Assembly: GCA_017993615.1 (NCBI GenBank)
Contig: JAGOMJ010000001.1
Coordinates: 99,817-136,227 of the forward strand
Reading direction: 5' to 3'
Source of the DNA: Smithella sp.
Lineage (GTDB): Bacteria > Desulfobacterota > Syntrophia > Syntrophales > Smithellaceae
Length of the DNA: 36,411 bases
Each line of letters opens with the position of its first letter. Within the stretch, counting starts at the first letter, position 1. The notes under the pieces are model-generated. The model searched no databases. It worked only from the letters and a program-made list of their open reading frames with translations, and was not told the origin of the DNA. Both the position numbers and the translations under genes were made by a program. Below, one piece after another: positions 1 to 36,411 of the stretch.

Positions 1-181
1 GACACTCGCTAAGCGCGAATGTAATGACGCGCGAAGCGTCAGTGGAACTATCCCCGGAGCGCAGCTCAGCGGGATCAGACACTCGCTAAGCGCGAATATA
101 AGGAAACGCGAAGTAAAGCCGCATTATCCTCCCCCAAGCGAAAGCCGGACGGGATTGTCCCCTTGACCTGTCTTTTAATTT
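1..181. repeat. Non-coding leader with degenerate direct repeat
   Basis: No convincing gene lies here. Bases 1-36 and 78-113 are a direct repeat with 77-base spacing: the first 20 bases are identical and 4 of the 36 positions differ. The first copy begins exactly at the window edge, so more copies may lie outside. The stretch is GC-rich and contains repeated AAGCG/CGCGAAG words. It ends just before the DUF721 gene, and no clear ribosome binding site or promoter was found for that gene. Confidence 0.6.
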
Positions 182-697
182 ATGTCAGAAAAAGTCATGC
201 GCAAACGAAAACCGCAAACGAGATTACAATCGATCAGCGAAATCCTGTTCCCGATTCTGAAAAAAAGAGGAATGATTTCAAAAATCGAGGAGAAAACACT
301 TCAGACACTCTGGCCGAAAGCGGTGGGTCCTCAAATCGCCTTGCAAACCCGGCCGGATTCTCTGAGGAATGGAACGCTCTTCGTCAAAACAGCCTCTTCG
401 GTCTGGGTACAGCAGCTTCATTTCATGAAAGAAGAAATTCTCGTTAAATTAAATAACCTTTCCGGGAAACCCCTGATCAAAGAAATACGTTTTGTGGTCG
501 GTCACTCACCGGTAAATGAAAAAGAGGCTAATCCTGTTTTGAAGGAGAAGAAAGCGGTTTTAAAAAAAAGAGACAAAGACATGATTGCCGAATGCACGGA
601 AGCTCTGATCGACCAGGAACTGGCCGCGGTATTAAAACGCATTATGAGGCTGGAAATCAGCCGGCGTCGTCAATGGGAAAGCCGGAAAGGTCGCTGA
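182..697 (+). CDS. DUF721 / DciA-like protein
   Basis: A 171-aa basic protein of the DUF721 family, which includes DciA, the factor that helps load the replicative helicase DnaB in bacteria lacking DnaC/DnaI. The conserved core spans about residues 15-110. It has the family pattern of a Trp followed by VGPQIA, a T-x-P segment, then a hydrophobic strand and W-x-QQL ahead of an ILVKLN helix and an IRFVVG strand. The N-terminus is rich in Lys/Arg and the last 60 residues are charged and poorly conserved, as is usual here. The start is uncertain: ATG 182 and ATG 197 both lack a good ribosome binding site. The 3' end overlaps the convergent trmN6 gene by 41 bases. Family assignment is firm; a DnaB-loading role is inferred from the family. 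Confidence 0.82.
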   Translation: MSEKVMRKRKPQTRLQSISEILFPILKKRGMISKIEEKTLQTLWPKAVGPQIALQTRPDSLRNGTLFVKTASSVWVQQLHFMKEEILVKLNNLSGKPLIKEIRFVVGHSPVNEKEANPVLKEKKAVLKKRDKDMIAECTEALIDQELAAVLKRIMRLEISRRRQWESRKGR

Positions 698-1421
698 AGA
701 CGCCGGACATTTTCTCGGAATATTTTCCGGGCCGGTCGTAAATGAACATCGGCGGTTCAACCTTCAACTCTTCTTTGGAACCTTTTCTCCCTTCGACCAG
801 CACAAATTCGGCCCCGGAAGATACATCAGAAAAAATCAGTTTCATTTTTTTGGGCTCAATGCCGTGTAACCTGAACAGGTAAACAAGCTCCACCAGTCGT
901 TTAGCCGGATAAATCGTAAAAACCGTTCCCGCCGATTTCAAGAGATATTTTGCCGCGTTTAAAAAATCTTTGAGGGACCCTTGGATTTCATGACGGGCAA
1001 TGGCTCTTTCTTCCAGGGGATTGATCCGGCCGGAATGTAATTTTCGGTAAGGTGGGTTGAATACCACTGCGTCAAACGTCCGTTCCTGGAAAATAGTTCT
1101 GACGTTGCGGGCATCGCCCCAAACGATGTCAATGCGGTTTTCCAGTTGATTGAGTTGAACGTTTTTCCGAGCCATGACCGCAAGACGTTCCTGAATCTCC
1201 AAGCCGACGCATTGGGTGGTCGGAAAACGTTTTGTCAGGATCAGCAGGATGATACCGCTGCCGCAGCCGATATCCATGAGCCGTGTCCGCTTTTTCAGAG
1301 AAACGAAATGGGCCAGCAGGATGGAATCGATGGAAAAACGATACCCTTTTTTTTTCTGGAAAATACGCAAAGCGCCGTGAAGAATTTCATCAAGGGTTTC
1401 TTCTTCCATCGTTCGAATCAT
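657..1421 (-). CDS. trmN6: tRNA1(Val) (adenine37-N6)-methyltransferase-like (TrmN6/YfiC)
   Basis: A 254-aa Rossmann-fold SAM-dependent methyltransferase. The SAM-binding motif MDIGCGSG is near residue 50, and the N6-adenine/N5-glutamine signature NPPY is near residue 123, preceded by DAVVF. The N-terminal F-x-IDSILLAHF segment matches the TrmN6/YfiC group, which methylates A37 of tRNA1(Val) in Enterobacteria. It lies 9 bases downstream of the DUF1015 stop on the same strand, so the two are probably cotranscribed. ATG 1421 is chosen; a TTG at 1424 and ATG at 1409 are alternatives, and none has a strong ribosome binding site. The C-terminal codons overlap the end of the opposing DUF721 gene. 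The methyltransferase class is sure; the exact tRNA target is inferred. Confidence 0.82.
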   Translation of the reverse strand: MIRTMEEETLDEILHGALRIFQKKKGYRFSIDSILLAHFVSLKKRTRLMDIGCGSGIILLILTKRFPTTQCVGLEIQERLAVMARKNVQLNQLENRIDIVWGDARNVRTIFQERTFDAVVFNPPYRKLHSGRINPLEERAIARHEIQGSLKDFLNAAKYLLKSAGTVFTIYPAKRLVELVYLFRLHGIEPKKMKLIFSDVSSGAEFVLVEGRKGSKEELKVEPPMFIYDRPGKYSEKMSGVFSDLSGFPIDDAG

Positions 1422-1430
1422 CAATCTTTT

Positions 1431-2672
1431 TCAATCCAGCCTGTGCGTGAATAATCCGCTGCGCAGTTTGGGTTCGAACCATGTCGACTTGGGAGGCATA
1501 ATTGCTCCGGCATCGGCCACATTTATGATCTGCTCCATGGTGGTGGGATAAAGAGAGAACGCCACGGCAAAACCGTCCTGATTCACCAGTTTTTCCAGCT
1601 CGTCCATTCCCCTGATGCCGCCGATAAATTTGATCCGGTCATCCACACGCGGGTCTTTGATTCCCAGAACCGGATACAACAGATGCTCCTGCAGAATGGC
1701 CGCGTCCAGACTGGCGACGGGATCGTTTTTGTCGTAAACACCTTCCTTGACGGTAAGTTTATGCCACTGGCCTCCCAGATACATGCCGAAATCATGAAGC
1801 TGGTTCGGTGATCGGTCCGAAAAATCTTTGCTGACAATGAAAGCGGAACCGATTTTATCGATAAATTGGTCAGGTGTCAGACCGTTTAAATCCTTGACGG
1901 CACGGTTATAATCCATAACTCTCAGTTGCGTATCGGGGAAAAACACCGCCAGAACCGATTCGTATTCCCCGGCGAATCCTCTGGCGGATTCCTTTGCACG
2001 TCTTGTCCGGGCAATGGCGGCTGCGGCGGCCGCCCGGTGGTGACCGTCGGCGATATAAAGTGCGTCCACGGCGAGAAACTCTTTTTTTATTTCCTCAATA
2101 TGACGGGAGTCGGAAATAATCCAGACCGTATGCGTCACGCCATCATCAGAGGTAAAATCATATTCCGGCATGCCGAAGGTCACGTGATCGACAATCGTAT
2201 TAATGCCCGGTCTTTCACGATAACTGATGAATACGGGACCGGTCTGCGCATTTACGGTGTCGACATGACGGATGCGGTCTTCTTCTTTGTCTTGCCGGGT
2301 CAATTCATGCTTTTTGATTTTTCCGGCATCGTATTCGGAAGCGTTCATCACACCGACGATTCCGGTTTGTGCCCGCGTGCCCATTTTCTGCCTGTACACA
2401 TAAAAATGCGGCGATTCATCCTGGATCAAAATGCCCTTAACACGCATATCGGTGAAATTCCGTTTGGCCGTCTGATAGATAAGAGGGTCATCGCTTTTCG
2501 TTTTGTCGGGGACGTCGATTTCCGATTTTTCCACATGCATGAAACTCAACGGGTTGCCGGAAACCGCTTTTTTCCCTTCTTCCCGGGTCATTACATCGTA
2601 CGGGAGAGCCGCCACCTGAGCGACAAATTTTTTATCCGGTCGAACCGCTTTAAAAGGTAATACTATTGCCAT
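1431..2672 (-). CDS. DUF1015 family protein
   Basis: A 413-aa protein of the DUF1015 family, whose function is not established. Family marks are the N-terminal FKAVRPDKKF and LPYDVM (residues 23-28), LSFMHVEKSEID, and a central ADGHHR followed by an alanine run, the best conserved part of the family. The start is ATG 2672 because AGGAG lies 9 bases upstream. The frame runs open to 2774, but that 34-residue extension lacks family similarity and would overlap the divergent hydrolase start. It appears to lead a two-gene unit with trmN6. In other bacteria DUF1015 genes often neighbour serine biosynthesis genes; that context is absent here. No signal peptide or membrane segment is seen. Confidence 0.88.
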   Translation of the reverse strand: MAIVLPFKAVRPDKKFVAQVAALPYDVMTREEGKKAVSGNPLSFMHVEKSEIDVPDKTKSDDPLIYQTAKRNFTDMRVKGILIQDESPHFYVYRQKMGTRAQTGIVGVMNASEYDAGKIKKHELTRQDKEEDRIRHVDTVNAQTGPVFISYRERPGINTIVDHVTFGMPEYDFTSDDGVTHTVWIISDSRHIEEIKKEFLAVDALYIADGHHRAAAAAAIARTRRAKESARGFAGEYESVLAVFFPDTQLRVMDYNRAVKDLNGLTPDQFIDKIGSAFIVSKDFSDRSPNQLHDFGMYLGGQWHKLTVKEGVYDKNDPVASLDAAILQEHLLYPVLGIKDPRVDDRIKFIGGIRGMDELEKLVNQDGFAVAFSLYPTTMEQIINVADAGAIMPPKSTWFEPKLRSGLFTHRLD

Positions 2673-2701
2673 AATTTGATCTCCTGACAGCAAATCTTTT
2701 C

Positions 2702-2730
2702 TTGCGGAATGGATAACATACTGACATAAT
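2702..2730 (+). promoter_or_regulatory. Candidate sigma70 promoter for the 2773 hydrolase gene
   Basis: TTGCGG at 2702-2707, a 17-base spacer and CATAAT at 2725-2730. It lies in the 100-base divergent gap between the DUF1015 gene and the hydrolase gene, about 40 bases before the hydrolase ATG. Match is moderate and unsupported by data. Confidence 0.35.
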
Positions 2731-2772
2731 CTATACAACATAAAAATATGCCGGAGAAGGGCAGGAATACGC

Positions 2773-3249
2773 ATGGATACGCTGGTTTTTATTCACGGGC
2801 TGGAGAGCACGGCGCAGGGCACCAAGGGGCAGTTTTTCTGTAAAAATTTTCCGCAGATGATCATTGAAAATTATACGGGAGATTTTGCGGCGCGTATGCG
2901 AAAACTTCAGAGCCTTCTTAACGATAAAACCGATTTGATCATCGTCGGTTCGAGTTATGGAGGGTTAATGGCCGTTCAATACGCCATCGAAAATGAACAC
3001 CGGGTAAAAAAGCTGATTCTTCTGGCGCCGGCGTTGAATCTCGCTGAATTCATGCCGCCTTCCCGGGTTTTAAACGTTCCTGTCATACTCTACCATGGCT
3101 CCGAAGACGATATCGTTGATCCGGAAAAGGTCAAAGACATTGCTTCCCGGTATTTCGCTGCGTTGGAATACCATCTGGTTCCGGACGACCATGTTCTGCA
3201 TGAAACGTTTCCGTCTCTGGATTGGAAGAAACTGCTGACGGCCGGTTGA
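2773..3249 (+). CDS. Small alpha/beta hydrolase (YqiA-like esterase)
   Basis: A 158-aa single-domain alpha/beta hydrolase, at the short end of the fold as in the YqiA/UPF0227 esterases. It opens with VFIHGLES, the oxyanion-hole segment. The nucleophile elbow G-S-S-Y-G puts the catalytic Ser at residue 61, followed by a GG pair. An HGSEDDIVD segment supplies the Asp (about residue 112-113), and DDHVLH supplies the His (about residue 140). No signal peptide, so cytoplasmic. ATG 2773 has a GCAGGA ribosome binding site about 6 bases upstream. It is divergent from the DUF1015 gene. Substrate unknown. Confidence 0.8.
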   Translation: MDTLVFIHGLESTAQGTKGQFFCKNFPQMIIENYTGDFAARMRKLQSLLNDKTDLIIVGSSYGGLMAVQYAIENEHRVKKLILLAPALNLAEFMPPSRVLNVPVILYHGSEDDIVDPEKVKDIASRYFAALEYHLVPDDHVLHETFPSLDWKKLLTAG

Positions 3250-3357
3250 TGATGTCACAAAGCACGCAATTTTGTCAAATCCCACGTCGCCCCTGCCAAC
3301 TATGTTGTCGGGATAGTTCGATTTTCAAATTTCACTACTTCGCTCCTGGGATAATTT

Positions 3358-3381
3358 CCAATCTCGATTAGTCGGGATTGG
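3358..3381. repeat. 10-bp stem inverted repeat
   Basis: The left arm 3358-3367 pairs fully with 3372-3381 if one G-T wobble is allowed, leaving a 4-base TTAG loop. A second hairpin follows at 3410-3423. Both carry a TCGGG arm, suggesting copies of one repeat family. No T run follows. Confidence 0.55.
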
Positions 3382-3489
3382 ATAATTCGGCTGAGTCTTC
3401 AATCTTCGTCCCGACTTGTCGGGGCTCAATATTAGAGAGTCTCTCTACGACTAGCGCTTCCCATCGTTAGCGGGTCTCTTTAAATTGCC

Positions 3490-3518
3490 TTGACAATCCA
3501 TGGTTGATATCTTAATCT
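3490..3518 (+). promoter_or_regulatory. Sigma70-type promoter for the ferredoxin gene
   Basis: TTGACA at 3490-3495, 17-base spacer, TAATCT at 3513-3518. The expected transcript start near 3525 leaves only a few bases before a possible TTG start at 3532. It therefore favours ATG 3547 as the true start. Confidence 0.6.
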
Positions 3519-3546
3519 TTCAAAAATTTTATTGAGTCCGTTTACT

Positions 3547-3957
3547 ATGGTTTCTAAGAAAATCGTCATTCGTTACACACCCGATACGGTTCAGCAACCG
3601 GTGATTTATCAGCTGGTGAAGCAATATAATCTTGTGTTCAATATCCTGAAGGCGAGAATATTTCCGCGCCGCGAAGGCGTTATCGTTCTGGAATTAAGCG
3701 GTTCCAAGGAAAATTTCGATCACGGGATCCGTTTTTTAAAAGAGTTGGGCCTGAAGGTAGAACCGCTCTCCAAAAGCGTCAGTCAAAATGCCGATAAGTG
3801 CGTCCACTGCGGCGCCTGCACGGCTTTCTGTCCGACGGGAGCCCTGTCGTTTGAAAAAAAGACGCTGAAGGTTGTCTTTGATCCGGAAAAATGCAACGGT
3901 TGTGAACTGTGTGTTTCGGCCTGTCCGGTCCGTGCGATGGAAATCAATCTTTTATAA
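3547..3957 (+). CDS. NIL-domain 2[4Fe-4S] ferredoxin-like protein
   Basis: A 136-aa protein with an N-terminal NIL domain (residues 1-75, starting MVSKKIVIRY). This small ferredoxin-like fold was first described at the C-terminus of MetN-type transporters and is common fused to ferredoxins in anaerobes. A bacterial dicluster ferredoxin follows. The cluster ligands are Cys85, 88, 91 and 95 (KCVHCGACTAFCP) and Cys116, 119, 122 and 126 (KCNGCELCVSACP), two complete CX2CX2CX3C(P) motifs. The expected role is electron transfer, and the NIL domain may bind an amino acid or partner. Such proteins have been linked to sulfur or homocysteine metabolism in related anaerobes, but nothing nearby supports that here. 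It appears to be a single-gene unit, convergent with the membrane protein gene. Confidence 0.88.
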   Translation: MVSKKIVIRYTPDTVQQPVIYQLVKQYNLVFNILKARIFPRREGVIVLELSGSKENFDHGIRFLKELGLKVEPLSKSVSQNADKCVHCGACTAFCPTGALSFEKKTLKVVFDPEKCNGCELCVSACPVRAMEINLL

Positions 3958-3974
3958 ATAATATGTTGACAGCC

Positions 3975-4013
3975 TCCGTTGAAAAAACAGCGGCAACGGA
4001 AGTGAAATTTTAT
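3975..4013. terminator. Possible terminator between convergent genes
   Basis: A 7-bp stem (TCCGTTG at 3975-3981 with CAACGGA at 3994-4000) is followed by a T-rich stretch from about 4007. It lies between the ferredoxin gene and the convergent membrane-protein gene. The T run starts several bases after the stem, so the call is tentative. Confidence 0.4.
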
Positions 4014-4384
4014 TTTTTCGTTTCTTTCCCCACCTCTTTTTCCACTTCCTTTTCAGAGGCGTCGAGTAACTTGCTGACACCTCCGGGAGCTTCTTTTGTT
4101 TTTTTATACAGATCCTTTCCGTCTTTGTAGAAGCTTTTACTTTTGTCTTTGATTTCATTTAAACCGGATTCCACCATGTGAAAAGATTCTTCAACTTTAG
4201 CTTTTGTTTCCGCCGGATGCTGAACATAATAATAACCGAAAGCGACGATCAAAAGAAGAGCCGTTATAAAAATCAGCTTAAGCAGATTTTTAAAGATTAC
4301 ATGCAGAAATAATAAAATGATCAAGATGGCGCCTATAACGACGACGGCGGGATGTGTCGATATATAGCCGGTGATTACATCCAT
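4010..4384 (-). CDS. Small membrane protein of unknown function
   Basis: A 124-aa protein I cannot assign to a family. Two hydrophobic segments (about residues 13-31 and 35-54) are joined by a short basic FKN turn. They are followed by a hydrophilic, Lys/Glu-rich tail of about 65 residues likely to form helix or coiled coil, ending in a run of KEVEKEV-like pattern. It is probably an inner-membrane anchor with a charged cytoplasmic tail. ATG 4384 is chosen because AAGGAGAG lies about 9 bases upstream. The frame stays open to 4528, but the added 48 residues look non-native. It is divergent from rnc and convergent with the ferredoxin gene. Confidence 0.65.
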   Translation of the reverse strand: MDVITGYISTHPAVVVIGAILIILLFLHVIFKNLLKLIFITALLLIVAFGYYYVQHPAETKAKVEESFHMVESGLNEIKDKSKSFYKDGKDLYKKTKEAPGGVSKLLDASEKEVEKEVGKETKK

Positions 4385-4634
4385 GATAATGAACTCTCCT
4401 TCATCAAGGGGCATATGAAATATGGTTAAGTTTACCACGAAGCCTTTTGATTTTACAGTAAAAACATTAAGGACATAAGTAATCAGATGCAGTGGATGGG
4501 CATTGTGTTCTGGCCGGGGGGCGGGCAAATTGCCTATTGCGCATATTCGATTTTTACCTTATTGAAGATTTCAGCAAAGGTGCATCATGTTGGGACGAAC
4601 CAAAATGTTTACATAAAAAATAGGACATATCGCT

Positions 4635-5354
4635 ATGGATAAAAGCAGAAGAGAGGTTCTGAAAAAACTGGAAGAGAGACTTGATTATCGTTTCCGCGAT
4701 GTCGATCTTCTTGTAACCGCGCTGACCCATCGTTCTTATGTCAATGAGAACCGTCAGCCGGGCGTGTCCGATAATGAACGGCTGGAATTTCTGGGAGATT
4801 CCGTTTTAGGATTATGCGTGAGTGATTTGCTCATCAAAAAATATGTCGATGGTTCCGAAGGCGATCTGACGAAAATGAGATCGGTTCTGGTGGGCGAGAA
4901 GAATCTGGCTCAACTCGCACGGGGGCTGCAAATAGGCAATTGTCTTTTAATCGGGCGCGGTGAAGAGAATGCCGGCAGCCGCGCCAGGGATTCTTTCCTG
5001 GCCAATGCGTTCGAGGCCGTCGTGGCTGCCGTTTATCTGGATTCCGGTTACGAGAATGTGCGGGCGGTTGTGAGAAAATTAATCGAGCCCTTTCTGGAGA
5101 AAGAGACTCTACCGTCCGATTATTTCGATTATAAAACCCTGCTGCAGGAGTTTTGCCAGAGAAAATTCAAAACAATTCCAATGTATTTGCTTGCCGATAC
5201 ATCCGGTCCGGAGCATGCCAAGGTTTTTGAGGTAAAAGTGGTAATTGTCGACAAACTGACGGCAATCGGTACAGGGACGAGCAAAAAGGAAGCGGAAAAA
5301 CAAGCCGCGCAAAAGGCCTGGAAAATACTGCAGGATGACGAAAGCCAGTTATAG
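4635..5354 (+). CDS. rnc: Ribonuclease III
   Basis: A 239-aa double-strand-specific endoribonuclease that processes rRNA precursors and some mRNAs. The RNase III domain (about 1-150) has the signature NERLEFLGDSVLG with metal ligands Glu51 and Asp55, and Glu127 in NAFEAVVAAVYLD. The position matching E. coli Asp114 reads Asn124; I believe Asn occurs in other natural RNase III sequences too. A double-stranded-RNA-binding domain follows (about 160-232, from DYKTLLQEF to KKEAEKQAAQKAW). Length is normal for the family. ATG 4635 has AGGAC about 9 bases upstream. The stop overlaps the radical SAM gene by 20 bases, so rnc, that gene, era and der form a compact plus-strand unit. Confidence 0.95.
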   Translation: MDKSRREVLKKLEERLDYRFRDVDLLVTALTHRSYVNENRQPGVSDNERLEFLGDSVLGLCVSDLLIKKYVDGSEGDLTKMRSVLVGEKNLAQLARGLQIGNCLLIGRGEENAGSRARDSFLANAFEAVVAAVYLDSGYENVRAVVRKLIEPFLEKETLPSDYFDYKTLLQEFCQRKFKTIPMYLLADTSGPEHAKVFEVKVVIVDKLTAIGTGTSKKEAEKQAAQKAWKILQDDESQL

Positions 5355-6444
5355 AAAACCGAACGATAACTATCCGTTGATTATTCCCGTTTTTATCATG
5401 AACAGCGGTTGTCCGCATCGCTGCGTCTTCTGCAATCAGAAGATCAGCGCCGGGAATTTCCCGGAGAAAATAACCCAGGAGTATTTTGACAGGACCGTTA
5501 CCTCTTATCTGGAGTGGAACAAAGACAAGACCAGACGAGTGGAAATCGCCTTTTACGGCGGAAGCTTTACCGGAATCGATTCGGGTGATCAGGAAGCACT
5601 GTTGGCGATGGCTGATGCGTTTATCCAACGAGGTCTGGTTCATTCCATCCGAATTTCAACCAGGCCGGATTATATTTTTGAAAAACAATTGTCCATGTTG
5701 AAAAAATATAACGTTGCCACCGTAGAGATCGGTGCGGAATCTTTTGTTGATGATGTGTTGCGCTATGCCGGAAGAGGCCACTGCGCGGCAGATACGGAAA
5801 AGGCCGTTATGATGTTGAAAAAATACGGATTCAAAACCGGGCTTCATCTCATGGCCGGTCTGCCGGGTGACACGGCTGAAGGCTTTGATTATTCTCTGGA
5901 CAGAACCATCGAACTTTCTCCCGACACCGCAAGGATACATCCCGTTCTTGTCTTTGCAGGAACCGCCCTGGCTGAGGAATTCCGAAAGGGCGCGTACCGG
6001 CCTCTGGACATTGCCTCTGCCGTGGAGTTATGCCGCAGAGCCTGGGAAAAACTAGCCGCTGCCGGTATCCGCATCATTAGAATGGGCGTGCAGACCACAC
6101 CCGAGATGGAAAAACAAGGAACGGTTCTGGCCGGACCGGTGCATCCGGCCTTCGGAAGTCTGGTGCGGTCCTCTGTATTTTATCACAGCACCGTTAATGT
6201 TCTGAAAAAGATTTCCGGGGATGTCCAGGAAATACGTTTTTATTTATCGGAGCGGGATCTGTCCATTTTTCGAGGATTAAACAATATCAATACGGAGGCG
6301 ATAAAAAAGCTTTACCCGCGTGCGAAATTAATTATAGAATCACAGTCCGACCGGCCGCGGGGTGAACTCTCCGTTGCCGTAAATTCGGGACCGTTGTTGC
6401 ATTGGACGATTCCGGGATTTCATCAATTGGTGAGAGGGCAATAA
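5335..6444 (+). CDS. Elp3-like radical SAM protein
   Basis: A 369-aa radical SAM enzyme. The cluster motif CPHRCVFC (CX3CX2C; Cys26, 30, 33) follows a PVFIMNSG lead. AFYGGSFTG matches the GGE-like SAM-binding strand, VEIGAESF is the typical central strand, and HLMAGLPGD the later one. The arrangement resembles the Elp3/YhcC-type radical SAM group, but the GNAT acetyltransferase domain of true Elp3 is absent, so it need not be the tRNA U34 enzyme. In many anaerobic Firmicutes a gene of this type also sits next to rnc, hinting at a conserved link to RNA metabolism. The start codon lies inside the rnc 3' end (20-base overlap), and translational coupling is likely. The substrate is unknown. Confidence 0.85.
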   Translation: MTKASYRKPNDNYPLIIPVFIMNSGCPHRCVFCNQKISAGNFPEKITQEYFDRTVTSYLEWNKDKTRRVEIAFYGGSFTGIDSGDQEALLAMADAFIQRGLVHSIRISTRPDYIFEKQLSMLKKYNVATVEIGAESFVDDVLRYAGRGHCAADTEKAVMMLKKYGFKTGLHLMAGLPGDTAEGFDYSLDRTIELSPDTARIHPVLVFAGTALAEEFRKGAYRPLDIASAVELCRRAWEKLAAAGIRIIRMGVQTTPEMEKQGTVLAGPVHPAFGSLVRSSVFYHSTVNVLKKISGDVQEIRFYLSERDLSIFRGLNNINTEAIKKLYPRAKLIIESQSDRPRGELSVAVNSGPLLHWTIPGFHQLVRGQ

Positions 6445-6449
6445 AGATC

Positions 6450-7340
6450 ATGTTTAAATCGGGATTCATCGGCATCATCGGACGTCCGAATGCGGGCAAA
6501 TCAACGCTTTTCAACGCCATTATCGGTGATAAAATATCCATTATGACCCATAAGCCGCAGACAACGAGAAATAAAATAACCGGGATAAAAAATTATCCGG
6601 ATGCCCAGTTGATTTTTCTCGATACGCCCGGAATGCATAAACCGAAAACACCGCTGAACCGTGCCATGGTGCGGACGACCAGAGAGGCAATCGGCAGCGT
6701 TGATGTCCTCTTGATGATGATTGAAGCCCAGACCGATGTCCAGCCCCATGATCTTTTCCTGATAGAATCCTTGAACGAGACCAAAGCGCCGGTGCTACTG
6801 GTAATCAATAAAATCGATTTGATTGAAAAAAAGTTTCTGCTGCCGCTAATGGATAAGTTTCGAAGGATTTACGATTTCCGGGAAATAGTCCCGATATCCG
6901 CATTGCACGGCAACGGCGTTGAAGAATTGCTGACGATTGTCAAGGAGATGCTTCCGGAGGGACCGAAATATTATCCGGACGATATTGTGACGGATGCGAC
7001 CGAGCGATTTATTGCTTCAGAATTTATCCGGGAAAAAATTACGCTTCATACCAAACAGGAGCTTCCTTATTCCGCAGCCGTGGAAATTGATTTGTTCAAG
7101 GAGGATGAAGCGAAGAATCTTATCCGGATCACTGCGACGATCAATGTGGAAAAGGATTCGCAGAAAGCGATCATGATCGGAAAAAAAGGCGCCATGCTGA
7201 AGAAAATCGGCACCCAGGCGAGACTGGATATGGAAAATCTCTTCGGTGCCAAAGTGTATCTGGAGTTGTTTGTCAGGGTAAGAAAAGAATGGACCGCTTC
7301 GGAAAGAATGCTTGAGGAATTCGGTTTACTGAAACATTAG
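6450..7340 (+). CDS. era: GTPase Era
   Basis: A 296-aa GTPase needed for 16S rRNA maturation and 30S assembly. G1 GRPNAGKST is at residues 11-19, G2 is in KPQTTRNK, G3 is DTPGMHKP, G4 is NKID and G5 is SALHGNG. The C-terminal KH RNA-binding domain (about 210-285) has IMIGKKGAMLKKIG. ATG 6450 is chosen because the protein then begins MFKSGFIGIIGRPN as in the family. An upstream in-frame ATG at 6402 would lie inside the preceding gene. It follows the radical SAM stop by 5 bases and precedes der by 7 bases. Length is normal for the family. Confidence 0.96.
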   Translation: MFKSGFIGIIGRPNAGKSTLFNAIIGDKISIMTHKPQTTRNKITGIKNYPDAQLIFLDTPGMHKPKTPLNRAMVRTTREAIGSVDVLLMMIEAQTDVQPHDLFLIESLNETKAPVLLVINKIDLIEKKFLLPLMDKFRRIYDFREIVPISALHGNGVEELLTIVKEMLPEGPKYYPDDIVTDATERFIASEFIREKITLHTKQELPYSAAVEIDLFKEDEAKNLIRITATINVEKDSQKAIMIGKKGAMLKKIGTQARLDMENLFGAKVYLELFVRVRKEWTASERMLEEFGLLKH

Positions 7341-7347
7341 AGGCTGT

Positions 7348-8667
7348 ATGAAAATCAAACCGGTCATCGCGATTGTCGGACGTCCCAATGTCGGCAAATC
7401 CACCCTGTTCAACAGAATAGCCGGAAAACAAAAGGCCATCGTGATCGACGAGCCGGGGGCGACACGCGACCGTAATTACATGGATTGTGCATATCACGAC
7501 AGGGCCTTTACGCTGATTGATACCGGAGGATTTGAACCGGCCTCCGAAGAAAAAATTCTTGTCCAGATGCGCGAGCAGAGCAATCTGGCCATTGAAGAGG
7601 CAGACGTCATCATTTTTATGATGGATGGAAAAGAAGGTCTTACGACGTCTGATATGGAAATCGCCCGGCAGTTGCGAGGGAAGGGGAAAAAGGTTTTTTA
7701 TGTCGCCAACAAAGTTGACGGGGAACGTTACAAGGAAATGCTCTCCGATTTCTACCGTCTGGGAATCGATGAGGTTTATCCTGTTTCAGCGCAGCACAAC
7801 CTCGGTGTGGACGAACTGATGAATGCGATGGTGTCTGATTTTCCTGAATCGTCCGAAGAAAAAAGTAAAAATGACGACCAGATTAAGGTTGCCATTGTTG
7901 GCAAGCCCAATGTGGGGAAATCATCGCTGGTGAACAAAATACTGGGCAAGGAAAGAACCATTGCCAACCCGATTGCCGGAACCACACGCGATGCCATCGA
8001 TTCAACCGTCAAGATTCACGGGAAAAAATACCTGATCATCGATACAGCAGGCATTCGCCGAAAGAGTAAAATCAGTCAGACACTGGAAAAATACAGTGTG
8101 GTTCAGGCGCTCAAATCCATCAATCGGTGCGACATCGTGCTTGTGCTGATCGACGCCGAAGAAGGCATTACCGAACAGGACACAAAAATTACGGGGCTGG
8201 CCTACGAACGCGGGAAAGCCTGCCTGATCGTCGTCAATAAATGGGATAAAATAAAGAAGGATAATGCAACCGTTGGAAAATACGTCGAAGAAATCAAGGA
8301 TAAACTCAAATTCCTGGATTTTGCACCGATTATTTTTATTTCGGCGGTAACCGGACAGCGTGCGCCGAAGATTTTCGATCTGATTGATAAGGTGTATGCC
8401 CAATATACGCAAAGAATCGGCACATCGCCTTTAAATAATCTGGTCGAGCAGGCCGTTCGAAAAAATCCTCTCCCGCGCTATCAGAACAGGCTGATGCAAA
8501 TTTATTACGCAACCCAGACCGATATTAAGCCGCCCACGTTTGTCTTCTTTGTCAGTAACAGCAAAGGAATCCATTTCTCCTACGAGCGCTATCTGATGAA
8601 CCAGATTCGTGAAAAATTCGAATTTGACAGCGTGCCGCTGAAGCTTATTTTCCGAAAAAAAAGTTAG
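7348..8667 (+). CDS. der: Ribosome-biogenesis GTPase Der (EngA)
   Basis: A 439-aa protein with two tandem GTPase domains and a C-terminal KH-like domain, required for 50S subunit assembly. Domain 1 has GRPNVGKST (11-19), DTGGF and NKVD. Domain 2 has GKPNVGKSS (about 188-196), DTAGIRRKSK and NKWD. The KH-like domain covers about the last 90 residues, ending in the conserved FDSVPLKLIFRKK. An AGAGG ribosome binding site is close to ATG 7348. It is the last gene of the rnc-era-der unit, and no convincing terminator was found after it. Confidence 0.96.
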   Translation: MKIKPVIAIVGRPNVGKSTLFNRIAGKQKAIVIDEPGATRDRNYMDCAYHDRAFTLIDTGGFEPASEEKILVQMREQSNLAIEEADVIIFMMDGKEGLTTSDMEIARQLRGKGKKVFYVANKVDGERYKEMLSDFYRLGIDEVYPVSAQHNLGVDELMNAMVSDFPESSEEKSKNDDQIKVAIVGKPNVGKSSLVNKILGKERTIANPIAGTTRDAIDSTVKIHGKKYLIIDTAGIRRKSKISQTLEKYSVVQALKSINRCDIVLVLIDAEEGITEQDTKITGLAYERGKACLIVVNKWDKIKKDNATVGKYVEEIKDKLKFLDFAPIIFISAVTGQRAPKIFDLIDKVYAQYTQRIGTSPLNNLVEQAVRKNPLPRYQNRLMQIYYATQTDIKPPTFVFFVSNSKGIHFSYERYLMNQIREKFEFDSVPLKLIFRKKS

Positions 8668-8972
8668 AGGGATTCCGGATTTCGCGCTTAATGATATTAT
8701 TTTAAGCAAATGATCATCGGCGGCATTTAAAATTCTCCTGCACCTTGAACGGTTTTTTGCGCATATGGTTGCGAAGGGCTTCCCGGCGTTAGAAAGAATG
8801 AATTCAACGTGGTCTTTCCAGAGGCAAGTGAAATATTTTTGACAATCATCAATACGCTTTAGATTTTTTATCCGAATTGTGATATGAAATGTTCGTAAAA
8901 TTCATTATGGAGTTGCATAAAAACGATTTGATTATTGGTCATTCAAAAATTATTTTCTAAGAGGGAATCGTT
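8668..8972. other. Intergenic stretch after der
   Basis: 305 bases with no gene. GCTTAA and TTAAGC (about 8689-8708) form a 6-bp stem with a 10-base loop but no T run, so termination is doubtful. A consensus TTGACA at 8839-8844 may be the -35 of the zinc-ribbon gene, but no good -10 stands 17 bases after it (GATTTT at 8862-8867). Confidence 0.4.
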
Positions 8973-9161
8973 ATGAAAACATGTCTTCATTGCGGAAAGC
9001 AACTGCGGGATGAAACGACGAAATGTTTTTTCTGTGGCCAAATGGCGGATGAATTGCCGCAACAGAAAAAAGGTTTTGAGATGTCGAAAAAGAACAGGGA
9101 TATCGCTCTATTAATTATCGTCCTAATTATCTGTCTCGTTATTTATATATTAAAAAAATAA
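8973..9161 (+). CDS. Small zinc-ribbon membrane protein
   Basis: A 62-aa protein with an N-terminal zinc ribbon: CLHCG (Cys4, Cys7) and CFFCG (Cys18, Cys21) give two CX2C knuckles that would bind one zinc ion. A hydrophilic linker follows, then one C-terminal transmembrane helix (about residues 42-60, mainly Ile/Leu/Val) ending in KK. The ribosome binding site is GAGGGA about 7 bases before ATG 8973. The layout resembles small zinc-ribbon membrane proteins of unknown function found in many bacteria. It stands alone between der and the hydrolase gene. Its coding status rests on the ribosome binding site and the domain pattern. Confidence 0.72.
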   Translation: MKTCLHCGKQLRDETTKCFFCGQMADELPQQKKGFEMSKKNRDIALLIIVLIICLVIYILKK

Positions 9162-9354
9162 TTATTTAAGAATGTTGTATTAGAACGATTTGCGATTTAC
9201 CATAAAATCCCATTCTCCTGTTTTGCTTTTTTCAAGAAACGTTTTCTAAGAACAAAATGAAAAGCATTTCGGCCGGCATTCATTTACGCGCAACCGCATT
9301 GTGCCTGTCAGGATGTGTCGGCCTTATCGGTTAATGTTTGCAGGCAAACTACTT

Positions 9355-9383
9355 TTGACAATACGCTGACCGGCGATCAAATA
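9355..9383 (+). promoter_or_regulatory. Sigma70-type promoter for the 9446 hydrolase gene
   Basis: TTGACA at 9355-9360, 17-base spacer, CAAATA at 9378-9383. Transcription would begin near 9390, downstream of the first in-frame ATG at 9383. This supports ATG 9446, which has its own ribosome binding site, as the real start. Confidence 0.5.
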
Positions 9384-9445
9384 TGTATTGTCGTTTGACT
9401 GCCGCAGACATCGTTCAGAAAAATCACCGGCATGGAGTCATTATA

Positions 9446-10273
9446 ATGGTTGTGAAAACGATACGAAAGTTCATGACGAAGGATGGCGTTCGCCTGGACA
9501 TATCAGGCGCCGTACCGGAGAATGCCAGAACCTGCCTGATCGTATGGCCCTGCATGGGCGGTGCAGTGCAGATGTATCGCGTACCGGTGGAAAAATTTAC
9601 AGATCAGGGATGCGCCTGTATTCTTTATAATCCGCGCGGCCACGGTCGTTCCGAAGGAGAACTGGAAATTCAAACAGCTTTAAATGACCTGGATGAGATT
9701 CTTCAGGAGAATGTTCCTTCCGCAATTCCGCTGGTGATCGTCGGCCACAGTGCCGGAGCGAACGCCAGTCTGCAATTCGGAGTCCGCTGTCTTCCGCCGA
9801 AGCAATTCGTGCTGATTGCGCCGGTTTTGGATTCACGTGAATCCCTGTTTTACATGTATCAAAGAAAAACCATTGATGAATTCGTCAGTATTCTTTGCGC
9901 CTATGTACAGGATGACACTCTGGTAAGGAAAGTGCTTGTCGATGATAAATGGCTGGATGCCGATTTATGGAAAGCCCGTCATTACACACATCTGTTGGAT
10001 CATGTTCATGCGCGTATGCGCATAGGCACGTTCCTGGAAAGACTCTTTATCCCCGGACACAATGCCTTTGCTCAACTGGAAAGGTTTTCCGCGCAGACGC
10101 GCATCTTTATGGCCGGGGAGGACACCTGGTATCCGGCCGCGACGACCCGTCGTTTAGCGGACAAGTACGGTATCCCTGTTGAAACACTGCCGGAAGCGCA
10201 AAACCATTTTTTTACCGGTGCCTGGGACAGTATGTGGACAAAAATTCTTAATCTGATCCTTTTACCCGGGTAG
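9446..10273 (+). CDS. Alpha/beta hydrolase
   Basis: A 275-aa alpha/beta hydrolase of the serine aminopeptidase/lysophospholipase type. The N-terminal strand pair includes a TKDGVRLD hairpin. RGHGRSEG follows the second strand. The nucleophile elbow is G-H-S-A-G with Ser102, the acid is probably Asp226 in AGEDTWYP, and His254 is in the NHFF segment. A helical cap-like insertion lies around 135-205. No signal peptide, so cytoplasmic. ATG 9446 is preferred over ATG 9383 because TGGAG lies 9 bases upstream and the best promoter overlaps the earlier ATG. Substrate is unknown; no neighbouring metabolic gene suggests one. Confidence 0.8.
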   Translation: MVVKTIRKFMTKDGVRLDISGAVPENARTCLIVWPCMGGAVQMYRVPVEKFTDQGCACILYNPRGHGRSEGELEIQTALNDLDEILQENVPSAIPLVIVGHSAGANASLQFGVRCLPPKQFVLIAPVLDSRESLFYMYQRKTIDEFVSILCAYVQDDTLVRKVLVDDKWLDADLWKARHYTHLLDHVHARMRIGTFLERLFIPGHNAFAQLERFSAQTRIFMAGEDTWYPAATTRRLADKYGIPVETLPEAQNHFFTGAWDSMWTKILNLILLPG

Positions 10274-10442
10274 TTTTCTTTCTTTTCAGCGATGTTTCCC
10301 TGATACAAATCATAAGGGGCATCAAACAAGCCGGCGTCCTGCAAACGATTTTAAGCGCAACCGCTCACTTGATTCGTCAACGTTTGTGGTCATTTCTATG
10401 AATGTCGTTCCTTCAGGAAACAGTCTGCGCGAAGGATTACTC

Positions 10443-10471
10443 TTGTAGTTTTTTGATAAATTTGTCATATA
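10443..10471 (+). promoter_or_regulatory. Candidate promoter for the ABC-F gene
   Basis: TTGTAG at 10443-10448, 17-base spacer, CATATA at 10466-10471. It ends 27 bases before the TTG start of the ABC-F gene. Moderate match. Confidence 0.35.
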
Positions 10472-10498
10472 ACCCTCAACTTAGGGAGGGTATATTTA

Positions 10499-12466
10499 TT
10501 GATTTATTTCCACAACATCAGTCTTTCGTTTCTGGATAAAAAACTGTTCGACAAGATGAACTGGACCATCCACCCCAAAAGCCGCATTGGACTGGTCGGT
10601 GAAAACGGAACCGGTAAAACAACACTGTTTAGAATGATCATGGATGACGTGCGCCCTGACGACGGCACGCTGGATATTCCCGGAAAAAAACAGAAGATAT
10701 TCGGCTATCTGCCGCAGGACCTGGTGGAACTGGAATCGATTCCTCTGATTGATTATCTCAAGCAAAAAAGCGGCATGGCCGACCTGGAAACGTCCATCAA
10801 AGATCTGGAGCAGAAGTTATCCAAAATCAAGCATGACACAGCCGAATATCGCGAGCTTTCGCAAAAATATTCCGATGCGACAGCATTATTCCATGCCAGG
10901 GACGGTTACGCTTTTGAATCCAGAGCCAAGCAGATGCTCAAGGGGTTCGGCTTTAAAGAAAGTGATTTTAAACAAAATTGCGATTCGTTTTCCGGTGGCT
11001 GGAAGATGCGCATTTTGTTGACATCGATTCTTCTGGCAAAACCGGATATCATGCTGTTGGACGAACCGACGAACCATCTGGATACGGAAAGCATGGAGTG
11101 GTTGGAATCGTATCTCAAGGATTTCCGGGGGACCATGATTGTCATTTCTCACGATCATTTCTTTTTGGATAAAGTCACGACGCAGATCGCGGAGTTGTCC
11201 TCCTGCGCTATTCACCTTTACAAGGGGAATTACACGCACTATCTGACGGAAAAAGAAAAGCGGCAGGACGCTTTGAAAAAGGAAATGGAACTGCAAAAAT
11301 CGCAAATCAAAAAAATAGAAGAGTTTGTGGAGCGGTTCCGCTACAAGGCGTCAAAAGCGGCCCAGGTGCAAAGCCGGATTAAAATGCTGGAAAAGTTTTC
11401 GGAGGTAACCCCGGAGGGAAAAACAAAGAATGTGGCCATGAAATTCCCTGAAGGGAAGAAAAGCGCCAAAGAAGTCGTCACGGTAACCGGCCTGGGACAC
11501 CGCTACGGCGATTTGACGGTGTTTGGCGATTTGAACTTTGCGCTATTCCGCGGCGATAAAGTGGCCTTTGTCGGCATGAACGGCTCAGGAAAATCAACCT
11601 TATCCAGATTACTTGGCAAAATGGAGAACCCTTCCAGCGGCGTGGTTAAATACGGCGACGGTGTGAACATGGCTTTTTATTCTCAGGAAAGTTCCCAGAA
11701 CCTGAATTACGAAAAAACCATTCTGGAAGAAATCAATGCCGTTCCGACCGATGCGTCGGACCAGGAAAAACGCAATCTGCTGGGCACTTTTTTATTTTCC
11801 GGAGATGATATCTTCAAACCGGTATCCGTGCTTTCCGGCGGGGAAAAGTCAAGACTTGCCCTTCTAAAAATCATGTTGTTGGATACCAATTTCCTGATTC
11901 TTGACGAACCGACCAACCATCTGGATATCAAAACAAAGGACATTTTTCAAAACGCTCTGATCCATTACCGCGGGACCGTGGCGATCGTGTCGCATGACCG
12001 GTATTTCCTGGATCATCTGGTCAATAAGGTGTTTGAACTGAAGGACGGAGCAATCCATTACTACAACGGCAATTATTCTTATTTTATCGAGCAGCGCAGC
12101 CGGCCGGCGGATGCCGCAGGCGATGAGAAGCCTGCGCAAGGCGTGATCAGAAATCAGATCGTAAACGCCAAAGAGAAAAAACGTCTGGAAGCGGAAGAAA
12201 GAAACAAAACGTATAAGATCAGAGCGGCGCTCAAAAAGGAACTGTCCGATGTGGAGAAAAAAATATCCGGACTGGAAGACCGGAAAACCAGACAGGAAAC
12301 GGCATTATGTGATCCGCAAACTAAGAAAGATGCCCGGACAATAAAATCGATCAACCTGGAATTAAAAGATATCAATCGCGACCTGGAACAATCCTATACG
12401 ATCTGGACGGATTTGCATATGAAGCTGGAACAAATATCCGCGAACGCTGAGCCTTTTTCCTCTTAA
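10499..12466 (+). CDS. ABC-F family ATPase (Uup/YheS-like)
   Basis: A 655-aa soluble protein with two ABC ATPase domains and no membrane segment, typical of ABC-F translation factors that act at the ribosomal E site. Domain 1 has Walker A GENGTGKTT, signature FSGGWKMR and Walker B MLLDEPTNHLD. The inter-domain linker is Lys/Glu-rich. Domain 2 has GMNGSGKST, LSGGEKSR and LILDEPTNHLD followed by SHDRYFLD. A C-terminal coiled-coil-like arm (about 550-650) resembles that of Uup. The start is TTG 10499, preceded by GGGAGGG with about 8 bases of spacing. The 3' end overlaps the convergent rubrerythrin-like gene by 4 bases. Whether it is nearer Uup, YheS or another subfamily needs a tree. Confidence 0.92.
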   Translation: MIYFHNISLSFLDKKLFDKMNWTIHPKSRIGLVGENGTGKTTLFRMIMDDVRPDDGTLDIPGKKQKIFGYLPQDLVELESIPLIDYLKQKSGMADLETSIKDLEQKLSKIKHDTAEYRELSQKYSDATALFHARDGYAFESRAKQMLKGFGFKESDFKQNCDSFSGGWKMRILLTSILLAKPDIMLLDEPTNHLDTESMEWLESYLKDFRGTMIVISHDHFFLDKVTTQIAELSSCAIHLYKGNYTHYLTEKEKRQDALKKEMELQKSQIKKIEEFVERFRYKASKAAQVQSRIKMLEKFSEVTPEGKTKNVAMKFPEGKKSAKEVVTVTGLGHRYGDLTVFGDLNFALFRGDKVAFVGMNGSGKSTLSRLLGKMENPSSGVVKYGDGVNMAFYSQESSQNLNYEKTILEEINAVPTDASDQEKRNLLGTFLFSGDDIFKPVSVLSGGEKSRLALLKIMLLDTNFLILDEPTNHLDIKTKDIFQNALIHYRGTVAIVSHDRYFLDHLVNKVFELKDGAIHYYNGNYSYFIEQRSRPADAAGDEKPAQGVIRNQIVNAKEKKRLEAEERNKTYKIRAALKKELSDVEKKISGLEDRKTRQETALCDPQTKKDARTIKSINLELKDINRDLEQSYTIWTDLHMKLEQISANAEPFSS

Positions 12467-12981
12467 CCGCCGTCAAGAGATGCTTTCTCCATATTCTGAT
12501 ACCAGGACGCCGGATCGGTCAGAAATTCCTCTGTGTCACGTAACGAAAGAAAGTGCTGTCTTTCGATGCTGGCGAGCAGATTGAAAAAAGCTTTTTCTTT
12601 GGGATCATCGCTTCCCTGCTCCAGTTTGGTGTAGAGAGCCATGCCTCTGGCCTCAAAGTCAATAGCAGTCCGTATGGCTTTCAGGTCATCTTCGTTGCCT
12701 TTGATACGCGCCCCTTTTTTCTCCGACATCGCTTTGATAATATTACCGGCAACAGATTTTTTGACTTTCAGAGGGATGGTCGCCGGCCATTTTTCCTTCG
12801 CCTCCCATTTTTCGAAGAGTTTTTTCAGCATATCATAGTGTTCTTTTTCTTCGTCGGCAATCTGTTTAAACATGTTTTTCCCGGCCAGATTTTTTGTTCG
12901 ACGGGCGTTAGCCAGATAAAAATCTCTTTCATGTAACTCATTGTCCAGGGCGAATTTTAAAGCGCTGATTCTCTTATTCAT
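12463..12981 (-). CDS. Rubrerythrin-like ferritin-fold protein
   Basis: A 172-aa four-helix ferritin-like protein. Diiron-type ligands are visible: Glu15/Glu18 in the first helix, ADEEKEH (an ExxH pair, Glu45 and His48) in the second, FEARG in the third and ERQH in the fourth. There is no C-terminal rubredoxin Cys4 domain, so it is a rubrerythrin-core protein, possibly acting in peroxide or iron handling in an anaerobe. ATG 12981 has GGAGG 7 bases upstream. An in-frame ATG at 13026 would add 15 non-family residues. A good promoter lies upstream, so it need not depend on the Na/Pi gene behind it. Confidence 0.85.
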   Translation of the reverse strand: MNKRISALKFALDNELHERDFYLANARRTKNLAGKNMFKQIADEEKEHYDMLKKLFEKWEAKEKWPATIPLKVKKSVAGNIIKAMSEKKGARIKGNEDDLKAIRTAIDFEARGMALYTKLEQGSDDPKEKAFFNLLASIERQHFLSLRDTEEFLTDPASWYQNMEKASLDGG

Positions 12982-13031
12982 CTTGATACCTCCTCGAGCG
13001 GATGTCCAAGTAAACAGTCCCTCCACGACAT

Positions 13032-13060
13032 ATTATATGAGATATTGCGCATGAGGGCAA
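13032..13060 (-). promoter_or_regulatory. Sigma70-type promoter for the rubrerythrin-like gene
   Basis: Read on the minus strand: TTGCCC (13060-13055), 17-base spacer and a perfect TATAAT (13037-13032). The ribosome binding site and ATG 12981 follow about 50 bases later. Confidence 0.65.
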
Positions 13061-13094
13061 TAGGTTTGTTTTTTAAAGGTCGGGTACTCGGGAT

Positions 13095-14699
13095 CTAGTC
13101 CTCTTTCACGTCAAGCATATATTCGGCGATGTTGTTGCAAAGATCAGAAATGCGTTCGAGGTGCAAAAGCAGTTCAACAAAAATGGGCCCGGCTTCCGGA
13201 TCGCAAAGGCGTTTGTGGAATCTCTCCAAATGATTGTCCCGGGCTTCTTTGACTTTGATATCCACCTGTTCCTCACGGGCAATGACGTCCATGATGGTTT
13301 TATCCAGCGGCTTATCGATAACGGAAAAAGCGTCGTTAAAATTATCACTGACCAGGTCGATGATTTCATGAAGTTCGACTTCTCCGCAGTCGCTGAATTT
13401 GATATTTTTACCGGTTTTTTGAGCGGTAAGCTTGCTGATGCATAAAACGTGATTGCCGATACTTTCAATATCACTGGTCATGGCGGTATATGCAAAAACG
13501 TTTTTAGAATAATATTCAGAAAGATCCTGTACGGATAATTTCCAGAGATAACCGACGATTTGTTCCCGGATATTCTTCACCACCATGGCGATATAAAAAA
13601 GGGATTTATCGTCCGACGGACTGTAATCGTTAATCATTCTCATGCTCTTTAAATACATGTCGCGAACCATGTTGGTTTGACGCTTCAGTTCTTTGTGGAC
13701 GTTATCCAGTGCTTTCTGCGGATTGGTAATGTCCTGAACGTCGAGATATTCCGGCCAGACAGGGAGAATGTCGTCCTTGCCGGGGAAGAACCGGGTCATC
13801 ATGGCGGCAAACGGGGACAGCAGAAAAATGAAAATCACGACAATAAACAAGTTTAACAGAAAATGGGCAAGGGCGATCTGCTGCGCGACGCTTGACGAAA
13901 TATGTTGCAGGATCCAGACAAAAGAGGGCATTGCCATGAAACACAATCCGATCCCGGTTGATTTAAAAATCAAGTGAGAAAAAGCCGTTCGTTTTCCGCT
14001 GCGCGTAGCGACCGTTCCGGCCAGCAGGGCGGTTATCGTAGTTCCGATGTTGGCTCCCATGACCACAGCCACGGCATTTTCCAGCGAGACAATATCCTGC
14101 TGAGCCAAAAGAACCATGATACTGATCGGGATGGCCGATGCCTGGACAATGCCGGTGACGGCAATTCCCATACCGATGCCGATAAGCGGATTCTGTGTTT
14201 TCGTAAACAGCTCAATGAGCAGAGGGGATTGCTTGAGCGGTTCCACGGCCTTGTTGACCAGATCCAGACCAAAGAACATCAGACCGAAATAAAAGATGAT
14301 CTCTCCGATCGTCTCCCATTTATTCCTGCCGATCAGCCACAATAATCCGCCCAAGGAAATGATCAGCGGCGATATATCCGTGAAGCGCCAGATGACCAGT
14401 TGGACGGTCAATGTTGTGCCGATATCCGCGCCCAAAATAATGGCCAGAGAATTGGAGAAGCTGATTAACCCGGCGCTGACCAGTCCGATGGTCAGGACAG
14501 TCGATGCGGAGGAGCTTTGAAAAGCAATTGTTGAAACGATGCCCGTCAGCAATCCGGAAATCGGCCTGCCAACGGCATATTTTATGAATTTTTTAATACG
14601 GACATCGATCAATTTCCTTATGGAGGAGGAAAGATTGACCATGCCGATCAGAAATAAGATGACGCCACTGACGATGATAAAAATGTCTTTTATTGCCAA
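13095..14699 (-). CDS. Na/Pi cotransporter family protein with PhoU-like domain
   Basis: A 534-aa membrane protein. The N-terminal 320 residues hold two Na/Pi-cotransporter repeats with the inverted-repeat marks QSSSAS (from Gln61) and QASAIP (about 189), each next to GANIGTT or GADIGTT motifs. About eight or more hydrophobic segments are present. The C-terminal 190 residues are hydrophilic and helical, like the PhoU-type domain attached to the YjbB/NptA group. Expected role: sodium-dependent phosphate transport or efflux across the inner membrane. The start is TTG 14699 with AGGAG 6 bases upstream; the next Met would cut off the first helix. No PstSCAB genes are nearby. Confidence 0.9.
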   Translation of the reverse strand: MAIKDIFIIVSGVILFLIGMVNLSSSIRKLIDVRIKKFIKYAVGRPISGLLTGIVSTIAFQSSSASTVLTIGLVSAGLISFSNSLAIILGADIGTTLTVQLVIWRFTDISPLIISLGGLLWLIGRNKWETIGEIIFYFGLMFFGLDLVNKAVEPLKQSPLLIELFTKTQNPLIGIGMGIAVTGIVQASAIPISIMVLLAQQDIVSLENAVAVVMGANIGTTITALLAGTVATRSGKRTAFSHLIFKSTGIGLCFMAMPSFVWILQHISSSVAQQIALAHFLLNLFIVVIFIFLLSPFAAMMTRFFPGKDDILPVWPEYLDVQDITNPQKALDNVHKELKRQTNMVRDMYLKSMRMINDYSPSDDKSLFYIAMVVKNIREQIVGYLWKLSVQDLSEYYSKNVFAYTAMTSDIESIGNHVLCISKLTAQKTGKNIKFSDCGEVELHEIIDLVSDNFNDAFSVIDKPLDKTIMDVIAREEQVDIKVKEARDNHLERFHKRLCDPEAGPIFVELLLHLERISDLCNNIAEYMLDVKED

Positions 14700-15036
14700 A
14701 TTTTACTCCTGGTTGAATTTAAATTTCCGTTTGGCGCCGGGTTGTCATTTTTTTTCATATATCCGTCAAACGATTTGAACAGTTTCTCTTTTGCACAGCA
14801 TCGTTAACAAAATGAAAAGATCGTGTTGCATCTTTTGCGTTTTTGACAAGATCGTTTTCTTGAATAACGTTATTGTGTTGATGAATGCATATTGACAAAT
14901 TTATCTTAAAAAGACAAGGGCAATGATGAGTCCATAAGATTGTTCAGAAAGAACGGAGCATGATTTTTATTCGGATCGGCTGTGATGCGTTATCATTCTG
15001 ATGCGACGCGATGCTTCCTGATGAAGAAAATCTGTT
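14700..15036. other. AT-rich gap upstream of the Na/Pi gene
   Basis: 337 bases without a convincing gene, lying between the ATP-grasp gene stop and the Na/Pi gene start on the minus strand. It presumably carries the Na/Pi promoter, but I found only weak candidates. A 12-base perfect palindrome, AATAACGTTATT, sits at 14863-14874 and could be an operator. No terminator hairpin with a T tract is obvious after the ATP-grasp gene. Confidence 0.4.
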
Positions 15037-16059
15037 TTATGCGGGATTGTACTGTTGACTGAAAATTGGATGGCGTGCCGCTGCCAGATTGACGATGCGG
15101 CTTCCCATTTGTCCGTAGGAGTAACCGATTTCTGCTGCAGCATGGGTCATCGACGTTTGCGGATTGATATCGGGATTCGGGTTGACATCAATAACGTAAA
15201 ATATTCCGTTTAAATAACGGACGTCAATGCGTCCGTAATCGCGACACCCTGTGGCCCGGTAGGTGGCAATCACCACATTTTCGAGTTGGGCCCTCGCCGA
15301 CGTTTCCAGCTCCGCCGGTACGCGCATATCGATGCTTTCATAAAGACGCGACCCGGCAACGTATTTGGCCTCATAGGAAAAAAGACGGTCCCGCAGATCC
15401 GTCAGCTCGCTGTAATCCATTTCCACGGCGGGTAACATGGAAATGTGTCCATTCCCCCAGACGGCATTAAGAAATTCGCGGCCGTTAATAAATTGTTCAA
15501 CAATAGCCGGTTGTTGATATTTATCCAGAATAAACGCCACACGGTTTTCCAGCTCTTTCGGAGTTGTGACGACCGATTCCGGAGAGATCCCGATGCTGCA
15601 ATGTTCATTAGCCGCTTTGACAATGGACGGAAAAATATTCCATTCCCCGACATCGGTGTTATCAAAAACCGCCCATGGCGGCGTCGGAATATTGGCGTCG
15701 TCCAGGACTCGCTTGATTTCCGGCTTGTCATGCGCCAGTGCCAGCACGTCGCGGGAGGAACCGGTGAAGACAAAGCCCATACGTTCCATGACCGCGGCAA
15801 CATCGGGCTCACTGTGCGGCACGCCGGGAAGTTCCTCGCACCAGTTGAACACGACATAATCCCGCGGATTGAAGTTATGGAGCTGTTGGGCCAGACGATC
15901 ATCCCGGACCGTGACGATTTCGAGGGGATGTCCCAGATCCTTCAGGGCATTGCCGAGTGTTGCCACGTCCTGTTCGGTTTCAAGAGTTTCTTCAGATGTC
16001 CATTCGGGATTCATGTTGTGCAGCAGAAGAACCGGTATGTCGTAACAGAGTTTGTTCAT
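15037..16059 (-). CDS. ATP-grasp ligase, D-Ala-D-Ala ligase-like
   Basis: A 340-aa ATP-grasp enzyme distantly like D-alanine-D-alanine ligase. The N-terminal domain carries a FNWCEELPGVPHSEP segment and a GSSRDVLALAHDK turn resembling the Ddl substrate region. The ATP-grasp part has PSIVKAANEHCSIGIS (the lysine strand and flexible loop), VEQFINGREF, and the metal-binding end IDVNPNPDINP. True Ddl has an E-V-N-T-x-P-G pattern there, so the substrate is probably not D-Ala, and an amino-acid or peptide ligase is possible. ATG 16059 is chosen (MNKLCYDIPVLLLHN), with a weak AGG about 7 bases upstream; ATG 16110 is an alternative. It is a stand-alone gene, divergent from rnk, with no mur or fts genes nearby. 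Confidence 0.72.
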   Translation of the reverse strand: MNKLCYDIPVLLLHNMNPEWTSEETLETEQDVATLGNALKDLGHPLEIVTVRDDRLAQQLHNFNPRDYVVFNWCEELPGVPHSEPDVAAVMERMGFVFTGSSRDVLALAHDKPEIKRVLDDANIPTPPWAVFDNTDVGEWNIFPSIVKAANEHCSIGISPESVVTTPKELENRVAFILDKYQQPAIVEQFINGREFLNAVWGNGHISMLPAVEMDYSELTDLRDRLFSYEAKYVAGSRLYESIDMRVPAELETSARAQLENVVIATYRATGCRDYGRIDVRYLNGIFYVIDVNPNPDINPQTSMTHAAAEIGYSYGQMGSRIVNLAAARHPIFSQQYNPA

Positions 16060-16160
16060 AACACGCCTGTCTGAACGTCCGGCTAAACGACTTTTGCCTG
16101 TTGATGCCATTTTACCGGGCGAAATCGTTTTTGTGATGCAAAATGTTTACGACCGTTTTT

Positions 16161-16190
16161 ACTATAACAGATTTTATCCAAACAGTTCAA
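16161..16190 (-). promoter_or_regulatory. Candidate promoter for the ATP-grasp gene
   Basis: Minus strand: TTGAAC (16190-16185), 18-base spacer, TATAGT (16166-16161), about 100 bases upstream of ATG 16059. The gap 16060-16366 otherwise holds only this and the opposing rnk promoter. Confidence 0.45.
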
Positions 16191-16249
16191 GGAAAAATGA
16201 ATCTTATCCGTTCAGATATTTTAAACGGTGGTGAAATATGCTTAAGGGA

Positions 16250-16278
16250 TTGACAGCCGGCTTTTATTTGCATATAGT
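16250..16278 (+). promoter_or_regulatory. Strong sigma70-type promoter for rnk
   Basis: Consensus TTGACA at 16250-16255, 17-base spacer, TATAGT at 16273-16278. It gives an 80-base leader before ATG 16367. Confidence 0.7.
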
Positions 16279-16366
16279 AATTATACAACGGATTTGAAAA
16301 AGCATTTAACCTTATTTTTATCCAAACATAATAACGAAGCAATGAACTTCAGGGAGATGGATCATC

Positions 16367-16783
16367 ATGGCAGATCGCACGATATACATTACAAAATTCG
16401 ATATGGATCGTTTACTGGAATTAATTGACGGCGTGCGGTCAACGCCCAGGCACAACAAAGCCAATATCGACCTCTTGGAAAAGGAATTATACAACGGTAC
16501 AGTGGTTGATTCTGAGGATGTGCCGGCGGATGTGATCACGATGAATTCTCGGGTCAGCGTTACGGACATTGAATCCGGAGAACAAATGACCTATACCCTT
16601 GTTTTTCCATCCGAAGCCAATATTGCGGAAAACAAACTGTCCATTCTGGTTCCGCTGGGAATGGCTCTCATAGGGTATCGTAAAGGGGATATCATCGAAT
16701 GGCCTGTGCCGTCCGGCGTCAGGAAAATAAAGGTCAATGATGTTATTTATCAGCCGGAGGCTGCGGGGAATTATAATTTATAA
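16367..16783 (+). CDS. rnk: Nucleoside diphosphate kinase regulator-like protein (Rnk/GreA C-domain)
   Basis: A 138-aa protein of the Rnk type. A short N-terminal helical region (about 1-45, with ITKFDMDRLLELID) is followed by a GreA/GreB C-terminal FKBP-like domain (about 50-130), recognisable by the SRVSVTDIESGEQMTYTLVFP strand pair and by ILVPLGMALIGYRKGDIIEWPVPSG. Rnk binds RNA polymerase in the secondary-channel region and was named for its effect on Ndk levels. Unlike Gre factors it lacks the long acidic-tipped coiled coil. GGGAGATGG lies just upstream of ATG 16367. It is monocistronic, ending before the convergent rmlB gene. The window's ndk is 10 kb away and not linked. Confidence 0.87.
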   Translation: MADRTIYITKFDMDRLLELIDGVRSTPRHNKANIDLLEKELYNGTVVDSEDVPADVITMNSRVSVTDIESGEQMTYTLVFPSEANIAENKLSILVPLGMALIGYRKGDIIEWPVPSGVRKIKVNDVIYQPEAAGNYNL

Positions 16784-16796
16784 ACAGAGAACCTTC

Positions 16797-16834
16797 TTGC
16801 CCCGGGGCAAAGGGTGATTCTTTTCTCGAGAAAA
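16797..16834. repeat. Two perfect palindromes between rnk and rmlB
   Basis: TTGCCCCGGGGCAA at 16797-16810 and TTTTCTCGAGAAAA at 16821-16834 are both perfect 14-base palindromes in the 51-base gap between convergent genes. The second abuts the rmlB stop codon. The first could act as a weak terminator hairpin for rnk, followed by a T-rich TTCTTTTCT, but loop size and T-tract position are poor. Confidence 0.55.
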
Positions 16835-17917
16835 CTACGCACCATACTGCTCTTTGATCCAATTCAGGTAAGCACCGGTTTTGATGTTTTCAACCCATTT
16901 CTTTTGGTCGAGGTACCAGTTAACGGTTTTTTGCAGACCGGAGGAAAACGATTCTTTCGGCGCCCAGTTCAGTTCCTTTTGCAGCTTAGAAAAATCAATG
17001 GCATAACGGCGGTCGTGTCCGGGGCGATCCTTCACAAAGGTAATCAACCGGCGCCTCGGGCTATTGTCGGACGCCGGTTGTATGTCATCCAGAATATCGC
17101 AGATCAACTGCACAATGGCAATATTTTCCATTTCCGCCTTGCCGCCGACATTGTACGTTTCACCATGCCGGCCGGCTGTCATGATGGTCCAGATGGCCTC
17201 ACAGTGGTCCTCGACATAAAGCCAGTCGCGGACATTTTTACCGTCACCGTAAACGGGAAGCGGTTTGCCTTCCAGGGCGTTGAGAACGATCAGGGGGATG
17301 AGCTTTTCCGGAAACTGATAGGGACCGTAATTATTGGAACAGTTGGAAATGGTCACGGGCAATCCGAACGTCTTATAGTAAGCCCGCACCAGATGATCGG
17401 AAGCGGCTTTGGATGCGGAATAGGGGCTGTTCGGACGATAAGGCGTGTCTTCACGGAAAAGGCCGTCCGCTCCAAGACTGCCGTAGACCTCGTCGGTACT
17501 GACGTGGTGAAAAATCTTGAACCGGTCGCCGCGCGCTTTGGCGCACTCCAGAAGATTGAAGGTTCCGACGATGTTGGTCTGAATGAAATCTCCGGGCGTT
17601 TTGATGGAACGATCCACATGCGATTCGGCTGCAAAGTGGCAAACGCCGTCAATATCGTATCGGGAAAAGATTTCTTCCAGACGGGCCCTGTCGCATATAT
17701 CCGCTTTTTGAAAAATGTATCGTGATGCACCGTTTGCGGCAATCTCTGCAAGATTCTCAGGATTCCCCGCGTAAGTTAATTTGTCGACATTGATAATTCT
17801 TCCTGAATGATGAATCCGGTCGATTAAATACCGGATGAAATTGCTGCCGATAAAACCGCAGCCTCCCGTAACCAGTAAGTTATGCAATGTGACAGGGGGA
17901 TGGATGTTTTTTGTCAT
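16835..17917 (-). CDS. rfbB: dTDP-glucose 4,6-dehydratase
   Basis: A 360-aa extended short-chain dehydrogenase (RmlB/RfbB) that turns dTDP-glucose into dTDP-4-keto-6-deoxyglucose for rhamnose and other deoxysugars. The NAD-binding TGGCGFIG is at 17-24. [10 protein letters not shown] marks the family, the catalytic T-D-E triad is at 141-143, and Tyr166/Lys170 lie in SPYSASK. Sugar-nucleotide binding [15 protein letters not shown] and [14 protein letters not shown] are intact. Length is normal. The family normally clusters with rmlACD; here it follows sufB by 34 bases on the same strand with no other sugar-nucleotide gene. The ATG 17917 ribosome binding site is weak (AAGAG 9 bases upstream). 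Confidence 0.95.
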
Positions 17918-17951
17918 TCGGATTTACTCTTGTTGGGACTGATCAATTTTT

Positions 17952-18872
17952 TTATTTCAGGAAGCCCTGAATAATTCTGTTGATGGCTTGATCGTAAGTC
18001 AGTCCCAGGCTCATGAGTTTCGTCAACTGGTCATTGGCAATTTTGCCGATGGAGGCCTCATGCGTCAGTTCCGCGTCCGGATGCAGGGCCTTCAGTGCGG
18101 GCATGGTTTCGTTGGTGCCGTTGTCCATGATAATAGCATCGCATTCGATGTGTCCGAAGCATTTGTTCCTGGCTTCCATGTTCGCGTGAAAGATTTGCTT
18201 GGAATTGCCTTTCATCACCGAGCGGGAAATCACATTGGCCCTGCTGCCGAAGCCTTTCAGTATGATGTTATTGGTGGATACAGCCGATTGTTCGCCTTCC
18301 GTCAGGACGCGTTCCATAATCAGTAACAGACTGTCCGGACCGAGTTCCGCTTCATTAAGACGGTTGGCTTCATCCACACCGCTTATCTGCGTCAGCTCCA
18401 TTTCCGCTGTTGCTCCCTCATCCAGAAAGACTTTTGTTGTTGGATTAAGCGATCGCCTTCCTTTTCCCTCTCCCATGGCGAAATGTTTTTCCACATAGGT
18501 GACTTTTGCCTTCTTTCCTACATGAAAATCATGGATGCCCGCATGGCCTTCGGCTTCGGACGAACCGCAGTGAATGCCGCAACCGGCCACGATCGTTACC
18601 TCTGCTCCTTCGCCGATGATGAATGAATTATAAACAACATCATAAAGTCCGGCCTGGCTCAAAATGACCGGGATATGAACGGATTCGTTTTTGGTCCCCG
18701 GTTTAATGGTCACAATAATACCCGTTCCGTCGGCGTTGGTTTCAATATTAATATTGGCCGAGACTTCGCGATGCAGCAGTTTACCGTTTTTCCTGATATT
18801 GTAGGCGCCTTTAGGCAGGCTTTCCAGATCGGCAACGGTCTTCAGCAGTTTTTTATCTAAAGCATTCAGCAT
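17952..18872 (-). CDS. sufB: SufB/SufD-type Fe-S assembly scaffold
   Basis: A 306-aa SufB/SufD-family protein, shorter than E. coli SufB (495 aa) or SufD (423 aa), with the beta-helix core and the family C-terminus (AELTHEASIGKIANDQLTKLMSLGL...AINRIIQGFL). Candidate ligands include Cys residues in AGCGIHCGSSEAEGHAGIHD and the ARNKCFGHIECD segment. Paired with only sufC, it resembles the minimal two-gene SUF systems of archaea and anaerobes, in which one SufB-like protein serves as homodimeric scaffold. ATG 18872 is preferred over TTG 18878 because AGAGGG lies 8 bases upstream of it. The gene overlaps sufC by 20 bases. Role in cytoplasmic [4Fe-4S] assembly is inferred from family. Confidence 0.85.
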   Translation of the reverse strand: MLNALDKKLLKTVADLESLPKGAYNIRKNGKLLHREVSANINIETNADGTGIIVTIKPGTKNESVHIPVILSQAGLYDVVYNSFIIGEGAEVTIVAGCGIHCGSSEAEGHAGIHDFHVGKKAKVTYVEKHFAMGEGKGRRSLNPTTKVFLDEGATAEMELTQISGVDEANRLNEAELGPDSLLLIMERVLTEGEQSAVSTNNIILKGFGSRANVISRSVMKGNSKQIFHANMEARNKCFGHIECDAIIMDNGTNETMPALKALHPDAELTHEASIGKIANDQLTKLMSLGLTYDQAINRIIQGFLK

Positions 18873-19608
18873 TTTCAAATCCCTCTAATTTGTTGTGGTA
18901 TGCGCAAATACTCATGTCATTCAGCAACGGCAGCGCATCTTTCAGATTGCCGGTATAGGCGATGCGTCCCTGATTTAAAATGATGATCACGTCTGCGACA
19001 TCCAGAAAAGCCTTGTTGTGGCTGACAACGATCGTTGTTGTTTTAGGCGTCAGTTCTTTTTTGAGAAGACTGACCATGGGACCGATGGTCCATAAATCAA
19101 TGCCCGTATCCGGTTCGTCATAAATAGCCAGCTTCGGATTGGTGGCAATCGTGGTGGCCAGCTCGATTTTCTTGATTTCGCCGCCCGAAAGTTTTGAATC
19201 GACTTCTTTATCGAGAAAAGAAAGCGGACAAATGCCCACCCGGGATACAATTTCCAGAAACTTTTTCTCCTCATCCGTTCCCGTGGCGATCGACAGCAAA
19301 TCACGGAACGAAATGCCTTTAAAACGGGCCGGCTGTTGAAAACTATATGCGATGCCCAGTTTGGCTCTGTCCGTAATCGAAAGACCGGAGATATCCTGGC
19401 CGTTAAAAACAATGGAGCCTTGTGTGATCGGATTAATGCCCATGATCAGTTTGGCCAGCGTTGTCTTTCCGCTGCCGTTGGGGCCCGTAATGGCGTAAAA
19501 TTTTCCGTCTTCAAAGGTAAAATCCAGGCCGTCAATGATATTGCGTGGGGCACTGTTTTCACCATCGCCGCCGGGAGCGGTAAAAAAAACCTTATTTAAT
19601 GTTAACAT
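18853..19608 (-). CDS. sufC: SufC Fe-S assembly ATPase
   Basis: A 251-aa ABC-type ATPase that drives conformational change in the SufB-like scaffold. Walker A GPNGSGKTT is at 42-50, the Q-loop at Gln91, signature LSGGE at 140-144, Walker B LAIYDEPDTGID from 160, and the H-loop His197. YSFQQPARFKG and the DEPDTGID sequence are SufC-like. A 20-residue insertion-like stretch early (APGGDGENSAPRNII) replaces the usual short loop. No sufS, sufD, sufE/U or iscR gene is nearby, so the sulfur donor must come from elsewhere. It is the first gene of a sufC-sufB-rmlB unit with an upstream promoter at 19691-19720. Confidence 0.92.
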   Translation of the reverse strand: MLTLNKVFFTAPGGDGENSAPRNIIDGLDFTFEDGKFYAITGPNGSGKTTLAKLIMGINPITQGSIVFNGQDISGLSITDRAKLGIAYSFQQPARFKGISFRDLLSIATGTDEEKKFLEIVSRVGICPLSFLDKEVDSKLSGGEIKKIELATTIATNPKLAIYDEPDTGIDLWTIGPMVSLLKKELTPKTTTIVVSHNKAFLDVADVIIILNQGRIAYTGNLKDALPLLNDMSICAYHNKLEGFENAECFR

Positions 19609-19690
19609 TCGTTGAACCCGCCCTTATCTTAAAATATTAAAAAATATATGAACACCATCAACTGTTGAAAATATCACAATTTTCGGTGGC

Positions 19691-19720
19691 ACTATAGACA
19701 CAATTTCGTCTAAAAAGCAA
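19691..19720 (-). promoter_or_regulatory. Candidate promoter for sufC-sufB-rmlB
   Basis: Minus strand: TTGCTT (19720-19715), 18-base spacer, TATAGT (19696-19691) preceded by TGTC. It leaves an 80-base AT-rich leader before sufC. No recognised IscR or SufR site was identified. An 8-bp inverted repeat (CTGAAAAA at 19723-19730, TTTTTCAG at 19750-19757) lies just upstream. Confidence 0.4.
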
Positions 19721-19794
19721 CGCTGAAAAATGATACATCCCTGCCGGTATTTTTCAGGAGTGGAATTGAAGAAACATGGGTGATGGGCCAAATA

Positions 19795-19842
19795 AAATCA
19801 GGCGGCAGATGTTTTGAAAACAAATGCCGCCTGATTTTTCTT
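19795..19842 (-). terminator. Rho-independent terminator of the histone-like gene
   Basis: A perfect 13-bp stem (19795-19807 with 19825-19837) with GGCGGCA/TGCCGCC core and AT-rich ends encloses a 17-base loop that itself contains GTTTTGAAAAC. On the minus strand the stem ends in TGATTTTATTT. It is also T-rich on the plus strand, so it may work both ways. It lies about 100 bases after the histone-like stop codon and ahead of the suf promoter. Confidence 0.8.
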
Positions 19843-19938
19843 TCGAGGCACAACGACAAAAAGCATTTTCCTTTTTCAGGGGAAAATTATTGCACCGTTA
19901 TGCCCCCTTCGTCAAAAAAAGTTTAAATGAAATTTTCT

Positions 19939-20088
19939 TTATTTCTTCTTTGCTGCTTTCTTTGCCACTTTTTTCTTGGGAGCTGCTTTCTTTACAGCTT
20001 TCTTTGCCACTTTTTTCTTGGGAGCCGCTTTCTTTGCCGCTTTCTTTGCTACTTTTTTCTTCGGTGCTGCTTTCTTTGCTGTTGCCAT
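19939..20088 (-). CDS. Histone H1-like Lys/Ala-rich DNA-binding protein
   Basis: A 49-aa protein consisting only of Met, Ala, Thr, Lys, Pro and Val. After a 4-residue start (MATA) it is three consecutive copies of a 14-aa unit, KKAAPKKKVAKKAA (residues 5-18, 19-32, 33-46; the second ends in V), then KKK. About half the residues are Lys. The composition matches the C-terminal tail of eukaryotic H1 and bacterial proteins such as AlgP and Hc1/Hc2, so nonspecific DNA compaction or RNA binding is expected. Support is strong: AAGGAGG 9 bases before the ATG, a near-consensus promoter at 20160-20188 and a clear terminator downstream. It is too short to be found by length-based gene calling, and the opposite strand shows a misleading Leu/Ser-rich reading frame. 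Confidence 0.85.
   Translation of the reverse strand: MATAKKAAPKKKVAKKAAKKAAPKKKVAKKAVKKAAPKKKVAKKAAKKK
19945..20076 (-). repeat. 42-base tandem repeat inside the histone-like gene
   Basis: Three in-frame copies of a 42-base unit encode the three 14-aa repeats. The copies differ at a few mostly synonymous sites, such as CCG versus CCC for Pro and GTA versus GTG for Val. Slippage or unequal recombination could change copy number. Confidence 0.75.
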
Positions 20089-20507
20089 TAGGTGAAGCCT
20101 CCTTTATAAAAATTTGATTTCAACTGCTGTAAAAAACTTTACTTGCTTCGTTGCGAAGAATTTTACTTCATTTTTTTTCTTACGTCAACAAAAACTATAA
20201 AAAATAATGAATTATTTTACAAGCATCCCGCAAGCGAAAAGATCGCAGGAGAAATGCCGGGGAATGAAAAACGAAAAATGGCGATGTTTTCATGAAGAGC
20301 GATACGCTGCAGGCCACGTCATCACTGGGATTCCCGATGATGAAGAAAATAAAATATAGTTTAGTGCAATCGCCGCATACAGGCATTCCACGTGGAAACT
20401 CTTTTTTTTAAAAAAATATTTCTGAGGACTGAAAAAAATAAAATGAGAAAAATATTCAAATCGACAAAAAAAATTATGGTGAAAACGAAAAGTATGGAGG
20501 AGAAAAA
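20089..20507. other. Long AT-rich gap between the histone-like and NlpC/P60 genes
   Basis: 419 bases. The first 100 hold the histone-like gene leader and promoter. In the rest I see no supported gene; short frames on both strands lack ribosome binding sites. A perfect 12-base palindrome, TTCCACGTGGAA, lies at 20386-20397, followed by eight Ts. Bases 20400-20500 are A/T-rich (many A runs) on the downstream side of the NlpC/P60 gene. Confidence 0.5.
20160..20188 (-). promoter_or_regulatory. Strong sigma70-type promoter for the histone-like gene
   Basis: Minus strand: TTGACG (20188-20183), 17-base spacer rich in A, TAAAAT (20165-20160). The transcript would have a leader of about 65 bases including a CTTCG-TTG-CGAAG hairpin (about 20145-20157) before the AAGGAGG site. 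Confidence 0.7.
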
Positions 20508-21272
20508 TTATAAATAGGTTCTCGCTCCGACATATTGTCTGGTGAAGTAATCGGACGAAAGGTGGTCAATGCGAATTTCATTGCCCTGCGATGAGGCATG
20601 AATGAACTGGTTGTCGCCGACATATATGCCGACATGCGAAACATGATGATTCCCCCGATCGGCAAAAAAGACCAGATCTCCCTTCTGCAGTTCGTTTTTC
20701 TCAATGGCATTTCCGACCGCATACTGTTTTCTGGAGTTGCGGGGCAGATTCAGGCCGTTGAGCTGATACACCGTCATGGTCAAGCCGCTGCAATCGAATC
20801 CGTCATCGGGAGAGGCCCCGCCCCAGAGATAGGGAACACCGAGAAAATCCCGGGCTGTTGTGACAATGGATTCCCTGAGATAGTCGGTTCCGTATTGTTT
20901 TTGTCGGGCTACGGAATAATCTTCGGGACGGACAATGTAAAATTCCTCAATGACCTTTGCGTCGATCAGTTCCAGGGCTCTCTTTTTAGCCAGGTCCTTG
21001 GTGCTGAAATTACCGAAGCGCACTTTGAAGAATTTGTCATCGGCAAGAAAATAGGTTGCATCGAGCCCGTGATTGATTTTCAGCCGTTCCGTCAAGCGAA
21101 CTGCATTTTCAACATTTCGAAAAGCGCCCGCCTGTATCGTATAGCCCATCAGATTTAAAGCAGGTTTGTATCTGGGCGCCGACGCAACTCTCCGGTGATG
21201 CGCCTTGCCCGAGCAGGCCAGCATCAGGGTAAAAAGTAAAAACAAGCAAATGATCAGCCGGTATTTTTTCAT
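20508..21272 (-). CDS. Lipoprotein with SPOR and NlpC/P60 endopeptidase domains
   Basis: A 254-aa cell-wall hydrolase. The N-terminal lipoprotein signal peptide has its lipobox Cys at residue 20 (LMLAC). A SPOR-like domain follows (about 43-112, YTIQAGAF...FFKVRFGNF), expected to bind denuded septal peptidoglycan. The NlpC/P60 domain (about 130-254) has catalytic Cys161 in FDCSG, His213 in HVSHVGIY and a third polar residue near His225. It probably cleaves stem-peptide bonds in the periplasm. ATG 21272 is chosen because it forms an ATGA overlap with the cca stop; ATG 21287 is less likely. It is the last gene of the thi-cca run. SPOR plus NlpC/P60 on one lipoprotein is reasonably common in Deltaproteobacteria. 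Confidence 0.9.
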   Translation of the reverse strand: MKKYRLIICLFLLFTLMLACSGKAHHRRVASAPRYKPALNLMGYTIQAGAFRNVENAVRLTERLKINHGLDATYFLADDKFFKVRFGNFSTKDLAKKRALELIDAKVIEEFYIVRPEDYSVARQKQYGTDYLRESIVTTARDFLGVPYLWGGASPDDGFDCSGLTMTVYQLNGLNLPRNSRKQYAVGNAIEKNELQKGDLVFFADRGNHHVSHVGIYVGDNQFIHASSQGNEIRIDHLSSDYFTRQYVGARTYL

Positions 21273-22606
21273 GATTCTATATTCCATCTGTTACGCACAT
21301 AATTTATTGCCTGTTCGACGGACTGGATTCGTCCTTCCAGCTGTTCTTCCTCCACCGCAAGAAGAATATCTTTGATGATTTTCCCCGGAGTAAACCCCAT
21401 GGCGATCAAATCGTTTCCGGTTAATAAACGAGGAGGATGCAGATCGTCAAGCGCTAGAATCTGCAACTGTTCGCGGCAGAACTCATAATTGTCCAGCATT
21501 CCGTGACTGGCCAGACAATCGAGACGATGCAGTTCCAGATGAAGATCGAAATCGGGCATGCGCAGAAATCTTTTAAGACGTCCGGGCCGCATTTTCCGGA
21601 CATTCATGAATACCATATGCTGACGAATCAGATTGACGACGGTTTCTCTCTGCATGCGGGAAAATTTTAATCGTTGCATGATGGTGTCGGCAATAATTTC
21701 TCCCTGCTGCACATGGCCGTAGAAGTGCACGCCCTTTTCGTCTTCGCTGCGGGTGAGCGCTTTACCGACATCGTGTAAGAGCGTTCCCCACGCCAGGCAG
21801 ATATTTTTTTCCCGCTCTCCGTCTGCGGGCAGCAACTCAAGCATTTTTAACGTGTGCTGCCAGACATCGCCCTCGGGATGAAACCGCGGCGGTTGTTCCA
21901 CGCCTTTGAGACGGCAGATCTCCGGTAAAATGTTTTGCAGGATATCCGTTTGCATCATCAGTTCAAATCCCCGGCGGGCGCCGCCGCGGGTCAGAATCTT
22001 GTTGAGCTCTTCCCGGATGCGTTCAACACTGATGTGTCGGATATTCGAAGCTTCGCGTTTGACGGCATCCTGTGTCGCCGGTTCCAGGTCGAAATGAAGG
22101 TTGGCTGCAAACCGCACCGCCCGGAGCAACCTCAGATAATCCTCACGGAACCGTTTTCCCGGATTGCCGATAGTTCTGACAATTTTATTGTCGATATCAA
22201 AACGGCCGTTGACATAATCAATAATATCTCCGGTATCCGGATCCATTAAAAGGCCGTTGATCGTAAAATCGCGCCGGAAAACATCTTCCCGGGCAGTGGA
22301 ATAGTGAATCCGGGAAGGGTGCCGGCCGTCTTCGTAAACATCATCGCTGCGAAACGTGGCAACCTCAAAAGGATGATTGTCGATAATGACGGCAACAACG
22401 CCGAACTTGGCGCCGATGGCTACGGTGCGGGGAAAGAGTTTCATGACCTCCTCCGGCCGCGCCGACGTTACAATATCGTAATCGCTGGAAGTCTGGTTGA
22501 GAATAAAATCGCGAACACACCCGCCGACAAAATATGCCTCGTGACCGGATTCTCTCAGCCGGTGAATAATTTCCCTGGCATGAAGGCGATGGGCATGATC
22601 AGGCAA
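21269..22606 (-). CDS. cca: CCA tRNA nucleotidyltransferase / poly(A) polymerase family with HD domain
   Basis: A 445-aa class II nucleotidyltransferase. The G-box GGCVRD is at 29-33, and metal ligands Asp42 and Asp44 are in SDYDIVT. RRDFTINGL and the RFREDYLRLLRAVRFAA motif (RNA- and NTP-binding) follow. A C-terminal HD phosphohydrolase-like domain has HTLKMLE and LLHDVGK (His278-Asp279). It adds or repairs tRNA 3'-CCA, or could be a poly(A) polymerase; the domain set suits CCA-adding enzyme with HD. The tRNA genes in this window already encode CCA, so a repair role is likely. The start is TTG 22606 with GAGG about 8 bases upstream. It lies 18 bases after thiC. Confidence 0.88.
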   Translation of the reverse strand: MPDHAHRLHAREIIHRLRESGHEAYFVGGCVRDFILNQTSSDYDIVTSARPEEVMKLFPRTVAIGAKFGVVAVIIDNHPFEVATFRSDDVYEDGRHPSRIHYSTAREDVFRRDFTINGLLMDPDTGDIIDYVNGRFDIDNKIVRTIGNPGKRFREDYLRLLRAVRFAANLHFDLEPATQDAVKREASNIRHISVERIREELNKILTRGGARRGFELMMQTDILQNILPEICRLKGVEQPPRFHPEGDVWQHTLKMLELLPADGEREKNICLAWGTLLHDVGKALTRSEDEKGVHFYGHVQQGEIIADTIMQRLKFSRMQRETVVNLIRQHMVFMNVRKMRPGRLKRFLRMPDFDLHLELHRLDCLASHGMLDNYEFCREQLQILALDDLHPPRLLTGNDLIAMGFTPGKIIKDILLAVEEEQLEGRIQSVEQAINYVRNRWNIES

Positions 22607-22624
22607 TAATTTATCCTCTGGTGA

Positions 22625-23896
22625 TTATCTCTTACCTAATTTTATCGCACAGAATTCGCCGCACATCGTGCAGCCTTCATTTTTGGCGCTTTTGCTTTTT
22701 TCCAGAAGCGAAACGGTTTTTTCAGGATCGATGGACAAATCCACCTGTCCCTGCCAGTCGAAATTTTTCCGGCACGAAGACATCTTCCGGTCTTTTTCAC
22801 GCGCCTGCTTCACGCCCTTGGCAATATCGGCAATGTGTGCGGCGATACGCGCGGCAATAACGCCGTCGCGAACATCGTTCAAAGTCGGCAGCCGCAGATG
22901 CTCCGCAGGCGTCACGTAGCACAGAAAATCGGCGCCGGCGGCGCCGGCAATCGCTCCGCCGATGGCTGACGTAATGTGATCGTAGCCGGGTGCGATATCC
23001 GTGGGCAGAGGGCCCAGCACGTAAAAAGGAGCGTTCTGACAAATATCTTTTTGCAGTCTGATGTTGGTGACGATGTCCGTCAGGGGAACATGGCCGGGTC
23101 CTTCAATCATCACCTGCACGCCAGCGGCGCGCGCGCGTGCGGCAAGCGCCCCGAGGATGATTAACTCCTGAAGTTGTGCCTGATCGGTGGCGTCGTCAAT
23201 AGCTCCGGGCCTCAGACCGTCGCCGAGGCTCAACACCATATCGTAACGATGAGCAATTTCCAGCAGCCGGTCGTATTCCTCATAAAGCGGGTTTTCTTTT
23301 TTATTGCAGTCCATCCAGTTGGCCGTCATCGAACCGCCGCGGCTGACGATGCCCAGGATTCTTTTTTGTGATTTCAGCGCCGAGACGCTCAACCGGGTGA
23401 CGCCGCAGTGGACCGTAATAAAATCCACGCCGTCTCTGCCGTTTTCTTCAATGACGTCAAAAATATTATCCGCTGTCATTTCCGATATGGCTTTCCTGTC
23501 CTGCAGCATTTTGACTGCCGCCTGATAAATCGGGACGGTCCCGATTGCCACCGTTGATTTTTTCATGACTTTTTTTCTGATGGCGGCCAGATTGCCGCCG
23601 GTGGATAAATCCATAACCGCATCGGCGCCCGCATCAACGGCAATCTTCAGCTTTTTCAATTCCAGATTTAAATCGGTATGGTCTTTGGAGGTGCCGATAT
23701 TGGCGTTGACTTTCGTCCGCAGACCCCGGCCGATGGCCAGCGGTTTAATGGACGGATGTTTTACATTGCGGCAAAGGACAATGGTGCCTTCGGCAATTCC
23801 TTTGCGGATATATTCGGGAGCAACTTTTTCTTCTTTTGCCGCTGCCTTCATTGCTTCAGTAATGATGCCTTTACGGGCTTTTTCTAATTGTGTCAT
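22625..23896 (-). CDS. thiC: Phosphomethylpyrimidine synthase ThiC
   Basis: A 423-aa radical SAM enzyme that converts aminoimidazole ribotide to HMP-phosphate for the thiamine pyrimidine. The conserved ThiC blocks are present: NANIGTS, DAVMDLSTGG, GTVPIYQA, DFITVHCGVT, SRGGSMTANW, EGPGHVPL and GPLPTDIAPGYDHITSAIGGA. The C-terminal cluster motif reads CTMCGEFC (Cys409, 412, 416), i.e. CX2CX3C, one residue shorter than the CX2CX4C of the long bacterial form. The N-terminal extension of the E. coli enzyme is absent, as in clostridial and archaeal proteins. The paralogue BzaF, used for B12 lower-ligand synthesis, is similar, but neighbouring thiD and TPK argue for ThiC. GGAGG precedes ATG 23896. 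Confidence 0.93.
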   Translation of the reverse strand: MTQLEKARKGIITEAMKAAAKEEKVAPEYIRKGIAEGTIVLCRNVKHPSIKPLAIGRGLRTKVNANIGTSKDHTDLNLELKKLKIAVDAGADAVMDLSTGGNLAAIRKKVMKKSTVAIGTVPIYQAAVKMLQDRKAISEMTADNIFDVIEENGRDGVDFITVHCGVTRLSVSALKSQKRILGIVSRGGSMTANWMDCNKKENPLYEEYDRLLEIAHRYDMVLSLGDGLRPGAIDDATDQAQLQELIILGALAARARAAGVQVMIEGPGHVPLTDIVTNIRLQKDICQNAPFYVLGPLPTDIAPGYDHITSAIGGAIAGAAGADFLCYVTPAEHLRLPTLNDVRDGVIAARIAAHIADIAKGVKQAREKDRKMSSCRKNFDWQGQVDLSIDPEKTVSLLEKSKSAKNEGCTMCGEFCAIKLGKR

Positions 23897-23938
23897 CGTA
23901 TCCTCCGAAATGTGAAAGCGATTTTATATCGCCAAATA

Positions 23939-24739
23939 TTAACTAAATTTTTCAAAAACATTGACCGATCCGTAACCGTGTCCCAAAACAACCGCCTTCC
24001 GGATAGCGTCGGCTACCGTGATTTTAGCCTGCAACACAGCGTCTGCAAGACTTTTCCTGCGGGCGAGACCGGACGCCAGCCCCGAAGCGAAGGTGCAGCC
24101 GGTGCCGTGCGTATGACAGGAACGGATTCTGGCAGAGGAAAATTCGCAGTAGCCGGATCCGCTGTACAGAATGTCGGTCACATCGGCATGTTTGCGGTCG
24201 GGCAGATGTCCGCCTTTTATGACGACATTTGCCGCGCCGGATTCGTAAATGACCGCGGCAGCGTCCTTCATGTCGGCCATGGTTTTAATTTTATTTTTCG
24301 AGAGCGTTTCCGCTTCCGGGATGTTCGGCGTAATGACCAGCGCCAGCGGGAGAAGCGTCTGCACCAGCATCTGTCGGGCTTTGCCGGTCATCAGAGTTCT
24401 GCCGCCTTTGGCAATCATCACGGGATCCACCACAACGTTTTTCAGTTTATATTTTTTAATTTTTTTAACGACCACCTGAATAATCTCTTCGGTCGGAAGC
24501 ATGCCGGTCTTGATCGCGTCGACTCCGATATCGCTCAGCACGACATCCATCTGCTTTGCGACAAATGCCGGATCAACCGGATAAATTCCCGACACCCCTT
24601 TTGTGTTTTGTGCCGTAACGGCCGTGACTACAGTCAATCCCCAGCAGCCGCAGGCGCTGACAGCTTTGAGATCCGCCTGAATTCCGGCGCCGCCGCTGGA
24701 GTCGGAACCGCCGATGCATAAAACTTTGCGCAATTTCAT
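23939..24739 (-). CDS. thiD: Hydroxymethylpyrimidine/phosphomethylpyrimidine kinase ThiD
   Basis: A 266-aa ribokinase-fold enzyme that phosphorylates HMP and HMP-P to HMP-PP, the step after ThiC. It starts with IGGSDSSGGAGIQADLK, the ThiD substrate-binding motif, and has VDPVMIAKGG, TPNIPEAE and the ATP/anion-hole motif GTGCTFASGLASGLA. Length is normal, and no fused ThiE or ThiN domain is present. ATG 24739 follows the TPK stop by 2 bases, and its GGAGG lies within the end of TPK, so the two are translationally coupled. thiC follows after 42 bases. Confidence 0.95.
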   Translation of the reverse strand: MKLRKVLCIGGSDSSGGAGIQADLKAVSACGCWGLTVVTAVTAQNTKGVSGIYPVDPAFVAKQMDVVLSDIGVDAIKTGMLPTEEIIQVVVKKIKKYKLKNVVVDPVMIAKGGRTLMTGKARQMLVQTLLPLALVITPNIPEAETLSKNKIKTMADMKDAAAVIYESGAANVVIKGGHLPDRKHADVTDILYSGSGYCEFSSARIRSCHTHGTGCTFASGLASGLARRKSLADAVLQAKITVADAIRKAVVLGHGYGSVNVFEKFS

Positions 24740-24741
24740 GA

Positions 24742-25413
24742 TTAAACCGCCTCCGGGAAACGATCCTTGTTTTGGTACTTAATAACAAGAAGCTTGCCGT
24801 TTGCAAACCGGATACACGCATCATTGTCCCTGATCCGGTTGCTGATACCGCGGGATTCCCCCATTTTCAAATTTTCATTTTCCAGAGGATACAGAAATCC
24901 GGAAAGGGTGATTCCGGTAACCTCCGGACTCAGCGATAGCAGGGATACGGTTTTCCCTGTGTCGCCGGTAAAATGCGTTTCGTTATCCGCCAGAAATATT
25001 TCGCAGAACGGGTCGATCAGCACCGTTTGAATTCCTCTTTCCCGCCCTTTAAAAAGAAGGAAAATATTGGACAGCGTATGATCCATCCTGCCTCCTAGAG
25101 CGCACCAGATATATATTTTTTCCGGTTTTACCTCCAACGCGTAATCCAGGGCCAGTTCCGTATCGGTAAAGTCTTTGTTTGCCGGATATTTTATGATTTT
25201 AATGTTTTCCGAATCATAATAAGCCAGAAGAGCGGCGTCGATCGAATCCATGTCCCCGATGATGACGTCCGGTTTGATGCCCCAGCTTTTGAGATGACGG
25301 GATCCGCCGTCGCAGCCGATGATCAGACAATCATCCCGCTTGCCGGCCTGGCTGTTAAAAAATGCGGCATCGGTCGATTCGCCGCCGCTGACTATGATTA
25401 CTTTTCCGCGCAC
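24742..25413 (-). CDS. thiN: Thiamine pyrophosphokinase
   Basis: A 223-aa thiamine pyrophosphokinase that transfers pyrophosphate from ATP to thiamine, giving the active cofactor. Motifs: IGDMDSID (metal and ATP site), KDFTDTELALDYAL, and LGGRMDHTLSN. The C-terminal beta domain forms the thiamine pocket (ISNRIRDNDACIRFANGKLLVIK). It opens a thiN-thiD-thiC run, so salvage of thiamine and HMP synthesis are linked. ThiE, ThiG and ThiL are not in the window. The start is GTG 25413 with CAGG 8 bases upstream. No TPP riboswitch is recognisable in the upstream leader. Confidence 0.92.
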   Translation of the reverse strand: MRGKVIIVSGGESTDAAFFNSQAGKRDDCLIIGCDGGSRHLKSWGIKPDVIIGDMDSIDAALLAYYDSENIKIIKYPANKDFTDTELALDYALEVKPEKIYIWCALGGRMDHTLSNIFLLFKGRERGIQTVLIDPFCEIFLADNETHFTGDTGKTVSLLSLSPEVTGITLSGFLYPLENENLKMGESRGISNRIRDNDACIRFANGKLLVIKYQNKDRFPEAV

Positions 25414-25715
25414 GTGATTTACCTGAATGGCGACACCCGTTTAAGGATATCCGGCTTTATAAATTAAGTCATTCGTATACTTGTAGAAAATTTATTATAT
25501 TCAACTTTAAAAAGCAAATTGTTTGATCCTCTGATGTAAAATCGTTTTTGGATACCGCTTTTCAGGACCATCATGAAAAACGTCACAAATTAAGTCTTGA
25601 CAAAAGCACCGTTGTTTGTTTTTTAACACCCTGTAAATATTATAGTTTAAAAAAATAAAAAATAAAATCACTTCTAAAAACAACAGGGATTATCCGATAA
25701 AGGAGCTGACATTCT
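25414..25715. other. Divergent AT-rich region between the thi run and a lipoprotein gene
   Basis: 302 bases with no gene. It should hold promoters for both sides. On plus, TTGACA at 25597-25602 is consensus but the facing -10 (TTTTTA, 25620-25625) is poor; TATTATAGT near 25640 is another possible -10. On minus, TATAAT-like bases occur near 25495 without a good -35. I looked for THI-box landmarks (CTGAGA, ACCTGATC, GGGT) on the minus strand and found none. Confidence 0.4.
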
Positions 25716-26183
25716 ATGCGAAGGGTTTCATTATTGTTACTGATTCTTACCGTGGCGTTGCTTTTTAGCGCCTGCGGTAAAGATGAACCGGAACTGTCCT
25801 GCATCTATCCGGGCCTTTACGAAATCAATCATGATATTAAATATTCAGGCCAGCTGGTGATCCTGAAACAGCGTGTTCGCTATCATGCCGACGGCACGTT
25901 TGAAGCCACGAATTTTCAGAACAACGCTGCTCTGGAGGAGATGAAGGGCAAATATAAAGTAGAAAACAAGCAGCTGATTTCTTACGATACACAACGCCGC
26001 CTGATCACTCAGGAAGGGACGTGGACACCGCCGAAAAAGGAACCCTCGGCCGTGGAACTTCGCAAGATCAAAAAGGGAAGCTACCAGTATTATTTCAAAT
26101 ATCCTGATGAGCAAATGCGTGAAAAATACAAGGGACTCGGCCTGGCAGAAGGCTGGAAGACGTACAAGCGCATCAGCGATTAG
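25716..26183 (+). CDS. Small lipoprotein of unknown function
   Basis: A 155-aa predicted lipoprotein: basic start MRR, a hydrophobic stretch, and lipobox LFSAC with Cys at residue 20. The mature part is hydrophilic. It has a second Cys near 29, an HADGTFEATNF turn and a GKYKVENKQL segment reminiscent of small beta-barrel lipocalin-like or META-type lipoproteins, but I cannot name a family. The tail is Lys-rich. AAGGAG lies about 10 bases before ATG 25716. It is monocistronic, divergent from the thi run and convergent with ndk. Cell-envelope location is inferred from the signal. Confidence 0.72.
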   Translation: MRRVSLLLLILTVALLFSACGKDEPELSCIYPGLYEINHDIKYSGQLVILKQRVRYHADGTFEATNFQNNAALEEMKGKYKVENKQLISYDTQRRLITQEGTWTPPKKEPSAVELRKIKKGSYQYYFKYPDEQMREKYKGLGLAEGWKTYKRISD

Positions 26184-26278
26184 TTGCCGGACAACCGGAC
26201 AGCCATCCGGCTGAGGACAATGAAAAAACCGTCAAACAATATTTCGGCGAATTGCGGTGCCGGCGAAAACCTCTGAGT

Positions 26279-27013
26279 TTAGTCTGTTTCCTTATTGATT
26301 AGATATTTGGCAATAACCGCATTCGTTGAATAATCCTGTTTTTTGCCTTTTGCAATCTGCCGCAAGACTTTCATGTCGGATTTCCAGACCAAATCGCCGG
26401 GTCCGATGAAACAGTAGCTTCCCGGGGTGTATTCGGAACTGATCGCGCCGTTTTTGTAATAATAGTATTCTTTGCTTGTCTCTGCAGGATAACTGCGTAC
26501 CGTGGGCGGAATATCCGTGGGAAGAAACCAGAGTTTAATTTCACGTTCAGCATCCTGAATATTTGCGGATGCATGAATCAGATTGTCCGATCGATCTCCG
26601 ATAAATTTTCCCTTTGCGTCATACAGCGGAATGATCGTTCCCAGTGAGCGGATGCAGCCGGGTCTTTGCGCTCTGGCTTCATGCGGATTGGTGTTACCGC
26701 AAATCTCCCTGATGTTTTTGATGGCGTTCGGTCCCCGGTAGATAATCGCGATGACTCTGCGCTTCGAGGGTTCATCCGGATAATGCAGGTACCCGCGAAT
26801 GTATTCAAGCAAAGACGGATAGAAAAATTTTCCCTTGTGTTCGGCGTAATGTTCTTCTGCCAGCGCCAGATTGACGGCGACAACCTTCAGCGCCGCGAAA
26901 CGCAGTCCGGTGTGGAACTCTGAAAATCGTGAAAGGATATACCCGGTTAGGGAATTCTTTATTGCATCCGGTTTTATCAGAACCAATGAATTTTCTCGAT
27001 TTTGTTCAGGCAT
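26279..27013 (-). CDS. ndk: Nucleoside diphosphate kinase with C-terminal extension
   Basis: A 244-aa protein whose first 165 residues are a nucleoside diphosphate kinase domain: LVLIKPDAIKN (Lys14), a YPSLLEYI segment, RGPNAIKNIRE, IRSLGT, and the phosphorylated His147 in NLIHAS. The usual bacterial Ndk is about 140 aa. Here there is a short insertion before the catalytic His (LYDAKGKFIGDRSDN) and an extra C-terminal part of about 75 residues rich in Tyr and Lys (KEYYYYKNGA, GDLVWKSDMKVLRQIAKGKK), which I cannot assign. NTP balance from NDPs is the expected role. AAGGAGAG precedes ATG 27013. It has a consensus promoter overlapping the trmFO stop. Confidence 0.85.
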   Translation of the reverse strand: MPEQNRENSLVLIKPDAIKNSLTGYILSRFSEFHTGLRFAALKVVAVNLALAEEHYAEHKGKFFYPSLLEYIRGYLHYPDEPSKRRVIAIIYRGPNAIKNIREICGNTNPHEARAQRPGCIRSLGTIIPLYDAKGKFIGDRSDNLIHASANIQDAEREIKLWFLPTDIPPTVRSYPAETSKEYYYYKNGAISSEYTPGSYCFIGPGDLVWKSDMKVLRQIAKGKKQDYSTNAVIAKYLINKETD

Positions 27014-27084
27014 TTGAAACTCTCCTTATGGTTAAAGATGTTAACAATCTTCTTTGTGAGAAGACATGCTTAAAAAGCGGGCGA

Positions 27085-27113
27085 AGTATAAGAGAAGTCC
27101 TGCTTTGTGTCAA
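27085..27113 (-). promoter_or_regulatory. Consensus sigma70-type promoter for ndk
   Basis: Minus strand: TTGACA (27113-27108), exact 17-base spacer, TATACT (27090-27085). The -35 overlaps the last codons of trmFO, so ndk can be expressed apart from the topA-trmFO unit. Confidence 0.78.
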
Positions 27114-28453
27114 CAGAATATATCGGGCCGAAGTTCATTGAGCTTTTGGCTGGAAATCCACGCATTCAGGGACTGTAGAGCCTGATGGACGATGAGGGCG
27201 TTTCTCTCTTTTTTCCGTAGTTTTTTTTCCACGGGTGCGTTGAACAGTCCGAAATTAATGTTCATCGGTTGAAACTGAACTGCATGTTCGGGAGATGTGA
27301 TATATTGAATGAGAGCGCCCAGCGCTGTGTTGACGGGAGGCGGTTCGGCTTTTTTCCCTTCGATGATAAACGCCGCGTTCAGACCGGCCAGAAGCCCCAT
27401 GGCTGCCGACTCCATATAGCCTTCCACGCCCGTGATCTGTCCGGCAAAGAAAATATTTTCATGGTTTTTGAGCTGCAGGGTAGGGCTCAGCAGGGCGGGG
27501 GAGTTGATATAGGTGTTGCGGTGAATGCTGCCGTAGCGGGCAAATTCAACCTTCTCCAGTCCGGGAATCAGGCGAAAAATCCGCCGCTGTTCCGGCCAGG
27601 TCAATTTGGTCTGGAAACCGACCAGATTAAAAAGAGTGCCGGCGGCGTTCTCTCTGCGCAATTGCACAACGGCGTAGGGTTTGTTGCCGGTATGAGGATC
27701 AATCAGGCCCACCGGTTTCATCGGACCGAATGCCAGGCTCTTTTCGCCGCGCTGAGCCAGGATTTCTATCGGAAGGCAGCTCTCGAAATGGCGGGTTTCC
27801 TCAAAATCTCTGGCGGCCACCTTTTCTCCCGCCAGCAACGCCTTGTGAAATGATTCGTATTCTTCGCGGGTCAGAGGGCAATTCAGGTAGTCGGGCGTTC
27901 CCTTGTCATAGCGCGACGCCAGGAAGACCTTGTTCATATCAATGGAATCCGCTTCGACAATGGGCGCAATGGCATCGTAAAAATAGAGCGACGCACCGCC
28001 GAGCCTCCGGGAAATATCCTGCGCCATTGCGTCGGAGGTCAGCGGGCCTGTGGCAATGATCGTTACAGTATCGTTCGGGATGGCGGTTACTTCATGCCGG
28101 TAAAGGGTGAAGGCCGCTTGTTCAGAAAGCCGGGCTTCCACCTCGCGGGCGAACAGAAGGCGGTCAACCGCCAGAGCGGATCCGGCGGGCACGGCGGTTT
28201 TATCCGCCGCTTTCATAATGACCGAGTCCAGCAGGCGCATTTCTTCCTTGAGCAAACCGGGCGCATTATCGAGAGAGTTGGACTTGAGGGAATTGCTGCA
28301 AACCAGTTCGGCGAGATTCTCCATTTTGTGGGCTTCGGAAAATTTCTGCGGTTTCATTTCATACATCTCAACCGCATGGCCGCGCCGCAGCAGCTGCCAG
28401 GCCGCCTCGCAGCCGGCCAGTCCGCCGCCGATAATTGTCACACGATGATCCAT
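27110..28453 (-). CDS. trmFO: TrmFO, folate/FAD-dependent tRNA m5U54 methyltransferase
   Basis: A 447-aa flavoprotein that makes 5-methyluridine at position 54 of tRNA, using methylenetetrahydrofolate and FADH2. The N-terminal FAD motif [17 protein letters not shown] is followed by the family block [16 protein letters not shown]. Further marks are [29 protein letters not shown], and the C-terminal [20 protein letters not shown] and [18 protein letters not shown]. The length is normal. Its ATG overlaps the topA stop in a TGATG arrangement, so the two genes are translationally coupled; topA-trmFO adjacency is common in Firmicutes and Deltaproteobacteria. Confidence 0.96.
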
Positions 28454-30795
28454 CAGGATTCTGTTTTTGTTTTAGGGATTTTTTTGATGTTCTTGCATTC
28501 GGGATAACCGGTGCAGCCGAGGAACTGGCCGTAGCGGCCGCGCTTGACGGCCATGGGTTTGCCGCACAGCTCGCAGACTTCATCCGACAGAACGACCTCC
28601 TGTTTGGCCGCCTTTCCGTCCTTGTCCAGCTTTTTGATGTTTTTGCATTCGGGATAACCGGTGCAGCCGAGGAACTGGCCATAGCGGCCGCGCTTGACCG
28701 TCATGGGTTTGCCGCACAGCTCGCAGACTTCATCGGTCGTCGGCGTTGCCTGTGCGACGATTTCGCCGTTTTCGTCTTTGGCCGCGGTCATCGTGTTTTT
28801 GCATTCGGGATAACCGGAGCAGGCGAGGAACTGACCGAAACGCCCCTCTTTGACAATCATATTTTTGCCGCACTTGTTGCATTTGATATCTGTCGTTCTG
28901 GTTTCCACGTGTTTGACCTTTCCGTTTTCGTCATGAGTAAAATTCATGGTGTTTTTGCATTTGGGATAATTGGAACAGCACAGAAACTTCCCGTTTTTCC
29001 CCCAGCGAATCACCATGGGGGACTGGCATTTCTCGCAGACCAGATCGGTTGGCGTTTCTTCCTGCTTGATGTTTTTCATTTCCGCCTTGGCTTTTTTCAG
29101 CTCGTCGGCAAAAAGCGCGTAAAATTCCTTGAGCGTCTGCACACGCTTGCGTTCGCCCGTTTCAATGGCGTCCAGTTTGTTTTCCATATCCGCGGTGAAA
29201 GCGATTTCCAGAATGGTCGGAAAACTTTTTACCAGAAGATGCGTCACCATCATTCCCAGTTCCGACGGATAAAACTTGCCTTTTTCCAGCTTCACGTATT
29301 CGCGTTCCTGTATTGTGGAAAGAATCGCGGCATAGGTGCTGGGGCGTCCAATGCCTTTTTCCTCCAGTTCGCGCACCAGCGACGCTTCGGAAAAACGCGG
29401 CGGCGGTTGTGTGAATTTCTGTTCCGTATTCAGATGGAGAAGTTTCAACTTTTCTTTTTCGCTGACTTCCGGCAAAAACTTGTCCGTTCCGTTGCCATTT
29501 CCGTTGCCGTTTTCATCCTTGTCATCCTTGCCTTCCGTATAGACGATGGTGAAGCCGGGGAATTTCATGATCTGTCCCTGCGCGCGGAAAAGACAATTGG
29601 CGCCGGCAATGTCAATGGTGGTCTGATCGAGAATGGCCGGATTCATCTGACTGGCGACAAAGCGGTTCCAGATCAGTTGATAAAGTTTGAATTGATCGGC
29701 GCTCAGATATTGCTTGATGTCCTGCGGTTTATTAGTCATGCGGGACGGACGAATCGCTTCATGGGCATCCTGCGCTTTTTGCGTATTTTTGTACGTATGA
29801 GGCTTATGCGGCAGATAATCCGCGGAATAACTTTCTCTGATGTAGTCGCGAACATCTTTGATGGCTTCTTCGGATATCCGGTAGGAGTCCGTTCTCATAT
29901 ATGTGATGAGACCCACGGAACCTTCCTTGCCCAGTTCGATTCCTTCATAGAGTTTTTGCGCGACCATCATGGTCTTCTTGGCTGAAAAACGAAACCAGCG
30001 CGATGCTTCCTGCTGCAATTTACTGGTGGTAAACGGGGGCGGCGCAGTGCGCTTGACTTCTTTCTTTTCCAGTTTTTCAACAAAAAACTCCGCCTGCTTG
30101 ATTTTATCGGCAAGCATCGCGGCCTGTTCGCCGTTGGTCACTTTTGCTTTTTTGCCGTCGACTTTATGAAGTTTCGCTTCAAAAGGAGGCGGATTTTTAC
30201 CTTCGAATTTGGCCGTCAGATTCCAGTATTCTTCGGGCTTGAAATTTTTTATTTCGTCCTCCCGGTCGCAGATCATCCGGACGGCGACGGACTGAACGCG
30301 CCCCGCGCTCAAGCCTCGTTTGACCTTGTCCCACAGCACCGGACTTATTTGATAACCGACCAGACGGTCCAGAATGCGGCGGGTCTGCTGCGCTTCATAT
30401 TTGTTGAAATCCAGTTGCAGGGGATTTTTGATGGCCTCGGTCACGGTATCTTTGGTTAAATCGTTGAAGAGGACGCGGTAGACGTTTTTGTTCTTGGTGT
30501 TGAGAACTTCATTAATATGCCAGGCAATGGCTTCGCCTTCGCGGTCCGGGTCGGGGGCCAGATAAATGTTCTCGGCGTTCTTCGCCGCTTTTTTCAGTTC
30601 ATCGATGGTTTTCTTTTTCGTTTCGATGATGCTGTACGACGGCTCGAAATCTTTTTCCAGATCAATACCCAGTTTGCTTTTCGGCAAATCCTTAATATGA
30701 CCCATCGAAGCGACGGCATTAAAATCGTTTCCGAGAAATTTTTTTATCGTTTTAACTTTTGTGGGAGACTCCACAATCACCAAAGAATTTGCCAT
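28453..30795 (-). CDS. topA: DNA topoisomerase I with four C-terminal zinc ribbons
   Basis: A 780-aa type IA topoisomerase that relaxes negative supercoils. The Toprim domain has Glu9 ([10 protein letters not shown]) and DPDREGEA (82-89). The active-site Tyr299 is in LITYMRTDS. The linker [21 protein letters not shown] contains a short Asp/Asn/Gly low-complexity stretch. Four Cys4 zinc ribbons follow (CEKCQ...[13 protein letters not shown]...CSGYPEC, CELCG...CTGYPEC twice), binding DNA and probably RNA polymerase. The last two ribbons are near-identical at DNA level (104 bases, 4 differences, 150-base offset). A promoter match lies just upstream (30827-30855), though dprA transcription may also read in. 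Confidence 0.96.
28481..28734 (-). repeat. Near-identical zinc-ribbon coding repeat within topA
   Basis: 28481-28584 and 28631-28734 align with 4 differences in 104 bases and an exact 150-base offset (50 codons). They encode the third and fourth zinc ribbons. The upstream ribbons are much more diverged, pointing to a recent duplication or gene conversion. Confidence 0.8.
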
Positions 30796-30826
30796 AATCC
30801 CATTCTCTCTTAAAAAATAGAAAGCC

Positions 30827-30855
30827 CCTATAAATGGAAGAAAAAAATTTGTAAA
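30827..30855 (-). promoter_or_regulatory. Sigma70-type promoter for topA-trmFO
   Basis: Minus strand: TTTACA (30855-30850), 17-base spacer, TATAGG (30832-30827), about 32 bases before ATG 30795. It sits in the 125-base AT-rich gap after dprA. Confidence 0.6.
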
Positions 30856-30920
30856 GCTATTTTTTACGATCTTCCTTTCATTTCATTATTTAAATATCCG
30901 GAAAATAATAGTTTTATTGA

Positions 30921-32051
30921 TTAGTTTGTTCTTTCTGCAGAAAAAAATTTTCCCGGGTGCTGCCGGACAATTCCTTTGAGTTCCATGGTGGTCAAAGCGC
31001 TGAGAATATCGGCGGACGAAAATCCCGTCACAGAAATCAAATCGTCGATGTGCATGCGTTTTTGGGAAACCAAATCGTATAATTTCTGCTCGGCGGCATT
31101 TAATTTTTCCATGGGAGGGCTTGCAGCGTTTAATGTCCCGGGAGCGGAAAATCCTTTTAGCGGTTTTCTCTGTTCTATCTGCGGCAGAATTTCTTCCAGA
31201 ATATCCTCTGTGTTTTCGATGAGCTTGGCTCCCTGTTTGATCAGCTTATTCGTACCGCGCGAACCGGCGGAATCAATGCTTCCCGGTACGGCGAAAACTT
31301 CACGTCCCTGTTCCAGCGCCAGCCTCGCCGTAATCAACGAGCCGCTTTTTTCGCCTGCTTCCACAATGACAACGCCGTAGGATATGCCGCTGATAATGCG
31401 GTTGCGCGCCGGGAAATTTGTCGAACGCGGCGGCGTTCCCAGGGGGAATTCGGAAACCACGGCGCCGTTTTCGACAATGTCCGCAAATAATTTTTTATTT
31501 TCCGGAGGATAAATGACATCCAGGCCGCTGCCCAGAATCGCAACGGTTCTGCCATGAGCGGTTATAGCGCCGCGATGCGCCGACGAATCGATGCCCCGAG
31601 CCATCCCGCTGACCACCGTCACGCCCTGAAGGGCCAGGTCCCGGCTGATTCTTTCCGTCGTGTATTTACCGTAAGTGCTCGCTGCACGGGAACCGACAAT
31701 GGCAAGATTGATGTCTTCTCTGCTCAAATTTCCCCGCACATATATATAAGGAGGGCGGTCATAGATATTCAATAATTGCCCCGGATAGAGCTCATCTTCG
31801 TAAGTAACTATTGTAACGTCATTTTTGCGAATAAGTTCAAGTTCTGCTTTAACATTATCCCAGCCTCTGAAATGAACAATGGCCTCTGCAATCTGACGGG
31901 AAATTCCCTCTGTTTGCTGCAGGTCGGAAACGGAAGCACCGAAAACAGCGGCAGGAGAGCCGAACCTGTCCACCAGTGCCGGAAAAGAGACGTGGCCGAT
32001 GCCTTTGATTGATTTTAACGCAATCCAGTACTTTAGAATCTCATCATTCAT
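30921..32051 (-). CDS. dprA: DNA processing protein DprA
   Basis: A 376-aa DprA/Smf protein, which binds incoming single-stranded DNA and loads RecA. An N-terminal SAM-like/helix-hairpin-helix region (about 1-60, IKGIGHVSF...EGISRQIAEAI) precedes the Rossmann-fold core with IVGSRAAS, SGMARGIDSSAHRGA, AILGSGLDVIYPPEN, SEFPLGTPPRSTNFPARNRIISG, VVEAGEKSGSLITARLA and the RGTNKLIKQGA end. A C-terminal winged-helix domain (about 315-372) is typical. Start ATG 32051 has a poor ribosome binding site. A promoter lies about 60 bases upstream. No other competence genes are in the window, so natural transformation cannot be inferred. Confidence 0.95.
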   Translation of the reverse strand: MNDEILKYWIALKSIKGIGHVSFPALVDRFGSPAAVFGASVSDLQQTEGISRQIAEAIVHFRGWDNVKAELELIRKNDVTIVTYEDELYPGQLLNIYDRPPYIYVRGNLSREDINLAIVGSRAASTYGKYTTERISRDLALQGVTVVSGMARGIDSSAHRGAITAHGRTVAILGSGLDVIYPPENKKLFADIVENGAVVSEFPLGTPPRSTNFPARNRIISGISYGVVIVEAGEKSGSLITARLALEQGREVFAVPGSIDSAGSRGTNKLIKQGAKLIENTEDILEEILPQIEQRKPLKGFSAPGTLNAASPPMEKLNAAEQKLYDLVSQKRMHIDDLISVTGFSSADILSALTTMELKGIVRQHPGKFFSAERTN

Positions 32052-32109
32052 AAATGACCCGAACGAGAAGCGTTATGGTGATGATTGGGGATTTTGAAAA
32101 ATTGACAGC

Positions 32110-32139
32110 AACCTACATCTTGTCTGCCGGATGTGTCAA
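32110..32139 (-). promoter_or_regulatory. Candidate sigma70-type promoter for dprA
   Basis: Minus strand: consensus TTGACA (32139-32134), 18-base spacer, TAGGTT (32115-32110). Confidence 0.55.
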
Positions 32140-32258
32140 GTATTTTCAAAATGATGATCCGCCGGATGAACAAAGAGTGAAAAATGTGAAATTCTTAAAA
32201 CAGTTGCTTAATTTTAAGCTTTGAGCTAGGAAACCATCAACGTTTCATAGAGGTCGTC

Positions 32259-33992
32259 ATGTTCAAGGTAAAAAATATTCTGATTTCTTTTATCACAATT
32301 TTCTTTATTTACCTGCCCGCCGGTTTTGCTCAAAACGTCACAAAAACGCAGAAACCTAGCGTTGCGCCCAAACAGGGTGTTCAAAAGTCAGTTGACCAGG
32401 CAACGAAAAAACCAAAACCGGGCCTGACCATTATGCCGGCGGGAATTAATTTGGGTCTTGTCGCCTTTGACAAATCGGTGGAAGCAACCGTCAGTTTAAA
32501 AAATACGGGTACCGGCGCGATCCGCTGGTCCATCCAGGGGCCTAAGAGCTGGGACAAAGTAAAATCCAAAGCGATATCGGGAACACTGGAGAAGGAAACT
32601 GATGTTTTAAATGTAGGCGTGAGTATCCAGGGCAGCGATGAATCCAAAGACGAAAAAAAAGCCGGGCATTCGCTGGCGAATGTCGAAATGAGAATTGCCT
32701 CCGGAGAGGAAGAAATTATCTGTACCAAGAAACTTCCGCTAGGAATACATAAAGAGGAAATTGAAATCAACGCTGCGGACGGGCCGAAAAAAATAACCTT
32801 GTCTTTTTTCATTGCCTACACGCAGAGCGCTCCCCGGATCAACCTCAGTACGCTGAGATTGGATATGGGAAAAATCCTGCCGAATAAAACAGTTTCCAGA
32901 AAAATAATATTAAACAACAGCGGTAAGGAAACGTTGACGTGGTCGGTCGAACCGCCGGCACACGCCCGGGAAGACATGCCGGATGATTTCAGGCAGGGAA
33001 GGTACCTGTCCTTCATGAATGATGAGGTCAAAGGCGCCGCACAATACAGCGTTCCCGAGCCTTTGAAAGACACACTCGAGTTAATCGGAAGCTGGTCGGA
33101 AACCGGCGGCTATCCAACCAGCGGGCCGGGCGATAATCTGATCAAAGTCAATTTTACCGGAACGGGGATCCTTTTATACCTGTCCGAACATTCCCGGGAA
33201 GGAAAACTGACCCTGGCGCTGGATAAAAATCCAATCGCGAGGGCCGCCCTGTTTGAAGAGCAGAGAAAGAACGGGGAAGAAATCCTGATAGCCGATCAGC
33301 TGGAATTTGGTTCCCATACCCTCACGATCACGAACAAATATGAAGGTCTGGTCGTGGAAGGCGTAAAAATACTGGGACTGAACACAGCCTTTTTCCCCGC
33401 TCAGAGCATAAAAATCTTTCCTGCGTCCGGGGCCACCACCCTGCAGACCAATTATCTGACCGTTTTATTTAATACCGGGCAGGCTTTCCCGGGCTTTTAT
33501 GAAGACTACCTGGTCTTTAAAACTAATAATGGCGAGGCGATTGTCGAGATGTATGCGGAAGTGCTGCCGGATGTCACCTCGGCGATCATCGATGTTTACA
33601 GATATTACAACGGAAACGACTATCTTTTCACATCCAATCCGCAGGCGGAAATCAACAGATTGTATCAGAACAAGTACACAAAAGAAGGGATCGCTTTCCG
33701 TTTATTCCAGCCCGGCACGCCGGGAACCGCGAGCTTCTACCGCTGGTATCATCCCCGGAAAAAATGTCATTTTTATCATTATGACTACAACGGCCATAAA
33801 CAAGATTTGCACGGTTATATTCTTGAAGGGACGCTCGGCAACATCGCCACCTCGAAACTGACCAACACCCGGGAGCTTTACCGGTGGTATAATGCAAAGA
33901 CGGGCCATTATTTTTATTCAACGGAGTTGCAGGGAGAAAAAATTAACAAAAAAGCATATCGTTTTGACGGCATAGCCGGTTACGTCCGGTAA
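32259..33992 (+). CDS. Secreted protein with Ig-like repeats and C-terminal DUF5648-type repeats
   Basis: A 577-aa exported protein. Signal peptide about 1-24 (basic start, hydrophobic core, AGFA/Q cleavage). A Lys/Thr/Gln-rich linker precedes two immunoglobulin-like HYDIN/BACON-type units (about 57-180 and 193-262), each with the pattern of a shared baseline strand, VSLKNTGTG or ILNNSGKE, and W-S at the end. A central segment (about 265-370, GSWSETGG...FTGTGILLYL...LALDKNP) looks like a jelly-roll carbohydrate-binding-like module. Another Ig-like stretch lies at about 393-440. The C-terminus (about 446-577) has Tyr/Trp/His-rich repeats (YRYYNGNDYLFTSNP, YRWYHP, YRWYNAKTGHYFYST) matching DUF5648. 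A surface or extracellular binding role is probable. It is monocistronic; the start is ATG 32259 (AGAGG 7 bases upstream). Confidence 0.78.
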   Translation: MFKVKNILISFITIFFIYLPAGFAQNVTKTQKPSVAPKQGVQKSVDQATKKPKPGLTIMPAGINLGLVAFDKSVEATVSLKNTGTGAIRWSIQGPKSWDKVKSKAISGTLEKETDVLNVGVSIQGSDESKDEKKAGHSLANVEMRIASGEEEIICTKKLPLGIHKEEIEINAADGPKKITLSFFIAYTQSAPRINLSTLRLDMGKILPNKTVSRKIILNNSGKETLTWSVEPPAHAREDMPDDFRQGRYLSFMNDEVKGAAQYSVPEPLKDTLELIGSWSETGGYPTSGPGDNLIKVNFTGTGILLYLSEHSREGKLTLALDKNPIARAALFEEQRKNGEEILIADQLEFGSHTLTITNKYEGLVVEGVKILGLNTAFFPAQSIKIFPASGATTLQTNYLTVLFNTGQAFPGFYEDYLVFKTNNGEAIVEMYAEVLPDVTSAIIDVYRYYNGNDYLFTSNPQAEINRLYQNKYTKEGIAFRLFQPGTPGTASFYRWYHPRKKCHFYHYDYNGHKQDLHGYILEGTLGNIATSKLTNTRELYRWYNAKTGHYFYSTELQGEKINKKAYRFDGIAGYVR

Positions 33993-34040
33993 CCATCGGA
34001 ATGTTTCGGAAAAATAATGCCTCAAGGGCCGTATTTCATC

Positions 34041-34069
34041 TTGACAAAAAAAAGAAGAGACGATATTAG
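34041..34069 (+). promoter_or_regulatory. Sigma70-type promoter of the tRNA cluster
   Basis: Consensus TTGACA at 34041-34046, 17-base spacer, TATTAG at 34064-34069, 30 bases before the first tRNA. It probably drives all four tRNA genes up to the terminator at 34646. Confidence 0.72.
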
Positions 34070-34099
34070 GCTAAGTCTTTTTAGGCACAGGTAAAACAT

Positions 34100-34176
34100 G
34101 CGCCTGTAGCTCAGTTGGATAGAGCAACGGACTTCTAATCCGTGGGCCGAGAGTTCGAATCCCTCCAGGCGCACCA
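34100..34176 (+). tRNA. tRNA-Arg (UCU)
   Basis: A complete cloverleaf: acceptor GCGCCTG pairs with CAGGCGC, D arm GCTCAGTTGGATAGAGC, anticodon loop CTTCTAA giving anticodon TCT, T loop TTCGAAT. The 3' CCA is encoded. It reads AGA/AGG codons. Confidence 0.97.
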
Positions 34177-34227
34177 TGCGCGAAGTGCCAATTGCTTTCA
34201 GACCGACGAAAGCGAATTGGTAAAAAT

Positions 34228-34305
34228 GGTGGGTGTAGCTCAAATGGTTAGAGTGCCGGGTTGTGGCCCCGGAGGCTGAGGGTTCAAGTCCCTTCACTCA
34301 CCCCA
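34228..34305 (+). tRNA. tRNA-His (GUG)
   Basis: Acceptor GTGGGTG pairs with CACTCAC (one G-T pair). The anticodon loop is TTGTGGC with anticodon GTG, and the T loop TTCAAGT. G at 34228 is the extra G-1 that marks tRNA-His, facing C73. The 3' CCA is encoded. Confidence 0.97.
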
Positions 34306-34327
34306 TTTTATAATGGTTGGATAAAGA

Positions 34328-34404
34328 GCGCCCGTAGCTCAGCTGGATAGAGTCGCAGACTTCGAATCTGTTGGTCGTAGGTTCGAATCCTACCGGGCGT
34401 GCCA
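34328..34404 (+). tRNA. tRNA-Arg (UCG)
   Basis: Acceptor GCGCCCG pairs with CGGGCGT, so the terminal 1-72 pair is G-T. The anticodon loop CTTCGAA gives TCG, which reads CGA. T loop TTCGAAT, discriminator G, CCA encoded. Confidence 0.96.
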
Positions 34405-34440
34405 GAATAAAAAGCAGTGCAACGTTCTTTAGAAGACAAT

Positions 34441-34556
34441 GCTGTTGAAAAACAGACAGAGGCAAGGCAGCCGGGACACGAGGCGTGAAGTGCACGGGAT
34501 GTGCGTCGCATAGCCGCCCTGGCGAAGGCAACGCCGCCTTTGACGTTTTCCAATAG
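34441..34556. repeat. REP/MITE-like element between tRNA genes
   Basis: About 116 bases bounded by imperfect terminal inverted repeats: GCTGTTGAAAAAC at 34441-34453 and GTTTTCCAATAGA at 34545-34557 (10 of 13 complementary). The inside is GC-rich and holds AAGGC...GCCTT-type partners. The TTGAAAAAC-type ends recall dispersed intergenic repeats I associate with deltaproteobacterial genomes; that recollection is not verified here. It carries no gene. Confidence 0.5.
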
Positions 34557-34563
34557 ACCTGAA

Positions 34564-34639
34564 GGGCCCTTAGCTCAACTGGCAGAGCAAATGACTCTTA
34601 ATCATTAGGTTGTCGGTTCGATTCCGACAGGGCTCACCA
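34564..34639 (+). tRNA. tRNA-Lys (CUU)
   Basis: Acceptor GGGCCCT pairs with AGGGCTC (one G-T). Anticodon loop CTCTTAA gives CTT. T arm GTCGG-TTCGATT-CCGAC, CCA encoded. It is the last of the four tRNAs before the terminator. Confidence 0.97.
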
Positions 34640-34645
34640 GATATC

Positions 34646-34680
34646 AAGGCGTTTCGCACAACACGCGAGACGCCTTTTTT
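34646..34680 (+). terminator. Rho-independent terminator after the tRNA cluster
   Basis: A 12-bp stem (34646-34657 with 34665-34676, one G-T pair) with a 7-base loop, running into six Ts. It starts 7 bases after the tRNA-Lys CCA. Confidence 0.9.
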
Positions 34681-34716
34681 CTTCATCCTGCGCATCTCTA
34701 TAAAATAAAGATATTA

Positions 34717-34745
34717 TTGACATGTCGGAAAAGAAAATATATTAA
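34717..34745 (+). promoter_or_regulatory. Strong sigma70-type promoter for the 34811 lipoprotein gene
   Basis: TTGACA at 34717-34722, 17-base spacer, TATTAA at 34740-34745. The leader (about 60 bases) contains a 7-bp AAATTTA/TAAATTT inverted repeat (34773-34798) just before the AAGGAG site. Confidence 0.7.
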
Positions 34746-34810
34746 TAAAAACATAATCTATGAAAAGAAAGAAAATTTAACGGGGCCTAAATAAATTTAA
34801 GGAGTGTCTT

Positions 34811-36411
34811 ATGAAAAAAATAAAATCGATGGCATACATGTTATTGATCGTTTTGCTTGGCCTGTCATTGAACACATGCGGCAGCGGAAGTGATACCATT
34901 GATGATTATATTGACGACCTTACGGGACGGTACACCATTTCCGGAACGGTCAGCGGCGCGGTTGCTGCAAATGTGACGATAAGACTGACGGGCGCTGAGA
35001 CGGAAAATACAACCACGGCAGCCGATGGAACTTACGAGTTCGACGGTTTGGCCGACGGAACGTACACCGTGACCCCTGTTTTGGCCGGTTACACCTTCAC
35101 ACCGGCCAGCCGGCAAATCGTCATTGCCGGAGCGGACATGACAGCAAACTTTACGGCAGCCTCTTCCAGTGCGGCAACGCCCTACGAACAGACTGATCTT
35201 CAGGCAACATGGGATGTGCAGATTCTGGAAGCCGGCAACATCAACGGATGGGGGCGTTACAACGTAACCGTCAGCGCCGCGGGAGGCGTCACGTTCAACA
35301 GTTGCCAGGATTCAACGGGAAGCACCGCCTGCCCGGCGGGTCCGATTGTCTGGACAATTAATCCCAATACCGGCGTTATTACAGAGACCAATAACGGCGC
35401 TGATACAGATAATCATTATGCCATCACCTTAAATAAAAATTTCGTTGCCGGAACAGCCTCGGGCAGTTCGCAATTGCTTATCGCGCAAAAAAGAGTATCC
35501 GGGGTGGCCTACAGCAACAGCGATTTGCAGAGCAAACATTTTGTTATTCACTCCCTGATGGTCGGCGGCGAAAACAAATGGCTTCATGAAGTCGGAAGCA
35601 CCGATGCCAACCGGGTGGTGACCCTAACCAGCTCAACGGATCCTGGCGGTACGGATAATAACGCGGAAAATACAGGAATCACCATTTCTGTTGATGCCAA
35701 CGGCGTTGTGACGATGAACGGCACCATGTCTTCCTACAGGGGCTTCATGTCGTACGACAAGAGAACGATCGTGGGCACCTTTACAGAAAACGGCGACACC
35801 TATCAATTAATGGTCATCCAGATTACCGACGGCCAGACGGGAAATTCCGTCAGCAATGTGGTCGGCACGTGGATCGATCACATCCTGGCAGTCGGCGGCG
35901 CTGACTTCTGGGCGCATCAGAACATTGCCATCAACAACACCGGTGTGATGACGTTCAGCAACTGGGTGGATAATGACATCGCGATATCCGGACCTGATGC
36001 GACGGAAACCATCGCCATCGGTTCGACGGGCACGGCAACGATACAGGGGACTGATTTCCACGGCCAGTTATCCTACGACGGCCAGTTCCTGATTGGAACG
36101 CGTACCATTGATTTAGGTTCGGAAGAAGCGTATGCATTCCATGTGAGCATCCTGTCTGCCGCGGGTTCGACATCCACAACAACCTACAGCCTGTCCGGTG
36201 CCGTCAGCGGTGCGACATTAGCCGATGTCCTCATCACACTTTCGGGAGCAGCGACAGACTCCACCACAACGTCTTCCAGCGGCGCATTCAGCTTTACAGG
36301 ATTGGCGAACGGCAGCTACACGCTGACACCGTCGAAAACCGGTTACACCTTCACCCCGTCCAGTTTACCTGTTACCATCAGCGGCGCCAATGCAACCGGC
36401 AGCAATTTCAC
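34811..36411 (+). CDS. Large surface lipoprotein with carboxypeptidase-regulatory-like repeats (partial)
   Basis: An open frame from ATG 34811 (AAGGAG 7 bases upstream) runs to the window edge, giving at least 533 residues with the C-terminus missing. The signal peptide has a probable lipidation Cys at 23 (LSLNTCGSGS); Thr at -1 is unusual for a lipobox. Two carboxypeptidase-regulatory-like beta-sandwich repeats occur at 41-118 and 459-533, each of the form Y-x-I/L-SG-x-VSGA...DGTYEFDGLADGTYT...AGYTFTP...I-x-GA. Between them lies a Gly/Thr/Asn-rich beta region (about 128-455) with WDVQILEAG, VVGTWIDHI and IVGTFTENG segments that look like repeated beta-barrel units. A cell-surface role is likely and the function unknown. 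Confidence 0.82.
   Translation, partial: MKKIKSMAYMLLIVLLGLSLNTCGSGSDTIDDYIDDLTGRYTISGTVSGAVAANVTIRLTGAETENTTTAADGTYEFDGLADGTYTVTPVLAGYTFTPASRQIVIAGADMTANFTAASSSAATPYEQTDLQATWDVQILEAGNINGWGRYNVTVSAAGGVTFNSCQDSTGSTACPAGPIVWTINPNTGVITETNNGADTDNHYAITLNKNFVAGTASGSSQLLIAQKRVSGVAYSNSDLQSKHFVIHSLMVGGENKWLHEVGSTDANRVVTLTSSTDPGGTDNNAENTGITISVDANGVVTMNGTMSSYRGFMSYDKRTIVGTFTENGDTYQLMVIQITDGQTGNSVSNVVGTWIDHILAVGGADFWAHQNIAINNTGVMTFSNWVDNDIAISGPDATETIAIGSTGTATIQGTDFHGQLSYDGQFLIGTRTIDLGSEEAYAFHVSILSAAGSTSTTTYSLSGAVSGATLADVLITLSGAATDSTTTSSSGAFSFTGLANGSYTLTPSKTGYTFTPSSLPVTISGANATGSNF

Follow-up and report, generated by a model that had tools for sequence, protein, structure and literature searches.

A very short histone H1 tail-like protein encoded by a conserved single-gene unit in Smithellaceae, with a putative role in the nucleoid

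In this study, a small gene encoding a 49-aa lysine-rich protein was identified on the minus strand of a 36,411-nucleotide stretch of Smithella sp. DNA (the window, i.e. the whole stretch analysed), and it was found with its own promoter and ribosome binding site in nearly all genomes of its family. That it is a real protein-coding gene is close to certain. Judging from its composition and from analogy with known proteins, the product is probably (with a probability of roughly 0.7) an H1-like polycation with a role in the nucleoid, where it would coat and compact DNA. The host, a MAG of the Smithellaceae (Syntrophales, Thermodesulfobacteriota), has an assembly (G000) of 2.5 Mb in 105 contigs. 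By the NlpC/P60 protein encoded next to the small gene, its closest named relatives are Smithella, Smithellaceae and 'Syntrophaceae' MAGs. The features of the unit and of its flanks are listed in Table 1.

Table 1. Positions in the window of the small-gene unit and of the genes flanking it
Feature	Position	Strand	Basis
Flanking gene, SufC-like ABC ATPase (synteny marker, outside the unit)	18853..19608	-	Pfam ABC_tran
Intrinsic terminator hairpin, 14-bp stem	19794..19838	-	Folding
Small gene, 49-aa lysine-rich H1-tail-like protein	19939..20088	-	ORF, codon comparison of repeats, orthologues
Predicted 5' leader, ~65 nt	20089..20153	-	Deduced from -10 box
Shine-Dalgarno (SD) AAAGGAGG, 9 bases before ATG	20098..20105	-	Invariant in 30/30 family loci
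Promoter block TTTTTG-TTGACG (-35), 17-bp spacer, TAAAAT (-10)	20160..20194	-	Conservation in family
Flanking gene, SPOR + NlpC/P60 protein (synteny marker, outside the unit)	20508..21287	-	Pfam PF05036, PF00877

The protein (MATAKKAAPKKKVAKKAAKKAAPKKKVAKKAVKKAAPKKKVAKKAAKKK) consists of MATA, three 14-aa repeats and a final KKK, and carries a charge of +24. Its translation agrees with the first-pass annotation in containing only Met, Thr, Lys, Ala, Pro and Val, including 24 Lys, 16 Ala, 4 Val and 3 Pro. The three repeats had been described there as exact; the three 14-aa units stand (KKAAPKKKVAKKAA, KKAAPKKKVAKKAV and KKAAPKKKVAKKAA, in order), but the second copy differs from the otherwise identical others by a V instead of an A at its residue 14. 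In pairwise comparison, 3 to 6 codons distinguish the copies, and most of these differences are synonymous (5/6, 4/4 and 2/3). No other ORF of such K/A/P/V/T composition occurs within the window. AlphaFold, run on the single sequence, returned one long helix (pLDDT 82, pTM 0.40), which was left uninterpreted because such prediction tends to render charged Ala/Lys repeats as helix.

To locate orthologous loci, the NlpC/P60-SPOR gene was used as an anchor, and in relatives the sequence downstream of this gene was examined. A K/A/P/V/T frame lies directly downstream in 29 of the 31 family genomes with an anchor orthologue. When a further 20 loci were read, the frame was present in the family genome among them (G033) and absent from all 19 loci of other Syntrophales families, some of which keep NlpC and suf adjacent, yet without the small gene. 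It was also next to NlpC/P60-SPOR in 9/9 named Smithellaceae/Syntrophaceae loci, the species of which are partly shared. The two family genomes lacking it at this locus differ: one (G005) has a shorter stretch with NlpC followed by sufC, and the other (G004) also lacks the suf genes there and has a sugar-nucleotide dehydratase gene next. As both genomes are fairly complete, the small gene is non-essential. Several family members showed no suf gene within the stretch examined, so the constant neighbour is NlpC and not suf. The first-pass annotation had named absence of the frame from all close relatives as grounds for rejecting the gene; this does not apply, because the frame occurs in nearly all Smithellaceae genomes.

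Across the family, the proteins are 36-84 aa long with a net charge of +18 to +36, are made nearly entirely of K/A/V/P/T and contain no acidic or aromatic residues. Between-species differences are mostly synonymous, with pN/pS between same-length orthologues of 0.06-0.36, values to be taken as indicative, because repeat sites are not independent. The comparison of orthologues shows what appears to be selection at the protein level, with turnover of repeats between species; variation in repeat number had been anticipated between strains and was found here between species.

The window also holds a two-gene sufC/sufB-like unit (17952-19608) with a short SufBD protein of 308 aa, which may be a Suf-type system in minimal form. 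On a contig of 5330 bases (C78), the same assembly has another cca-NlpC-small gene-suf locus (L002). Its small protein of 56 aa is near-identical to that of another genus of the family (G020/L067), and the contig is a probable contaminant.

The promoter upstream of the small gene (TTGACG-17-TAAAAT) matches the consensus at 10/12 positions. A scan for consensus promoters, which found 6 sites against 2.8 expected, is weak evidence by itself. Across the family the block takes the form TTTTTGTTGAC-N9-AAAATaAAGTAAAAT. In 30 family loci, most of its positions carry 1.4-2.0 bits (1.85 on average in the AAAATaAAGTAAAAT part), against about 0.8 in the variable central part of the spacer and about 0.5 in the sequence after the block. 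With its constant 17-bp spacer, it reads as a sigma-70-type promoter. A search of 51 family genomes allowing up to two mismatches, with the reversed pattern as a control, found the block in 43 of them, once in each and twice in G000, compared with 0-1 for the control. The second G000 site is on the probable contaminant contig, and no further site within two mismatches was present in that assembly besides these two. Because the block occurs once per genome, it is specific to the small gene, not a regulon box. An SD and a lysine-rich frame follow 62-77 bases downstream in 29 of the 30 promoter-block loci read; the remaining one (L189) showed no SD and start downstream of the block. Family-wide, conservation of the second spacer half (AAAATaAAG) roughly equals that of the -35 and -10 boxes, and it is possible that this fixed half acts as an operator or that an exceptionally strong promoter is required.

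Outside the SD region the leader is unconserved, with 62-77 nt between the -10 box and the ATG in relatives. At the other end of the unit, the hairpin folds at -30 kcal/mol (z = -6.4); it was not reported by a terminator scan of the window, presumably because its loop is long and its T run impure. Most relatives have a strong hairpin of differing sequence within ~200 bases after the small gene, and those of genus members often share a similar GGCGG...CCGCC core. The first-pass annotation had proposed a real transcription unit and protein with a near-consensus promoter, an AAGGAGG-type ribosome binding site and a strong terminator. All of these are borne out by the fold, the block kept family-wide, the invariant SD and the frame in nearly all family genomes. 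Its description of the transcript unit as probably abundant fits the conserved promoter and ribosome binding site.

We propose that this monocistronic gene gives Smithellaceae a very short counterpart of the histone H1 C-terminal domain, consisting of the tail alone. A conserved promoter of its own, the invariant SD and the terminator would ensure the supply of a polycation (+24 in 49 residues), whose paired lysines, with small A/V residues and an occasional proline between them, would neutralise phosphate along DNA. The polycation would coat the nucleoid and help compaction without sequence specificity, alongside HU/IHF-type proteins. As the HU/IHF family has four matches in G000, the small protein would be an addition and not a replacement. 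Selection on charge, length and small-residue composition would allow the repeats to expand, shrink and recombine, while promoter and ribosome binding site stay fixed. Expression, DNA binding and compaction are what we infer from these features. DNA binding was reported for AlgP/PhaF tails of like K/P/A composition (PMC9239181), and Hc2 of like composition goes with DNA binding and varies in length by repeat gain or loss (PMC2848022). The Bordetella BpH1 was reported to be dispensable (PMC2848022), which fits the losses of the small gene in the family.

The first-pass annotation had suggested a nucleoid-compacting or RNA-binding function; by composition, DNA, RNA and other polyanions are indistinguishable as targets. 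It is conceivable, though we consider it unlikely, that RNA or ribosomes are the main target and that the protein is an RNA chaperone or coacervate former and not a nucleoid protein. Both RNA and DNA are bound by disordered tails rich in lysine, and the protein has no DNA-specific domain; however, the neighbouring genes (NlpC/P60, Suf and sugar-nucleotide genes) offer no evident connection with ribosomal or RNA genes, although a CCA-adding enzyme is encoded two genes upstream. A role in tethering PHA or polyphosphate storage granules to the nucleoid, as the KPAA tails of AlgP and PhaF do, is improbable. One PhaC_N match in the genome exceeds the cut-off, but it covers PhaC only partially (31 bits); the protein consists of the tail alone, with no phasin or other granule-binding domain, and a search of the genome for polyphosphate kinase of the PPK1 type found none. 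It is more doubtful still that such a short and strongly cationic protein is a peptide directed at membranes or other cells, or a substitute for divalent cations, with no nucleic-acid role, as a signal peptide is not evident (the sequence starts MATAKK...) and, from general knowledge, Ala/Val-Lys units are closer to H1 tails than to membrane-active peptides. Finally, a small RNA of ~360 nt with an incidental frame, for which the conserved promoter and terminator would speak, is contradicted by the invariant SD, a frame open in all orthologues and the excess of synonymous change, as well as by the unconserved leader and an Rfam search yielding nothing above the gathering score (sub-threshold chance matches only), and can hardly be upheld.

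Outside the family, a profile search of the order and phylum gave a single match (G119), which only suggests rarity because the search is insensitive, recovering just 14 of the 51 family genomes at E <= 1e-5. This match, in another Syntrophales family (L207, 1498-1640), is a comparable gene, likewise lysine-rich and tail only (MATAKKVVKKAAPKKK...), that has a AAAGGAGG of its own but lies at an unrelated locus and lacks the promoter block. A phage search gave no match.

The same genome also encodes a protein of ~77-150 aa with a desulforedoxin-like N-terminal motif (CEVCGL...CGCA...ICCEEPM) and an H1-like K/A/P tail (L005 1431-1754, minus strand; L124-L153, L209-L222). It was present in 35/36 family genomes searched and in 11 other Syntrophales families read, mostly with H1-like tails, and scored 13.2 bits against Pfam Desulfoferrod_N, under the 23-bit cut-off. 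It shares its tail composition, and DNA similarity, with the small gene, but differs in its CxxCG...CC metal-binding-like N-terminal domain and in being order-wide. A literature search found no paper joining desulforedoxin with histone H1. One could speculate, at long odds, that the tail-only polycation on its fixed promoter and this order-wide protein form a two-part H1-like chromatin system in Smithellaceae, with compaction possibly responsive to iron or redox in syntrophic growth.

If the proposed nucleoid role is correct, the small protein would rank among the shortest bacterial H1-like proteins. Its naturally occurring lengths (36-84 aa) and repeat types, all behind a fixed promoter, could readily be used to test what charge and length of H1 tail a nucleoid requires. 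Since half of its residues are lysine, the protein would yield trypsin pieces too short to see and would be missed by routine proteomics, and sequence searches are hindered by low-complexity filters. The small gene was named by none of the libraries searched, and no paper joining Smithella with histone-like or lysine-rich proteins was found in a literature search.

Against known H1-like profiles, the small protein scored 7.3 bits with Hc2 (Pfam PF07382; E = 6.3, gathering cut-off 40 bits) and 9 bits with the Burkholderia histone H1-like profile (NCBIfam NF038053; cut-off 80). It has no Pfam domain and no H1 globular winged-helix domain, and an AlgP/PhaF-type N-terminal domain was absent, the protein being tail only in 30/30 loci read. 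Searching the PDB by sequence brought up nothing beyond weak matches to tails of histone H3 (E of 0.3 at best), which were put down to composition.

With the eukaryotic histone H1 C-terminal domain it has in common a low-complexity Lys/Ala/Pro/Val composition, but it lacks the winged-helix globular domain and is far shorter than eukaryotic H1, and common descent is unsupported. The C-terminal tails of AlgP and PhaF in Pseudomonas are likewise tandem K/P/A units resembling the H1 tail, with a variable repeat number (PMC9239181); these tails are joined to an N-terminal domain, whereas in Smithellaceae the tail stands alone. Lysine-rich low-complexity repeats are also common to Hc2 (HctB), BpH1 of Bordetella and the Burkholderia Hc2-like proteins, and length varies by repeat gain or loss in Hc2 and Hc2-like proteins (PMC2848022) as in the small protein. 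Hc2 and its like are longer (149-237 aa, compared with 36-84 aa) and built of pentamer or 36-mer repeats instead of 14-aa-type units. Having the lysine/Ala-rich low complexity and the repeat-number variation of the H1-like functional kind, the small protein is most likely a very short form of this known bacterial kind.
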